Program-made: the position numbers and the translations under genes
DNA from: an uncultured Ectothiorhodospiraceae bacterium
GTDB lineage: Bacteria > Pseudomonadota > Gammaproteobacteria > Nevskiales > Oceanococcaceae
Assembly (NCBI GenBank): GCA_937141935.1
Contig: CAKZQS010000042.1
Location: 186,001 to 250,000, forward strand
Reading direction: 5' to 3'
Length of the DNA: 64,000 nucleotides
In this document: positions 1 to 64,000 of the stretch, in pieces
Numbering within the stretch: the first letter of the stretch is position 1
Layout of the letters: each line of letters starts with the position of its first letter
The notes under the pieces: model-generated
Database searches by the model: none
What the model was told of the DNA's origin: nothing
The model's input: only the letters and a program-made list of their open reading frames with translations

Positions 1-926
<926 letters not shown>

Positions 927-1106
927 GGCGCGGGCCGCGCCCCGTCCGTCGCGGTCTTCGGCCGGGCCGGGCTGGGTTGGACCGGGCTGGGCCGGACCGG
1001 GGCCGGCGTGGATTCCGGCGGGGCGGGGCTAAAGCGGCGCCGGTCTCAGGTCGCGCGAAGTCCCAGGCCGGGGCAAACCCCGGGCTGCGGGAAAGCGGCG
1101 GCGGCC

Positions 1107-1550
1107 TCAGGCCGGGGCGGCCCCGCGGCGGCTTTTCAGGCCCTCGTCGGCGGCGCTGGGCTGGTAGGCGGCGGCGAAGGCGGCCAGCGCCATGCGCACC
1201 GCATCGACCGATTCGCCTTCGGCCAGCGCCAGCTGGTCGAAGCCACAGCGGCGCAGCAGCAGCGCCTGGTCGACCAGCACCTCGCCACTGGCGCGCAGCG
1301 GGCCGGCATAACCCCGCTCGCGCAGCCGGCGGGCCTGGCTGTAGGCCCGGCCGTCGGTGAACTTGGGCAGCGTCAGCTCAATGCCCACGCAGCCCGGCGG
1401 CAGCGGCAGCTCGATGGCATCCGGGTCGACGGTGTTCTCCGGCGCCAGTACCCAGCGGGCGGCCTCGGCCTGTGTCAGCTCGGCGGCGCGCGGCAGGTCC
1501 GCCCAGTCATCGCTCAGGGCCGCGCCCTGGGCGTCCAGCAACTCAGCCAT
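1107..1550 (-). CDS. DUF934 protein, sulfite-reduction accessory
   Basis: A 147-residue DUF934 family protein. The family is known as a small gene beside cysI-type sulfite reductases in many proteobacteria, and its biochemical role is not settled. The conserved LPKFTDGRAYSQARRLRERGY block, followed by the GEVLVDQALLLRRCGFD block, is present at mid-protein. Its start codon overlaps the end of cysI by 8 nt, so the two are translated from one message. There is no signal peptide or membrane segment. A role in electron delivery to, or maturation of, the reductase is inferred from context only. Confidence 0.9.
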   Translation of the reverse strand: MAELLDAQGAALSDDWADLPRAAELTQAEAARWVLAPENTVDPDAIELPLPPGCVGIELTLPKFTDGRAYSQARRLRERGYAGPLRASGEVLVDQALLLRRCGFDQLALAEGESVDAVRMALAAFAAAYQPSAADEGLKSRRGAAPA

Positions 1551-3174
1551 AGACGGCCTCCTTGAAGGGCGACAGGCCCACGCGGCGGTAGGTGTCCAGG
1601 AAGCGCTCGCCCTTGTCGCGCTGCTGCTGGTAGGCCCCCAGCAGGCGGCCGATGGCGGGCACGATGTCCTCGCGCGACAGCGCCGCGCCCAGGCGGTCGC
1701 CCAGCGCCGCGTCGTTGCGCGAGGAGCCGCCCAGCGAGATCTGGTACCACTCGGCGCCCTTCTTATCGACGCCCAGAATCCCGATGTGGCCCACGCTGTG
1801 GTGGCCGCAGCCGTTCATGCAGCCGCTCATGTTCAGGCGCAGCTCGCCCATTGCCTCGATGGCCTCGGCATCCTCAAACAGCGCCTGGATGTCGCGCGCC
1901 ACGCCGATGGAGCCGGCGTTGGCCAGCGAGCAAAAATCCAGGCCCGGGCAGCAGATCATGTCGGTGACCAGGCCCGCGGTCGGCGTGTGCAGGCCCTGGG
2001 CTTCGAGCTCGGCGTAGACGGCTGGCAGGTCGGCCTCGCGGATGTCCGGCAGGATCAGATTCTGCTCGTGGCTGACGCGAATCTCGCCAAAGCCATAGCG
2101 CTCGGACAACGCGGCGACGGCCCGCATCTGCGCGGCCGAGGCATCGCCCGGCGGCTCGTCGGCCGGCTTCAGGCTGACCACGACGCTGGTCCAGCCCGCA
2201 CGGCGGTGCGGGTGCAGGTTGTGCTTGAGCCAGATCGCGGGCGGGGTGGCCCCCTCGGCGGCCGCGTCGGCCTCGCGGGCGGCGTAGTCCGGCGCGGCGA
2301 AATGGGCCTTGAAGCCGGCGATCTCCTCGGCGCTGATGTGCAGCTCGCCGCCGGCCAGCTTGGCGAACTCGGCCTCGACGAGCTCGGCAAAGATCTTGGG
2401 CCCGGTCTCCTTGACCAGGATCTTGATCCGCGCCTTGTACATGTTGTCGCGGCGGCCCAGGCGGTTGTACACGCGCAGCACGGCCTCGAGGTAGCTGCGC
2501 AGGTGCTCGGGCTCCAGCGCCTCGCGCACCACCTGACCCAGCAGCGGCGTGCGCCCCAGCCCGCCGCCGACGATCACGCGAAAACGCGTCTGGTCGTCCG
2601 CATGGTGGATTTGCAGGCCGATGTCATGCACGAAGGTCGCCGCGCGGTCGGTGCGCGCCGCGCTGACGGCGATCTTGAACTTGCGCGGCAGGAAGGCGAA
2701 CTCCGGGTGCAGCGTGCTCCACTGGCGCAGCAGCTCGCACCAGGGCCGCGGGTCCTCGCATTCGTCGGCGGCGACGCCGGCATAGACGTCGCTGCTGATG
2801 TTGCGGATGCAGTTGCCGCTGGTCTGGATCGCGTGCATCTGCACCTGCGCCAAGTCCATCAGGATCTGCGGCACGCGCTCCAGCTGCGGCCAGTTGAACT
2901 GGATGTTCTGCCGCGTGGTGAAGTGGCCATAGCCCTTGTCGTATTCCTCGGCGATGCGGCCCAGCTCGCGCAGTTGCGCGGCCGACAGCGTGCCGTAGGG
3001 GATGGCCACGCGCAGCATCGGCGCAAAGCGCTGGATGTACAGGCCGTTTTGCAGGCGCAGCGGGCGAAAGCGCTCTTCGGAAAGCTCGCCGGCCAGGTAG
3101 CGCCGGGTTTGCTCGGCGAACTGGCGGGCGCGGCTCTCGACCATCTCCTGGTCGAAGGCATCGTATTGATACAT
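1543..3174 (-). CDS. cysI: Sulfite/nitrite reductase hemoprotein (siroheme, 4Fe-4S)
   Basis: The 543-residue protein reduces sulfite to sulfide in assimilatory cysteine synthesis. Two ferredoxin-like half domains alternate with the siroheme domain. Cluster and siroheme ligands are visible as CCPGLDFC (about residues 407-414) and SGCMNGCG (about 448-453). Substrate-pocket signatures FTTRQNIQFNW and TSGNCIRN lie near the N terminus. No cysJ flavoprotein is adjacent, and the DUF934 partner suggests the Pseudomonas-type arrangement, in which the electron donor may be ferredoxin or another reductase. The gene is first in a two-gene unit. A nitrite reductase of the same fold is the main alternative but is less likely next to DUF934. 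Confidence 0.93.
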   Translation of the reverse strand: MYQYDAFDQEMVESRARQFAEQTRRYLAGELSEERFRPLRLQNGLYIQRFAPMLRVAIPYGTLSAAQLRELGRIAEEYDKGYGHFTTRQNIQFNWPQLERVPQILMDLAQVQMHAIQTSGNCIRNISSDVYAGVAADECEDPRPWCELLRQWSTLHPEFAFLPRKFKIAVSAARTDRAATFVHDIGLQIHHADDQTRFRVIVGGGLGRTPLLGQVVREALEPEHLRSYLEAVLRVYNRLGRRDNMYKARIKILVKETGPKIFAELVEAEFAKLAGGELHISAEEIAGFKAHFAAPDYAAREADAAAEGATPPAIWLKHNLHPHRRAGWTSVVVSLKPADEPPGDASAAQMRAVAALSERYGFGEIRVSHEQNLILPDIREADLPAVYAELEAQGLHTPTAGLVTDMICCPGLDFCSLANAGSIGVARDIQALFEDAEAIEAMGELRLNMSGCMNGCGHHSVGHIGILGVDKKGAEWYQISLGGSSRNDAALGDRLGAALSREDIVPAIGRLLGAYQQQRDKGERFLDTYRRVGLSPFKEAVYG

Positions 3175-3314
3175 GCCGGGGCGGGATGCAGATGAGGGGC
3201 GCTAGTGTACTGGCCCGTATTCCGAAACGTTATTGCGAGACGGAAATTGCAGAACCAAATTGCGCAAACTTCTAGCGCCACAGGGCGCATGGGTCGCTGC
3301 TGCGGCGCCGGCGC

Positions 3315-3638
3315 CTAGTGCGCTGAGGCCGGTAGCGCGGCCTCGACCTGCTGCCAGAGCTGCGCGGCCTGCTCGGGCGACCAGGCGGCGTCGCCGTGGC
3401 GGCAGTCCTGCAGGTAGCGGTCCAGTTGGCGCAAGGCGGCGCTCAAATCGCGAAAGCCGTAGCTGCCCGAGGAGCCGGCGAGCTTGTGCACCTCGGTTTC
3501 CAGCTCCTGCAGCGACTCGGGGTCCGGCTGCGGTTGCTGCGGCAGGGCGGCGCGCAGCGTGGCGCAGCGCTCGGGCAGTTCGCGGGCATAGGCCGCGATG
3601 AGCTTTTGTACGGCGGGGGAGAGCGGGCGCTCGGACAT
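3315..3638 (-). CDS. Stand-alone Hpt-domain protein
   Basis: A 107-residue protein consisting of little more than one histidine phosphotransfer domain. The phospho-acceptor signature VHKLAGSSGSYGF places the active His at residue 51. Hpt proteins relay phosphate between receiver domains. The start chosen is the ATG giving MSERPLSP; an upstream ATG would add 25 low-complexity residues (VPAPPPKPP) and is less likely. No kinase or response regulator is adjacent, so the partner is unknown. The gene is flanked by short gaps and is not obviously in an operon. Confidence 0.8.
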   Translation of the reverse strand: MSERPLSPAVQKLIAAYARELPERCATLRAALPQQPQPDPESLQELETEVHKLAGSSGSYGFRDLSAALRQLDRYLQDCRHGDAAWSPEQAAQLWQQVEAALPASAH

Positions 3639-3760
3639 CGCGGCGGGCGGTTTCGGGGGCGGGGCTGGCACTGTAACGCCTGGACCTTCGGCGGTCAGCC
3701 GCTGGCGTCGCATGCCGGCCCTGCGCCGGGGGGCTGTGGGGCCATGCGCCCGCCGCGGCC

Positions 3761-4846
3761 CTAGACCGGCTGGTGCGGCAGGGCCAGGTATTCGACGCTT
3801 TGCATCTCCTCGAGCCGGCTGCGCGCGCGGGCGAACTCGAAGGACAGCCGCTGCCCGGCGTAGAGCTGGTTCAGCGGCACCGCGGCGCTGAGTATCAGCT
3901 TGACGCGGCGGTCGTAGAACTCGTCGATCAGGTGCAGGAAGCGCCGCGCCTCGTTCTCGCGGCTGTAATCCATCTGCGGCACCTCGGCCAGCAGCACGGT
4001 GCCGAACTCGCGCGCCAGCTCGATGTAGTCGCTGGCGGCGCGCGGGCCGCCACAGAGCGCCTCGAAATCGAACCAGGCGACGCCCTGGGCGGCGGCGACG
4101 TAGTCGATGTCCCGACCCAGGATGCGCACCTGGCCGGCGCGGCGCGGGGCCTCGGCGGTCAGCTGTTGCCAGCGGCGCAGCAGTTGCTCGTCGGTGTGCG
4201 CGCCCAGCGGGTGGTGATAGGTCGGCGCGCGTTGCAGCTCGCGCAGCCGGTAATCGGTATCGCCGTCGACGCTGAGCACCTCGCAGTGCTGCTGCAGCGC
4301 CGCGATGGCGGGCAGAAAGCGCTCGCGCTGCAAGCCGCCGGGATAGAGGTTCTCGGGCGCGATATTGGAGGTGGCGACCAGCGTCAGCCCGTGGGCGAAG
4401 AGCCGGGTCATCAGCCGGCCCAGAATCATCGCGTCGGCGACATCGCTGACGAAGAACTCATCGAAGCACAGCACGCGGGTGTTGCGCGCCAGGGCCGCGG
4501 CGATGGGCTCCAGGGGGTCGGCGGTGTCCTTGTGTTGGCCGATGGACTCGTGGGTGTCGGCCATGAAGTGGTGAAAATGCATGCGCAGCGTGTGCCGCGC
4601 CGGCAGCGTTTCGGCCAGCAGATCCATCAGCATGGTCTTGCCGCGGCCGACGCCGCCGTGCATATACACCCCGCGCACCCGTTGCGGCTTGCGCCCGCGC
4701 AGCCAGCCGCCGCGGCGTTGCTGCGCCACCTCGTCCCAGACGCGTTGCAGGGCCTCCACGGCGCGCTGCTGCGCCGCATCCGCCTGCAGGTTGTCGGCCT
4801 CAAGCGCGCTGCGGTAGCGCTGGGCCGGCCCGATGGGCCCGCTCAC
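3761..4846 (-). CDS. zapE: Cell division ATPase ZapE (AFG1 family)
   Basis: ZapE is an AFG1-like AAA+ ATPase that associates with the Z-ring during constriction in E. coli. Walker A is GGVGRGKT at residues 64-71, followed by the family HFHHFM segment, a Walker B-like CFDEFFVSD and the sensor segment LVATSNIAPENLYPGG. The start is taken as GTG 4844-4846 because its GTGA overlaps the TGA of the upstream carboxypeptidase gene, giving a 361-residue protein close to the E. coli length. A longer ORF reading from 4906 would overlap the peptidase by 64 bp. It is the last gene of a coupled three-gene unit. Confidence 0.93.
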   Translation of the reverse strand: MSGPIGPAQRYRSALEADNLQADAAQQRAVEALQRVWDEVAQQRRGGWLRGRKPQRVRGVYMHGGVGRGKTMLMDLLAETLPARHTLRMHFHHFMADTHESIGQHKDTADPLEPIAAALARNTRVLCFDEFFVSDVADAMILGRLMTRLFAHGLTLVATSNIAPENLYPGGLQRERFLPAIAALQQHCEVLSVDGDTDYRLRELQRAPTYHHPLGAHTDEQLLRRWQQLTAEAPRRAGQVRILGRDIDYVAAAQGVAWFDFEALCGGPRAASDYIELAREFGTVLLAEVPQMDYSRENEARRFLHLIDEFYDRRVKLILSAAVPLNQLYAGQRLSFEFARARSRLEEMQSVEYLALPHQPV

Positions 4847-6750
4847 AAAGCGCTGGGCAGCCGGCCGCGCGGTCGCGCCAGGATACGCAGCAGGCCCAGC
4901 AGCCACAGCAGCCCCGCGCTGCCGCCACTGCCGCCGCCGCCACCGCTGCGCGGCGGCGTGGGGCTGGGCTCGGGCAGCGTGCCCACGCGCAGTGCATGGC
5001 TGCGGTCCACGCCGGCCTCGACGGCGTCAAAGGCCCCCCGGCGCCAGACGGCGGCGCTGGCCGGGTCCGCATCCAGGGCGCGGCGGCTGATGTCGCGGGC
5101 CTCGACCTCCAGGCGCAGCGTGCGCGCCGGGTCCCAGTTCGCCGGCAGCGTGGCATCGAGCACGAAGCGGGCGCCGGCATAGCCCTGCGTGTCGGCCGCC
5201 CAGCGCCCGGCGGCACTGTCCAGCTCCCAGCGCGCCGCGCTGGTGGCCAGGGCCAGCTCCGGCGCGGCCGTCTGCGGCAGGCCGGGCATGCTGCCCAGCG
5301 TGCCGTCGGCATTGCGCCAGGGCAGCGGGCGATCAAAATCCAGCAGCAGGCGCACGGCCTCGCCGGGCTGCGGCGTGGCCGGCCGTTCGCCGGCCAGCGC
5401 GCGGCGCGCATCCGCGTCGGCGTTCGACCAGCGGCCGCGGTAGAGCAGGGCATCATCGGCCGCGCGGCGCAGCTCGACCTGGCGCAGCCAGGCCGGGCCG
5501 GCGGCCAGCGTGTAGGCCACCGCGGCCATCTGCAGCGCGTCCTGGCGCATCAGCGGCACGATGCTCTCGGGCAGGATGAAGCCGTCGTGGGAGACGCCGA
5601 AGCCCCCGTAGTCGCCGCCGCCGCCCTCGAAGCTGGGCTCCAGCTCCAGCGTGTAGGCGGGTACGTTCAGGGTGTAGCCGAAGAGCTCGTCGGTGGCGCC
5701 GATGCCGAATTCGCCGCAGCCGCGCTGGCTAATGGGGTCGCCGGTGGGCACGTTGGCATAGCTGCGACGCGCGGCCAGCCGGAAGCGTTCGACCCAGTCC
5801 TGCGCCGTGCTGTCCAGGCGCGGCCGTCCGGTGCAGTTCCAGAAGTACAGCCGGCTGAAGCTGTGCGTATCGATGTACAGGCGCAGCACATCGGCCGCGG
5901 CCGCATCGACCAGCGCCTCCAGCGGGGCCACCTCCGGCTCGCTGGCGCGGGCCGGGCCATGGTGCACGATGCTTTCGGGCTGGGCGCTGGAGCGCGTGCT
6001 GCTGGCCCAGAAGGGGCCGGCGTTGCGGTTCAGGTCCACGCCCAGCAAGGCATCCCCGGCGCTGGCGAAATCGCCATCGCTGTCGCGCAGGTTCTTGCGC
6101 CGCATGCGCCCGTCACGCGGCGTGGCCGTCTCGGCCTCGCAGTCGGCGGGCGGGTCGCCGTCCTCCGGGGCGACGCAGACCCGGGTGCGCGCGGCGTTGT
6201 CCTGGGTGTGGCCAAAGCCGTCCGGGTTGAGCACGGGCACCAGGCACAGGCTTTGCGTATCCGCGAGCCAGGCCAGCAGTGGCTGGTTGCCCGGCGCGGC
6301 CAGCGCCTCGGCGATGCCCAGCACGGCCTCCGGCGAGGCCCATTCGCGGGCGTGGATGCCGCCGGTTTGCAGCACGCGCGGCGTGGTGGCCGCCGGGCCG
6401 AAGCAGAGTTGCTCGATGGGCTGGCCGGCCCGCGAACGGCCCAGCAGGCTCAGGCGCGGGCCGTCGGGCTGGAGGGCGAGTTCGGCCATGCGCGCCTGGA
6501 TGCCGGCGAGGTCGCGAAAACCGGCGAAGGGCGCGGCCTGCGCGCGTGGCTGCGGCACCGGGTAGCCCAGCGCGATGGTGTCGGGATCGCTGTCGGGCGA
6601 TTCCACATATCGCACCTCGCGCGCCCCGGCCTCGAGGCTTGCGGCCCCAAGGCCGGCGGCGAGTGCCAGGCCGGCCAGTGCCGCGGCGCCATAGCGGTGG
6701 CGCATGGGCTTCGGCAGGGGTCGCATCGGCAGCGCGCAGCGCGAGTTCAT
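4843..6750 (-). CDS. Secreted M14 zinc carboxypeptidase with GlyGly-CTERM-like tail
   Basis: A 635-residue exported peptidase. The N terminus has a basic region and a hydrophobic, Ala-rich signal segment ending near residue 45. M14 zinc ligands are HARE (H133, E136) and H296 in DTHSF. VDLNRN gives the substrate-binding Asn/Arg and E369 in YTLELEP is the general base. After the catalytic domain come beta-rich sequence and a C terminus with SPTPPRSGGGGGSGG, the hydrophobic GLLWLLGLL and an Arg-rich end. This layout matches GlyGly-CTERM signals cut by rhombosortase. The start is the ATG whose ATGA overlaps the upstream gene's TGA. It is coupled to zapE downstream. Confidence 0.88.
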   Translation of the reverse strand: MNSRCALPMRPLPKPMRHRYGAAALAGLALAAGLGAASLEAGAREVRYVESPDSDPDTIALGYPVPQPRAQAAPFAGFRDLAGIQARMAELALQPDGPRLSLLGRSRAGQPIEQLCFGPAATTPRVLQTGGIHAREWASPEAVLGIAEALAAPGNQPLLAWLADTQSLCLVPVLNPDGFGHTQDNAARTRVCVAPEDGDPPADCEAETATPRDGRMRRKNLRDSDGDFASAGDALLGVDLNRNAGPFWASSTRSSAQPESIVHHGPARASEPEVAPLEALVDAAAADVLRLYIDTHSFSRLYFWNCTGRPRLDSTAQDWVERFRLAARRSYANVPTGDPISQRGCGEFGIGATDELFGYTLNVPAYTLELEPSFEGGGGDYGGFGVSHDGFILPESIVPLMRQDALQMAAVAYTLAAGPAWLRQVELRRAADDALLYRGRWSNADADARRALAGERPATPQPGEAVRLLLDFDRPLPWRNADGTLGSMPGLPQTAAPELALATSAARWELDSAAGRWAADTQGYAGARFVLDATLPANWDPARTLRLEVEARDISRRALDADPASAAVWRRGAFDAVEAGVDRSHALRVGTLPEPSPTPPRSGGGGGSGGSAGLLWLLGLLRILARPRGRLPSAL

Positions 6751-7607
6751 GGCTGCGGCGCCGCGTACAGCGCGCTGCGCGGCAGCTGCCCGCGCTGCAG
6801 GGCAAGCGCGCGTGCCAGCGGGGTGTCGGCCTTGCGCAGCGGGGCCTCGTCCAGGCCCTGCCAGGCGCTCAGGCCGGCGACCAGGCCGGGTTGCAGCGCG
6901 CCCGCCGCCAACGCCGCGTGCAGGCGCGACGCGGCCTCGCGCGCACCGGCATCGGCGCGCCGGGCCCATTCGCGCCAGGCGATGGCCGCGGCCGCGGGGT
7001 TGTTCTGCATGGTCGCCAGCGTCCGCGGCGCCAGCGTCGGTGCCTGCGCGGCCAGCCAGCGCAGGCTGGCGGCGAGCTGCGCCCGTCCGGCCAGGGCCTC
7101 GGTCCATGCCGGGTCGGCCAGGGGGTGGGCGGCGATGGCCTGCAGCAGCGCCTCGTCATCCACGGCCTGCGGCGACGCGGCGGTTACCGCGGCCGGCAGC
7201 GTCGGCGTCGCGGCCAGCCACTGTCGCCAGGCGGCCCGCTGCGCCGGCGCCAGCGCGCCCTGGGGCAGCGCCGCCGGCGGCTGTCGTTGCCACTGCGCGA
7301 GCTGCTCGGCGATGGCCAGTTGCTGCAGCGCGGCCCGCGCGGCGGCCGCGATCGGGTAGCGGGGCAGGTCGATGTCGGTACGCGCCTCCTCGAGCGGCCG
7401 GCGCGCGCGGCTGCGATAGTCCAGCCAGCCGCGCAGCCAGTCGGCCTGCGCCGCATCGGGCTGGGCCTGCAAGGCATGGATGCGCGCCAGCACGGCGGCC
7501 TCATCGACGGCGGCGGCCTGCGCCGGGCCGGCCTGCGCCGGGCCGGCCGTCGCCAGGCCGGCGCTGCCGACGAGGCTGAGCATTGCGAGCAGCTGTGCGA
7601 ATCTCAT
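6747..7607 (-). CDS. Exported Ala-rich protein of unknown function
   Basis: No family was recognised. The 286-residue product begins MRFAQLLAMLSLVGSAG with a signal peptide likely cut near residue 26, and the mature part is strongly Ala/Gln/Leu-rich and probably all-helical. No membrane segments or catalytic motifs are evident. It is first in an operon with the M14 peptidase (ATGA overlap) and zapE, so it may be a partner or inhibitor of the peptidase; that is inference. An ATG 18 nt further upstream is possible. It is divergent from xerD with only about 35 bp between starts. Confidence 0.7.
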   Translation of the reverse strand: MRFAQLLAMLSLVGSAGLATAGPAQAGPAQAAAVDEAAVLARIHALQAQPDAAQADWLRGWLDYRSRARRPLEEARTDIDLPRYPIAAAARAALQQLAIAEQLAQWQRQPPAALPQGALAPAQRAAWRQWLAATPTLPAAVTAASPQAVDDEALLQAIAAHPLADPAWTEALAGRAQLAASLRWLAAQAPTLAPRTLATMQNNPAAAAIAWREWARRADAGAREAASRLHAALAAGALQPGLVAGLSAWQGLDEAPLRKADTPLARALALQRGQLPRSALYAAPQP

Positions 7608-7642
7608 TGTTCGCAGTGTAGCCAATGCGCCCGCCGCCGCCG

Positions 7643-8518
7643 ATGGATCTGGACCTGCTCGATCGATTTTGCGACCACCTGCTGCTGGGCGCCGGCCTGG
7701 CCGAGCGCTCGATTGCGGCCTACCGCAGCGACGTGCGTGCGCTGCTGCGCGCCTGCGCCGATGGCGGGCAGGACTGGCAGAGCCTGGACGGCGCCGCCTT
7801 GCAGACCTTGCTGGCGCAGGAGGGCCTGGCCGCCGGCAGCCGCGCGCGCCGGGTGGCGAGCTGGCGCGCCTTTTACCGCTGGGCGGCCGCGGAGTCGCTG
7901 GTCGCCGAGGGCGTGGCGGACAGCCTGCGCCGGCCGCGGGCGCAGCGGCCGCTGCCGCGGGTGCTGGGGCCGGAGCAGGTGGAGGCCCTGCTGGCCGCGC
8001 CGGATGTCGGCACGCCGCGCGGGCTGCGCGACCGCGCGATGCTGGAGCTGCTTTACGCCACCGGGCTGCGGGTCTCCGAGCTGGTCGGGCTGCAGCCGCC
8101 GCAGTTGCACCTGGACGCGGGCTATCTGCTGGCCGAGGGCAAGGGCGACAAGCAGCGCCTGGTGCCGCTGGGCGCGCCCGCGGTGCGCTGGGTCGAGCGC
8201 TACCAGCGCCAGGCCTGGCCGGCGCTGCGCGGCGGCGATGCGCGCTGGCTGTTCCCCGGTCGCGGCCGCGGGCCGATGACCCGGCAGAACTTCTGGCGGC
8301 TGATTCGCGGCTATGCGCTGCGCGCCGGCATCGCGCAGAGTCTGTCGCCGCACGGGCTGCGCCATGCCTTTGCCACGCACCTGCTGGAGAACGGCGCGGA
8401 CTTGCGCACCGTGCAGATGCTGCTGGGCCACAAGGACCTGTCGACGACGCAGATTTACACCCATGTCGCGCAGGCGCGGCTGGCGCAGATGCACGCGCAG
8501 CATCATCCGCGGGCCTAA
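7643..8518 (+). CDS. xerD: Tyrosine recombinase XerD
   Basis: XerD acts with XerC at dif to resolve chromosome dimers. The 291-residue protein has an N-terminal SAM-like core-binding domain and a C-terminal catalytic domain. The catalytic set is visible: R143 in ATGLRVSEL, Lys in EGKGDKQR, HGLRH, the GHKDLSTTQ His and the nucleophile Y272 in IYTHV. The C terminus HHPRA is typical of XerD rather than XerC. The ATG giving MDLDLLDRF is preferred over one 18 nt upstream that adds MRPPPP. The gene precedes dsbC, an order known from enteric bacteria. Confidence 0.95.
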   Translation: MDLDLLDRFCDHLLLGAGLAERSIAAYRSDVRALLRACADGGQDWQSLDGAALQTLLAQEGLAAGSRARRVASWRAFYRWAAAESLVAEGVADSLRRPRAQRPLPRVLGPEQVEALLAAPDVGTPRGLRDRAMLELLYATGLRVSELVGLQPPQLHLDAGYLLAEGKGDKQRLVPLGAPAVRWVERYQRQAWPALRGGDARWLFPGRGRGPMTRQNFWRLIRGYALRAGIAQSLSPHGLRHAFATHLLENGADLRTVQMLLGHKDLSTTQIYTHVAQARLAQMHAQHHPRA

Positions 8519-8583
8519 ATCGGGCACCATTGGCGGCTGCCGGCGGTCAGACCGCCTGTATTCATTCGACGACAACAGCGAAC

Positions 8584-9288
8584 ATGAACAGATTCCTTGC
8601 CGGCCTCGCGCTGGCGCTTGCGCTGGCCGGCCCGGCCGCCGCCGATACCGACGCCGCCTACAAGGCGCTCAAGTCCGCCATGCCCGGCATCAGCAAGAGC
8701 GACATCTCGAAGACGCCGGTGGATGGCATCTACGAGGTGCAGCGCGGCCTGTCCTTCTTCTATGTCACGCAGGATGGACGCTATGTCTTCTCCGGCGACA
8801 TGGTCGACGTGCGCAGCGGCACCTCGCTGACCGAGAACAGCCGCAAGGCGCTGCGCCTGGATGCGCTGAATGACCTGGGCGACCAGTCGATGATCACCTT
8901 CCCGGCGAAAGACGAGAAGTACGTTCTGACGGTGTTCACCGACATCGACTGCGGTTACTGCCGCAAGCTGCACCGCGAGATGGGCGATTACAACGATCGC
9001 GGCATCACCGTGCGCTACCTGTTCTACCCGCGCAGCGGGCCGGACACGCCCTCCTTCGACAAGGCCGAATCGGTCTGGTGCTCGAAGGACCAGAACGACG
9101 CGATGACCCAGGCCAAGATGGGCGCCAACGTCAGCGCCAAGGCCTGCGAGAACCCGGTGCAGGCGCATTACGAGGCCGGCCAGCGGCTGGGCGTGCGCGG
9201 CACGCCGGCGCTGATCATGCCCGACGGCTCGGTGCAGCCCGGCTACCTGCCGGCCGACCGCCTGCTGACCCTGCTGGAACGGAGCTGA
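8584..9288 (+). CDS. dsbC: Thiol:disulfide interchange protein DsbC
   Basis: A periplasmic disulfide isomerase of 234 residues. A signal peptide covers about residues 1-20 ([20 protein letters not shown]). An N-terminal dimerisation domain is followed by the thioredoxin-fold domain with active site CGYC (C123, C126) and cis-Pro loop RGTPALIM. It follows xerD by 65 bp, a conserved neighbourhood, and precedes cysC by 7 bp. DsbC rather than DsbG is favoured by the CGYC motif and by the xerD linkage. Confidence 0.95.
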
Positions 9289-9295
9289 TAGCGGC

Positions 9296-9898
9296 ATGAG
9301 CGCGAGCAACCTCGTCTGGCACGACCACCAGGTCACCCATGCCGAGCGCGTGGCCCGGCATGCGCAGCAGCCCGCGGTGCTGTGGTTCACCGGCCTCTCG
9401 GGCAGCGGCAAGTCCACAATTGCCAATGCGCTGGAGGTCGAGCTGCTCGCGCGCGGCCTGTACAGCTACCTGCTGGACGGCGACAACGTGCGTCATGGCC
9501 TGTGCAAGGACCTTGGCTTTTCCGATGCCGACCGGGTCGAGAACATCCGCCGCGTGGGCGAGGTGGCCAAGCTCTTCGTCGATGCCGGGCTGCTGGTGCT
9601 GACGGCCTTCATCTCGCCCTTCCGCGCCGACCGCGACATGGTGCGGGCGCTGCTGCCGGAAGGGCGTTTCATCGAGATCTTCGTCGATACGGACCTGGCC
9701 GAATGCGAGCGCCGCGACCCCAAGGGCTTGTACAAGAAGGCGCGGGCCGGCCAGATCCCCAACTTCACCGGCATCGATTCGCCCTATGAGCCGCCCGAGC
9801 AGCCCGAGCTGGTGCTGCGCACGGCGCAGGGCGCACCGGACGTGATGGCCCGCGAGGTCATCGACTACCTGCAGCAGCGCGGCCTGCTGCCCGCCTAA
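9296..9898 (+). CDS. cysC: Adenylylsulfate kinase
   Basis: A 200-residue kinase that phosphorylates adenosine 5'-phosphosulfate to PAPS. The P-loop is GLSGSGKS, and the conserved [19 protein letters not shown] and [12 protein letters not shown] segments are all present. It is complete and about the usual length for a monofunctional CysC. No ATP sulfurylase (cysD/N) is adjacent; a functional link with the cysI-DUF934 pair about 6 kb away is plausible but they are not co-transcribed. Confidence 0.96.
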
Positions 9899-9933
9899 TC
9901 GCCGCCCGCTCGGCGGCAGCGAGGGAGACAGAC

Positions 9934-10722
9934 ATGAGCGAGAACAAGCTGCTGGTCGAGCAGCGCGGGCACGTGCTGCTGATGGGCCTGAACCGGCCCG
10001 CCAAGTACAACGCCTTCGACCACGACATGTGGCATGAGCTGGCCCGCGCCTATGCGCGCCTGGACAGCGACCCGGAGCTGCGCTGCGGCCTGGTCTATGC
10101 CGAGGGCAAGCACTTCACCGCCGGGCTGGACCTGCCGCAGTGGACCGACGTTTTCGCCTCGGGTGCCTGGCCGCCGGTGGCCGGCGACGAGCGCTGTCCG
10201 GTGGGCCTGCGCGCCGAGCAGCGCTGCCGCAAGCCCATCGTGTTCGCGATCCACGGCATCTGCTACACCATCGGCATCGAGCTGGCGCTGGTCGCGGACA
10301 TCCGCATCTGCAGCAGCGATGTGCGCTTCGGCCAGATCGAGGTCAAGCGCGGCATCTACGCCGTGGGCGGCGCCACCGTGCGCATGGTCGAGGAGTTCGG
10401 CTATGCCAACGCCCAGCGCTACCTGCTGACCGGCGACGAGTTCGGCGCGCAGGAGGCCTTGCGCCTGGGCATGGTGCAGGAGGTCGTGGAGCCCGGGCAG
10501 ATCTTCGATGCCGGCCTGGCCATGGCCGAAAAGGTCGCCGCGCAGGCCCCGCTGGGCGTGCAGGCCAGCCTGGAGTCCTCGCGCAGCGCCGTGCGCAAGG
10601 GCGTCGACGTCGAGGCCCAGCGCCTGGTCGAAAGGCTGGCCCCGCTGATGGACAGCGAGGACGTCAAAGAGGGCGTGCAGTCTTTCCTGGAGCGCCGCGC
10701 CGCCAACTTCCAGGGCCGCTAG
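9934..10722 (+). CDS. Enoyl-CoA hydratase/isomerase (crotonase) family protein
   Basis: A 262-residue crotonase-fold enzyme. Both glutamates used by enoyl-CoA hydratase appear conserved: E116 in TIGIELALVAD and E136 in FGQIEV, spaced 20 residues apart as in rat mitochondrial hydratase. The usual GGG preceding the first Glu is changed to TIGI. Substrate and pathway cannot be named from sequence. An AGGGAGA ribosome site precedes the ATG. The following membrane protein and SDR may form a short transcription unit with it. Confidence 0.85.
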   Translation: MSENKLLVEQRGHVLLMGLNRPAKYNAFDHDMWHELARAYARLDSDPELRCGLVYAEGKHFTAGLDLPQWTDVFASGAWPPVAGDERCPVGLRAEQRCRKPIVFAIHGICYTIGIELALVADIRICSSDVRFGQIEVKRGIYAVGGATVRMVEEFGYANAQRYLLTGDEFGAQEALRLGMVQEVVEPGQIFDAGLAMAEKVAAQAPLGVQASLESSRSAVRKGVDVEAQRLVERLAPLMDSEDVKEGVQSFLERRAANFQGR

Positions 10723-10732
10723 GCCCCGGCCG

Positions 10733-11137
10733 ATGAGCGGCGCGCTGCTGGCGCAGCTCACCGCGCTGGCGCTGGCCGCGGCGCTGGGCGTGCAGCTGGT
10801 GCTGGGCCTGGTGCTGCTGCCGCTGGCGGCGCATGCCCGCGGCATGCTGGCCGAGGCCTTCTTCCGTGAGCTGCTGCCGCGCGTGCAGCTGTTGTCGCTG
10901 TGCAGCGCCGGCCTGGCCGCGGCCTTCCTGCTCTGGCGCGATGGCCGCGTGCACCTGTTGCTGAGCTGCATGGTTTTCGTGGCCATGGGCGCGGCGCTGG
11001 CGCGGCACACGTTGCGCCTGCGCGCGATCCTGGGCCGGGCCCATGCCGAACCCGCCGCCGTCGTGCGGCCGCTGCAATTTCTGAACACCGCCCAACTGGC
11101 GGTCACCACCGCCGTCATCATCGCGAACGCCCCATGA
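10733..11137 (+). CDS. Small four-helix membrane protein, unknown function
   Basis: A 134-residue protein with four predicted transmembrane segments at about residues 5-33, 46-68, 72-90 and 113-132. No family was recognised with confidence; DUF4149-like proteins have a similar layout. It starts 10 bp after the crotonase gene and its TGA overlaps the ATG of the SDR gene (ATGA), so it is translationally coupled to that gene. No catalytic motif is visible. Confidence 0.7.
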   Translation: MSGALLAQLTALALAAALGVQLVLGLVLLPLAAHARGMLAEAFFRELLPRVQLLSLCSAGLAAAFLLWRDGRVHLLLSCMVFVAMGAALARHTLRLRAILGRAHAEPAAVVRPLQFLNTAQLAVTTAVIIANAP

Positions 11138-11892
11138 AAGACCGCACGATCATCATCACCGGTGCCTCCAGCGGCATCGGCCGCGCCAGCGCGCTGCGCC
11201 TGGCCGCCGCCGGGGCCCGGCTGCAGTTGCTGGCCCGCCGCGAGGAGGAGCTGGCCGCGCTGGTGGACGAGATCCGCGCCGCCGGTGGTCAGGCCGACTA
11301 CAGCGTGATCGACCTGAATGAATACGCGCAGATCGACGACTGGCTGGCCGCCTGGCGCGAGTCCGGCCGGCGCTGCGATGTGCTGGTCAACAACGCCGGG
11401 CGTTCGATCCGCCGGCCGGTGCGTGAGGCGCTGACGCGCTTTCACGATTACGAGCGCTGCATGCGGCTGAATTACTTCGCGCCGGTGCGGCTCAGCCTGG
11501 GGCTGCTGCCGGAGATGATCGCGCACGGCCGCGGCCACATCGTCAACGTTTCCACCTGGGGCACGCTGATGCCGGCGCCGCGCTTCTCGGCCTATGCGGC
11601 CAGCAAGGCCGCGCTGGATGCCTTCTCCAATGCGCTGGGCGCGGAGATGCGCCACGAGGGCATTGGCGTGACCACGGTGCATTTCCCCATCGTCAAGACG
11701 CCGATGATCGCGCCGACCAAGATCTACCGCCGGCTGCCGGGTCTGACGCCGGAGCAGGCCGCGGGCTGGATCGAGAAGGCGATTCGCCAGCGCCCGGCCC
11801 GGCTGGCGCCGCCCTATGCCACGCTGTTCGGCCTGCAGCACGCGGTGCTGCCACGGCTGGCGCAGCGGATTGCGGGGATGTCCGGGCTCTAG
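11134..11892 (+). CDS. Short-chain dehydrogenase/reductase
   Basis: A 252-residue classical SDR. The nucleotide-binding motif is TGASSGIG at residues 8-15, followed by NNAG, the serine region NVSTWG and the active YAASK pair. An Arg-containing segment after the first strand (LLARREEE) suggests NADP(H) preference. The substrate is unknown. The C-terminal extension with IYRRLPGLTPEQAAGWI resembles SDRs of lipid or fatty-acyl metabolism. The start is fixed by the ATGA overlap with the upstream membrane protein. Confidence 0.88.
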   Translation: MKDRTIIITGASSGIGRASALRLAAAGARLQLLARREEELAALVDEIRAAGGQADYSVIDLNEYAQIDDWLAAWRESGRRCDVLVNNAGRSIRRPVREALTRFHDYERCMRLNYFAPVRLSLGLLPEMIAHGRGHIVNVSTWGTLMPAPRFSAYAASKAALDAFSNALGAEMRHEGIGVTTVHFPIVKTPMIAPTKIYRRLPGLTPEQAAGWIEKAIRQRPARLAPPYATLFGLQHAVLPRLAQRIAGMSGL

Positions 11893-12074
11893 TCAACGCT
11901 GAATACAGCCATCCTGGATTTTTCGGCCTAGGGCATGAGCGGCGCGCCCCGCGCTCGACCCCGCCGAGTTCATGGCCTGCGCCATGGGCTGGCGGCGGGC
12001 CACCCTTGGCCTGCGGGCTCACGCGGGATGGAGCGGCGTGGCCCCGGCCACGCCCGGGCCGCGCGCGACCGGGG

Positions 12075-12512
12075 TCAGTCGCCGGCCGCATCCTCCAGCA
12101 GCGAGCGTGTGGTGGGCTCCAGCCGGGTCAGGCCGGCGCGGCGGCCGATTTCCAGGGCCTGGTCGACGGTGGCGCCCTTGCGCTGCGCGGCCAGTGCCAG
12201 CAGCGCGCCGACGCGATTGCTGCTGGCGCAATGCAGCAGCGTGGTGCCGGGCACCGAATCCAGCAGCTCGAGCAGGCGCTGGGCATTGGCCGGGCTCAGG
12301 TCCTGCGGGCCGGAGACGGGGATGTTGTGATAGGTCATGCCCATCTGCCGCACGGCGGCGGCCTCGTCCCAGCTCATTTCCTCCGGCGGGCAGAGGTTGA
12401 TGACCTGCACGACGTCCTCGGCCACGGCGTGGCGCAGCGCGTCGGCATTCAGGCTGCCGGCGCAAATCAGGTTTTCGGCGGGGCGGAATTCGTAGGGAAT
12501 ACCCAGGCTCAT
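12075..12512 (-). CDS. DUF442/Blh-type phosphatase-like protein
   Basis: A 145-residue protein with the fold of the beta-lactamase-hydrolase-like/DUF442 family, related to dual-specificity phosphatases. The putative nucleophile loop is LLHCASSNRVGAL with C95 and R100, so the loop is C-x4-R as in DUF442 rather than the C-x5-R of classical phosphatases. An N-terminal ICAGSLNADAL segment fits the family. There is no signal peptide. It follows the subtilisin-like lipoprotein gene with an ATGA overlap. The substrate is unknown. Confidence 0.8.
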   Translation of the reverse strand: MSLGIPYEFRPAENLICAGSLNADALRHAVAEDVVQVINLCPPEEMSWDEAAAVRQMGMTYHNIPVSGPQDLSPANAQRLLELLDSVPGTTLLHCASSNRVGALLALAAQRKGATVDQALEIGRRAGLTRLEPTTRSLLEDAAGD

Positions 12513-15124
12513 GGTTGTGGTGGCTCCCGGCGGAGTGGATAGCCCTTGCGCGTGGCGGAAGGGGTGTTGCTGCTGGCGGCATTGTCCCGCATGCCCGCCT
12601 CCAGCGTGACTTCGAGCCGGGCGGCGAAGTCGGGCAGCGTGCGGTTGCCGCTGAGCTCGAAGACCTCGATGCGGTCCAGCGTGGGGAAGGCGCCGCAGGC
12701 CTCACCGGCGTCGCAGATCTCGAAGTCGCCGTCGTGGTCGCTGCCGGCGATCAGCGCATAGGCACCGGCGGGCAGGCCGTCGAAGGCGAACTGGTAGCGC
12801 GCGCCCACGCGCTGGGCCACGGTTTCATCCAGCACCTCGCCATCGGCGTCCAGCAGCAGCACATAGATGCGCCCCAGCTCGCCGGGGGCGGTGTCGCTGA
12901 CCAGGTTGATGAAGACGTCGATGCGCAGCGTCTGGCCGGTGTCGGCCTGCACGGTGATCTGCGCCTGCAGCGCGGCCGATTGCTCGGGCAGCCCGCTGCG
13001 GTCAATGCGCACGCGGTAGCGGCCCAGGCCGTTGCCATCCACCTCCAGCGCCTCGATGCGCAACCAGTCCACGCCCTCGAAGTTGGCGTCGTCGTCGATG
13101 GCCAGCACGCGGATCGCGCCATTGCCGGCATTGCGCAGCGTGAACTCGCCGGCGTTCGCGGTGCCCAGGAAGAGCTGCGTGGGGTCGCTGGCCAGGAAGG
13201 GCGCGACCTCTTCGGTCACCGCGCGCACGGCCAGCGCCGCATCCACAATGCCGTGGCCAAAGCGGTCGTCGCGGCCGGGGGCGCCGGCGTCGCGGGTCAG
13301 CGCGCCCGCGGCCAGCAGCGAGTCGAAGCGCTGCGGGCTCAGCGTGGGGTCGCGGGCCTTCATCAGGGCGGCCACGCCGGCCACGTGCGGCGCGGCCATC
13401 GAGGTGCCCTCCAGCAGGCCCAGCACCGGCTCGTTGAATTCGTCATTCCACAGCGTCGACAGCACGCCGTCCGGCACGCCGTCGCCATTGGCGTCCTGGC
13501 CGATGTCGCCGCCGGGCGCGGCCACGTCGACGAAGCGGCCGAAGTTGGAATAGAAGGCGATGCCCTCGCGGATGTTGGTGGCGGCGACGCTGACGGTGCC
13601 CGCGCAGGAGGCCGGCACCTGGTCCTCGGCCGTGGACTCGTTGCCGGCCGCCGCCACGACGATCACGCCGGCGGCGCGCGCCGCGGCGATGGCGCTGGCA
13701 AAGGCGGTGTCCGCGCAGCGCCCCGGGCCGCCCAGGCTGAGGTTGATGACATCGACCGGGGCGATGCGCCGCCCGGGCACGATGTCCTGCCCCGCGGCGT
13801 AGCGGATCGCGCGGGCGATATCGAAATCGGTGCCGCTGCCGCCACGGCCCAGCGTGCGAAGCGCCAGCAGCTGGCCGCGCCAGTTCAGCGCGGCGATGCC
13901 GACCTCGTTGTTGCTCTCCACCGCCACCGTGCCGGCGACGTGGGTGCCGTGGTAGCTGTTCTCGCCGGCCCGCTCGCCATCGCCCGCGTCGAAGGGGTCG
14001 GGGTCGGGCCCGTCGCCATCGCCGGCCGCAACGGGGTCGGAGATGAAGTCATAGCCCTCGTTGCTGAGCAGGCTGTCCAGCTCCGGGTGGTCGCTGCGCA
14101 CGCCGGTGTCGACGACGGCTACGCGCACGCCGGGCGCGCCCTGGGTCAGGTCCCAGGCCTGCGGGGCGCGCAGCTGCTGCAGCGGCCATTGCAAATCGAA
14201 CAGCCGGTCGTTGGGTATGCGCCAGGCCCGGCGGATGTGGTTGAGGCCGGCCCAGGCCACGGCCGGGTCCTGGCGGGCCTGCTTCAGCGCGTATTGCGTG
14301 GCCAGCGCGGCATCGGCCCGTGGCGCGGCGAAGCCGGCCGGCCAGCGCGGGGGGCGCGCGGCCTTGCGTATGCCGGCCGGCGGCAGCGCATACAGGCCCG
14401 GCCCCTGCGCCGGTTGCGCCACCGGCTGCAGCGCCTGCGTGGCGGCGCGCGCCGACTTGCGGCCGGCCGCGGCCCATTCCAGCAGCAGGTGGCCGGGCAC
14501 GAAGTCGGCCTGAGCGGTGGGTGGGGCCTGCGCGGCGTGGGCCTTCAGCAGCGAGGGCGGGCCCAGCGTCAGGATGTAGGCGCTGGCGCCCTCGAAGGCA
14601 AACACGCCGACCAGGTATTCGCCCTCGGCGCCGTTGAACTCGATGCGCTCGCTGCGGCTGCCGGCGTTGATCGATTGCGCAACCAGGTCGAGCTGGCCGT
14701 CGCCGTCCGCGTCCTCGGTCGAAAACACGGCAAGGTCGAGGTCGTCGGCGGTCTCGCTGGCCACCTCCAGCGTCAGCGGCGTGCCGGGGATCAGGCCGAC
14801 GCGATACAGGTCCCGGTCATCCTGGTCCGGGTCCTCGCCGCAGGCATCGCTGCGGCATTCGGCATAGCCGGCCACCAGCGCCGGCAGCGTGATGCGCTGC
14901 TCCTCGCCCAAATCGTTGTTGGATTGCCGGTTGGCGAAGGGGTCACCGGTGTCGCTGTCGACAAAGTGCGCATTGGCCGGCTGGATCCCGCCGGCCAGCG
15001 TCAGCCCGCCAGCCGGCGGCGTGGGCTGCGGCACGGCCGCACCGCCGCCGCCGCCACCGCCACAGGCGGCCACGGCGAGGCCCAGGGCGACCAGCAGGCT
15101 CTGGGGCAGCAGGGCGTCGCGCAT
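12509..15124 (-). CDS. Subtilisin-like (S8) serine protease lipoprotein
   Basis: An 871-residue exported protease. The signal sequence ends in a lipobox AVAAC followed by seven glycines and a Pro/Thr linker; Gly at +2 gives no inner-membrane retention signal. A pre-peptidase C-like beta domain (about residues 45-165) precedes the S8A catalytic domain with Asp in VVDTGV (about 338), His in HGTHVAG (about 393) and Ser in GTSMAAPH (about 575). The last 200 residues are beta-rich and look like Ig-like domains. The start ATG has a strong AAAGGA ribosome site. It is coupled to the DUF442 gene downstream. Confidence 0.92.
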   Translation of the reverse strand: MRDALLPQSLLVALGLAVAACGGGGGGGAAVPQPTPPAGGLTLAGGIQPANAHFVDSDTGDPFANRQSNNDLGEEQRITLPALVAGYAECRSDACGEDPDQDDRDLYRVGLIPGTPLTLEVASETADDLDLAVFSTEDADGDGQLDLVAQSINAGSRSERIEFNGAEGEYLVGVFAFEGASAYILTLGPPSLLKAHAAQAPPTAQADFVPGHLLLEWAAAGRKSARAATQALQPVAQPAQGPGLYALPPAGIRKAARPPRWPAGFAAPRADAALATQYALKQARQDPAVAWAGLNHIRRAWRIPNDRLFDLQWPLQQLRAPQAWDLTQGAPGVRVAVVDTGVRSDHPELDSLLSNEGYDFISDPVAAGDGDGPDPDPFDAGDGERAGENSYHGTHVAGTVAVESNNEVGIAALNWRGQLLALRTLGRGGSGTDFDIARAIRYAAGQDIVPGRRIAPVDVINLSLGGPGRCADTAFASAIAAARAAGVIVVAAAGNESTAEDQVPASCAGTVSVAATNIREGIAFYSNFGRFVDVAAPGGDIGQDANGDGVPDGVLSTLWNDEFNEPVLGLLEGTSMAAPHVAGVAALMKARDPTLSPQRFDSLLAAGALTRDAGAPGRDDRFGHGIVDAALAVRAVTEEVAPFLASDPTQLFLGTANAGEFTLRNAGNGAIRVLAIDDDANFEGVDWLRIEALEVDGNGLGRYRVRIDRSGLPEQSAALQAQITVQADTGQTLRIDVFINLVSDTAPGELGRIYVLLLDADGEVLDETVAQRVGARYQFAFDGLPAGAYALIAGSDHDGDFEICDAGEACGAFPTLDRIEVFELSGNRTLPDFAARLEVTLEAGMRDNAASSNTPSATRKGYPLRREPPQP

Positions 15125-15176
15125 GGGCGGGGTCCTTTCCGGCGGGCAACAGGCCAAGGCTAAAGCATGGGCCGGC

Positions 15177-15182
15177 TATAAT
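15177..15182 (+). promoter_or_regulatory. Candidate -10 element before the DUF1820 gene
   Basis: An exact TATAAT sits in the short divergent gap between the protease lipoprotein and the DUF1820 gene, which stands out in GC-rich DNA. No good -35 hexamer lies 16-18 bp upstream. If used, transcription would begin at about 15189, so the DUF1820 message would be leaderless or would use the second ATG at 15204. Confidence 0.4.
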
Positions 15183-15188
15183 CGACCA

Positions 15189-15515
15189 ATGGGAAATCGG
15201 CGTATGTACCGGGTGCTGTTCAGCTGCGAGGGCGAGGTCTACCAACTCTGCGCCCGCAAGGTCAGCAGCAGCGAGTTGTGGGGATTTGTCGTGGTCTCCG
15301 AGCCGGTCTTCGGCGCGCGCAGCGATGTGCTGGTCGACCCCAGCGAGGAAAAGCTGCGCGCCCGCTTCGAAGGCGTCGAATCCTTCCATGTGCCCATGCA
15401 CGCCGTGCAACGCATCGACGAGGTGCGCGAGTCCGGCCCCGGCGAGATCCGCAGCATCAAGGGCGACAAGGTCACGCCGCTGCCGGTGTACACCCAGCCC
15501 CCCGGCAAGGGCTGA
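15189..15515 (+). CDS. DUF1820 family protein
   Basis: A 108-residue protein matching the DUF1820 pattern: MYRVLFSCEGEVYQLCAR, then WGFVVVSE, VDPSEEKLRARFEGV and the hallmark PMHAVQRIDEVRESG. The family is found in gammaproteobacteria and its function is unknown. It is probably cytoplasmic, with no signal or membrane segment. Two starts are possible, ATG 15189 (MGNRRMYR) and ATG 15204 (MYRVLF); the second has GGAAA at suitable spacing. It precedes the metallo-beta-lactamase gene by 5 bp. Confidence 0.88.
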   Translation: MGNRRMYRVLFSCEGEVYQLCARKVSSSELWGFVVVSEPVFGARSDVLVDPSEEKLRARFEGVESFHVPMHAVQRIDEVRESGPGEIRSIKGDKVTPLPVYTQPPGKG

Positions 15516-15520
15516 GGCGG

Positions 15521-16279
15521 GTGCAGGTCCGGGTCCTGGGTAGCGGCAGCCGGGGCAATGCGCTCGTTGTCGACGGCCCCGATGGCGGGCTGCTGCTGGA
15601 TTGTGGTTTTGCCCGCAAGCACCTGGATGCGCGCCTGGCCGCCAGCGGTTACGACGCGGGCCGCCTGCGCGGCATCCTGGTGACCCACGAGCATGCCGAC
15701 CACGCCAGCGGCGTGGGCCGTGCCGCGCGCGCCTATGGGCTGCCGGTCTACGCCACCCACGGCACCGCGCGCCGCGCACGCTTTGGCGACGGCGTGCGCC
15801 TGCACACCATTCACCCCGGGCAGACGCTGCGGCTGGCGGGCCTGGAGGTGCAGGCCTATGCGGTGCCCCATGACGCGGCCGAGCCGGTGCAGTTCGTGCT
15901 CGGCGACGGCCAGTCGCGGCTGGGTGTGCTGTCGGATGCCGGCCATGTCACCGCGCACATGCGCAGCGTGCTCGAGGGTTGCCACACGCTGCTGCTCGAA
16001 GCCAACCACTGCCCGCAGATGCTCGCGGCCGGCCCCTATCCGCCGGCGCTGCAGCGCCGCGTTGGCGGCCGCTACGGCCATCTGGCCAATGCCCAGGCCG
16101 CGGGCCTGCTGGCGGCGCTGGACCTGGCCGGCACGCGGCGGATCGTGCTGACCCATCTCTCCGAACAGAACAACACGCCCGATCGCGCCCGCGAGGCGGT
16201 CGGCGTGGCCCTGCGCGACTGGGGCGGCCTGCTGTGCACGGCCGCCCAGGACACCCCCCTGGACGCTTTCGAGGTCTGA
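15521..16279 (+). CDS. Metallo-beta-lactamase-fold hydrolase (WalJ/YycJ type)
   Basis: A 252-residue MBL-fold protein resembling the YycJ/WalJ group of exonuclease-like hydrolases. It opens with [12 protein letters not shown], has the metal site HEHADH and later ligand segments SDAGH and EANHC. The start is GTG 15521, since no ATG fits and an AGGCGG ribosome site lies just upstream. Its TGA overlaps the ATG of purL (TGATG), so the two are coupled. The substrate, nucleic acid or small phosphoester, cannot be fixed. Confidence 0.87.
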
Positions 16280-19200
16280 TGCCCATTCATCTTTTTGTCG
16301 GCGGCGACGCCTACGCCCCGCACGATGCCGCGCGCCTGCGCACGGCCCTGGACGCCACCGGCGAGGGGCTGTCGCTGCGCGGCGCCCGCGAGGTTTTCTT
16401 CGTCAGCACGGCGCAGGCGCTGCCGCAGCCGCTGCTGGATGACCTGGCGGGCTTGTTGCAGGCCGAGGCCGTCGACGCGCTGCCCCCCGGGCATTGCGTG
16501 CTGCCGCGGCTGGGCACGCAGTCGCCCTGGTCCAGCCAGGCCACGGACATCGCCCGCCTGTGCGGGCACGCGGACCTTGCGCGCGTCGAGCACGGCCGCT
16601 GGCTGGAGCTGGACGGCGCGCTGGAGCGCGCACCCAAGGCGCGCGCGCTACTGCACGATGCGCTGACCGAGTCCTTGCTGCCCGCCGACAGCGACTACAC
16701 CCAACTCTTTGCCGCGCCGCAGCCGCGGGCCCTGCGCCGCTTCCCCGGCGAAGGCGCCGCGCAAATCCGCGCCGCCATTGATGACGCCCAGGCCGAGCTG
16801 GGCCTGGCGCTGGCCGCGGAGGAGGCGGACTGGCTGGCCGAGCAGTTCGCCGCGCGCGGGCACGCGCCCAGCGATGCCGAGTTGATGATGTTCGCGCAGG
16901 TCAATTCCGAGCACTGCCGGCACAAGATCTTCAACGCCGCCTGGACGGTCGATGGCGTGCCCTTTGATGCCTCGCTCTTCGACATGATCCGCGAGAGCTA
17001 CAAGGCCAATCCGGCCGGCATTCTTTCGGCCTACAGCGACAACGCCGCGGTCCTGGAGGGCGCCGGGCCCACCACCCGCTGGCGCATCGCCGAGGACGGT
17101 GCGTACACCGCGCTGGAAGGCCCGGCGGCGGTGGCGATCAAGGTGGAAACCCACAACCACCCCACCGCGATCGCCCCCGACCCGGGTGCGGCCACCGGCG
17201 CCGGCGGCGAGATTCGCGACGAGGCCGCCACCGGCCGTGGCGGCAAGCCCAAGGCGGGCCTGTGCGGCTTTTCGACCTGCGATCTGCGCCTGCCCGGCCT
17301 GGCCCAGCCCTGGGAGTCCACCGCGCCGATGCCCGCGCGCATGGCCAGCGCGCTGGAGATCATGCGCGACGGCCCGCTGGGCGCCGCGCGCTACAACAAC
17401 GAATTCGGCCGGCCCAACCTGGCCGGCTATTTCCGCACCTTCGACCGCGAGGTCGACGGCCGCCGCTGGGGCTATGCCAAGCCGATCATGATCGCCGGCG
17501 GGCTGGGCAACCTGCGCCCGGAACACGCGGCCAAGCAGGCCTTGCGCGACGGTGACCTGGTCATCGTGCTCGGTGGGCCCGGCATGCTGATCGGCCTGGG
17601 CGGTGGCGCGGCCTCTTCGGTCCATGCCGGCGCCTCCAGCGAGGCGCTGGACTTCGCCTCGGTGCAGCGCGCCAATCCCGAGCTGGAGCGCCGCTGCCAG
17701 GAGGTCATTGATGGCTGCTGGCAACTGGGCGATGCGAACCCGATCCGCAGCATCCACGACGTCGGCGCCGGCGGGCTGTCCAATGCGATCCCCGAAATCC
17801 TCGACGACAGTGACCTCGGCGGCGAGATCGACCTCGACGCGATCCCCATTGCCGACCCGGCCCTGTCGCCGATGGAGATCTGGTGCAATGAGTCGCAGGA
17901 GCGCTATGTGCTTGGCATCGCGCCCGAAGACCACGACCGCTTCGCGGCGCTGTGCGCGCGCGAGCGCTGTCCCTGGGCCGTGGTGGGTCGCGCCACCGCC
18001 GAGCGCCACCTGCGCGTGGCCGGCCGCGCCGGCGTGGCCGTGGACATGGACATGGGCACGCTGCTGGGCAAGCTGCCGCGCATGCAGCGCGAGGCGCGCC
18101 GCTTCCGCGCGCCGCGCGAGGCCGCCAGCGTGCAGGCCGAGCTGGCTACCGTCATCGAGCGGCTGCTGCAGCTGCCCGCCGTGGCCAGCAAGAAGTTTCT
18201 GATCACCATCGGCGACCGCAGCGTTGGCGGCCTCACCGTGCGCGACCAGATGGTGGGCCCCTGGCAGGTGCCGGTGGCCGATTGCGCCCTGACGCTGGCC
18301 GGCTACAGCGGCCACGCCGGCGAGGCGATGGCCATGGGCGAGCGCACGCCGGTGGCGGTGCGCGACCCCGCCGCGGCGGCCAGGCTGGCGGTCGTCGAAA
18401 GCCTGACCAACATCCTGGCCGGCGGCGTGATGCGCCTGACCGATGTGCGCCTGTCCTGCAACTGGATGGCCGCCGCCGGGGATGCGCGCGAGGGCAGCGC
18501 GCTGCTGCAGGCCGTCGAGGCCGTGGGCCGCGAGCTGTGCCCGGCGCTGGGCCTGGCGATTCCGGTGGGCAAGGATTCGCTGTCCATGCAGACCCGCTGG
18601 GAGGCGCAGGGCGCCGAGCACGAGGTCACGGCGCCGGTGTCGCTGATCGCCTCCGCCTTCGCGCCGGTGCCCGATGTGCGCGCCCAGCGCACGCCGCAGC
18701 TGCGTGCGCAGCCAGACAGCGTGCTGCTGGCGGTGCGCCTCGGCGCGCAGCGTCGCCTCGGCGGCTCGGCTCTGGAGCAGGTGCTGGATGCCGACTGTGG
18801 CGCCGCGCCGGACATCGGCGACGCGCAGCGCTGCAAGGCCGTGCTCGAGGCGCTGATTGCAGTGCGGCCGCAGGCGCTGGCCTGGCATGACATTGGCGAC
18901 GGCGGCGTGCTGGTGACGCTGCTGGAAATGAGCTTTGCCGGCCGTGTGGGCCTGGACATCGCGCTGCCCGCGGGCGATGCGGTGGCGCAGCTGTGTGCCG
19001 AGGAGGTCGGCGTGGTGCTGCAGGTGGCCGAGGCCGAGCGCGAGGATGTCAGCCGCCGGCTGCGCGAGGCCGGGGCCGATGTGGAGCTGCTGGCCCGCCC
19101 GCGCCAGGACGAGCAGCTGCGCATCGCGCAGGGCGAGCAGGCGCTGTACGAATCCGACCGCGCCACGCTGGAGGCGCTATGGAGCCGCACCAGCGAGACC

Positions 19201-20091
19201 ATGCAGGCTTTGCGCGACGACCCCCGCTGCGCCGAGCAGGAGCACGCGCTGATCCGCGCCGACGAGGGGCTGCGGGCCAGTCTCAGCTTTCCGCTGCCGG
19301 CGCCCTGGTCGGGCGAGGCGCGGCCGCGGGTGGCGATCCTGCGCGAGCAGGGCGTTAACGGGCAGAACGAAATGGCCTGGATGTTCCACCGCGCGGGCTT
19401 TGCGCCCGTGGACGTGCACATGCAGGACATCCTCAGTGGCCGGGTTGGTCTCGAGGGCTTTATTGGCCTGGCGGCCTGCGGCGGCTTTTCCTATGGCGAC
19501 GTGCTCGGTGCCGGCCGCGGCTGGGCGGCGACCATCCTGCACAACGCGCGCGCCCGCGAGCAGTTCAGCGCCTTCTTCGCCCGCCCGGACACCTTCGCGC
19601 TGGGCGTGTGCAACGGCTGCCAGATGTTCGCGCAGCTGCGCGCGATGGTGCCGGGGGCGGCGCATTGGCCGGAGTTCGTGGCCAATGCCGGCGGCCGCTT
19701 CGAGGCGCGGCTGAGCCAGGTCGAGATCCCCGAGTCGCCCTCGGTGATGCTGCGCGGCATGGCCGGCTCGACGCTGCCGGTGGCGCTGGCCCACGGCGAG
19801 GGTCGCGCCCGCTTCAGCGACGCGGCGCAGCTGCAGGCCGCCCAGCCCTATGTGGCGATGCGCTATGTGGCCGCCGATGGCGCGCCCACCGAGCACTACC
19901 CGCAAAACCCCAACGGTTCGCCGGCGGGCATTACCGGGCTATGCTCGGACGACGGCCGGGTCACGATCATGATGCCGCACCCCGAGCGGCTGACCCGGGC
20001 CGACTGCTTCTCCTGGCGCCCGGACGACTGGGCGGATGCCGAGTCGCCGTGGCTGCAGATGTTTGTTTCCGCACGCGAATGGGTGGGCTGA
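16279..20091 (+). CDS. purL: Phosphoribosylformylglycinamidine synthase (large, single-chain)
   Basis: A 1270-residue enzyme for the fourth step of purine synthesis, converting FGAR to FGAM with glutamine and ATP. The order is an N-terminal PurS-like domain, a linker, two AIRS-type ATP domains and a C-terminal glutamine amidotransferase domain. The amidotransferase nucleophile is C1111 in GVCNGCQM, with PHPERLTR near the end. HNHPTAIAP and [11 protein letters not shown] mark the synthetase core. The length matches the gammaproteobacterial single-chain form. It overlaps both neighbours by 1 nt. Confidence 0.98.
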
Positions 20092-21005
20092 TGACTATGC
20101 GCTGGATCGCACCGCTGCTGGTGCTGCTGCTGACCGGGACGCTGGCCGCCTGTGGCGGCGGGGGCGGCGAGGGAGCGGGCGGCACGCCGGCCCAGGCCAA
20201 GCCGACCTTTGTCTTCACCGCGATTCCGGATCAGGACACGCGCCGCCTGGAGCAGCGCTTCGGCGCGGTGGCGGCCTACCTGGCCGAGGAGCTGGGCGTC
20301 ACGGTGCGCTATGTGCCGGTGAAGTCCTATGCCGCCGCGGTCACCGCCTTCGCCAACGACGAGGTGCAGCTGGCCTGGTTTGGCGGGCTGTCCGGCGTGC
20401 AGGCCCGCCTGAAGGTGCCGGGCGCCCGGGCCATCGCCCAGGGCTATGAGGACCCGCAGTACTACAGCGTGCTGATCGCCCACCACAGCACCGGCCTGGA
20501 GCCGATGGTGGAGCTCGGCCCCGAGCTGCGCGACCACAGCCTGACCTTCGGCAGCAAGGGCTCGACCTCGGGGCGGCTGATGCCGGAGTACTTCTTCCGC
20601 CAGCACTACGGCGAGGGGCCGCAGCAGATCTTTACGCGCGTCGGCTATTCCGGCGACCACACCCGCACGATCCAGCTGGTGCAGGCCGGGGCCTGGGACC
20701 TGGGCGTGCTGGGCTACACCATCTGGGAGTCCGAGCGCGCCGCCGGCCGGGTCGACCCGGAGAAGGTACGGGTGGTGTGGCAGTCGCCTTACTACGTGGA
20801 TTACCAGTGGACGATCCGCGGCGATGTGGACGCGCGCTTTGGCGACGGCTTTGCCGACCGGGTGCAGCAGGCGCTGCTGGACATCGAGGATGCCGACTTG
20901 CTGGGCCGCTTTGCCCGCAGCGGCTTCATCCCGGCCGAGAACGCCGACTACGCCGCGATTCTGAACACCGCGCGCGAGGTCGGCCTGATCGAGGCCGCCG
21001 AATAG
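20091..21005 (+). CDS. ABC periplasmic-binding lipoprotein, putative selenate/PhnD type
   Basis: A 304-residue lipoprotein: signal peptide with lipobox LAAC at residues 17-20 followed by five glycines, then a PhnD-like type II binding domain. The segments FTAIPDQDTRRLEQRF, LAWFGGLSGVQARL, GARAIAQGYEDPQYYS and FGSKGSTSGRLMPE match the subfamily NCBI calls putative selenate ABC transporter binding protein, which co-occurs with selD. It starts at the TGATG junction with purL and converges on selD with a 16-bp gap. No permease or ATPase gene is adjacent. Binding of selenate is inference; phosphate or phosphonate is the alternative. Confidence 0.82.
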   Translation: MTMRWIAPLLVLLLTGTLAACGGGGGEGAGGTPAQAKPTFVFTAIPDQDTRRLEQRFGAVAAYLAEELGVTVRYVPVKSYAAAVTAFANDEVQLAWFGGLSGVQARLKVPGARAIAQGYEDPQYYSVLIAHHSTGLEPMVELGPELRDHSLTFGSKGSTSGRLMPEYFFRQHYGEGPQQIFTRVGYSGDHTRTIQLVQAGAWDLGVLGYTIWESERAAGRVDPEKVRVVWQSPYYVDYQWTIRGDVDARFGDGFADRVQQALLDIEDADLLGRFARSGFIPAENADYAAILNTAREVGLIEAAE

Positions 21006-21021
21006 CCGGGCGGCGGCGGGC

Positions 21022-23367
21022 CTAGGGCCGCGCCGTCTCCAGCCTGACCGCAGCGGCGCTGCGGTCGCATTCGCCCTCACCCGCGCTGTTGCCGCCGCCG
21101 GCGCGCGCGGCAGCGGGCCCGCCGGCCGGGGCCGTGCGCGTGCACAGGGCGCCGATATCCGCCGCCGTGTGACCGCTGTCGCGCAAGGCCGCCAGCAGCG
21201 CCGGCGCACGCTCCGGCGGCGTGGCCAGCAGCAGCCCGCCGCAGGTCTGCGGGTCGTGGAGCAGGGCCGCGGCCGCCTGCTGGCCCGCGGGCACGGCACC
21301 GGCCAGCAGGCCCTGATGCGCGGCATGATTCTGCGGCCACAGGCTGCTGTGGATGCCGGCCTCAATGGCGGCGCGGGCCCCGTCCAGCCAGGGCAGGGCG
21401 GCCAGCGACAGGCGGGCGCCAAGCGCGGGGCCGAGCATTTCGCCCAGGTGGCCGAGCAGGCCAAAGCCGGTGACATCGGTGGCCGCGCGTACGCCGTGCT
21501 CGGCCGCCAGCGCGGCCGCGTGGCCATTGCTGCGGCGCATGTGCGTGAGCGCAGCACTGATGTCGGCGCCATGCGCCTGCTGCTGCATGCGCGCCGCGAA
21601 CAGCACGCCGCTGCCCAGGGGCTTGGTCAGCAGCAGCCGGTCGCCCGGCCGGCCGCCACGCTTGTCGCGGGCATGCGCCGGGGCGAGCCCGCTGAGGGCA
21701 AAGCCCAGCTGCAGCTCCGGGCCTTGCAGGCTGTGGCCGCCCAGCAGCACGCAGTCCTCGGCGGCGAAGACCGATAACGCACCGGCCAGCAGCTGCTCCA
21801 GCTCGCGGGCCAGCAGGCGCGAGCGTGCGTAGGGCAAGGTGACCTGGGCCAGCGCGGCGCGCGGCTGGGCGCCCGCCGCATGCAGGTCGCTGAGCGCGTG
21901 CACGGCGGTGAGCTGGCCCATCAGGTAGGGGTCGTCCACCAGCGCGCGCAGGCTGTCCACGCTTTGCAGCCACGGCCCCTGGCCGGGCAGCGCGACGGCG
22001 TCGCGCGCACTCGCGCCATCGGGTAGGGCGTGTTCGGGGTAGTCCCGGCGCAAGGCGCGCAGGGCCTGCTGCAGGGCATCGGCGCCGACCTTGGCGCCGC
22101 AGCCGCCGCAGTAGGGCGGTGTCTCGGGGGCCGGCTGCGCCCGGCGCATGGGCCGCGGCGGCGGCAGCTGCGCGAAGCGCTGCATGAAGCGCGCGTCGAT
22201 GTGGTTTTTCCAGCGCCAGACCCAGTCACCGCTGGCGTGCAGCGGGCCGCGCGCGGCCACCGCGCTGCGCCGGCCCAGCGACAGCAAGGACAGGAAGCGC
22301 TGTTGCGGCCGGTGCTCGCGCAGCCGCGCCTGCGGCGTGCCCAGCGCCTCCGGCGCCTGCAGCGCGCGATAAAGGTTGTCGGCCAGCACCGGCGCCTGGC
22401 GCACCGCATACACGCCGGCCTTGGGCCGCGGGTGGCGCAGCTGGGTGCCGATGTCCCCGGCGGCGAAGACGCGCGGGTCGTCCAGCGACTGCAGGGTGTC
22501 GCGCAGCAGCAAGAAGCCCTGCGCGTCGCAGCGCAGGCCGCTGGCTTCGACCCAGGGCGCGGCGGCGGCACCGGTGCACCAGAACACGGTATCGGCGGCG
22601 GCCGCCTGGCCATCCGCAAAGCGTAGGTGGTCGGCGTGCACGGCACTGACCGCCTGCCCGCAGTGCAGGCCGATGTCCTGCGCGCGCAGTGCCGCCTCGA
22701 CGCGGCGCCGCACACCCGGGGCATAGCCTTCGAGGATGTGCGGGCCGGCGCAGTACAGCGCCAGCGCGGGGCCGGGCCGGGCGCCCGCCGCGCCGCCCGG
22801 TCCCGCGCCGCCCGGTCCCGCGCCACGAGGTCCCGCGCCGCGCAGGGCGTGGGCCATGGCCAGGACCAGTTCCACCCCGCCGGCCCCGCCGCCCACCACC
22901 GCGATGCGCCGTGGCTGGCGCTGCCGGAGTACGGCCTGCCAGCGCGCCCAGAAGCCGGCGACCGGCTTGACCGGCACGGCGTGTTCGCGCGCCCCGGGCA
23001 CGGCGTCCAAGGCAGGCGTCGCGCCGATGTCCAGGCTGCACAGGTCGTAGCCGAGGGCCGGGCGACCGGCGAGCCGCAACAGCCGCGCCTGCGGATCCAG
23101 GCCGCTGACCCGGCCGCGAATAAAGCGCACGCCGGCCCAGGCGCAAAGACGATCGAGGTCGATATGCACCTGATCGGGCGCGTAGTGGCCCGCAATCAGG
23201 CCCGGCAGCATGCCGGAGTAGGGCGTGTGGCTGTCCGGCGAGACCAGCGTCACTCGCGCGCCGGCGGGCCAGCCGCGCATGCCCAGCCGGCGCAGCAGCA
23301 GCGCATGGCTGTGGCCACCGCCGACCAGCACCAGGTCGGTATGCAGCTCGGCCGGGCTGTTCAGCAT
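21022..23367 (-). CDS. selD: FAD-dependent oxidoreductase fused to selenophosphate synthetase
   Basis: A 781-residue fusion. Residues about 8-380 form an NADH-dehydrogenase-like FAD/NAD(P) domain (VLVGGGHSHALLL near the N terminus, a second nucleotide site VVGGGAGGVELVL, and FAAGDIG). Residues about 415-781 are SelD, which makes selenophosphate from selenide and ATP. The catalytic pair is C423 and K426 in CGGCGAKVG, with Ala where E. coli SelD has its second, dispensable Cys. The same architecture is known from cyanobacteria and some proteobacteria. The ATG giving MLNSPAEL avoids overlap with mnmH, which ends 22 bp upstream. Confidence 0.93.
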   Translation of the reverse strand: MLNSPAELHTDLVLVGGGHSHALLLRRLGMRGWPAGARVTLVSPDSHTPYSGMLPGLIAGHYAPDQVHIDLDRLCAWAGVRFIRGRVSGLDPQARLLRLAGRPALGYDLCSLDIGATPALDAVPGAREHAVPVKPVAGFWARWQAVLRQRQPRRIAVVGGGAGGVELVLAMAHALRGAGPRGAGPGGAGPGGAAGARPGPALALYCAGPHILEGYAPGVRRRVEAALRAQDIGLHCGQAVSAVHADHLRFADGQAAAADTVFWCTGAAAAPWVEASGLRCDAQGFLLLRDTLQSLDDPRVFAAGDIGTQLRHPRPKAGVYAVRQAPVLADNLYRALQAPEALGTPQARLREHRPQQRFLSLLSLGRRSAVAARGPLHASGDWVWRWKNHIDARFMQRFAQLPPPRPMRRAQPAPETPPYCGGCGAKVGADALQQALRALRRDYPEHALPDGASARDAVALPGQGPWLQSVDSLRALVDDPYLMGQLTAVHALSDLHAAGAQPRAALAQVTLPYARSRLLARELEQLLAGALSVFAAEDCVLLGGHSLQGPELQLGFALSGLAPAHARDKRGGRPGDRLLLTKPLGSGVLFAARMQQQAHGADISAALTHMRRSNGHAAALAAEHGVRAATDVTGFGLLGHLGEMLGPALGARLSLAALPWLDGARAAIEAGIHSSLWPQNHAAHQGLLAGAVPAGQQAAAALLHDPQTCGGLLLATPPERAPALLAALRDSGHTAADIGALCTRTAPAGGPAAARAGGGNSAGEGECDRSAAAVRLETARP
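22799..22843. repeat. Three 15-bp tandem repeats inside selD
   Basis: Three copies of a 15-bp unit, ggtcccgcgccgccc with one to three changes per copy, encode GAGPRGAGPGGAGPGG within the second nucleotide-binding half of the oxidoreductase domain. The copy number is in frame, so expansion or loss would leave the protein open. Confidence 0.85.
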
Positions 23368-23389
23368 CGCGGAGGTCGGGCGGCGCGGC

Positions 23390-24553
23390 TTAGCGCGCGC
23401 CCGCGGTGCCCTGCGCCAGCACCCAGGCGCGCACGGCCTCGGGGCGGCCGCGAACCAGGCAGGGGCCGGCGCGGCGGCCGGCCTGGTAGGCATACATGGG
23501 GTCGTAATAGTCGCGCAGCAGCAGGCCGATCCAGGCGCGATGCCCGTCCAGCTCGCCAGCGCGCGCCTGCGCGGCGAAGGCCTCGCGCAACAGCGCCGCC
23601 ACCTGCTGCTCGCGCGCGCCGCCCAGGCGCTTGCGGATTCGTGACAGGTCGCCAAGCAGGCGCGCCTCGTGCTCGGCGGGGCCACGCTCGCCGTAGGCCT
23701 GGGCATAGCGCCGCCCCAGGTCCAGCACATAGTCGGCGAGCACGCCGTCGACGCGCTCGGCGAAGTCCACCTGCAGTTCGACATAGGGGGCGGGCGGGAT
23801 GCGGGCATGCAGAGCCGGCGGCAAAGCCAGCCGGCCGATCAGGCGGCTCTCGTCCTCAAGGTAGACGGGGGCGTCGGCGTGCCGGGCCTGCGCGTCCAGC
23901 AGCGCCAGCGCCAGCCGGTTCTCGAAATCGATCGGTGTGGGCTGCTCTTCGAGGTAGGCGCCAAAAGCCGAGCCGCGGTGGTGCGCCAGGCCTTCCAGGT
24001 CGATGGCACGGGGGAGGCTGTTGAGAAAGTGCGTCTTGCCGCTGCCCGTGGGGCCGGTGACGACGTGAAAGCGCAGACCCTCGGCCAGGCGCTGCAACTC
24101 GCCCAGCAGAAAGCCGCGCAGCGCCTTGTAGCCGCCGATAACGCGCGGGTAAACCACGCCGGCCTCGGCCAGCCATTGCTGCACGATCTGCGAGCGCAGC
24201 CCGCCCCGGGCGCAATACAGCGCGCCCTGCGGGTGCCGGCGGGCGAAGTCTACCCAGGCCTCGATGCGCGCCTCGCGGGTGGCCCCGCCGACCAGTTCAT
24301 GGCCCAGGGCGATGGCCGCCTGCTGGCCCCGCTCCTTGTAGCAGCGGCCAACCTGGGCGCGCTCGGCGTCGCTCATCAGCGGCAGGTTATGGGCGGCGGG
24401 AAAGGCACCGCGCGCAAATTCCCCCGGCGCGCGCAGGTCGATCAGCGGCCGGGCCGCGCACAGCAGCGCGCCGTAGTCGGCCGTTTGCGGCAGCGTGCCG
24501 CGGGGCGAGGGGGCCGGCGCGGCAGCGCCTTCGGGGGTCGCGGGCAGGGACAT
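23390..24553 (-). CDS. mnmH: tRNA 2-selenouridine synthase
   Basis: Also called SelU or YbbB. This 387-residue enzyme replaces 2-thiouridine by 2-selenouridine at the wobble base of some tRNAs, using selenophosphate. An N-terminal rhodanese domain carries the active C114 in LYCARGGLRS, and the C-terminal P-loop domain has TGPTGSGKTHFLN. The start ATG 24553 has an AGGCGGA ribosome site; longer frames upstream are low-complexity. It lies 22 bp before selD on the same strand, so donor synthesis and use are co-transcribed. Confidence 0.95.
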   Translation of the reverse strand: MSLPATPEGAAAPAPSPRGTLPQTADYGALLCAARPLIDLRAPGEFARGAFPAAHNLPLMSDAERAQVGRCYKERGQQAAIALGHELVGGATREARIEAWVDFARRHPQGALYCARGGLRSQIVQQWLAEAGVVYPRVIGGYKALRGFLLGELQRLAEGLRFHVVTGPTGSGKTHFLNSLPRAIDLEGLAHHRGSAFGAYLEEQPTPIDFENRLALALLDAQARHADAPVYLEDESRLIGRLALPPALHARIPPAPYVELQVDFAERVDGVLADYVLDLGRRYAQAYGERGPAEHEARLLGDLSRIRKRLGGAREQQVAALLREAFAAQARAGELDGHRAWIGLLLRDYYDPMYAYQAGRRAGPCLVRGRPEAVRAWVLAQGTAGAR

Positions 24554-24682
24554 GATCCGCCTATTGTGCCTTGCCGGGCGCCGCAAACCGCGTGCGCGGG
24601 GTGGCGCGGGCCTGGGCCCTGGCTCGTGCCCTGGTGGCCGCGCCGCGGGCCGTATTGCCGCCGCGGCCGGGCTGGCTGCGCC

Positions 24683-24793
24683 GCCGGCACCGTGCTGGCT
24701 CCCTGCCGGCACCGTGTCAGTCCTGGCCGGCACCGTGCCGCTGGCTGGCCTGGCTGTGGCCCGGCGCTGTACCTCGGGGCTGTACCTCGGGGC
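24683..24793. repeat. Short direct repeats in the mnmH/nadM gap
   Basis: Within the 263-bp divergent gap, gccggcaccgtg occurs three times with starts spaced 22 and 21 bp (24683, 24705, 24726). A 13-bp unit, tgtacctcggggc, is then tandemly duplicated at 24768-24793. No gene is seen in the gap. The repeats could be operator-like or simple slippage products. Confidence 0.7.
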
Positions 24794-24816
24794 CGCGCAG
24801 GCCGGACAATAGGCGC

Positions 24817-25908
24817 ATGACTGCGGACACTAGCCCCCAGAGCCCGGCGGCCCGCCCGCCCGGCCGCCACGGCGTGCTGATCGGGCGCTTCCAGCCCTTC
24901 CATCAGGGCCATGCCTTCTTGCTTGAGCGCATCCTCGAAACCGTCGACAGCGTCGTGCTGGTCGTGGGCTCCAGCTATGCCTCGCGCAGCCTGCGCAACC
25001 CCTTCACGCTGGACGAGCGCGAGGCGATGATTCGCGCCGCGCTGCCGGCCGAGGAGGCCGGGCGCGTCCGCGTCGTGGGCGTGGCCGATGTGTATTACTC
25101 GGACACGGCCTGGGTCGACGCGGTGCGCGGCGCCGTGGAATCGGCCCTGCCCAGCGGCGCCGGCGTCTGCCTGTACGGGCACAACAAGGACGCCAGCTCC
25201 TATTACCTCGCGTTGTTTCCCGGCTGGGATTACGCCGAGCTGCCGAACTACCGCAACCTGTCGGCGACGCCGATCCGCGAGGCGCTGCTGGCCAGCGCGC
25301 CGGCGCAGCTACCGGATCTGCTCGACGGCCCGTTGCGCGATTGCCTGCCGGCCGCCGTGCGGGACTGGCTGCGCGACTTTGCCGCCGGCCCGGACTTCGC
25401 CGAAATCCAGGCCGAGGCGGCCGCGGTGCAGCGCTTCCAGCAGGCCTGGGAGGGCAGCCCCTATCCGCCGATGTTCGTCACCGTCGATGCGCTGGTGCTC
25501 TGCGGCGAGCAGGTGTTGCTGATCCGCCGTGGCCAGCGTCCGGGGCGGGGCCTGCTCGCCTTCCCGGGCGGCTTTCTGGACCCGGAGGAACGGCTGGAGG
25601 CGGCCTGCCGCCGCGAGCTGGCAGAGGAAACCGGGCTGCAGTTGCCGCCGGGGCTCAAGCCCCTGGCGCGTTTCGTCGGCGACCACCCGGACCGCAGCGA
25701 CCGCGGGCGCTTCGTGACCCACGCCTTCGCCTACCGACTGCCCGATGCCGACACGCCGCCGCCGGTGGCCGGCGGCGATGACGCGGCCAGCGCCGCGTGG
25801 CATGCCCTCTCCGCCTTGCGGCGCGAGGAGTTTTTTGAGGACCACTACCTGATCCTGCAGCAGCTGCTGCCGGCCTGCGGGCTGGGCGACGCGGTCGACG
25901 GCGCCTAG
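24817..25908 (+). CDS. nadM: Bifunctional NMN adenylyltransferase/Nudix hydrolase
   Basis: A 363-residue fusion for NAD metabolism. The N-terminal NadM domain has GRFQPFHQGH and the closing SATPIREAL. The C-terminal Nudix domain has a complete Nudix box, GGFLDPEERLEAACRRELAE, continuing ETGLQL (Gx5Ex7REUxEExGU). The architecture matches the known NadM-Nudix enzyme of Synechocystis and several proteobacteria, in which the Nudix part hydrolyses ADP-ribose. The ATG is preceded by AGGCGC. It is divergent from mnmH and converges on ettA. Confidence 0.93.
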   Translation: MTADTSPQSPAARPPGRHGVLIGRFQPFHQGHAFLLERILETVDSVVLVVGSSYASRSLRNPFTLDEREAMIRAALPAEEAGRVRVVGVADVYYSDTAWVDAVRGAVESALPSGAGVCLYGHNKDASSYYLALFPGWDYAELPNYRNLSATPIREALLASAPAQLPDLLDGPLRDCLPAAVRDWLRDFAAGPDFAEIQAEAAAVQRFQQAWEGSPYPPMFVTVDALVLCGEQVLLIRRGQRPGRGLLAFPGGFLDPEERLEAACRRELAEETGLQLPPGLKPLARFVGDHPDRSDRGRFVTHAFAYRLPDADTPPPVAGGDDAASAAWHALSALRREEFFEDHYLILQQLLPACGLGDAVDGA

Positions 25909-26099
25909 AGGCACCGCACCGTCACGGCGGCCGGTCGCGCCGGCAGGATGTTGCCCTCGGGCCACCACGCCCATCACGACATGGGCCACGATACGGGCCA
26001 CAACTCGGTCCACGGCTCAGGCCGCAGCTCGGGCGGCCGCGGCCGGCAAGCCGAGGCCGGGCCACGCCCGGGCCGCCGCCCGCCGCGCGGAGGCCCGCC

Positions 26100-27767
26100 T
26101 CAGCCCGCCAGCTTGCGGTGCTTGGCGCGGGCGTTGATGCCGGCGTCGGCGCCCTTGCGCGCCTTGTGGTCGGCCGCGTAGTCCTGCCAGTTGCCCTCGT
26201 GGTACACGATCTCGCCGTCGTCTTCGAAGGCCAGGATGTGCGTGGCGATGCGGTCCAGGAACCAGCGATCGTGCGAGATCACCAGCACGCTGCCGGCGAA
26301 GTTCAGCACGGCCTCTTCCAGCGCCCGCAGCGTTTCCACGTCGAGGTCGTTGGTGGGTTCGTCGAGCAGCAGCACGTTGCCACCGGACTGCAGCAGCTTG
26401 GCCAGGTGCACGCGGTTGCGCTCGCCGCCGGAGAGGTCCTTGACCCGCTTCTGCTGGTCGGTGCCCTTGAAGTTGAAGCGGCCCACATAGGCGCGTGAGG
26501 GGATCTCGTAGCCGCCCACGGCCAGGATGTCCTGCCCGCCGGAAATCTCTTCCCAGACCGTCTTGCCGCCATCCAGCGCGTCGCGGCTCTGGTCGACGTA
26601 GCTGATCTGCACGGTGTCGCCCAGCACCACCTCGCCCGCGTCCGGCTGTTCCTGGCCGGTCAGCATGCGGAAGAGGGTGGACTTGCCGGCACCGTTGGGG
26701 CCGACGATGCCGACCACGGCGCCACGCGGCACGCTGAAGTTCAGGCCCTCGTACAGCGTGCGCTCGCCGTAGACCTTCTTCAGGTCATGCACCTCGATGA
26801 CCTTGTCGCCCAGACGCTGGCCAACGGGGATGAAGATCTCGTTGGTCTCGGAGCGCTTCTGGAATTCCTGGCTCGACAGCTCCTCGAACTGCTTCATGCG
26901 CGCCTTGCTCTTGGACTGGCGCCCCTTGGGGTTGCTGCGCACCCATTCCAGCTCGGCCGCAATGGCCTTGCGGTGTGCGGCTTCGGCCCGCTCTTCCTGC
27001 GCCAGGCGCTGGTCCTTCTGCTCCAGCCAGGAGGAATAATTGCCCTCCCAGGGAATGCCGTGGCCACGGTCCAGTTCCAGGATCCAGCCGGCCACGTTGT
27101 CCAGAAAGTAGCGGTCGTGGGTCACCGCGACCACGGTGCCGGGGAAGTCGTGCAGGAACTTCTCCAGCCACTCCACCGACTCGGCGTCCAGGTGGTTGGT
27201 GGGCTCGTCCAGCAGCAGCATGTCCGGCTTTTCCAGCAGCAGCTTGCACAGCGCGACCCGGCGGCGTTCGCCACCCGACAGCGTGGCGACGGGGGCCTCC
27301 CAGGGCGGCAGGTTCAGCGCCGCGGCGGCCTGCTCGAGCTGGCGATCCAGGTCCCACGCATCGACGGCCTCGATCTTCTCCTGCAGGTCGGCCTGCTCGG
27401 CCATCAGCTTCTCGAAGTCGGCGTCGGGGTCGGCCATCGCCTCGGAGACCTGATTGAAGCGGTCCAGCAGCGACTTGGTTTCGGCCACGCCCTGCTCGAC
27501 ATTGCCGCGCACGTCGGTTGCATCGTCCAGCCGCGGCTCCTGCGGCAGGTAGCCGACGCGCAGGCCGGGTTGCGGCCGCGCTTCGCCGACGATTTCGGTG
27601 TCTTCGCCGGCCATGATGCGCAGCAGCGTGGACTTGCCGGCGCCGTTGTAACCGAGCACGCCGATCTTGGCGCCAGGCAGGAAATACAGCGAGATGTCGC
27701 GCAGGATCTGCTTCTTCGGCGGGACGATCTTGCCCACCTTCTGCATCGAATAGACGTACTGGCTCAT
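26100..27767 (-). CDS. ettA: Energy-dependent translational throttle protein EttA (ABC-F)
   Basis: A 555-residue soluble ABC-F ATPase with two nucleotide-binding domains. Walker A motifs are GYNGAGKST and GPNGAGKST, signatures LSGGERRR and LSGGERNR, with the P-site tRNA interaction linker between. The N-terminal MSQYVYSMQKVGKIVPPKKQ and the length match EttA closely. It gates the ribosome in response to the ADP:ATP ratio in E. coli. It is divergent from the ZorA-like gene, with 190 bp between starts. Confidence 0.97.
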   Translation of the reverse strand: MSQYVYSMQKVGKIVPPKKQILRDISLYFLPGAKIGVLGYNGAGKSTLLRIMAGEDTEIVGEARPQPGLRVGYLPQEPRLDDATDVRGNVEQGVAETKSLLDRFNQVSEAMADPDADFEKLMAEQADLQEKIEAVDAWDLDRQLEQAAAALNLPPWEAPVATLSGGERRRVALCKLLLEKPDMLLLDEPTNHLDAESVEWLEKFLHDFPGTVVAVTHDRYFLDNVAGWILELDRGHGIPWEGNYSSWLEQKDQRLAQEERAEAAHRKAIAAELEWVRSNPKGRQSKSKARMKQFEELSSQEFQKRSETNEIFIPVGQRLGDKVIEVHDLKKVYGERTLYEGLNFSVPRGAVVGIVGPNGAGKSTLFRMLTGQEQPDAGEVVLGDTVQISYVDQSRDALDGGKTVWEEISGGQDILAVGGYEIPSRAYVGRFNFKGTDQQKRVKDLSGGERNRVHLAKLLQSGGNVLLLDEPTNDLDVETLRALEEAVLNFAGSVLVISHDRWFLDRIATHILAFEDDGEIVYHEGNWQDYAADHKARKGADAGINARAKHRKLAG

Positions 27768-27883
27768 GGGCCTGGGTGCGGGGAATAGGGCGCGGATTCT
27801 AACGTGCGCGGCGGCTTGGCCGTCATCGGCGCGTCACGCGCCGCGTCGATGCTGGCCTACAGCCGATGCCACCATTGCGGCTC

Positions 27884-27911
27884 TTGCGCTGCGCCGCGCT
27901 CAGCGTAGACT
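27884..27911 (+). promoter_or_regulatory. Candidate sigma-70 promoter for the ZorA-like operon
   Basis: TTGCGC and TAGACT are separated by 16 bp, about 50 bp before the ZorA-like ATG at 27958 and in the ettA divergent gap. Both hexamers deviate from consensus at two positions, so this is a candidate only. Confidence 0.35.
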
Positions 27912-27957
27912 CGGGGTGACCCAGGAGACAATCACAAGCCACGAGGAGCCAATCGCA

Positions 27958-30900
27958 ATGGGACCCTCCGCGATTCTCGGACTGACCTATCTCACCGTCG
28001 CGATCATCGCGATCCTGACGATTTACGCGCTGGCCAGCCAGCAGCAACGCGTGGTGGCCGCGGCCCCCGCCTTGCTGACGTCGATTGGCATTTTCGGCAC
28101 CTTTTTGGGCATCACGGTCGGCCTGGCCGGCTTTGATGCCGGAGCCATATCCGACAGCATCGAGACGCTGTTCGAGGGCATCAAGCTCGCCTTCTGGACC
28201 TCGGTGGCCGGCATCCTCGGCGGCATTCTGGTGCGGCTGCGGCTGCTGTTCCGCGGCCAGCCCGAGCCGCAGGCCAAGGCGGCCACGGCCGACGATGTGG
28301 TCGAGAGCCTGCAGGGCCTGCGCGAGGATCTGACCGACGCGCGCAGCTCGCCGCTGCTGGGCGCGCTGGAGCGCCTGCGCGAGAGCACCGCCGAGCAGTC
28401 CTCGGAGCAGGTCAAGCAGATGTCCGAGGCGATCAAGTCGCTGCAGGAGGCGCTGGGCACCGACTCCGAGGCGCTGCTGCAGCGCATGGACGGCCTGAGC
28501 GAGGCCTCCCGCGACATGGGCGAGACGCTGGGCGCCGCGCTGGGCGATGCGCTGGAGGCCAACCGCGACGCGCTGGCCCAGCAGATCGCCAACGCCGTGA
28601 CCGACCTGCGCGACGCGCTGGTCGGCTCCGAAGGCGCGACCACCGCCATGGGCCAGAGCATCGCCGAGGCGGTGACCGACCTGCGCGATGCGCTGGTCGG
28701 CCCCGATGGCGCGGCCACGGCGCTGGGCGAAGAGCTGCGCAGCAGCCGCAAGGATCTGGCCGAAGGCCTGACGCTCGCCGTCGAAGGGCTGCGCAAGGCG
28801 CTGGCCCAGGACCTGGACAAGCTGGGCGGCACGCTGGCCGGCAAGTCCGAGGCCAGCGTCGAGCAGATGCGCGAAGTGGGCACGGCCCTGACCCAGCTGC
28901 GCGAGGCCCTGGGCGGCGACAGCGAAGCGCTGCTCGAGCGGCTGGACACGATGCGCAGCGGCACCGACGCGCTGGGCGAGCGGCTGGCCAGCGCGCTGGC
29001 CGATTCCAACCTGACCCTGCGCGAGGCGCTGCAGGCCAACCGCGACGCGATGGCGCACCAGGTCACCGAGGCGGTGACCGAGCTGCGCGATGCGCTGATC
29101 GGCCCCGAGGGCGCCGCGGCGCTGCTCGGCCGCGGCATGGATCAGAACCAGGCCGAGCTGGCCGATGCGATGCTCAAGTCCACCGAGGCGCTGCGTGCGG
29201 CGCTGTCCGGGGAGATGGGCGCGCTGGGCAGCCAGCTGGCCGCCGGCAGCAAGGACGCCAAGCAGCAGATGCGCGACCTGCGCGAGGCCATTGGCGAGCT
29301 GCGCGAGTCGCTGGGCGGCGACAGCATCGCGCTGCTGGATCAGCTCGAGGCGCTGCGCGCCGGCCTGGCCAGCGGCAGTGCCGACACCACGGCGCAGATG
29401 CGCGAGGTCAGCCAGGCCATCGGCGGGCTGCGCGACGCGCTGGGCAGCGACAGCGTGGCCACGCTGGAGAAGCTCGAAGGGCTGCGCGAGACGATGGCGG
29501 CTGGCAGCGGCGACACCGCCAAGCAGGTGCACGAGGTCAGCGAGGCGGTGGCCAGCCTGCGCGAGCGCATGGGCACCGATTCCAGCGTGCTGGCCGACAA
29601 GCTCGACGCGTTGCGCGCCGGGCTGGAGCTGGGCGGCCAGTCCACCGCCGAGCAGATGGCGGTGGTCAGCGAGGCCATCGGGGGGCTGCGCGAGTCGCTG
29701 GGCTCGGATGCCGTGGCCACGCTGGAAAAACTCGAAAGCCTGCGCGACGTGATGGCCGCCGGCGGCGCCGATGCGGCCGCCCAGGTGCGTCAGGTCGGCG
29801 AGGCCATCTCCAGCCTGCGCGAGGGCATGGGCAGCGATTCGGTGGCCATGCTGGAGCGGCTGGAGGCTCTGCACGAAAGTCTGAAGTCCGGCGACGCCGC
29901 GGCCTCCGATCAGCTCAAGCGCGTCGGCGATGCGCTGGTGCATTTCCAGGAGGCCATGGGCGGCGATTCGCGGGCGATGCTGGACAAGCTGGATACGGTG
30001 CGCGAAGGCATTGCCAAGGGCGACGCCGCGGCGGCCGAGGAGCTGCGCGAGATCGCATCGGCCATCGGCGATTTGCGCAGCGCCACCGGCACCGGCTCCG
30101 AGGCCATGCTGGAGAAGCTGGACGCGCTGCGCGAAGGCAGCGAGGCCACCGGCGAGCAGATTGGCGAGGCCATCACCCAGGGCAACCAGGCCCTGGCGGA
30201 GATGCTCGAAACCTATCGCAAGGCCATGCTGCCGATGATCACCGAGGCCGTGAGCGACATGCGCAATGCGCTGATCGGCCCGGATGGCGCCGTGACCCGC
30301 CTGGCCGAGCAGGTGCCCCAGACGATGGAGCAGCTGCTGGGGCATATGGCCCAGCTCAACGAAACCATGGGCCGCGACCTGGAGCGCGTGGGCGATGGGC
30401 TGGATGCGCTCTCCGGCGGCATGGAAGGCCTGGGCGAGCAGCTCAGCGGCGCCTTCGGCGAGGTCGGCAGTGGCCTGTCCGGCGACATCGGCGCGCTGGC
30501 CAGCGGCATTGGCGACGCCATCGACGACCTGCGCGTGGCGCTGGTGGGCCCGGATGGCGCCAGCAGCGGCATCGTCGAGGAGATCCGCCGCGCCTCCGAG
30601 AACAGCACCAAGAAGCTGGACGCGCTGTGCGACGCGCTGGTCGGCCCCGAGGGGGCCAGCGCCGGCCTGGCCGAGGAGATCCGTGCGGCCCAGGAGCGCA
30701 ACACCCAGGCCCTGGCGCAGATCCAGAAGGCGCTGGAGGAGAACACCCAGCGGCAGATCGACTACAGCCCCAAACAGCTGATGGAAGTGCTGCAGGAGCT
30801 GATCAGCCAGTTCAACACGCAGTTCTCCGGCCAGTTCTGGGAGAAGTTCGAAGGCTTCAACCGCGGCGTGGCCGAGCTTACCGAGTGGATGGAGACCTAC

Positions 30901-31362
30901 CGCAAGCAGCTCACGACGATGGTCGACCAGCAGGGCAAGACGGCCCGCAACATGGACACCGCCGCGCGCCGCTTCGACGAGGTGGCTTCGCGCTCGGAGA
31001 TTTTCATCGACGTGTCGCGCAACATCTCGGCGCTGCTTGGCGGGCTGGATTCGCAGCGCGTGCAGATGGAGAGCCACCTCAAGCGCTTTGCCCACATCGT
31101 CGACGTCACCGCCGAATCGCTGCAGAACATCGAGGAGCGCATCGTCGAGGGCAACAACCAGATGAGCGAGCAGCTCAGCGAGATCTCCAAGCGCATCGAG
31201 GAGCAGATCATCCGCGTGGACGGGGCGATGGACGACGAGCTGTCCAAGGCCATGACCACCTTCGGCCAGCAGCTTGCGGCGCTGTCGGAGAAGTTCGTCG
31301 AGGATTACACCCCGCTGACCGAGCGTCTGCGCACGCTGGTCCGGGCCGTGGAAAAGGTCTAA
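27958..31362 (+). CDS. ZorA/ExbB-like channel protein with giant repeat tail
   Basis: An 1134-residue inner-membrane protein. Three transmembrane helices (about 4-25, 35-58, 74-97) carry the MotA/TolQ/ExbB/ZorA signature LLTSIGIFGTFLGITVGL and LFEGIKLAFWTSVAGI. The remaining 1030 residues are predicted helical and built of repeats: seven contiguous 43-residue units (433-733), two isolated copies (147-189, 299-341), and six copies of a 14-residue LRDALVGPDGA-type motif. An AGGAG ribosome site precedes ATG 27958. The OmpA partner follows by 3 bp. The family resembles Zorya ZorA, but no ZorC, D or E gene is near. A proton-driven role is inferred. Confidence 0.8.
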   Translation: MGPSAILGLTYLTVAIIAILTIYALASQQQRVVAAAPALLTSIGIFGTFLGITVGLAGFDAGAISDSIETLFEGIKLAFWTSVAGILGGILVRLRLLFRGQPEPQAKAATADDVVESLQGLREDLTDARSSPLLGALERLRESTAEQSSEQVKQMSEAIKSLQEALGTDSEALLQRMDGLSEASRDMGETLGAALGDALEANRDALAQQIANAVTDLRDALVGSEGATTAMGQSIAEAVTDLRDALVGPDGAATALGEELRSSRKDLAEGLTLAVEGLRKALAQDLDKLGGTLAGKSEASVEQMREVGTALTQLREALGGDSEALLERLDTMRSGTDALGERLASALADSNLTLREALQANRDAMAHQVTEAVTELRDALIGPEGAAALLGRGMDQNQAELADAMLKSTEALRAALSGEMGALGSQLAAGSKDAKQQMRDLREAIGELRESLGGDSIALLDQLEALRAGLASGSADTTAQMREVSQAIGGLRDALGSDSVATLEKLEGLRETMAAGSGDTAKQVHEVSEAVASLRERMGTDSSVLADKLDALRAGLELGGQSTAEQMAVVSEAIGGLRESLGSDAVATLEKLESLRDVMAAGGADAAAQVRQVGEAISSLREGMGSDSVAMLERLEALHESLKSGDAAASDQLKRVGDALVHFQEAMGGDSRAMLDKLDTVREGIAKGDAAAAEELREIASAIGDLRSATGTGSEAMLEKLDALREGSEATGEQIGEAITQGNQALAEMLETYRKAMLPMITEAVSDMRNALIGPDGAVTRLAEQVPQTMEQLLGHMAQLNETMGRDLERVGDGLDALSGGMEGLGEQLSGAFGEVGSGLSGDIGALASGIGDAIDDLRVALVGPDGASSGIVEEIRRASENSTKKLDALCDALVGPEGASAGLAEEIRAAQERNTQALAQIQKALEENTQRQIDYSPKQLMEVLQELISQFNTQFSGQFWEKFEGFNRGVAELTEWMETYRKQLTTMVDQQGKTARNMDTAARRFDEVASRSEIFIDVSRNISALLGGLDSQRVQMESHLKRFAHIVDVTAESLQNIEERIVEGNNQMSEQLSEISKRIEEQIIRVDGAMDDELSKAMTTFGQQLAALSEKFVEDYTPLTERLRTLVRAVEKV
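29254..30156. repeat. Seven tandem 129-bp units in the ZorA-like gene
   Basis: Seven contiguous in-frame 129-bp units (43 residues each) start at 29254, 29383, 29512, 29641, 29770, 29899 and 30028. The consensus runs QMREVSEAIGGLREALGSDS, then ATLEKLEALR and a Gly/Ala-rich end. Spacing is exact with no insertions, though the units differ at many positions, so the duplication is old and length is under selection. Confidence 0.9.
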
Positions 31363-31365
31363 GCC

Positions 31366-32193
31366 ATGTTTGGCAACAACGCCAACTCCGCCGATGCGGA
31401 GGACTACTGGGTCAGCGCCGCCGACCTGATGGGCGGCGCGCTGATCATCTTCTTCCTGCTGCTGCTGTATTTCATGCTGACCGAGAGCGAGGCGCGGCTG
31501 CTGCAGGAGCAGGGTTATGCGGCCAAGACCGGCGAGCTGCAAGAGGAGCTGCGCAACGAAAAGCTGGCGGTCGATGCGCTGCGCCGCCGGCTGCAGGGGG
31601 CGCAGGTCAACGTCGACTCGGTGAAAGAAGTCGCGGTGCTTTACGACCAGAAGCGCGACGAGCTGTACAACGAGCTGGTGCAGGAGTTCGGCCAGGACCT
31701 GGATCGCTGGAACGCCGAGATCGAGGAGGACCTGACGGTGCGCTTCAACGAGCCCACCATCCTCTTCGACGTGGGCTCGGCCCAGCTCAAGCGGCGCTTT
31801 CGTGTGATCCTGGACGACTTCTTCCCGCGTTACCTGGCGCTGATCACGCGCGAGGATTTTCGCGACAACATCGACGAGCTGCGCATCGAGGGCCATACCT
31901 CCAGCTTCTGGAATCGGGAGAACCCCGAGCCGCCGCAGGAGGCCTGGCTGAAGAACATGGACCTGTCCTATGCGCGGGCGCGCAGCGTGCTGCGCTTCGT
32001 GATGAGCCTGCCCAAGGTCGAGGGCGAGCTGCCCTGGCTGCGCAAGCACCTGCACGCCAACGGCATGTCCTCCTCGCAGCTGATCTTTGGGCCGGATGGG
32101 GACGAGGACTACGCGCGCTCGCAGCGGGTCGAGTTCCGGGTGAAGGCCGACGTTGAGGAGCGCATCACCAAGATTCTTGACGTTGGCGGCTGA
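31366..32193 (+). CDS. ZorB/MotB-like OmpA-domain protein
   Basis: A 275-residue protein with one N-terminal membrane helix (about 19-40, ADLMGGALIIFFLLLLYFML) and a periplasmic OmpA-like peptidoglycan-binding domain. D20 just before the helix aligns with the proton-carrying Asp of MotB and ZorB. A coiled coil (about 48-75) links helix and OmpA domain. FNEPTILFDVGSAQLKRRF and IEGHTSSFW mark the OmpA fold. It starts 3 bp after the ZorA-like gene and is the expected stator partner. Binding to the cell wall is inferred from the family. Confidence 0.85.
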   Translation: MFGNNANSADAEDYWVSAADLMGGALIIFFLLLLYFMLTESEARLLQEQGYAAKTGELQEELRNEKLAVDALRRRLQGAQVNVDSVKEVAVLYDQKRDELYNELVQEFGQDLDRWNAEIEEDLTVRFNEPTILFDVGSAQLKRRFRVILDDFFPRYLALITREDFRDNIDELRIEGHTSSFWNRENPEPPQEAWLKNMDLSYARARSVLRFVMSLPKVEGELPWLRKHLHANGMSSSQLIFGPDGDEDYARSQRVEFRVKADVEERITKILDVGG

Positions 32194-32206
32194 GGCGTAG
32201 CGCCCC

Positions 32207-32902
32207 ATGAACCTGCCCAACTTCATCAACTTCGAGCCCTTCAACCAGCTGCGGCGCGCGATGCGCAGCAACAAGCTGGGGCACTACGAGTTTCGTGCCA
32301 GCACCGGCAAGGCGCTGACCGGCGCCGCCGCGCCGCCACCGCCGACCGGCACGCCGCCGCAGGAGCTGGCCGCCGAGGCCCGCGCCGACAGTGCGCCGGC
32401 GCAGCAGCCGGCCAAGACCAAGGCCAGGAAAGCGCCCGCCAAGCGGTCGACGGCGAAGGCATCTCCGGCCCGGAAAACCGCGGCCCGGAAGACCGCAGCC
32501 AAGACCACCGCGGCCAAGACCGCCGCAACCAAAACCAACGCGGCCAAGTCCACTCAGGCGAAGAAGGCCCCGGCCAAGAAAGCCCCGGTTAAGAAAACCC
32601 CGGTCAAGAAGGCCGCGGCCAAGCCAGCGGCCAAGGCCCAGCCGGCGACCAAGTCCAAGTCGGCCTCCGGCAAGGCCCAGGCGCAGCCGGCGGCGCCAAA
32701 GAAGGGGGCGGTCAAGCCGGCAACGGCCAAGTCGCCAGCCGCCAAGTCGACGGCCGCCAAGTCGCCGGCGGCGGCCAAGAGCGCCGCGAAGAAGGTCCCG
32801 GCGAAGCAGGCCCCGGCGAAGAAGCCCGCGGCGAAGAAGGTTGCGGCCAAGACCACGGCGGCCCGCAAGGCCGCGACCAAGACGGCCAAGGGCAAAGGCT
32901 AG
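32207..32902 (+). CDS. Small protein with histone H1-like Lys/Ala/Pro tail
   Basis: A 231-residue protein. The first 30 residues (beginning MNLPNFINFEPFNQLRRAMR) have normal composition. From about residue 65 it is almost entirely Lys, Ala, Pro and Thr, with repeats such as KKAPAKK and AAKTTAAK, like AlgP, PhaF tails or bacterial H1-like proteins. It begins 13 bp after the OmpA gene with GAGGCG upstream, so it belongs to the same operon. The tail should be disordered and could bind DNA, RNA or polyphosphate. The N-terminal piece may dock onto the ZorAB-like complex; this is inference. No family was recognised. Confidence 0.75.
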   Translation: MNLPNFINFEPFNQLRRAMRSNKLGHYEFRASTGKALTGAAAPPPPTGTPPQELAAEARADSAPAQQPAKTKARKAPAKRSTAKASPARKTAARKTAAKTTAAKTAATKTNAAKSTQAKKAPAKKAPVKKTPVKKAAAKPAAKAQPATKSKSASGKAQAQPAAPKKGAVKPATAKSPAAKSTAAKSPAAAKSAAKKVPAKQAPAKKPAAKKVAAKTTAARKAATKTAKGKG

Positions 32903-32963
32903 GCCCTACCCCGCGGCGGGTGGGCGCCCATGGGCGCCGCGCCGCCGCCCGCGCTTGCGCCCC

Positions 32964-35336
<2,373 letters not shown>

Positions 35337-35412
35337 GGCGTACCCTCAAAAAAGCGCGTGGCGCGGAGCGTCACGGGGTATGAACGACCAGTTGTCATGA
35401 CGAAGGAGCAGC

Positions 35413-36234
35413 ATGAGCGAAAAGCGGCAGGTGTACTTTCTCTCGGATCGCACCGGCATTACCGCGGAGACACTCGGCAACAGCCTGCTGTCGCAGTTCG
35501 ATGACATCGAGTTCGAACGCACGACGCTGCCCTTCATCAACACACTGGACAAGGCGCGGTCCACGGTGGCGTGGATCGGGCGCGTGGCCAATGCGACTCA
35601 GCCGCCCATTATATTCAGCACGACCGTCAACGAGGAAATCCGTGCCGTATTGCGCACCGTCGAGGGCGTGTTCATGGACCCCTTTGACACCTGGTTGCCG
35701 AACCTGGAAAAGGCCTTTGGGCTGACCTCGCTGCATGTCGAGGGGCGGGCGCACGGCATGCCCGACCGCAACCGTTACGAGTCGCGCATCGACGCGATGA
35801 ACTTCTCGCTGATGCACGACGACGGCCAGACCGCCGCCGGCCTGGCCCGCGCCGACGTGGTGCTGGTGGCGCCCTCGCGCTGCGGCAAGACGCCGACCTG
35901 CCTGTACATGGCGCTGCAGCACGGGCTGTTCTGCGCCAACTACCCGCTGATCGAGGAGGACCTGGAGTCGGTCAGCCTGCCCGAGGCGCTCAAGCAGCAC
36001 CGCGGCAAGCTCTACGGGCTGATCTGCGACCTCGACCGGCTGCACCAGATCCGCTCCGAGCGGCGCCCGGGTTCGCGCTATGCCTCGATACCGCAGTGCC
36101 GCTTCGAGCTGGCGCAGGCGCAGGCGCTGTTCAAGCGCCACGGCATCCCCTACATCAACACCTCGAACAGCTCGATCGAGGAGATCGCCGCGCACATCAT
36201 GCAGGACAAGAACCTGCGCCGTTACACCTTTTAA
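35413..36234 (+). CDS. ppsR: PEP synthase regulatory kinase/phosphorylase
   Basis: A 273-residue DUF299 family protein. The family inactivates PEP synthase by ADP-dependent phosphorylation and reactivates it by phosphate-dependent phosphorolysis. The P-loop VAPSRCGKTPT lies at about residues 152-162, and the N-terminal VYFLSDRTGITAETLG is typical. An AAGGAG ribosome site lies 6 nt before the ATG. It is paired head to head with its target ppsA. Confidence 0.96.
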   Translation: MSEKRQVYFLSDRTGITAETLGNSLLSQFDDIEFERTTLPFINTLDKARSTVAWIGRVANATQPPIIFSTTVNEEIRAVLRTVEGVFMDPFDTWLPNLEKAFGLTSLHVEGRAHGMPDRNRYESRIDAMNFSLMHDDGQTAAGLARADVVLVAPSRCGKTPTCLYMALQHGLFCANYPLIEEDLESVSLPEALKQHRGKLYGLICDLDRLHQIRSERRPGSRYASIPQCRFELAQAQALFKRHGIPYINTSNSSIEEIAAHIMQDKNLRRYTF

Positions 36235-36245
36235 GCCCGCCGCCG

Positions 36246-36277
36246 CCCAGGCCCGCAGTGACCCAGGCCCGCAGTGA
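36246..36277. repeat. 16-bp tandem duplication
   Basis: The unit cccaggcccgcagtga occurs twice in tandem, with a partial third copy, in the 159-bp gap after ppsR. No gene or terminator is seen there. Confidence 0.8.
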
Positions 36278-36393
36278 CCCAAGGTCCGTTGCGGTGCGGA
36301 CTGGCACCGGCCGCACCGCCGGCGGCAGCGCCTGCGGGAACCGCGCGCCGATACGCGCAGTCCCACGGCGGCAACCCTTCAGGGACATAGGCC

Positions 36394-37179
36394 ATGACTG
36401 AATCCGCCCTTCGTACTGTCGCCGCCGCCCACGCGAGCCCGCACCGCGGCCCCGGCCTGGCGCTGGGCCTGCTGCTCGCCGCCGCACTGCTGGCCCTGCC
36501 GTTTGGCGCGCCGGCGCATGAGGGCCCCGAGCGCCGGGGCATCAGCGTCTCCGGCCACGCCGTCGACCGGGTCGCGCCGGATCGCGCCAGCGTGATGCTG
36601 GGGGTGGAAGGTCGCGGCGAAACGGCCGACCAGGCCATGGCCCAGGCCGGCCAGCGCGTCGCCGCGCTGCTGGATGCCCTGACGCCGCTGCTCGATGCCG
36701 AGCAGGTCCGTGCGCTGGGCACCGATTTGCGCCGCGTGGTCAAGGGCACGGACCGGCACTGGATTCGCGACCGCGGAGACCCGGTCGAAATGCTGGCGCG
36801 GCGCCGCGTGCAGCTCGAGCGCATCGAGGTGGCCATGTTGCCGCGGGTGATGCAGCGCATCGCCCAGCAGCCGCTGGCCAGCATCGACCAGGTGCAGACC
36901 GAGGTCAGCAATGCCCGCGAGATCGAGGACCGCCTGCAGCTGGAAGCCATCGCCGAGGCCCGCGCGCGGGCGCAGCGGCTGGCGCAGAGCCTGGGCGTCA
37001 CGCTGGGCCCGCCGATCGACGTGCAGGTGGATTCGCATTACGCGCCGCAGCCCAAGGCCATGGCCGCCGATGCGCGCATGCTGATGGCTGAATCGGCCGA
37101 GTCCGGCGCCGGCTATGAGCAGACCGGGCTGGAGACGCTGGAGGCGCGCGTGCGCCTGCGCTTCGAGCTGATTCCCTAA
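36394..37179 (+). CDS. SIMPL (DUF541) domain exported protein
   Basis: A 261-residue protein with an N-terminal export signal (hydrophobic LALGLLLAAALLALPFGAPA, about 22-41) and one SIMPL domain starting RGISVSGHAVDRVAPDRASV. Members of the family are periplasmic or outer-membrane associated and are linked to stress in some bacteria; the molecular role is not known. The conserved IEDRLQLEAIAEARARAQRL helix is present. No operon partners are visible. Confidence 0.85.
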   Translation: MTESALRTVAAAHASPHRGPGLALGLLLAAALLALPFGAPAHEGPERRGISVSGHAVDRVAPDRASVMLGVEGRGETADQAMAQAGQRVAALLDALTPLLDAEQVRALGTDLRRVVKGTDRHWIRDRGDPVEMLARRRVQLERIEVAMLPRVMQRIAQQPLASIDQVQTEVSNAREIEDRLQLEAIAEARARAQRLAQSLGVTLGPPIDVQVDSHYAPQPKAMAADARMLMAESAESGAGYEQTGLETLEARVRLRFELIP

Positions 37180-37279
37180 CGACCTCGGCGGGCCGGGGCC
37201 GTCCTGGGCCCCTCGCGCGTACCTGGGGGCCGTCGGCGGAACTCACGGCACGCCCCGGCGGGCGGGCCCAAGCCCGCCG

Positions 37280-37678
37280 CTAGCGATCCGATTGGCAGAT
37301 GCGCTCGACCTTGCCGTCGCGCAGGCTCAGGCGCACGGTGCTCGCGGCGCGGCCCTTGCGGCGCCAGACCTGGCTGCCGCGGCTGGCGCGCACCAGTGTC
37401 CAGCGTCGCTGGCTGTCGAACAGGCGGTAGACGCGGGCGGCATCGTCGCCGCGCAGCACCAGCTTGCTGCCCACGCGGATGTTGCGGGTGCATTCGGTCA
37501 GGCTGCGCGCTTGGGCGGCCTCGGCCAGGCCCACAAGCAGCAACACGGCGATCACGGCCAGCAACCGACGCCCGGTCGCGGGGCCGGGGGCGCGGCCGGC
37601 TCGGGCGGCGCGGCCTGCTCGGGCGGCGCGGAATGGGGTGCTCAGGATCGATACGGCGGGCAGGGGGCGGGCGGACAT
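37280..37678 (-). CDS. Small exported protein, unknown function
   Basis: A 132-residue product with an N-terminal basic, repeat-like stretch (RAARAGRAARAGRA) then a hydrophobic export segment RLLAVIAVLLLVGLAEAAQA at about 38-57. The mature part of about 75 residues has two Cys, one near each end (LTECTRNIRVGSKLV and VERICQSDR), so one disulfide is likely. It vaguely resembles DUF2845 proteins. The start is uncertain: an ATG at 37846 would add 56 residues of low-complexity sequence. Function unknown. Confidence 0.6.
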   Translation of the reverse strand: MSARPLPAVSILSTPFRAARAGRAARAGRAPGPATGRRLLAVIAVLLLVGLAEAAQARSLTECTRNIRVGSKLVLRGDDAARVYRLFDSQRRWTLVRASRGSQVWRRKGRAASTVRLSLRDGKVERICQSDR

Positions 37679-37811
37679 CGGGCGGCATCCGGCGGGGGTG
37701 TGGGGCGAAATACGGCGGCCGGCGCGCAAAGCGGACGCGCTTGGGCGCGCGCACGGCCTCGCCGCGGCCGCGGTGCTAGTCTTGCCCTCCGCTTTGCACC
37801 GCCACTGCCCG

Positions 37812-38951
37812 ATGGACCAGGCCGAACTCGAACTCTTCCGTGACACCGTCGTGCGCTTTCTGCGCGAGGAGGTCGCGCCGCATTACGAGGACTGGGAGCG
37901 CGCCGGTCGCATCCCGCCCGAGTTCTATCTGAAGATGGGCGAGAACGGGCTGCTCTGCGTGGACCAGCCCGAGGACTACGGCGGCATCGGCGCGCCCTTC
38001 GCCTATTCGATGGTGGTGCTCGAGGAGGTCTCGCGCGCCGGCTACATGGCGCTGGCCTCAAACCTCACGGTGCACTCGGACATCGTGGCGCCCTACATAC
38101 TGCACTTGGGCAGCGAGGAGCAAAAGCAGCACTACCTGCCGCGCATGGCCAGCGGCGAGTGCATCGGCGCCATCGGCATGACCGAGCCCGGCGCCGGCTC
38201 GGACCTGGCCAACATCCGCTCGCGGGCCGAGGCGGACGGGCAGGGCGGCTGGGTCGTCAATGGCGGCAAGACCTTCATCACCAACGGCCAGAACGCCGGC
38301 GTGGTATGCGCGGCGATCAAGACCGACCCGAGCCGCGGCTCCAAGGGCGTGTCGCTGCTGCTGCTGGACACCGACCAGGAGGGCTTCGAGCGCGGCCGCA
38401 ACCTGGAGAAGATCGGCCAGCATGCGGCTGATACCTCCGAGCTCTTCTTCAAGAACCTGCGCGTGCCGGCCGGCAAGGTGCTTGGCCGCGAAGGCGGCGG
38501 CTTTGGCCACATGATGGACGAGCTGCCGCGCGAGCGGCTGGCGCTGGCGCTGACGGCCGTGGCCCATGCGCGCGGCGCGGTGGAGCGCACGCTGGTCTAC
38601 GTGCAGGAGCGCCAGGCCTTTGGCCAGAACATCGGCCAGTTCCAGAACACCCGCTTCACGCTGGCGCGGGCGCAGTCCGAGGTCGAGTGCCACTGGGCCT
38701 TCATCGAGAAGGGCATCGCCAAATACGAACGCGCCGAGCTGACGCCGGTCGAGGCGGCCATGATCAAGTACACGACCACCGAGCTGGAAAACCGCATCTG
38801 CGATCAGTGCCTGCAGCTCTTTGGCGGCTACGGCTACATGGCCGAGTACCCGATCTCGCGTGACTTCGTTGACGCGCGCATCCAGCGCATCTACGGCGGC
38901 ACCAGCGAAATCATGCTGGAGATCGTCGCCCGCTCGCTGCTCGGCCGTTAG
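37812..38951 (+). CDS. Acyl-CoA dehydrogenase
   Basis: A 379-residue FAD flavoenzyme for alpha,beta-desaturation of acyl-CoA. FAD and substrate motifs GAIGMTEPGAGSDLA, TFITNG, RQAFGQ and QLFGGYGYMAEYPISR are present. The C-terminal IYGGTSEIM has Gly where medium-chain enzymes carry the catalytic Glu, as in long-chain and isovaleryl types, which use a Glu in helix G; AVERTLVYVQE supplies a candidate. The ATG giving MDQAELELF is the only sensible start. Chain-length preference cannot be fixed. Confidence 0.93.
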   Translation: MDQAELELFRDTVVRFLREEVAPHYEDWERAGRIPPEFYLKMGENGLLCVDQPEDYGGIGAPFAYSMVVLEEVSRAGYMALASNLTVHSDIVAPYILHLGSEEQKQHYLPRMASGECIGAIGMTEPGAGSDLANIRSRAEADGQGGWVVNGGKTFITNGQNAGVVCAAIKTDPSRGSKGVSLLLLDTDQEGFERGRNLEKIGQHAADTSELFFKNLRVPAGKVLGREGGGFGHMMDELPRERLALALTAVAHARGAVERTLVYVQERQAFGQNIGQFQNTRFTLARAQSEVECHWAFIEKGIAKYERAELTPVEAAMIKYTTTELENRICDQCLQLFGGYGYMAEYPISRDFVDARIQRIYGGTSEIMLEIVARSLLGR

Positions 38952-39026
38952 CCCGCGGCGGCGCGCTTGAAAGCCCTTCTGCCGGCCCCATAAGCGCTTC
39001 GCTCCCGCGTTCACCTGGTATTACGG

Positions 39027-39377
39027 ATGCCCCTGTACGAATACGCCTGCCGCGACTGCGGCCACGAGTTTGAAGCGCTGCAAAAGATGGCCGATGCGCC
39101 GCTGGTCGACTGCCCCGCCTGTCAGGCGCCGGCTCTGACCAAGAAGGTGTCGGCCGCCGGCTTCCGCCTGGCCGGCTCGGGCTGGTATGAGACCGACTTC
39201 AAGAACGGCAACCGGCGCAACATCGCCGGCGCGGAGAAGGGCGGCGCTAAGAGTGGCGACGCGGGCGGCGGCAAGTCCACGGATGCCGCGGCCGCCGCGC
39301 CCGCCGCCAAGAGCACCGATGCCAAGCCCAAGGCCGCGGCCAAGCCGGCCTCCGGCGGGAGCAGCGCCAGCCCATGA
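39027..39377 (+). CDS. FmdB-family zinc ribbon protein
   Basis: A 116-residue protein with an N-terminal zinc ribbon (MPLYEYACRDCGHEFE, then CPAC) and a low-complexity Ala/Lys/Ser tail. Small FmdB proteins often stand upstream of DUF502 and aspS in proteobacteria; the function is unknown, and regulatory roles have been suggested by annotation only. Its TGA overlaps the ATG of the DUF502 gene (ATGA). Confidence 0.92.
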   Translation: MPLYEYACRDCGHEFEALQKMADAPLVDCPACQAPALTKKVSAAGFRLAGSGWYETDFKNGNRRNIAGAEKGGAKSGDAGGGKSTDAAAAAPAAKSTDAKPKAAAKPASGGSSASP

Positions 39378-40036
39378 GGCGCGGCTGGCGCCCCCCGTTG
39401 CGGGCCTGGCTGATTGCCGGCCTGCTGGTCTGGGTGCCGCTGGTGGCCACCTGGCTGGTCATCCGCCTGCTGGTCGAAACCCTCGATCAATCGCTGCTGC
39501 TGCTGCCCGAGCCGCTGCGGCCCGACGCGCTGCTGGGGCTGGATGTGCCCGGCCTGGGCGTGGCGCTGAGCATCGTCGTCGTGCTGGGCACGGGCGCGGT
39601 GGTGGCCAACTTCGCCGGCCAGCGCCTGCTGAGCTGGGCCGAAAAGGCGCTGGGCCGCATCCCGCTGGTCAAGTCCGTCTACGGCGGGGTGAAGAGCCTC
39701 ACCGAGGCGGTGATGAGCGAGGGCAGCCAGACCTTTCGCAAGGTCGTGCTGATCGAATACCCCAACGACGGCATCTGGACGGTGGCCTTCCAGACCGGCG
39801 ACCCGGCGCCGCCGGTTCGTGCCGAACTCGGCGAAGTCATCACGGTCTATGTGCCGACCACGCCCAACCCCACCTCCGGCTTCGTCGTCTTTGTGACCCC
39901 GGACCGCGTGCGCCCGCTGGACATGTCGGTCGAGGACGCGCTGAAGCTGGTGATGACCCTGGGTGTGGTGCACACCGGCGGCAAGGCGGCGCCCGCGAAG
40001 CGGCCGGCGGTAGAGCGCGGGGCGCCGAAGCCTTAA
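39374..40036 (+). CDS. DUF502 inner-membrane protein
   Basis: A 220-residue protein with two membrane helices at about 10-30 and 55-78, followed by a soluble domain with IPLVKSVYGGVKSLTEAV and VPTTPNPTSGFVVFV, the DUF502 hallmarks. Function is unknown. It is translationally coupled to the FmdB gene and lies 72 bp before aspS, a conserved trio. The tail from about residue 200 is Lys/Ala/Pro-rich. Confidence 0.92.
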   Translation: MRRGWRPPLRAWLIAGLLVWVPLVATWLVIRLLVETLDQSLLLLPEPLRPDALLGLDVPGLGVALSIVVVLGTGAVVANFAGQRLLSWAEKALGRIPLVKSVYGGVKSLTEAVMSEGSQTFRKVVLIEYPNDGIWTVAFQTGDPAPPVRAELGEVITVYVPTTPNPTSGFVVFVTPDRVRPLDMSVEDALKLVMTLGVVHTGGKAAPAKRPAVERGAPKP

Positions 40037-40108
40037 ACTACCCGGCTTTTTTCCGCCCCTATATTTGCCGCGCGCGCGCAGGACTGCGCGGGCGAGCTGC
40101 GAGACATC

Positions 40109-41917
40109 ATGTATCGAACGCACCTGAGCGCCGAAGTCGGCACGCCGCTGGTCGACAGCACGATCACCCTGGCCGGCTGGGTTGCGCGCCGTCGCGACCA
40201 CGGCGGCGTGATCTTCGTGGACCTGCGCGACCATCGCGGGATCACCCAGGTGGTGTTCGATCCCGACGACGCGGCGCTGTTCGCCCAGGCCGAGAAGCTG
40301 CGCAATGAATGGGTGCTGTCGGTCAGCGGCCGGGTGCGGCCGCGCCCCGAGGGCACGGTGAACCCGAACCTGCCCTCGGGCGAGGTCGAGGTCTACGTCA
40401 CGCAGATGCAGGTGCTGGGGCGGGCCGACGCGCTGCCTTTCCAGATCGAGGACGAGGACGTCAGCGAAGAGGTGCGCCTGCGCCACCGCTACCTGGAAAT
40501 GCGCCGCCCCGAGTTCCAGCAGCGGCTCAAGTTGCGTGCGCAGATGATCAGCAGCCTGCGCCGCTTCCTCGAGGCCGAGGACTTCCTGGAGGTCGAAACG
40601 CCGATCCTGACCAAGGCCACGCCGGAGGGCGCGCGCGACTACCTGGTGCCGAGCCGCACGCAGGAGCACCGTTTCTTCGCGCTGCCGCAGTCGCCGCAGC
40701 TGTTCAAGCAGCTCCTGATGATGGGCGGTTGCAACCGCTACTACCAGATCGCGCGCTGCTTCCGCGACGAGGACCTGCGCGCCGATCGCCAGCCCGAATT
40801 CACCCAGCTCGACATCGAGACCTCCTTCATGGCGGAGGAGGAGATCAAGCAGCTGATGGAGGCCATGGTCAAGCAGATGCTGCGCGACACGCGCGGCGTC
40901 GAGCTCAGCGAGCCCTTCCCGCGGATGGGCTATGACGAGGCGCTGGCCCGCTTTGGCAGCGACAAGCCCGACCTGCGCAACCCGCTGGAGCTGGTCGAGG
41001 TCGCCGATTTGATGGACGGCGTGGAGTTCAAGGTCTTCGCCGGCCCGGCGCAGGACCCGCAGGGCCGCGTGGCGGTGCTGCGCGTGCCCGGCGGCAGCCA
41101 GCTGACGCGCAAGCAGATCGACGACTACACCGCCTTCGTCGGCCGCTATGGCGCCCGGGGCCTGGCCTACATCAAGGTCAACGACACGACGGCCGGCCGC
41201 GAGGGCCTGCAGTCGCCGATCACCAAGTTCCTGCCGGACGCGGCTCTGAGCGGCATCCTGGAGCGCACCCAGGCCGCCAACGGCGACCTGCTGTTCTTCG
41301 GTGCCGACAAGGCCGAGACCGTCAACGCCGCGCTGGGCGCGCTGCGCGACCGCGTGGCTGCCGACCTGGGGCTGCGCCGCGAGGGCTGGGCGCCGCTGTG
41401 GGTCGAAGACTGGCCGATGTTCGAGTACGACGCCGACGAAAAGCGCTGGGTCGCGCTGCACCACCCCTTCACCGCGCCGGTGGATGGCGACGTGCAGACG
41501 CTGGTCGAGAACCCGTCCCAGGCCCGCGCCCAGGCTTATGACCTGGTGCTGAACGGCTATGAGGTCGGCGGTGGCTCGGTGCGTATCCACACGCCGGAGA
41601 TGCAGCAGGCCGTGTTCCGCGCGCTGGAGATCGACGAGACCGAGGCGGCCGAGAAGTTCGGCTTTTTGCTGACGGCGCTGCGCTATGGCTGCCCGCCGCA
41701 TGGCGGCATGGCCTTTGGCATCGACCGGCTGGCCATGCTGCTGGCCGACGCGCCGTCGATCCGCGAAGTCATCGCCTTCCCCAAGACACAGACCGCCAGC
41801 TGCCCGCTGACCGAGGCCCCCGGCCCGGTCTCGGAGACCCAGCTGCGCGACTTGCACATCCGGCTGCGGGTCAAGCCCCAGGTCGCCGCCGCCCCTACCG
41901 AAGGAGACCCGGCATGA
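40109..41917 (+). CDS. aspS: Aspartyl-tRNA synthetase, probably non-discriminating
   Basis: A 602-residue bacterial-type class II synthetase with N-terminal OB fold, GAD insertion and C-terminal catalytic parts; motif 2 [18 protein letters not shown] and motif 3 [13 protein letters not shown] are intact. In the anticodon-binding domain H31 (RRRDHGG) and G82 (RPEGTVNP) match the residues shown in Pseudomonas aeruginosa to permit charging of tRNA-Asn; discriminating enzymes have Leu and Lys. It would then make Asp-tRNA-Asn for GatCAB. Its TGA overlaps the ATG of the next gene. Confidence 0.96.
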
Positions 41918-43758
41918 GGCAATGCCTCCCCAGCGCGCTGTTCGCGGCGCCCGCTCTGTTCCTGGCCGCCTGCAGCGGCATTGGCGATGGCAACGCGCCG
42001 GTGGAACTGGAGCTGCGCATCAATAACGACGCGGAAAGTGCCGAGGTCTTTCTGTGCCAGAGCCTGGTGCCGCAGGCCGTGCTGCGCTTCAGCGACGGCA
42101 GCTCGGGCGACTTCGTCCGCCGCGTGCAGTGGAGCTCCTCGGACCCGGACATCCTGACCGTCAGCGACGGCACGATTGCGGCGCCGCAGGGCTTCTTCGT
42201 CAACGGCGCGCTGCTGCCGCAGCAGCCGGGCGAAGTCACGCTGCGCGCCGAATACCTGGACGGGCAGTTCGTCGACGAGATTCCGGTCACGGTCTCGGCC
42301 AGCCGGCTGGAGGTCTCCCCGGCCTATGTGGTGCTGCCACGCAACCGCGCCGCGCAGATGATCGACACGCTGGTCTTTTTGGGCGAGGAGCGCTTCTTCA
42401 GCTCCGACTTCAACCAGGTGGGCGACTGGAGCCTGCTGGAAGTCGCGGCCGACGAGACCGACCCGCCGGCCAGCATCACGCCGGTGGGCGAGGTGCGTGC
42501 GGACGTGGCCGGGCTGTACACCGCCCAGTACGACGTCGAGTTCTGCGACGCCCGCGCCAGCAGCCCGGTCGAGGCGCTGGCCGAAGACGTGGTCGAGCTG
42601 GAACTGCGCGACCGCGACAGCGGCGAGCCGCTGTCGCGTATCGAGCTGCTGCTGGACAGTTCGAAGGACATCGACGTGATCGGCCTGCTCGAGAGCGGCC
42701 GCGAGATCACGCTGACCAACAGCGCCAGCTACCGCTTTGTCGATGGCGCTGGCGAGCCGGTCGAGGACATCGCCTTCGCCTCGCTGCGCGGCCTGGGCAC
42801 GATCAGCGCCTTCGCCCGCCCCGAGAGCACGCCGGCGGGCGAGGAGCCCGTCAGCTACCCGCGGGAGGTCTTTCTGCGCGTGGCCTATGACCCCACGCCG
42901 GAGGATGCCGACGCGGCCGAAGAGGATGACGACATCTTCGCCCCCGACCTGCTGGTGCGGGTGCTGGAGGCCGAACTGCTGCCGGACACGCTGCGCATCG
43001 TCGAGGATGGGTCCACGATCCTGCCGGGCACCGGCCTGAACCTGCGCGCCGTCGGCGACTTCTCCGGCCCGGCCGGTGATTTCGCGGCGGTCGACCTGAC
43101 CAAGGACGTGCAGTGGCTCAGCGGTTCGACCGCGCTGGCGACGATCAACAACACCATCGGCTCCAAGGGCTTTCTGTTCGCCCCGGCCGAGCGGCTGGAG
43201 ATCGAGGACGGCAGCGCCGAGCTGGTGCTGAACACCGGCAGCTTCGAGGCCACCGCGCAGCGTTTCTCCGGCCGCGATGCCGAGGACAACCGGCCGCGCG
43301 CGCAGGCCACGATCATCATCGGCCGCCCGGACCCGGACAGCGCCGAGGACAGCCCCTTGCCGGTGGCGCAGCTGGCCTCGCTGCGGCTGTCGCTGCGCGA
43401 GCCGCAAGCACCGCGCACGCTGAATGATCGCGTCTTCGTCGAGGCCCTGGGCACGTTGGTGCGGGGCGAGGAGACGCTGAACACGCAGGATGTGTCGGGC
43501 CAGGTGGTCTGGGACCTGACCCAGGGCGCCGAGTTTGCGTCGATCAGCAATGCCAGTGGGCGCAAGGGCCTGCTGACCGTGCGCACCGACCAGACGGTCG
43601 AGGTGCGGGTGCGGGCGCGCTACAAGAACACGCTGGTGCAGCCCGAGGCGCGGGGCGCGAGCCTGAGCCTGACGCTGAACCCCACGCCGACCCCCAGCCC
43701 GACACCCAGTCCGACGCCGAGCCCGACCCCCAGCCCAACGCCGGCGCCGGCCTCCTAG
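41914..43758 (+). CDS. Lipoprotein with Big2-like domains and Pro-Thr/Ser tail
   Basis: A 614-residue lipoprotein with a lipobox LAAC at residues 17-20 and Ser at +2. The mature protein is beta-rich, with bacterial Ig-like group 2 features such as [16 protein letters not shown] and a second [15 protein letters not shown], suggesting at least three Ig-like units. It ends in about 25 residues of alternating Pro-Thr/Pro-Ser with no anchor after it. Function is unknown; an adhesion or surface role is inferred from the domain type. It has a strong AAGGAG site and an ATGA overlap with aspS, an unexpected partner. Confidence 0.78.
43681..43752. repeat. Pro-Thr/Ser-coding microsatellite
   Basis: A run of 6-bp and 12-bp units related to ccgacgcccagc at the 3' end of the lipoprotein gene encodes PTPSPT repeats. 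It is likely to vary in length between strains by slippage. Confidence 0.8.
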
Positions 43759-43766
43759 GCCGCGGC

Positions 43767-43795
43767 TTGAAGATGCGGTCAATCGGCGCAATATT
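43767..43795 (+). promoter_or_regulatory. Candidate sigma-70 promoter for nadA
   Basis: TTGAAG and AATATT, 17 bp apart, lie about 45 bp before the nadA start in an AT-richer stretch of the 82-bp gap. No NadR or NrtR operator was recognised. Confidence 0.35.
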
Positions 43796-43840
43796 CCCTG
43801 TTAGGTACCGACCCGGCCACGGCGCCGGGGGAGAGTGGCG

Positions 43841-44947
43841 ATGAGCGCAGCAGCCCTGCCGATCACCGACTACAACGCCTTGTCCGACGAAAGCTGCGAG
43901 GGCCGGATCCGCGCGGCCAAGGCGGCGCTGGGCTCGCGACTGACGATCCTGGGCCACCACTACCAGCGCGACGAGGTCTTTGCCCACGCGGACATCTCCG
44001 GCGATTCGCTGAAGCTGTCGCGGCTGGCCGCGGCCAGTGATGCCGAGTACATCGTGTTCTGTGGCGTGCACTTCATGGCCGAGGTGGCCGACATCCTGTC
44101 GCGCCCCGAGCAGGTCGTGGTGCTGCCCGACCTCGCCGCCGGCTGCTCGATGGCCGACATGGCCAATCTGGTCAACGTCGAGCGCTGCTGGAGCGAGCTG
44201 TCCGAGCTGCTCGGCGAGGCGGCCGACAGCCAGGTGACACCCATCACCTACATCAACTCGGCCGCCGACCTGAAGGGCTTCTGTGGCCGCCACGAGGGCA
44301 TTGTCTGCACCAGCTCGAATTCCGAGGCGGTGCTGAACTGGGCCTTCGAGCGGCGCGAGAAGATTCTGTTCTTCCCCGACCAGCACCTGGGGCGCAACAC
44401 CGCGCACCGCATGGGCATCCCGCTCGAGGACATGGTGGTCTGGGACTTCGACCAGCCCTATGGCGGACTGACCGCCGAACAGGTCGCCCGGGCCCGGCTG
44501 ATCCTGTGGAAAGGCTTTTGCTCGGTGCACCAGATGTTCAAGCCCGAGCACATCGACGCCTTCCGCGAGCGCACGCCCGGGGGGCTGGTGATCTCGCACC
44601 CGGAGAACAGCTTCGAGGTCTGCGCCAAGTCCGATTACGTCGGCTCGACCGAAACCATCCTGAAAACCGTGCGCGCCTCCGAACCCGGCACGCATTGGCT
44701 GGTGGGCACCGAGCTGAACCTGGTCAACCGCCTGCATCACGAGATGAAGCCGCGCGGCGTGCAGGTGCAGTTCATGAGCCCGGTTATCTGCATGTGCTCG
44801 ACGATGTTCCGCACCGACCCGCAGCACCTGGCCTGGACCCTGGAAAACCTGGTTGAAGGGCAGGTGGTAAACCAGATCATCGTGCCCCCCGAAATCGCCC
44901 AGCCGGCCAAGGCCGCGCTGGACCGCATGCTGGCGCTGTCGGCCTGA
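43841..44947 (+). CDS. nadA: Quinolinate synthase A
   Basis: A 368-residue 4Fe-4S enzyme condensing iminoaspartate with dihydroxyacetone phosphate to quinolinate for NAD synthesis. Candidate cluster ligands are C102 (GCSMADM), C227 (KGFCSVH) and the C317/C319 pair (CMCSTM). YINSAADLKGFCGRHEGIVC and FPDQHLGRNTA are conserved segments. The ATG at 43841 has a GGGGGAG ribosome site; an in-frame GTG 6 nt upstream is possible. No nadB or nadC is nearby. Confidence 0.96.
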   Translation: MSAAALPITDYNALSDESCEGRIRAAKAALGSRLTILGHHYQRDEVFAHADISGDSLKLSRLAAASDAEYIVFCGVHFMAEVADILSRPEQVVVLPDLAAGCSMADMANLVNVERCWSELSELLGEAADSQVTPITYINSAADLKGFCGRHEGIVCTSSNSEAVLNWAFERREKILFFPDQHLGRNTAHRMGIPLEDMVVWDFDQPYGGLTAEQVARARLILWKGFCSVHQMFKPEHIDAFRERTPGGLVISHPENSFEVCAKSDYVGSTETILKTVRASEPGTHWLVGTELNLVNRLHHEMKPRGVQVQFMSPVICMCSTMFRTDPQHLAWTLENLVEGQVVNQIIVPPEIAQPAKAALDRMLALSA

Positions 44948-45082
44948 GGCCGGCCGCGCCCCTGCTACCCTGCGGCCGGCGCCACCCGCGCACGGCCGGC
45001 GCTTTCGCCCGCGGCGCCGCGCTCATTCTGCGGCGGCGCCTGCTGTCCGTCCCCCGTGCCCACCGTTGAGACCCGCCACGCC

Positions 45083-46354
45083 ATGACCGATTTTCTTGCC
45101 CGCCTGGACGCCGTTGACCCCGACATCGCCGCCATCATCGGCGCGGAAGAACAGCGCCAGGAGCAGCACATCGAGCTGATTGCCTCGGAGAACTACACCA
45201 GCGCTGCCGTGATGCAGGCGCAGGGTTCGGTGCTGACCAACAAATACGCCGAGGGCCTGCCCGGCAAGCGCTATTACGGCGGCTGCGAGCATGTGGACAA
45301 GGCCGAGGAGCTGGCCCGGCAGCGGGTCTGCGAGCTCTTCGACTGCGATTTCGCCAACGTGCAGCCACATGCTGGCGCGCAGGCCAATGCCGCCGTCTTT
45401 GGCGCGCTGCTCAAGGCCGGCGACAAGTTTCTGGGCCTGTCGCTGCCGCATGGCGGCCACCTGACCCACGGCTCGCCGGTCAACTTCTCCGGCAAGCTCT
45501 ACCAGCCGGTGGCCTATGGGTTGAACCCCGAGACCGGCGAGCTGGATTACGAGGCGATGCACGAGGCGGCGCTGCGCGAGCGCCCGAAGATGATCATCGG
45601 CGGCTTCTCGGCTTATTCGCGGGTAGTCGACTGGGCGCGCATGCGGGCGATTGCCGACGAGATCGGCGCGCTGTTCATGGTCGACATGGCGCACATCGCC
45701 GGCCTGGTCGCCGGCGGGGTTTACCCCAGCCCGCTGCCGCATGCGCATGTGGTCACCACGACCACGCACAAGACGCTGCGCGGCCCGCGTGGCGGCCTGA
45801 TCCTGTCGGCCTGCGGCGACGCCGAGCTGTACAAGAAGCTCAACAGCGCGGTCTTCCCGGGCCAGCAGGGCGGCCCATTGATGCATGTCATCGCGGCCAA
45901 GGCCGTGGCCTTTGGCGAGGCGCTCAAGCCCGGTTTCAAGGCCTACCAGCAGGCCGTGGTCGACAACGCCCGGGCGATGGCCGAGGTCGTCATCGAGCGC
46001 GGCTACAAGGTCGTGTCCGGCGGTACCGACAACCACCTCTTCCTGCTCAGCCTGCTGGGCCTGGAGGTCACCGGCAAGGATGCCGAGGAGGCCCTGGGCC
46101 GCGCCCACATCACGCTGAACAAGAACTCGGTGCCGGGCGACACCCGCTCGCCCTTCGTCACCTCCGGGCTGCGCATCGGTACGCCGGCGCCGACCACCCG
46201 CGGCTTTGGCACGCAGGAGATGCGCGAGGTCGCGGGCTGGATCTGCGATGTGCTGGATGCCCTGCAGGCCTGCGACGCCGAGCCGGCCATTGCCCGGGTG
46301 CGCGAGCAGGCCGAGGCGCTGTGCCGCCGGCACCCGGTGTACGTCGCCCGCTAG
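45083..46354 (+). CDS. glyA: Serine hydroxymethyltransferase
   Basis: A 423-residue PLP enzyme interconverting serine and glycine with tetrahydrofolate. K230 in [14 protein letters not shown] forms the Schiff base. [25 protein letters not shown] and PHGGHLTHG are intact. ATG 45083 (MTDFLARLD) is preferred over GTG 45056. The 135-bp upstream gap shows no riboswitch-like structure. It stands 10 bp before nrdR, a frequent neighbour. Confidence 0.97.
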
Positions 46355-46364
46355 GGCCGCGCGC

Positions 46365-46871
46365 GTGAAGTGCCCCTTCTGTAACGCGCCGGACACCCGC
46401 GTGGTCGACTCGCGCCTGGCCGCCGATGGCTACCAGGTGCGGCGGCGGCGCGAATGTCCGTCCTGCAGCGAGCGCTTCACCACCTTTGAGGGCGCCGAGC
46501 TGGTCATGCCGCAGGTGCGCAAGCGCGGCGGCGAGACCGAGCCCTTCGACGAGAAAAAGCTGCGCCGCGGGCTGGAGCACGCCACGTATAAAACCACCGT
46601 CAGTCCCGATGACGTCGAGATCGCGCTGAACCACGTGATGCACAAGCTGCGCACGCTGGGCGAGCGCGAGGTGGCCTCGGGCCAGATCGGCGCCTGGGTC
46701 ATGCAGGAGCTGCAGGGCCTGGATCAGGTGGCCTATGTGCGCTTTGCCGCGGTGTACAAGAACTTCCAGGACGTCGACGCCTTCCGCCGCGAGCTGGACC
46801 AGCTGGAAACCCGGCCAACGCCGGAGCTGTCGCGGCGGCAGCTCAAGCTGCCGGTCAACGAGGACCCTTGA
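46365..46871 (+). CDS. nrdR: Transcriptional repressor NrdR
   Basis: A 168-residue repressor of ribonucleotide reductase genes. It has an N-terminal zinc ribbon (KCPFC and ECPSC) and an ATP-cone domain that senses ATP/dATP ([22 protein letters not shown]). The start is GTG 46365, since the zinc ribbon begins two residues later. Its stop overlaps the proposed TTG start of ribD. NrdR at the head of the rib-nusB cluster is common in gammaproteobacteria. Confidence 0.96.
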
Positions 46872-47920
46872 GCGCCTCACAGCCGCCGCCCGGCGCCTTC
46901 GATGCGCAGGACGCGACCGCGATGGCGCGGGCCCTGCGGCTGGCCGAGCAGGCCACGCTGCGCGCCCGCCCCAACCCGCGGGTGGGCTGCGTGCTGCTGC
47001 ACGAGGGCCAGATCGTCGGCGAGGGCGCCACCCAGGCCGTCGGCGGGCCGCATGCCGAAGTCCTGGCCCTGCGTGCCGCCGGCGCCAAGGCGCGCGGCGC
47101 CACGGCCTACGTCACGCTGGAGCCCTGCGCCCACCAGGGCCGCACGGGGCCCTGCAGCCAGGCGCTGATCGAGGCGGGTATCGCGCGGGTCGTGTGCGCC
47201 GCCACCGACCCCAACCCGCAGGCGGCCGGGGGGCTGGCGCAACTGGCCCAGGCCGGCATCGCCACCGCGGCCGGGCTGTATGCCGACGCGGCGCAGGCCA
47301 TCAACCCTGGCTTTCATCGCCGGCTGGCCGGTGGCCGGCCCTGGGTGCGGCTGAAGCTGGCCGGCACGCTGGACGGGCGCAGCGCGCTGCCGGACGGGCG
47401 CAGCCAGTGGATCACCGGCCCGGCGGCCCGCCGCGACGGGCACCGCTGGCGGGCGCGCTCCTGCGCGCTGGTCACGGGCTCGGGCACGGTGCTGGCCGAC
47501 GACCCGGCGATGACCACGCGCGCCGTGACCGGCCCCTCGCCGCTGCGGGTGCTGGTGGACCGGCGCGGCCGCGTGCCGGCGACGGCGCAGCTGTTCGACG
47601 ACGCGGCGCCTTCGCTGCATTTGCGCGGTGCGCAATGGACGCCGGCGGCCGTGCTGGCGGCGCTGGCCGAACGCGACTGCAACGAGGTGCTGGTCGAGGC
47701 CGGCCCGCAGCTCAGCGGCGCCTGGCTGGAGGCCGGGGTCGTCGACGAGCTGATCGTCTATCAAAACCCCAGCCTGCTGGGCGAGGGGCAGCCGCTGCTG
47801 GCCCTGGGGCTGCCAGCCGAGCTGGCCCAGCGCTGGCGGCTGGCGATCCACGACCGGCGTCAGTTCGGCGCGGACTTGCGTATCATGGCGCGCCCGCACC
47901 GCCAGCCGCCGCAGGCCTGA
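46868..47920 (+). CDS. ribD: Riboflavin deaminase/reductase RibD
   Basis: A bifunctional enzyme for the second and third steps of riboflavin synthesis. The N-terminal deaminase has the zinc site GGPHAEV and [12 protein letters not shown]. The C-terminal reductase has KLAGTLDGR and [15 protein letters not shown]. The start is taken as TTG 46868, forming TTGA with the nrdR stop and giving 350 residues; ATG 46922 ([10 protein letters not shown]) would start close to the usual family N terminus and cannot be excluded. Confidence 0.94.
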
Positions 47921-47927
47921 TCGCGCC

Positions 47928-48542
47928 ATGTTTACCGGAATCATCACCGCCCAGGGTCGGGTGCGCGACATCACGCCGCGCGGCGGCGATCTGCGCTTTG
48001 TGATCGAGGCCGAGGCCCTACTGGCGCAGGCCGAGGCCGGCGTCGAGGGCGAGAGCATCGCCATCAACGGCGTCTGCCTGACCGCGGTGGACTGGCAGGG
48101 CGGCGTGTTTGCCGCCGATGTGTCCACCGAGACGCTGCAGGCCACGACGCTGGGCACGCTGGCGGCCGGTGACACGGTCAACCTGGAACGCGCGCTGCGC
48201 GCGGCGGACCGGCTGGGCGGCCACCTGGTCAGCGGCCATGTCGACGGCGTCGCGCAGGTGCTGTCGCGGCGCGAGGACGCGCGCAGCTGGCGCTTCGAGC
48301 TCGGCGTGGCGCCGGAGCTCGCGCGCTACATCGCGCGCAAGGGCTCGGTCTGCCTGGACGGGGTCAGCCTGACCGTCAACGACGTCGAGGGCCCGCGCTT
48401 CGGTGTCAACATCATTCCCCATACCGCGCAGGTCACGACGATCGGCGGCTGGGTCGAGGGGCGCGCGGTCAACCTGGAGGTGGACCTCGTGGCGCGCTAT
48501 CTGGAACGCCTGACGATGGAGGGCGGCAATGCACACGCCTGA
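47928..48542 (+). CDS. ribE: Riboflavin synthase, alpha chain
   Basis: A 204-residue enzyme dismutating two 6,7-dimethyl-8-ribityllumazine molecules. Two homologous barrel halves each begin in the family style: MFTGIITAQGRV for the first and LVSGHVDGVAQV for the second. The catalytic N-terminal segment and the INGVCLTA / LDGVSLTVND pair are conserved. The start lies 7 bp after ribD; the 3' end overlaps ribBX by 14 nt. Confidence 0.96.
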   Translation: MFTGIITAQGRVRDITPRGGDLRFVIEAEALLAQAEAGVEGESIAINGVCLTAVDWQGGVFAADVSTETLQATTLGTLAAGDTVNLERALRAADRLGGHLVSGHVDGVAQVLSRREDARSWRFELGVAPELARYIARKGSVCLDGVSLTVNDVEGPRFGVNIIPHTAQVTTIGGWVEGRAVNLEVDLVARYLERLTMEGGNAHA

Positions 48543-49650
48543 GGAGATCATCGCCGACCTCGCGGCCGGCAAGATGGTCATCATGATGGACGACGAGGAT
48601 CGCGAGAACGAAGGCGATCTGGTCATGCTGGCCGAGCACGTGCGGCCGGAAGACATCAACTTCATGGCCCGCTATGGGCGCGGCCTGATCTGCCTGACGC
48701 TGACCCGCGAGCGCTGCCGCCAGCTGCGCCTGCCGCTGATGGTCAGCGACAACGGCGAGGCCCACGGCACCAAGTTCACCGTGTCGATCGAGGCCGCCGA
48801 AGGCGTGACGACGGGGATCTCGGCGCATGACCGGGCGCAGACGATCCGCGCCGCCGTCAAGCCCGACGCGCGGCCCGAGGACGTGGTACAGCCGGGGCAT
48901 ATCTTCCCGCTGATGGCCGAGCCGGGTGGGGTGATCAACCGCGCCGGCCACACCGAGGCCGGCTGTGACTTGGCGCGCATGGCCGGGGCCGCCGAGCCGG
49001 CCGCCGTGATTGTCGAGATCCTCAACGAGGACGGCACCATGGCGCGGCGCCCGGACCTGGAGGTCTTCGCCCGCGAGCACGGCCTGAAGCTGGGCACCAT
49101 TGCCGATCTGATCCGCTATCGCCTGGCCAATGAGCACACCATCGAGCGGGTGGCCCAGACCCAGGTCGAGACCGAGTTCGGCGCCTTCGACCTCTACATG
49201 TACGAGGACAGCGTCGACAAGACCGTGCACATGGCCCTCGTGCGCGGCGAGATCCGCGCCGAGGACGACACGCTGGTGCGGGTGCACCTGCGCAACACGC
49301 TGTCCGATGTGCTCGGCGTCGCCCACCCTGACTTTGGCTGGCCGGTGCGCGACGCGTTGCGCACGATTGCCGAGGCCGGCGCTGGCGTGCTGGTCGTGCT
49401 GCGCAAGTGGGAAACCCCGCAGGCGCTGGTGCAGACGGTCATGAACCTGCAGCGCAGCCAGGGCCAGTCGACCCATGGCCCGGACACACCGACCCAGCCG
49501 GGCGAAGAGCAGGACCTGCGCACCTACGGCATTGGCGCGCAGATCCTGGCTGACCTCGGCGTGCGCCGCATGCGCGTGCTGTCGGCGCCCAAGCGCATGC
49601 ACGCGCTGTCCGGCTTCGGCCTCGAAGTCACCGAATACGTCCACGACTAG
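48529..49650 (+). CDS. ribB: DHBP synthase with degenerate GTP cyclohydrolase II domain (RibBX type)
   Basis: A 373-residue protein. Residues 1 to about 205 form 3,4-dihydroxy-2-butanone 4-phosphate synthase, with [21 protein letters not shown] and [15 protein letters not shown] intact. The C-terminal third has the GTP cyclohydrolase II fold ([30 protein letters not shown]) but lacks the zinc cysteines of the normal HSECLTGD and CDCG segments, so it should not cleave GTP. This matches the RibBX hybrid described in Shewanella. A separate ribA is therefore expected elsewhere. A GGAGGG ribosome site lies inside ribE. Confidence 0.94.
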
Positions 49651-49659
49651 GGGAATACG

Positions 49660-50124
49660 ATGGCCCAGAATTCGGCGGAGCTACACCGCAACACGCAGCT
49701 GGCGATTGTCAGTACCCAGTGGAACCCCACCATCGTCGACGCGCTGGTCGATGCCGCCTATGCCACCTGCCGTGATCGCGGCGTGGACGAGGAGAACATC
49801 GACCACTTCGTGGTGCCCGGTGCCTTCGAGATCCCCACGCTGCTGACGCACCTGCTCGAGGGCGATGACTACGACGGCGTCATCGCGCTGGGCGCGGTGA
49901 TCAAGGGCGACACCGCGCACTTCGAGTACGTCGCCGGCGAATGCGCCCGTGGCCTGGCGGCGGCCAGTCGCGAGAGCGGCGTGCCGGTGGGCTTTGGCGT
50001 GCTGGCTACCTATTCCCTGGAGCAGGCGCTGGAGCGCGCCGGCCCGAATGCCGAGAACAAAGGGCACGAGGCGGCCAATGCCGTGCTCGACATGGTGGAA
50101 CTGATCGCCGATCTCGACGCATGA
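49660..50124 (+). CDS. ribH: Lumazine synthase
   Basis: A 154-residue enzyme joining DHBP with the ribityl-diaminopyrimidine. VPGAFEIP, ALGAVIKGDTAHFEY and FGVLATYSLEQALERAG are the expected substrate-site segments; the usual LTT at the last site reads LATYSLEQA. It starts 9 bp after ribBX with a GGGGAA site, and its TGA overlaps the nusB ATG. Confidence 0.96.
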   Translation: MAQNSAELHRNTQLAIVSTQWNPTIVDALVDAAYATCRDRGVDEENIDHFVVPGAFEIPTLLTHLLEGDDYDGVIALGAVIKGDTAHFEYVAGECARGLAAASRESGVPVGFGVLATYSLEQALERAGPNAENKGHEAANAVLDMVELIADLDA

Positions 50125-50594
50125 GCGAGCCGGTTCAGGAGGCCCGGCGGCCCAAGCGCGGCGCGCCGCCCACGCGCGGCCGCCGCGGCGCCCGCTACGG
50201 CGCCTTGCAGCAGGTCTACTCGACGCTGATCAATCCCAGCTCGGCGCAGGAGATGACGCTGGCCGCGCTGGCCAGCGAGCACCTGCGCCAGGCCGACCGC
50301 AGTTACCTGCAAACGCTGATACACGGCGTGGTGGAGCAGCGCGAGGCGCTGGAGGCGCAGCTGTCCCCGCTGTGCGACCGCGGCCTGGCCCAGCTCGATG
50401 CGATGGAGCATGCGCTGCTGCTGCTCGGCGCCTACGAGCTCAATCACGAGGCCAACCTGCCGGCGCGGGTGGTGATCAACGAAGCGGTGGAGCTGGCCAA
50501 GACCTTTGGCGCCACCGATGGCCACCGCTACATCAATGGCGTGCTGGACCGCCTGGCCCGTGAGCTGCGGCCGCTGGAATACGGCGCTGGATGA
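50121..50594 (+). CDS. nusB: Transcription antitermination factor NusB
   Basis: A 157-residue all-helical RNA-binding protein for rRNA antitermination with NusE. A basic N-terminal extension of about 20 residues (PKRGAPPTRGRRGAR) precedes the core ALQQVYSTL, and the conserved ARVVINEAVELAKTFGATDGH is present. The start is set by the ATGA overlap with ribH. It overlaps the likely thiL start. Confidence 0.95.
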   Translation: MSEPVQEARRPKRGAPPTRGRRGARYGALQQVYSTLINPSSAQEMTLAALASEHLRQADRSYLQTLIHGVVEQREALEAQLSPLCDRGLAQLDAMEHALLLLGAYELNHEANLPARVVINEAVELAKTFGATDGHRYINGVLDRLARELRPLEYGAG

Positions 50595-51507
50595 ATTTGC
50601 GCTGATCGCACGCTACTTCCGCTGGCCGCCACAGCGGGAGCAGACCCGGCTGGCCGGCGGCGACGATGCGGCGCTGCTGGCCCCGCCCCCGGGGCAGGTG
50701 CTGGCGATCAGCACCGACACGCTACTGGCCGGGCGCCACTACGACGCCAGCATTCGCCCCGAAGACCTGGGCTGGAAGGCGCTGGCCGTCAACCTCAGCG
50801 ATCTGCTGGCCATGGCCGCCGAGCCGCTGGCCTTCACGCTGGCGCTGAGCCTGCCCGAGGCCGACGAAGCCTGGCTGCAGGGCTTTGCCGCGGGCCTGCG
50901 CGCGCATGCCCAGGCCGCGAGCGTGGACCTGATTGGCGGCGATACCACGCGCGGGCCGCAGGCCATCACGATCACCGTCTTTGGCGCGGTGCCCGCCGCG
51001 CAGGCGCTGCGCCGCGATGGCGCGCGCCCGGGGCAGGGCGTCTACGTCTCGGGCCCCCTGGGCGATGCCGCGCTGGCGCTGCGCCTCGGCGCGCAGGCGC
51101 CGGCCGCGCTGCGGCGCAAGCTGGATCGCCCCGAGCCCCCGCTCAGGGCCTGGCGCGGCCTGCGCGGCCACGCGGCCGCCGGCATCGATCTCTCGGACGG
51201 GCTCAGCGCGGATCTGGGCCATGTGCTGCGCGCCAGCGGCGTGGGCGCCACGCTGGAATGGGCGGCGCTGCCGCGCTCCGCCGCCTTCGCCGCGGCCGGC
51301 GCCACGGCGGCGCTGCAGCGCGAGAGCCTGCTGCACGGCGGCGACGACTACGAGCTGCTGGTGGCCGCCGACGCGGAGCCGCCGGCGCCGCGGCCGGGGC
51401 AGGGCTGGATGCGCATCGGCCGCATCGAGGCCGAGCCCGGCCTGCGGCTGCGCGAACAGGACGGTACAGTTGCAGACCTGACACCGGCCGCCTGGACGCA
51501 TTTTTAG
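50560..51507 (+). CDS. thiL: Thiamine-monophosphate kinase
   Basis: A kinase making thiamine diphosphate. Signatures GGDDAALL, STDTLLAGRHY, VNLSDLLAMAAEP, GGDTTRGP, DLSDGLSADLGH and HGGDDYELL are all present. The start is unresolved. No ATG precedes the conserved DEFALIARYF in a suitable place. GTG 50560 (315 residues, 35-nt overlap with nusB) is given here; CTG 50587 would give an N terminus closer to E. coli ThiL. The ATG at 50591 is out of frame. Confidence 0.93.
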   Translation: MSCGRWNTALDEFALIARYFRWPPQREQTRLAGGDDAALLAPPPGQVLAISTDTLLAGRHYDASIRPEDLGWKALAVNLSDLLAMAAEPLAFTLALSLPEADEAWLQGFAAGLRAHAQAASVDLIGGDTTRGPQAITITVFGAVPAAQALRRDGARPGQGVYVSGPLGDAALALRLGAQAPAALRRKLDRPEPPLRAWRGLRGHAAAGIDLSDGLSADLGHVLRASGVGATLEWAALPRSAAFAAAGATAALQRESLLHGGDDYELLVAADAEPPAPRPGQGWMRIGRIEAEPGLRLREQDGTVADLTPAAWTHF

Positions 51508-51510
51508 CCG

Positions 51511-52008
51511 ATGGTTCCCAATCCCAGCATTGCCCAGCTGCTGCGCGACCCGGTGTTGCTGCTCGCCTTTGGTTTTGGCAGCGGCCTGGCCCGGCGCGGC
51601 CCGGGAACCTGGGGCTCGCTGCTCGGTTTGCCGCTGGCCGCGGCCTGGCTGCATGACCTGCAGGGCTTCGCGCTGACGCTGCTCGTGGTCACGCTGGTGG
51701 GCATCCCGATCTGCAGTCACGCCGCCCGCAAGATGGGCGTGCACGACCACTCCGGCATCGTCTGGGACGAGGTCGCCGGCCAGATGCTGGCCTGCCTGCC
51801 GCTGTTCTGGCGCCCCGAGGCGGTGAATCTGGTGGCGGGGCTGGGCCTGGCCTTCGTGTTCTTCCGGCTCTTCGATATCGCCAAGCCCTGGCCGATCAAA
51901 GTGATCGACCGGCACGTCGAGGGCGGCCTCGGAATCATGCTCGACGACCTGCTCGCCGGCCTGGCCGCGGCGGGCTGCGTGTTCATCGCCTTGCGGCTGA
52001 TTGGGTAA
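51511..52008 (+). CDS. pgpA: Phosphatidylglycerophosphatase A
   Basis: A 165-residue inner-membrane enzyme removing phosphate from phosphatidylglycerophosphate. GFGSGLARRGPGTWGSL near the N terminus and DHSGIVWDEVAGQM are the family signatures, with four hydrophobic segments. It follows thiL by 3 bp, the conserved order. Confidence 0.95.
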   Translation: MVPNPSIAQLLRDPVLLLAFGFGSGLARRGPGTWGSLLGLPLAAAWLHDLQGFALTLLVVTLVGIPICSHAARKMGVHDHSGIVWDEVAGQMLACLPLFWRPEAVNLVAGLGLAFVFFRLFDIAKPWPIKVIDRHVEGGLGIMLDDLLAGLAAAGCVFIALRLIG

Positions 52009-52039
52009 ACTCGCGCGCTTTTGCCGGTAGAGCGCAAGC

Positions 52040-53428
52040 GTGAGCGAGCAGACGATCCATAACAACCTCAGTGGCCAAAAAGAGGTCCTGAGGCCGCTGC
52101 AGCCCGGCCAGGTCGGGCTCTACGTCTGCGGCGTGACGGTCTACGACGACTGCCACCTGGGCCACGCGCGCTTCCTACTGGTGTTTGATGCGGTGGTGCG
52201 CCAGCTGCGCGCGCAGGGGCTGGACGTGCGCTACGTGCGCAACATCACCGACATCGACGACAAGATCATCAAGCGCGCGGCCGAGCTGGATATCGGCATC
52301 GACGCGCTGACGGAAAAGTACATCGGCCGCTTCCACGAGGACTGCGCGGCGCTGGGCCTGCTGCCGGCCGATGTCGAGCCGCGGGCCACCGAGCACCTGC
52401 CGCAGATCATTGCGATGATCGAGCAGCTGATCGAGCGCGGCCATGCCTACGCGGCCGACAACGGCGATGTCTATTTCGCCGTGGCCAGCTTCGCCGATTA
52501 CGGCCAGCTCTCCGGCAAGCGCACCGAGGAGCTGCGCGTCGGCGCGCGCATCGCCGCCGGCGAGTCCAAGCGCGATGCGCTGGACTTTGTGCTGTGGAAG
52601 GCGGCCAAGCCGGGCGAGCCCAGCTGGGACTCGCCCTGGGGCGCCGGCCGGCCCGGCTGGCATATCGAGTGCAGCGCGATGTCGACCCACTGCCTGGGCC
52701 AGGATTTCGATATCCATGGCGGCGGCATGGACCTGAAGTTTCCGCACCACGAGAACGAGATCGCGCAAAGCCGCTGCGCCCACGGCAGCCGCTATGCCGG
52801 CGTGTGGATGCATAACGGCTTCGTGCAGGTGGGTAGCGAGAAGATGTCCAAGTCCCTGGGCAACTTCCGCACGATCCGCGCGCTGCTGGAGCACTACGAG
52901 GGTGAGGTGATCCGCTACTTCATCCTGGCCACGCACTACCGCAGCCCGCTGATCTACACCACCGAGGCCATGGACGCGGCGCGCAGTGCGCTGCGCCGGC
53001 TGTACGCGGCGCTGGAGCGGGCCGGCACGCTGCCCGCCGACACCGCGCCGCAGGCCGAGGCCCTGGGCGCCTTCGATGCGGCAATGGCCGATGACTTCAA
53101 CACCGCCGAGGCCATCGCCGTGTTGCATGGCCTGGTGCGCGGCCTCAACGCCGCCGCGGACAGCGGGGATGCGGCTACGGTGGCCAGCGCCGCGCTGACG
53201 CTGCGGCAGCTGGGCGGCCGCCTGGGCCTGCTGGAACGCGAGCCGGCGGCGGTGCTGCGCGGGCAGGGTGGCGTGGATGCAGCCTGGGTCGAAGAGCAGA
53301 TCGCCGCCCGCGCCGCGGCGCGCAAGGCCCGCGATTTTGCCGCGGCGGATGGCATTCGCGATGCCCTGGCCGAGCGCGGCATCCTGTTGCACGACGGCCC
53401 CGAAGGCACCACCTGGGAACAGGCCTGA
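52040..53428 (+). CDS. cysS: Cysteinyl-tRNA synthetase
   Basis: A 462-residue class I synthetase. The HIGH motif appears as HLGH in the segment [10 protein letters not shown], and KMSKS is KMSKSLGN. Zinc ligands include Cys in VCGVTVYD, the C of IECSAMS and HH in FPHHENE. The start is GTG 52040, with [10 protein letters not shown] typical of the N terminus. It follows pgpA by 31 bp. Confidence 0.96.
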
Positions 53429-53461
53429 GCACGCCAGTGCCGGCCGCGAATCCGCTATGAT

Positions 53462-53588
53462 GGACACAACTGCTCACGGGCAGGGACCGCAGCCGGATTG
53501 CCGCCCTCCGGGGCCGGCAATGTTTGCCCTCCGCTATTGATCCGACCGGTTGCGAGGTTGACGGGGCGTGCGAACGCCCCGTTTTTTT
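53462..53588 (+). ncRNA. Possible structured leader or small RNA ending in a terminator
   Basis: The 171-bp gap between cysS and the FAD oxidase contains a TATGAT box (53456-53461), a small CTGC/GCAG hairpin, a 7-bp perfect hairpin ATTGCCG/CGGCAAT (53497-53503 with 53515-53521) with a CCC/GGG extension, and then a strong intrinsic terminator. The terminator ends only 12 nt before the oxidase ATG. This could be an attenuating leader, a small RNA, or just the cysS terminator. No known riboswitch consensus was recognised. Confidence 0.35.
53562..53588 (+). terminator. Intrinsic terminator
   Basis: A perfect 8-bp stem, CGGGGCGT with ACGCCCCG around a GCGA loop, is followed by seven T. It lies between cysS and the FAD oxidase and would stop transcription before the oxidase. 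Confidence 0.9.
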
Positions 53589-53599
53589 ATCGAGGGGAT

Positions 53600-54970
53600 A
53601 TGGCTACAACCGAGTTCAGTCGACGGCAGTTGCTGAAGGCCGCGGCCCTGGCCGCCGCGGGTGCCGCCCCCGCCGCCGGCGCGCTGCCGGCCGCTGCCGC
53701 CACCCCGCGCTGGCAGAACTGGTCGGGCTCGCAAAGCGCCAACCCGCGCTGGCAGCTGCACCCCGAGTCACTGGCCGAACTGCGCGAGGCCCTCGCGGTT
53801 GCGCCCACCCCGATCCGGCCCGTGGGCGCCGGGCATTCCTTTTCGCCGCTGTGCCCGACCGCGGGCACGCTGGTCGACATCGGCGCGCTGCGCGGCCTGG
53901 TGTCCTACAACGAGGAGCGCCTGCGCGCCCGTGTGCGCGCCGGCACGCCCATCCGCGACCTCGGCCCGATGTTCAACGAGATCGGCCAGGCCCTGCCCAA
54001 CCAGGGCGATGTGGACCCGCAGACGGTGGCCGGTGCCTGCGGCACCAGCACCCATGGCACCGGGCGCACGCTGGGCTCCTTTTCCTCGCTGGTCACGGCG
54101 GCGCAGTTGCTGACGCCGCAGGGCGACATGCTCGAGATCAGCGAGAACGAGAACGCCGAATGGCTGCCAGCTGTGGCCTGCAACCTGGGCGTGCTGGGGC
54201 TGCTGACGGAGATCGAGCTGCAGAACCGCGAGCCCTACCGCCTGGAAGAGGTGCTGGGCACCGCGCCGCTGCGCGAGACGCTGGCCAACTTTGCCGCGCT
54301 CAGCCGGGACGCGCGGCACTTCGAGGTCTTCATCTTCCCCTACAGCGACACGCTGCTGACCAAAACGCTGCGCGAGACCACGGAGCGGCCGACACCCGAG
54401 CCCGAGTTCAGCGTGCCGGACAGCGAGATCTTCGCCGCGCTGACCCGCCTGGGCCATGGCGTGGCGCCGCTGGACGGGCCGCTGCAGAAGGCGCTGACGG
54501 CGCTGTACCCCTCCTCACGGCGGGTCGGCGATTCCTGGCGCATCTTCCCCAGCGATCGCGAGCAGACGCGCTTCAACGAGATGGAGTACGAGCTGCCCTT
54601 TGCGCGGGGCATCGAGTGCCTGGCCGAGCTGCTGACGGCCATCCGCAAGGCGGATTTGAACCTGATGTTCCCGCTGGAGGTGCGCAGTGTGGCGGCGGAT
54701 ACGGCCTGGATCAGCCCCTTCTACCGCCAGGACAGCCTGTCGATTTCGGTGCACCAGTGGGTGGGCGCGGACCACCGGCCGCTGTTCGCGCTGGCCGAAC
54801 CGATCCTGCGCCGCCACGGCGGTCGCCCGCACTGGGGCAAGATGCACACGCTGCGCGCCGCGGATTTCGCCGCGCTGTACCCGCGCTGGGAGGACTTCTC
54901 CCGCCTGCGCCGCGAGCTGGACCCGGCCGGGCGCATGCTGTCGCCACCGCTGCGCGAGATGCTCGTTTAG
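53600..54970 (+). CDS. Tat-exported FAD-linked aldonolactone oxidase
   Basis: A 456-residue oxidase of the L-gulonolactone/D-arabinono-1,4-lactone oxidase family. An FSRRQLLKAAALAAAG twin-arginine signal indicates folded export. The PCMH-type FAD domain has GAGHSFSPL, whose His is the usual covalent FAD site, and the C-terminal ALO domain has PHWGKMHTL. The natural substrate is not predictable; sugar lactones or related polyols are candidates. The ATG has AGGGG upstream and directly follows a terminator, so it needs readthrough or its own control. Confidence 0.88.
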   Translation: MATTEFSRRQLLKAAALAAAGAAPAAGALPAAAATPRWQNWSGSQSANPRWQLHPESLAELREALAVAPTPIRPVGAGHSFSPLCPTAGTLVDIGALRGLVSYNEERLRARVRAGTPIRDLGPMFNEIGQALPNQGDVDPQTVAGACGTSTHGTGRTLGSFSSLVTAAQLLTPQGDMLEISENENAEWLPAVACNLGVLGLLTEIELQNREPYRLEEVLGTAPLRETLANFAALSRDARHFEVFIFPYSDTLLTKTLRETTERPTPEPEFSVPDSEIFAALTRLGHGVAPLDGPLQKALTALYPSSRRVGDSWRIFPSDREQTRFNEMEYELPFARGIECLAELLTAIRKADLNLMFPLEVRSVAADTAWISPFYRQDSLSISVHQWVGADHRPLFALAEPILRRHGGRPHWGKMHTLRAADFAALYPRWEDFSRLRRELDPAGRMLSPPLREMLV

Positions 54971-55063
54971 CGCAGCCCGCGCCGGCGCCTTCGGGCGCGT
55001 TGCGGCCGGGCCCGCAGCCCGCCGGCGCGGCGAGCGCCGTGACGCGCGTCGCCCCGCCGGGCC

Positions 55064-56734
<1,671 letters not shown>

Positions 56735-56774
56735 GGCAGGCGAGGCGGGCAGGGCGGCAAAGCGACCGCGCAGT

Positions 56775-58118
56775 TTAGTCGCTGCCTGCGCGGATGTCCT
56801 GATAGGCGGCCAGCGCGGCCTCGCGGGAGGCCTTCAGGTCCACAATGGCCTCGTCGGGCCTGGCCGCGCCTCGCAGCCAGCGGCGGCGGTAGCGGCCGTC
56901 GGGGTCATGTCGCTCGGCCTGGGTCTCGGGGTTGAAGATGCGGAAATAGGGCGCGGCATCGGCGCCGCAGCCGGCTACCCACTGCCAGCCCAGCGTGTTG
57001 TTGGCCAGGTCGGCATCGACCAGGGTGTCCCAGAACCAGCGTGCGCCCTCGCGCCAGTGGATGCCCAGGTTCTTGGTCAGCAGGCTGCCGACCAGCATGC
57101 GCACGCGGTTGTGCATCCAGCCGCTGGCCCAGAGCTGGCGCATGCCCGCATCGATGATGTCGATGCCGGTCTGGCCCCGTTGCCAGGCTTCGAGGTCGCC
57201 CCCGGCCGCCTGCCCGGCCCGCCAGGAGAAACCGTTGAAGCGCGGGTTGAAGTTGGCCTGCGGCGTCTCCGGGAAGTGCCACAGCAGGTGGTAGCCAAAC
57301 TCGCGCCAGCCCAGCTCGGCGCGAAACTTGCGCTGACCCTGGCCGGCGTGGCCGCGGGTGGCCTGCCACACCTGCCTTGGGCTCAGCTCGCCGTGATGCA
57401 GATGCGGCGACAGGCGTGAGGTGCCGTCGCGGTCCGGGCGGTCGCGACCCTCCGGGTAATCGGCCAGCGCCTCGTCGACGAAGCCCTCCAGCCGCTGCTG
57501 GGCGCCCGCCTCGCCCGGGGTCCAGTGCTCGTGCAGCTTTTCATGCCAGCGGTGCTCGTCGAGCAGCTCCAGCGCATGCAGCGGCAGCGAGTCGCCGTCG
57601 CCAAAGCGCGCCTGCGCGTCCAGCGCTTCGGGTTTGGCCGGCTCGGGCAATTCCAGGCAGGCCTTCCAGTAGGGGCTGAACACCTTGTAGGGGCCGCCGC
57701 TCTTGGTGGCGATGGTCCAGGGCTCGTGCAGCAGACTGCCGTTGCTCACGTGGACGCTGATGTCTGCGGCCTCAAGCTTTTTGCACAGCGCCTGGTCGCG
57801 CGCGACCAGTGCCGGCTCGTAGACGCGGTTGAACGCGAGCGTGTCGGCGCCGGTGTCCCGAAGCAGGTCCCGCAGAGCCTGCTCGCTGGGCCCCCGGCGC
57901 AGCAGCAGCCGGCCGCCGCGTTCGCGCAGCGCGGCGGCCAGTGCACGCAGCGATTGCTGCTGCCACCAGCGGCTGGCGGCACCCGGGGCCCAGGGCGCGG
58001 CCTCCTCCGGGGCGTGGATGTAGGCGACGTAGACCGGCCCGCGCTGGGCCACGGCCCAGTTCAGGGCCGGGTTGTCGTCCAGGCGCAAATCACGGCGTAG
58101 CCACACGAGTACGGACAT
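56775..58118 (-). CDS. phrB: Deoxyribodipyrimidine photolyase (class I CPD type)
   Basis: A 447-residue blue-light DNA repair enzyme. The N-terminal alpha/beta antenna domain begins VLVWLRRDLRLDDNPAL. The FAD domain has DGTSRLSPHLHHGELS, WREFGYHLLW, NRVRMLVGSLLTKNL and DADLANNTLGWQWVAG, including the Trp electron chain region. The ATG at 58118 is the sensible start. It lies upstream of glnS on the same strand and is divergent from folA with a 67-bp gap. Confidence 0.95.
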   Translation of the reverse strand: MSVLVWLRRDLRLDDNPALNWAVAQRGPVYVAYIHAPEEAAPWAPGAASRWWQQQSLRALAAALRERGGRLLLRRGPSEQALRDLLRDTGADTLAFNRVYEPALVARDQALCKKLEAADISVHVSNGSLLHEPWTIATKSGGPYKVFSPYWKACLELPEPAKPEALDAQARFGDGDSLPLHALELLDEHRWHEKLHEHWTPGEAGAQQRLEGFVDEALADYPEGRDRPDRDGTSRLSPHLHHGELSPRQVWQATRGHAGQGQRKFRAELGWREFGYHLLWHFPETPQANFNPRFNGFSWRAGQAAGGDLEAWQRGQTGIDIIDAGMRQLWASGWMHNRVRMLVGSLLTKNLGIHWREGARWFWDTLVDADLANNTLGWQWVAGCGADAAPYFRIFNPETQAERHDPDGRYRRRWLRGAARPDEAIVDLKASREAALAAYQDIRAGSD

Positions 58119-58185
58119 GGGCGGCGCAGTCAACAGGATTTGCGGCCATACTCGCACGCCCCCCTCAAGCGCGCAGCCGCCTGTC

Positions 58186-58689
58186 ATGAGCGCATTGCCC
58201 CGTTTGGTGCTGGTCGTTGCCAGCGCCGCCAACGACGTCATCGGCCACCAGGGCGGCATGCCCTGGCACCTGCCGGCCGATCTGGCCCACTTCAAGCGCC
58301 TGACGCTGGGCGGCAGCGTGCTGATGGGTCGGCGCACCTTCGACAGCCTCGGCGACCCACCGCGACCGCTGCCGCGGCGGCGCAACCTGGTGCTGACCCG
58401 CGACGCGAACTGGCAGGCCGAAGGGGTGGAGCGGGTGGCCGGGCTGGACGAGGCGCTGCGCCGCGTGCCCGGCACCCTGCATGTCATCGGCGGCGCGCGG
58501 GTCTACGAGCTGGTCTGGCCGCAGGCGCAGGTGCTGCACTGGACCCGCATCGCGGCCGAGCCGCCGGGCGACACCTACTTTCGCCCGGATCTGAGCGGCT
58601 GGCAGCGGGTGGCGGTGGAGGAACGCGCCGCCGATGAGAAGAACCCCCACGCGCTGCGCTTCGAGCGCTGGGAACGCGGCGCGCCCTAG
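58186..58689 (+). CDS. folA: Dihydrofolate reductase
   Basis: A 167-residue NADPH-dependent enzyme regenerating tetrahydrofolate. MPWHLPADLAHFKRLT contains the catalytic acidic residue (Asp in PAD), GRRTFDSLG binds NADPH and IGGARVYEL is the second glycine pair, with Ala in place of the usual Gly-x. The length matches E. coli FolA. It converges on pdxH with a 52-bp gap. Confidence 0.95.
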   Translation: MSALPRLVLVVASAANDVIGHQGGMPWHLPADLAHFKRLTLGGSVLMGRRTFDSLGDPPRPLPRRRNLVLTRDANWQAEGVERVAGLDEALRRVPGTLHVIGGARVYELVWPQAQVLHWTRIAAEPPGDTYFRPDLSGWQRVAVEERAADEKNPHALRFERWERGAP

Positions 58690-58741
58690 CTGCGCGACCG
58701 GGAGGCGCGGCTTGGTGCTGCGTTGCGGCGGCGCCGCCCGC

Positions 58742-59365
58742 TCAGGGCTGCAGGCGGCTCAGCGTCCAGTCGCCCGCCGGCGTGCGGGTATAGACGATGC
58801 GGTCGTGAAAGCGGTTGTCGCGCCCCTGCCAGAACTCGATCAGCCGGGGCGTGAGGCCGAAGCCGCCCCAGTGCGGCGGGCGCGGCACCTCCTGCTCGGC
58901 GAAGCGCTCTTCCACGGCGGCGAGCTTGTCCTCCATCTGCGTGCGCGATTCGATGGGCCGGCTCTGCTCCGAAGCCCAGGCTCCCAAGCGGCTGCCGCGG
59001 CCGCGGCCGGCGAAGTAGGCATCGCTGACGGCCTCCGGCAGGGGTCGGGCCTCGCCCTCTAGCCGAATCTGCCGATCCAAGCGGTCCCACCAAAAGCACA
59101 GCGCCGCGGCGCCGTTGCCGCCCAGCTCCTCGCCTTTGCGCCCGGTGTAGTGGGTGTAGAAAGTCAGCTGCGTTTCGTAAAAACCCTTGAATAGCACCGT
59201 GCGGTTGCTCGGCCGGCCCTGCGCGTCGACGGTGGCCAGGTTCATCGCGGTGGGTTCGATCTGGCCCGCCTCCAGGGCCTGCGCCAGCCAGTCGTGCAGC
59301 CAGGCTTGCGGCGACGCGGGCGGCGTGTCGAATCGCGGTTCGGGCAGGCGCGTGACGGCGGACAT
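58742..59365 (-). CDS. pdxH: Pyridoxine/pyridoxamine 5'-phosphate oxidase
   Basis: A 207-residue FMN enzyme producing pyridoxal 5'-phosphate. NRTVLFKGF, FYTHYTGRKGEEL, DRQIRLEGEARPL and the C-terminal FWQGRDNRFHDRI plus RLQP are diagnostic. The ATG giving MSAVTRLPEP is chosen over an upstream frame beginning MVSRIEY. It is divergent from the tRNA-Ser gene. Confidence 0.95.
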   Translation of the reverse strand: MSAVTRLPEPRFDTPPASPQAWLHDWLAQALEAGQIEPTAMNLATVDAQGRPSNRTVLFKGFYETQLTFYTHYTGRKGEELGGNGAAALCFWWDRLDRQIRLEGEARPLPEAVSDAYFAGRGRGSRLGAWASEQSRPIESRTQMEDKLAAVEERFAEQEVPRPPHWGGFGLTPRLIEFWQGRDNRFHDRIVYTRTPAGDWTLSRLQP

Positions 59366-59367
59366 GG

Positions 59368-59396
59368 TTCGATACCGGCGGGGAAAGGGGTATTCT
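59368..59396 (+). promoter_or_regulatory. Candidate promoter for tRNA-Ser
   Basis: TTCGAT and TATTCT, 17 bp apart, end 32 bp before the mature tRNA. The -35 match is weak and touches the pdxH start region. Confidence 0.4.
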
Positions 59397-59428
59397 ATGC
59401 GGCTGACCACGCCGGGCGGCGCCCCAGG

Positions 59429-59518
59429 GGAGAGGTGGCAGAGTGGTTGAATGCAGCGGTCTTGAAAACCGCCAAGGGTTTATGCCCTTCGTGGGTTCGA
59501 ATCCCACCCTCTCCGCCA
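59429..59518 (+). tRNA. tRNA-Ser (anticodon UGA)
   Basis: A 90-nt type II tRNA. The acceptor GGAGAGG pairs with CCTCTCC, anticodon stem GCGGT/ACCGC encloses CTTGAAA with anticodon TGA at 59463-59465, a long variable arm follows, and the T-loop is GGTTCGAATCC. The discriminator is G and CCA is encoded. It reads UCN codons, chiefly UCA. Confidence 0.97.
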
Positions 59519-59580
59519 TTGCCCGCCACGCGGTGTATCGACGATTGCATGGATTACCGTTTAGACATGGAGGACTGTAA

Positions 59581-60600
59581 ATGAACCTGGAGGAGCTGAA
59601 TCGCACCGCGCGGGCCCTGGTAGATAACGCCCGGGGCATCCTGGCCGCGGACGAGAGTTCGCCGACGATCAAAAAGCGCTTCGACACCATCGGTGTGGAA
59701 TCGACCGAAGAGAACCGCCGCGCCTATCGCGACATGCTGTTCACCGCCGATGGCATCGAGTCGACCATCAGCGGCGTGATCCTGTACGAGGAAACGCTGT
59801 TCCAGTCCTCGGCCGACGGCACGCCCTTCGCCAAGCTGCTGGCCGACCGCAACATCATCCCCGGCATCAAGGTGGACAAGGGCGCCAAGCCGCTGGCGCT
59901 GTGCCCGGGCGAGACGGTCACCGAGGGCCTGGACGGCCTGCGCGACCGCCTGCAGAAGTACTACGAGGCCGGCGCCCGCTTCGCCAAGTGGCGCGCGGTC
60001 ATCACCATCAGCGACGAGGCCCCGACCTCCACCTGCATCGACACCAACGCCCACGCGCTGGCCCGCTACGCGGCGCTGTGCCAGGAGCAGGGCATCGTGC
60101 CGATTGTCGAGCCGGAAGTGATCATGGACGGCGCGCACGACATCGAGGTGTGCGAAGAGGTCACGCGGGCCACGCTGAGCGCGGTCTTCGCCCAGCTGGA
60201 CGGGCAAGGTGTGGAGCTCGAGGGCATGTTGCTGAAGCCGAACATGGTGATCAGCGGCACGCAGTGCCCGGAGCAGGCCAGCATCGAGGAGGTGGCCGCG
60301 GCCACCGTGCGCACGCTCAAGCGCCACGTGCCGGCGGCGGTGCCGGGCATCGTCTTCCTCTCCGGCGGTCAAAGCGATGAACTGGCCACCGCCCACCTGG
60401 ACGCGATGAACCGCATGGGCCCGCACCCCTGGGTGCTGTCTTTCTCCTACGGCCGCGCGCTGCAGGCCGCGGCGCTCAAGGCCTGGGGCGGCAAGACCGA
60501 GAACGTGGCCGCCGGCCAGCGGGCCTTTGCCCACCGCGCCCAGTGCAACGCCGCCGCCGTGCGCGCCGAGTACAGCGCCGAGATGGAGTCGGCGGCCTAA
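59581..60600 (+). CDS. fba: Class I fructose-bisphosphate aldolase
   Basis: A 339-residue Schiff-base aldolase of glycolysis and gluconeogenesis, of the eukaryote-like class I type. ILAADESSPTIKKRF, GIKVDKGAKPL, the Schiff-base K219 in MLLKPNMV and FLSGGQSDELAT are conserved. A strong GGAGG site precedes the ATG, and a terminator closes the gene. The terminal Tyr found in animal enzymes is absent. Confidence 0.95.
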   Translation: MNLEELNRTARALVDNARGILAADESSPTIKKRFDTIGVESTEENRRAYRDMLFTADGIESTISGVILYEETLFQSSADGTPFAKLLADRNIIPGIKVDKGAKPLALCPGETVTEGLDGLRDRLQKYYEAGARFAKWRAVITISDEAPTSTCIDTNAHALARYAALCQEQGIVPIVEPEVIMDGAHDIEVCEEVTRATLSAVFAQLDGQGVELEGMLLKPNMVISGTQCPEQASIEEVAAATVRTLKRHVPAAVPGIVFLSGGQSDELATAHLDAMNRMGPHPWVLSFSYGRALQAAALKAWGGKTENVAAGQRAFAHRAQCNAAAVRAEYSAEMESAA

Positions 60601-60647
60601 GCGCCGCGCCATCCCGGCCGGTCGGCGCGAGCGTCGACCGGGCACGC

Positions 60648-60673
60648 AAAGGGGGCTACGGCCCCCTTTTTTT
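60648..60673 (+). terminator. Intrinsic terminator of fba
   Basis: GGGGGC/GCCCCC stem with TACG tetraloop, extended by AAA/TTT pairs and followed by a T run, 48 bp after the fba stop. Confidence 0.93.
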
Positions 60674-61053
60674 ATGTGCGATCTGAGCTGTCCCAACTCT
60701 ATGACGCGAGGGCTCGGGGACCCCGGCGGCGCCAGCCGCGGCGGCCAGGGTCGGCGCGAGGGGCTCGGGGTCATGCCCCTGCGGCCGGGCCTGCGCCGCT
60801 GCGCGGTTCCCGGCCAGTCCCGGGCGCTTTGTGGGGCCGGCCCGACAGGACATCCGTGTCCTGGCGGGCCTCAATCCGCCGTCCGGGCGGATTGTCCCCA
60901 GTTGCGCCCGTACTGTCCGGCGCAGACCCTGACAGTCCGCCGGGGCATGACCCCGAGCCCTGATCGCGAAGTGGGCTCGTGGGCGCCCGGCGCGGGGACT
61001 GGGCAAGGATGCGCGGACGCAATGAAAGGGCGCGCGCGGCCTTACTCCAGGCC
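60674..61053. other. Gene-free convergent stretch
   Basis: About 380 bp between the fba and ompA-like terminators with no credible gene. It holds the nested inverted-repeat element at 60761-60960 and further degenerate copies of its end sequence (GGGCTCG) at about 60710 and 60973. Confidence 0.75.
60761..60960. repeat. Nested inverted-repeat element, 19-bp perfect arms
   Basis: gggctcggggtcatgcccc at 60761-60779 is the exact reverse complement of 60942-60960. Between the arms lie further perfect stems: GGCCGGG (60783-60789 with 60809-60815), CAGGACA (60846-60852 with 60857-60863), CAATCCGCC (60872-60880 with 60886-60894) and ACTGTC (60912-60917 with 60931-60936). The whole could fold as a multi-branched cruciform. 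It resembles a MITE- or REP-like element or a structured RNA; no known consensus was recognised. Confidence 0.8.
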
Positions 61054-61083
61054 AAAAAAAAGCCGCCCGAAGGCGGCTTTTTT
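61054..61083 (-). terminator. Intrinsic terminator of the first OmpA-like gene
   Basis: A GCCGCC/GGCGGC stem with a TTCG loop on the minus strand is flanked by A and T runs, so it could act in both directions. It lies 18 bp past the ompA-like stop. Confidence 0.92.
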
Positions 61084-61100
61084 ATTGGGGGCTTGCGCCC

Positions 61101-62231
61101 TTATTCTTCGATCAGGTTGATCTCGACGCGACGGTTGCGAGCGCGCTGGGCCGGGGTCTCGCCGGCATTCAGCGGACGGCTCTCGCCGAAGGCGCGAGTG
61201 CGGATCTGATTGGCGCCAACGCCCTGCGCGCGCAGGTAATCGGCCACCGAGTTCGCACGACGCTTGGACAGGTCGAGGTTGTAGGCCTCGGTGCCGGTGC
61301 GGTCGGCGTGGCCGTTGGCGATCGCCACCACGAAGTCACGCTCTTTCAGGTTGGCAGCCACCACGTTCAGCGCGTTCTTCGCCGGGCCGTTGAGCTCGGC
61401 CGAGTCGAAGGCGAAGTAGATGATGACCGTTTCCGGAGCGGGGCAGCCCTCGGCGTCGACCGGGGTGCCGGCCGGGGTGTTCGGGCAGCGGTCCTGGCTG
61501 TCCGGCACACCGTCGCCGTCGGAGTCGGCGGCACCGGCGGTGACCAGGCAACCGTAGGCATCAACGGCCGGGCGCGGCGTGTTCGGGCAGCGATCCAGCG
61601 AATCCGGCACACCGTCATGGTCGCCATCGTTGCCGGCACCGTCGCCGCTGTTGATCACGACGATCTGCGGCTCGGGCGACAGGTCGAAGCTCACACCCAG
61701 GCCGAACATCAGCTCGGTCGGGTCGGCCGTACCACGCGCCTCGTCCCACAGCAGCCAGCGGTTGCGGGCGTCCAGCGTGATGGCCATGCGATCGGTCACG
61801 CCGATATCAAAGCCCAGACCCAGTGCCGCGTAGCCGTCGTTGGTGACGGTGTAGGGCGAGGTCAGGTCGACGGTGCGGGCCGCGCCCACGCCGGCGATCA
61901 GGTAGGGATGCACGGCGCCCAGCGTCGGCAGCACATGGAATTGGTAATCCAGGCCGAGGGTATATTCGTCCTGCCAGGGGGCGGTGGCGGGGTCGTCGCC
62001 CTCGAACTCCTGGTAGCCGACCAGGCCTTCCAGCACCAGCCAGTTGGCCAGCGGGTAGGACAGGCCGACGCGCGCGCCGATGCCGTCATCGACTTCGCGA
62101 GTGTCCTCAAGCGTGTACTGGCCGAGGATCGACAGCGACCAGCCAGTTTGATTCACATCGGCGGTGGCCTGCGTGGTGGCCGCCAACAGCGATACACCGG
62201 CAGCCCAGAAAATACCCTTGTTATTGATCAT
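61101..62231 (-). CDS. OmpA-family outer-membrane protein with TSP3 repeats
   Basis: A 376-residue protein: signal peptide to about residue 25, an eight-strand OmpA-like barrel (about 28-200), two calcium-binding thrombospondin type 3 repeats (DGDHDGVPDSLDRCP and DSDGDGVPDSQDRCP) and a C-terminal peptidoglycan-binding OmpA domain (IANGHADRTGTEAYNLDLS). It is probably an abundant structural porin-like protein tying outer membrane to wall, like OprF. ATG 62231 has a GGGAG site; a GTG 9 nt upstream is possible. It has its own TATAAT promoter. Confidence 0.93.
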   Translation of the reverse strand: MINNKGIFWAAGVSLLAATTQATADVNQTGWSLSILGQYTLEDTREVDDGIGARVGLSYPLANWLVLEGLVGYQEFEGDDPATAPWQDEYTLGLDYQFHVLPTLGAVHPYLIAGVGAARTVDLTSPYTVTNDGYAALGLGFDIGVTDRMAITLDARNRWLLWDEARGTADPTELMFGLGVSFDLSPEPQIVVINSGDGAGNDGDHDGVPDSLDRCPNTPRPAVDAYGCLVTAGAADSDGDGVPDSQDRCPNTPAGTPVDAEGCPAPETVIIYFAFDSAELNGPAKNALNVVAANLKERDFVVAIANGHADRTGTEAYNLDLSKRRANSVADYLRAQGVGANQIRTRAFGESRPLNAGETPAQRARNRRVEINLIEE

Positions 62232-62260
62232 TGAGGTCACTCCCGAAAGTTGTCCTGCGC

Positions 62261-62266
62261 ATTATA
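62261..62266 (-). promoter_or_regulatory. -10 element of the first OmpA-like gene
   Basis: An exact TATAAT on the minus strand lies 30 nt before the start codon in an AT-rich patch. The -35 is weak (TCCCAA at 17 bp). Strong transcription would suit an abundant porin. Confidence 0.6.
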
Positions 62267-62300
62267 GGGACGAATGTTTCAAATTGGGAAACAAATGGCT

Positions 62301-63650
62301 TTAGTCATTGGCAATAACTTTTAACTCGACGCGGCGATTGCGGGCACGCCCCAGCGCCGAGTCGTTTTCGGCCCGCGGCTGGCTTTCGCCATAGCCCCGG
62401 GCGGCGAGGACATTGGCGTCGACGCCCTGCGCGACCAGGTAGCGTTTCACCGCCAGCGCCCGGGCCTCGGACAGGGCCTGATTGGCCGCGGCGCCGCCCA
62501 CCGAGTCGGTGTGGCCGCCAATCTCATAACGCACGCTGGGGTTGCTCGACAGGGCCGGGGCCACGTCATCGAGCCGTTGCTTGCCGGCGGCCGTCAGTTC
62601 ATCCGAGGCGGTGGCGAAGTTCACGCCTTGCAGCACCAGCGCCTGGCCGGCGGCGCAGCCGCGGGCGTCGACCGCCTGGCCGGGCTGCGGCAGGCGGCAA
62701 TCCTCGCGTGGCGCGCAGCCGTCGCTGAGCACGCGGGCGCCGCGCGGCGACGTGGGGCATTGATCCTTGGCATCGCTGATGCCGTCCCGGTCGCCGTCCG
62801 GCGGGCAGCCGCGCGCGTCGACGGTCGCGCCCACTGCGGTGCCGGGGCAGGCGTCCTGCGTGTCGGCCACGCCGTCGCCATCGCTGTCCGGGGCGCAGCC
62901 GCGGGCGTTGATGCGCGAACCCGGCGGCGTGTCCGGACAATCGTCCATGTCGTCGGGGATCTGGTCGCCATCGGCGTCGGGGTAGGGCACCACGATCACC
63001 TGATCCGGCTCGCGTTCCTCCAGCGGCACGCGGGTGCGCTTGGGGTCCGGGCCCAGCGGCAGGTGCAAGCCGATGCCGATCAGGTAGTCGTGAAAGCTGC
63101 GCTCTTCATCAATACCGGCGGCGGCCGCGTATTGCTCGGCCTCGCTGTTGGCATATTTGTCGAAGCGATAGCGCGCCTCCAGCCGCAGCGCCGGGCCGTC
63201 GCCGACCCAGGGCCAGGCGCCCAGCGACCACAGATAGCCCAGGCCGAGGTCGAACTGATCGGAGTCGATCTCTTCCTCATTGCCGGCGTCGTCCTCGTAA
63301 ATCGTCTGGCCCTTGGCGATGCGCGCCACGATGTACCAGGGCAGTTCCTTGCGCATCGGGAACATCAGCAGGCCGATGCCGTAGGACTCCAGGCTCGGGC
63401 CGCGCTCGCCGTTCTCGGCGTCGGGCTCGACAAAGTCGGCGCTGAACTCGAGGTTGGAGCCGCGGCCGAGAATCTTGCCCAGGCTCAGGCTGTAGCCGGC
63501 GGCATCGTCGAGCGCGCGGTCGCTGTCGCCAATCAGATAACTGCCCTGCGGGCTGAAATAAAAGCGGCGGTCGGCGGCCTCTTCCTGGGCCTGGACGGCC
63601 GGTGCGGCCAGCAAGATCAGGCCGGCAACCGGTGCTAGCAGTCGCTGCAT
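62301..63650 (-). CDS. OmpA-family outer-membrane protein, larger paralogue
   Basis: A 449-residue paralogue of the next gene. A signal peptide (MQRLLAPVAGLILLAAPAVQA) is followed by a barrel domain with GIGLLMFPMR, then at least three TSP3-type calcium repeats (DADGDQIPDDMDDCP, DSDGDGVADTQDACP, DGDRDGISDAKDQCP), a Cys-containing linker, and an OmpA domain (IGGHTDSVGGAAANQALSE). It is 69 bp upstream of the smaller paralogue on the same strand but the latter has its own promoter. Function as a wall-anchored porin-like protein is inferred. Confidence 0.9.
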   Translation of the reverse strand: MQRLLAPVAGLILLAAPAVQAQEEAADRRFYFSPQGSYLIGDSDRALDDAAGYSLSLGKILGRGSNLEFSADFVEPDAENGERGPSLESYGIGLLMFPMRKELPWYIVARIAKGQTIYEDDAGNEEEIDSDQFDLGLGYLWSLGAWPWVGDGPALRLEARYRFDKYANSEAEQYAAAAGIDEERSFHDYLIGIGLHLPLGPDPKRTRVPLEEREPDQVIVVPYPDADGDQIPDDMDDCPDTPPGSRINARGCAPDSDGDGVADTQDACPGTAVGATVDARGCPPDGDRDGISDAKDQCPTSPRGARVLSDGCAPREDCRLPQPGQAVDARGCAAGQALVLQGVNFATASDELTAAGKQRLDDVAPALSSNPSVRYEIGGHTDSVGGAAANQALSEARALAVKRYLVAQGVDANVLAARGYGESQPRAENDSALGRARNRRVELKVIAND

Positions 63651-63802
63651 GGTGTTCGTGTGCTCCCCTGTATGTGCACGTTCCCGGCACCCCCAAAGCG
63701 GCGCGAAGTCGGGCTTTCTCCTACTATACGCGCCCCCGTGCAGGCGGTGTAGGCACGCCCTCCCGCCGCCGCCGCCCCGCCGCCAACCGCCAGGAACCTT
63801 CG

Positions 63803-64000
63803 ATGGAAACCGGCCAGACAAAAGAAAGGATTGCAGTCCTGCAGGGTCGTCTCGACGCCTTGCGGGGCTATCTTTGACTACGAGACCCTGATCGAGCAGC
63901 TTGAAGAGCTGCAGGCCGAACAGGCCGACCCCAGCCTCTGGGACAAGCCGGAGCGCGCGCAGGACGTCGGCCGCAAGCTGGCGCAGGTCGAGGCCCAGGT
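63803..64000 (+). CDS. prfB: Peptide chain release factor 2, 5' part, with +1 frameshift
   Basis: RF2 terminates at UGA and UAA. The first frame encodes METGQTKERIAVLQGRLDAL then RGYL and meets TGA at 63875-63877. A +1 shift at CTT-TGA-C continues as DYETLIEQLEELQAEQADP and LWDKPERAQDVG, matching RF2. This is the classic autoregulatory frameshift: low RF2 lets the ribosome slip. The gene continues past the window edge. GGAA lies 8 nt before ATG 63803. Confidence 0.95.
63862..63878 (+). promoter_or_regulatory. prfB programmed frameshift site
   Basis: cggggctatctttgac contains the slippery CTT, the in-frame TGA and the following C. The upstream Shine-Dalgarno-like stimulator, AGGGGG in E. coli, is CGGGGC here and so pairs less well with 16S rRNA. 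Confidence 0.92.

Follow-up and report, generated by a model that had tools for sequence, protein, structure and literature searches.

The window discussed here, that is, the whole 64,000-nucleotide stretch of DNA that was analysed, contains a class I fructose-bisphosphate aldolase gene on the plus strand and a gene for an OmpA-family outer membrane protein on the minus strand, which converge on a palindrome of 200 bp (Table 1). Both genes have terminator-like hairpins that lie outside the palindrome and bracket it, in agreement with a previous sequence-only reading of this DNA, which had placed the element between convergent terminators. The hairpin on the OmpA side (61056-61083) was missed by the terminator scan, and its assignment is based on an inverted repeat with A/T runs and on conservation in the sister species. 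The perfect 19-bp outer arms enclosing further stems, also described in that reading, were confirmed: the arms extend to 24 nt at 96% (60761-60784/60937-60960), and the nested stems include one of 9+9 nt, which is perfect (60872-60880/60886-60894), and one of 14+14 nt at 93% (60839-60852/60857-60870).

Table 1. Features of the aldolase-OmpA gap and its flanks, in window positions.
Feature	Position	Strand	Basis
Class I fructose-bisphosphate aldolase, flanking gene	59581..60600	plus	PF00274
Aldolase terminator-like hairpin, outside element	60648..60673	plus	Terminator scan; also in element-free sister locus
Whole unit	60761..60960	minus (GGA-loop strand)	Inverted repeats; fold z -9.3; nine family copies
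Outer arm, left half, perfect 19 bp, partner 60942-60960	60761..60779	none	Inverted repeat
Full-length R1 match, 146.4 bits	60778..60945	minus	Covariance model R1; window copy itself among R1 builders
Conserved segment GGGAACCGCGCAGCGGCG (minus-strand reading)	60794..60811	minus	Near-invariant across nine own copies
RF01731 (TwoAYGGAY) core, model positions 45-113, 46.2 bits vs gathering score 43	60833..60898	minus	Rfam
Second GGA hairpin, loop ACGGAT on minus strand	60839..60870	minus	Inverted repeat, fold, covariation
First GGA hairpin, loop CGGAC on minus strand	60872..60894	minus	Inverted repeat, fold, covariation
Outer arm, right half	60942..60960	none	Inverted repeat
OmpA-gene terminator-like hairpin, outside element	61056..61083	minus	Inverted repeat and A/T runs; also in sister locus
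OmpA-family outer membrane protein, flanking gene	61101..62240	minus	PF00691

That such nested symmetry is beyond chance is supported by both repeat counts and folding energies. Across the 64 kb of the window, no inverted repeat other than the palindrome has arms of at least 16 nt within 260 bp, and none at all arises in 20 dinucleotide-shuffled versions of the full sequence. Folded as RNA, it reaches -148.5 kcal/mol on the plus strand (z -10.2) and -153.6 kcal/mol on the minus strand (z -9.3), with none of 200 shuffles as low in either case; the minus-strand fold consists of long outer arms, stacked stems and two hairpins with GGA in their loops. A separate perfect inverted repeat of 14 bp, with arms about 140 bp apart, is found in coding DNA at 58484-58637; about one repeat of this kind is expected per shuffled window.

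On the basis of its score, the core of the palindrome is a match to RF01731 (TwoAYGGAY, clan CL00106), a candidate RNA family of unexplained function, presented in the consulted part of its description as a probable RNA of the human gut, Gammaproteobacteria and Clostridiales (PMC2864571). Only a part of the model, which itself includes a long outer stem, is matched by the window copy, and four of the six RF01731 matches in the same genome pass the gathering score. The two hairpins with GGA in their loops, the AG linker and the closing stem are shared with the family, and the two hairpins recur in alignments to relatives, together with the AG linker and a CGG segment. The window loops differ from two strict AYGGAY motifs, since ACGGAT fits whereas the other loop is CGGAC; in the copies of a congener the first loop is CATGGACG/CATGGATG, and the GGA within both loops is conserved among copies. 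Also unlike the family, as far as the consulted parts of its descriptions go (PMC4333381; PMC2864571), is the dispersed and paired layout reported below. Virus-borne TwoAYGGAY elements were considered and set aside: among 24 stretches carrying the pattern, 17 were scanned with Rfam and none of these reaches the RF01731 gathering score. The same holds for carriage on plasmids or phages, the window copy having no DNA match in the plasmid or phage collection.

A DNA search of the genome to which the window belongs (G000) returned, besides the window copy, eight diverged copies and five short matches, two of which are the window copy's own arms, i.e., nine full copies of the unit. These nine copies, aligned on the strand with the GGA loops, were used to build a covariance model, R1, which recovers the same nine at E < 1e-24, the window copy being thus matched by a model that it helped to build, slightly inside the 200-bp span noted previously. 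R1 also finds 18 copies in one congener. A further partial match in G000 (35.8 bits, C4:173148-173209, L031) covers the two-hairpin core only and is possibly a decayed tenth copy.

The nine own copies alone display compensatory changes in 30 of 57 predicted pairs. When 45 R1 matches from four genomes of the family are aligned (44 distinct rows), 48 of the 57 pairs change on both sides, 92.8% of cells are paired and none of 500 shuffles reaches any of five measures, in an alignment that is fitted to R1 and whose cells are not independent, the copies being related. The sequence-only reading had held that a single occurrence with no compensatory changes would speak against a mobile or structured element, and what is found is a multi-copy family whose pairing is maintained. 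Among 42 distinct rows, with the same dependence between cells and leaving out two of the 45 matches, low-scoring hits on a deletion remnant (L108), the strand with the GGA loops has 75 G-U cells against 20 A-C cells. Therefore, the strand that folds is the GGA strand (minus in the window). A cruciform or duplex DNA site bound by a protein, e.g., a chromosome-organising palindrome, would agree with the very high stability of the palindrome on either strand; nevertheless, conserved loops and the prevalence of G-U over A-C mark one strand, unlike a symmetric duplex site, and this reading is highly improbable.

The outer arms are paired in all nine own copies, though their sequences differ. For this reason, GGGCTCG, named as an end motif in the sequence-only reading, is not one for the family: copies of it do flank the site (GGGCTCGGGG at 60710 and 60761), but elsewhere in the genome the arms of the element read quite differently. 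The unit is short, non-coding and present in many dispersed copies, as is typical of MITEs; its terminal repeats are paired within each own copy and different between copies; in another genome, G145, composites of two units do possess conserved end repeats, of two interchangeable types. Some copies show, on visual inspection, bulges of the GTTAGG type; these are internal to the fold and not at its outer ends, and an attC-like site was set aside. Neither a mobilising transposase (searched as PF01797, with no match in G000) nor a target-site duplication (searched at the ends of the G145 composites, where no consistent one occurs) was identified.

Among known mobile repeats, the closest parallels are found in two systems. 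According to the consulted part of PMC5896051, the Coxiella MITEs QMITE1 and QMITE2 are likewise short non-coding repeats with many copies and strong folding, some of which give rise to small RNAs, a precedent for MITEs yielding sRNAs; here, unlike in these, arms differ among copies, a target duplication is not seen, and head-to-head heterodimers with conserved loops occur. The REP/BIME elements moved by RAYT (Y1) transposases resemble the present family, as far as the consulted part of PMC3733652 describes them, in palindromic units often opposed in inverted pairs, in a preference for convergent and co-directional gaps away from divergent promoters, and in G-T pairing. Nonetheless, a unit of about 200 nt organised as a three-way junction is not a REP of 20-40 bp, and the RAYT domain PF01797 has no match in G000 and in seven further genomes of the 19 that bear the element. 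The matching RAYT envisaged by the sequence-only reading could be saved only if the enzyme had been lost, or missed in a draft genome, and movement by a RAYT is scarcely credible.

RF01731 is patchily distributed in Gammaproteobacteria: in a search run with stricter filters, which scored few candidates per genome, 19 of 369 genomes gave matches at E <= 1e-4 (16 above the cut-off), and none was found in 14 control genomes. When sixteen genomes were searched again at E <= 0.01, the number of matches per genome ranged from 3 to 47; among the 150 matches listed there are 21 neighbours within 600 bp, 20 of them head to head, one tail to tail and none in tandem. In the four genomes of the family, R1 finds eight head-to-head pairs and no other close neighbours. 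The pairs of order- and class-level relatives are embedded in near-palindromic stretches, about 0.58-0.75 kb long, whose outer parts carry additional hairpins. In four of the G145 loci (L168, L170, L172, and L173) the outer hairpins enclose a further repeat, nested and resembling an insertion, GCAGATTTTGC...GCAAAAATCTGC with tandem TGGCATGAA. Two units of G327 placed 3.7 kb apart had suggested an autonomous transposon carrying genes, an idea abandoned because each unit, by eye, belongs to its own head-to-head composite. Outward terminators at the composite ends were also discarded, two being present in L174 against 0.9 expected in shuffles, which is not significant.

In named GTDB contigs chosen by a pattern derived from the frame, 20 R1 matches fall in 14 of 21 contigs, with head-to-head pairs in four and same-direction neighbours in two contigs of one MAG; because the frame pattern chose the contigs, only pairing and layout are independent evidence in this set. 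In seven stretches from these contigs one other hairpin replaces both GGA hairpins. Related paired elements with the same frame and a single non-GGA hairpin are carried by the MAG contigs of L148, L154, L157, L158, and L161. The related named matches are mostly uncultured gammaproteobacterial MAGs, in an answer from which the records closest to the window genome may be missing. As regards the literature, no description of head-to-head TwoAYGGAY elements was found among the open-licence PMC papers listed.

A comparison of arms indicates how pairs are copied. In the two pairs of the own genome, three of G001 and six of the eight listed for G145 (two with a shorter match being excluded), the two units of a pair, left against right, share 0.75-0.82 identity, while matching arms taken from different pairs reach 0.81-0.94, always in a single arrangement, consistent or crossed. 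From local inverted duplication the opposite would be expected. Since arms are more alike across pairs than within them, the pairs are heterodimers copied whole, and the composite, rather than the single unit, appears from these identities to be what spreads. No convincing partner was found near the window copy by a filter-free model search of its surroundings; solo units such as this one would be half-elements.

Element-free alleles, whose absence from relatives would have argued against insertion according to the sequence-only reading, do exist. In the sister species G001, the aldolase and OmpA genes still form a pair and retain both terminators, which are separated by 188 bp versus 380 here, and the element is not found in that gap even with filters off; the aconitase site is empty as well (229 versus 851 bp). 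Both cases are records of presence and absence, in which gain is not polarised against loss. The third own site compared (CoA-transferase) is uninformative, the genes being arranged differently in G001. More generally, the seven own sites and the 15 of G001 have no match by flanking proteins, except for one paralogue hit of 34%. The own sites L015, L018, and L019 are flanked by acyl-CoA/fatty-acid genes (thiolase, CoA-transferase, desaturase, and acyl-CoA dehydrogenase), which may merely reflect how common such genes are.

A different situation is observed between G002 and G003, the closest species pair, where all five G002 sites have a G003 counterpart by flanking proteins (that of L098 is L107), and the three compared directly keep their orientation at 0.98-1.0 identity; movement is therefore infrequent at that scale. 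One head-to-head pair of G003 (L105 2538-2911) is represented in G002 by the remnant L108, from which 227 bp have been lost between short AGCC repeats, as expected for the decay of a long palindrome. At one shared intergenic site (L099 2479-2658 in G002, L106 2501-2682 in G003), the element is in opposite orientation, with 79% identity including flanks, 0.86 in the core and 90-97% in the flanking DNA, a difference which we read as in-place inversion or replacement. Across a contig break, G003 has seemingly two opposite-facing units (L103 6-174 and L107 1-111) where G002 has one.

Genes at the sites were called with a codon-usage caller seeded with genes judged real, and the 31 sites with both flanks called, in which three of the four G003 sites repeat G002 sites, comprise 15 convergent, 16 co-directional and no divergent gaps. 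In the own genome six of seven sites are convergent (five when the weak ORF at L020 is not counted), versus 9 of 54 adjacent gene pairs in the window; for the other adjacent pairs of the fetched loci the convergent fractions are 4/37 (own genome), 3/32 (G001), 5/12 (G002) and 5/19 (G003). Each site being downstream of at least one gene, the element might be a cis-acting 3'-end or terminator-like RNA structure serving its flanking genes, and RF01731 is indeed typed as Cis-reg in Rfam. But with respect to co-directional genes the element points either way (about six solo units sense and about eight antisense, some sites being counted in both G002 and G003), flanking genes come from unrelated families, and the aldolase and OmpA genes have terminators of their own that persist without the element, so that a cis-acting role is very unlikely.

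The GGA loops suggest another function in RNA. CsrA-sequestering small RNAs of the CsrB/RsmX-Y-Z type are encoded by one or few dedicated genes per genome. They have in common with the element GGA in hairpin loops, and differ from its many dispersed, often paired copies, for which no promoter was found. Stand-alone small RNAs that sequester CsrA/RsmA through their GGA hairpin loops, with dispersal being incidental, would account for the conservation of GGA in the loops of two hairpins and are compatible with the strand bias; CsrA binding has moreover been proposed for RF01731 in the consulted part of PMC4333381. CsrA is encoded in all 19 element-bearing genomes, though it is common in the class, and the idea therefore survives without being favoured. 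Genomes differ widely in their number of copies, there is turnover of sites, and in seven relatives' stretches of similar frame, chosen by that frame pattern, one other hairpin occupies the place of the two GGA hairpins. A sigma-70-type promoter is absent from the window stretch and from one composite, a weak test given that GC-rich shuffles also have practically none. On balance, dedicated CsrA-binding RNAs are unlikely.

We favour the view that the window copy is probably a solo unit belonging to a dispersed element that resembles a MITE, is non-autonomous and is selected for the fold of one of its strands. What the sequence-only reading had proposed as MITE, REP or structured RNA is thus upheld for MITE-like dispersal, because of the many copies, the element-free orthologous sites and the pairs dispersing as a unit, and for conserved strand-specific folding; it is not upheld for the REP/RAYT version. 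The complete form would consist of two structured units arranged head to head, the GGA strands having their 5' ends turned toward one another. Such a near-palindrome, roughly 0.5-0.75 kb long, would be copied as a whole into further intergenic sites, presumably through a protein acting in trans. Insertions lie downstream of at least one neighbouring gene, the window copy being situated between two intact terminators. Selection appears to keep the fold of one strand, namely long arms, stacked stems and the two GGA-looped hairpins, and not the arm sequence; hence, the partner probably recognises a folded single strand, RNA or DNA. Against this explanation stand the one tail-to-tail pair, the same-direction neighbours in the two contigs of one MAG, a G003 site that seems to hold two units facing the other way, the sites shared by G002 and G003, and searches that brought up neither a transposase nor a target-site duplication; RF01731-type cores of distant genomes may have other histories.

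A more far-reaching proposal, which we advance as tentative and somewhat doubtful, is that these elements represent a widespread and so far unrecognised class of gammaproteobacterial mobile elements that inherit structure and not end sequence. A head-to-head, cloverleaf-like pair would be moved as a folded single strand or via RNA by some enzyme, copies would rewrite their arms yet keep them paired, RF01731 would be the recognition core, and the GGA loops might tap or titrate CsrA.

These results allow an orphan Rfam family to be re-read, in the sense that gammaproteobacterial TwoAYGGAY behaves as a dispersing head-to-head palindromic element and not as a dedicated regulatory RNA gene. If the mobilising protein sees the fold rather than the end sequence, arms that differ and are yet perfectly paired would constitute a natural experiment in structure-guided DNA movement. 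With TwoAYGGAY elements it also becomes possible to test concretely whether CsrA-binding RNAs originate from mobile repeats.
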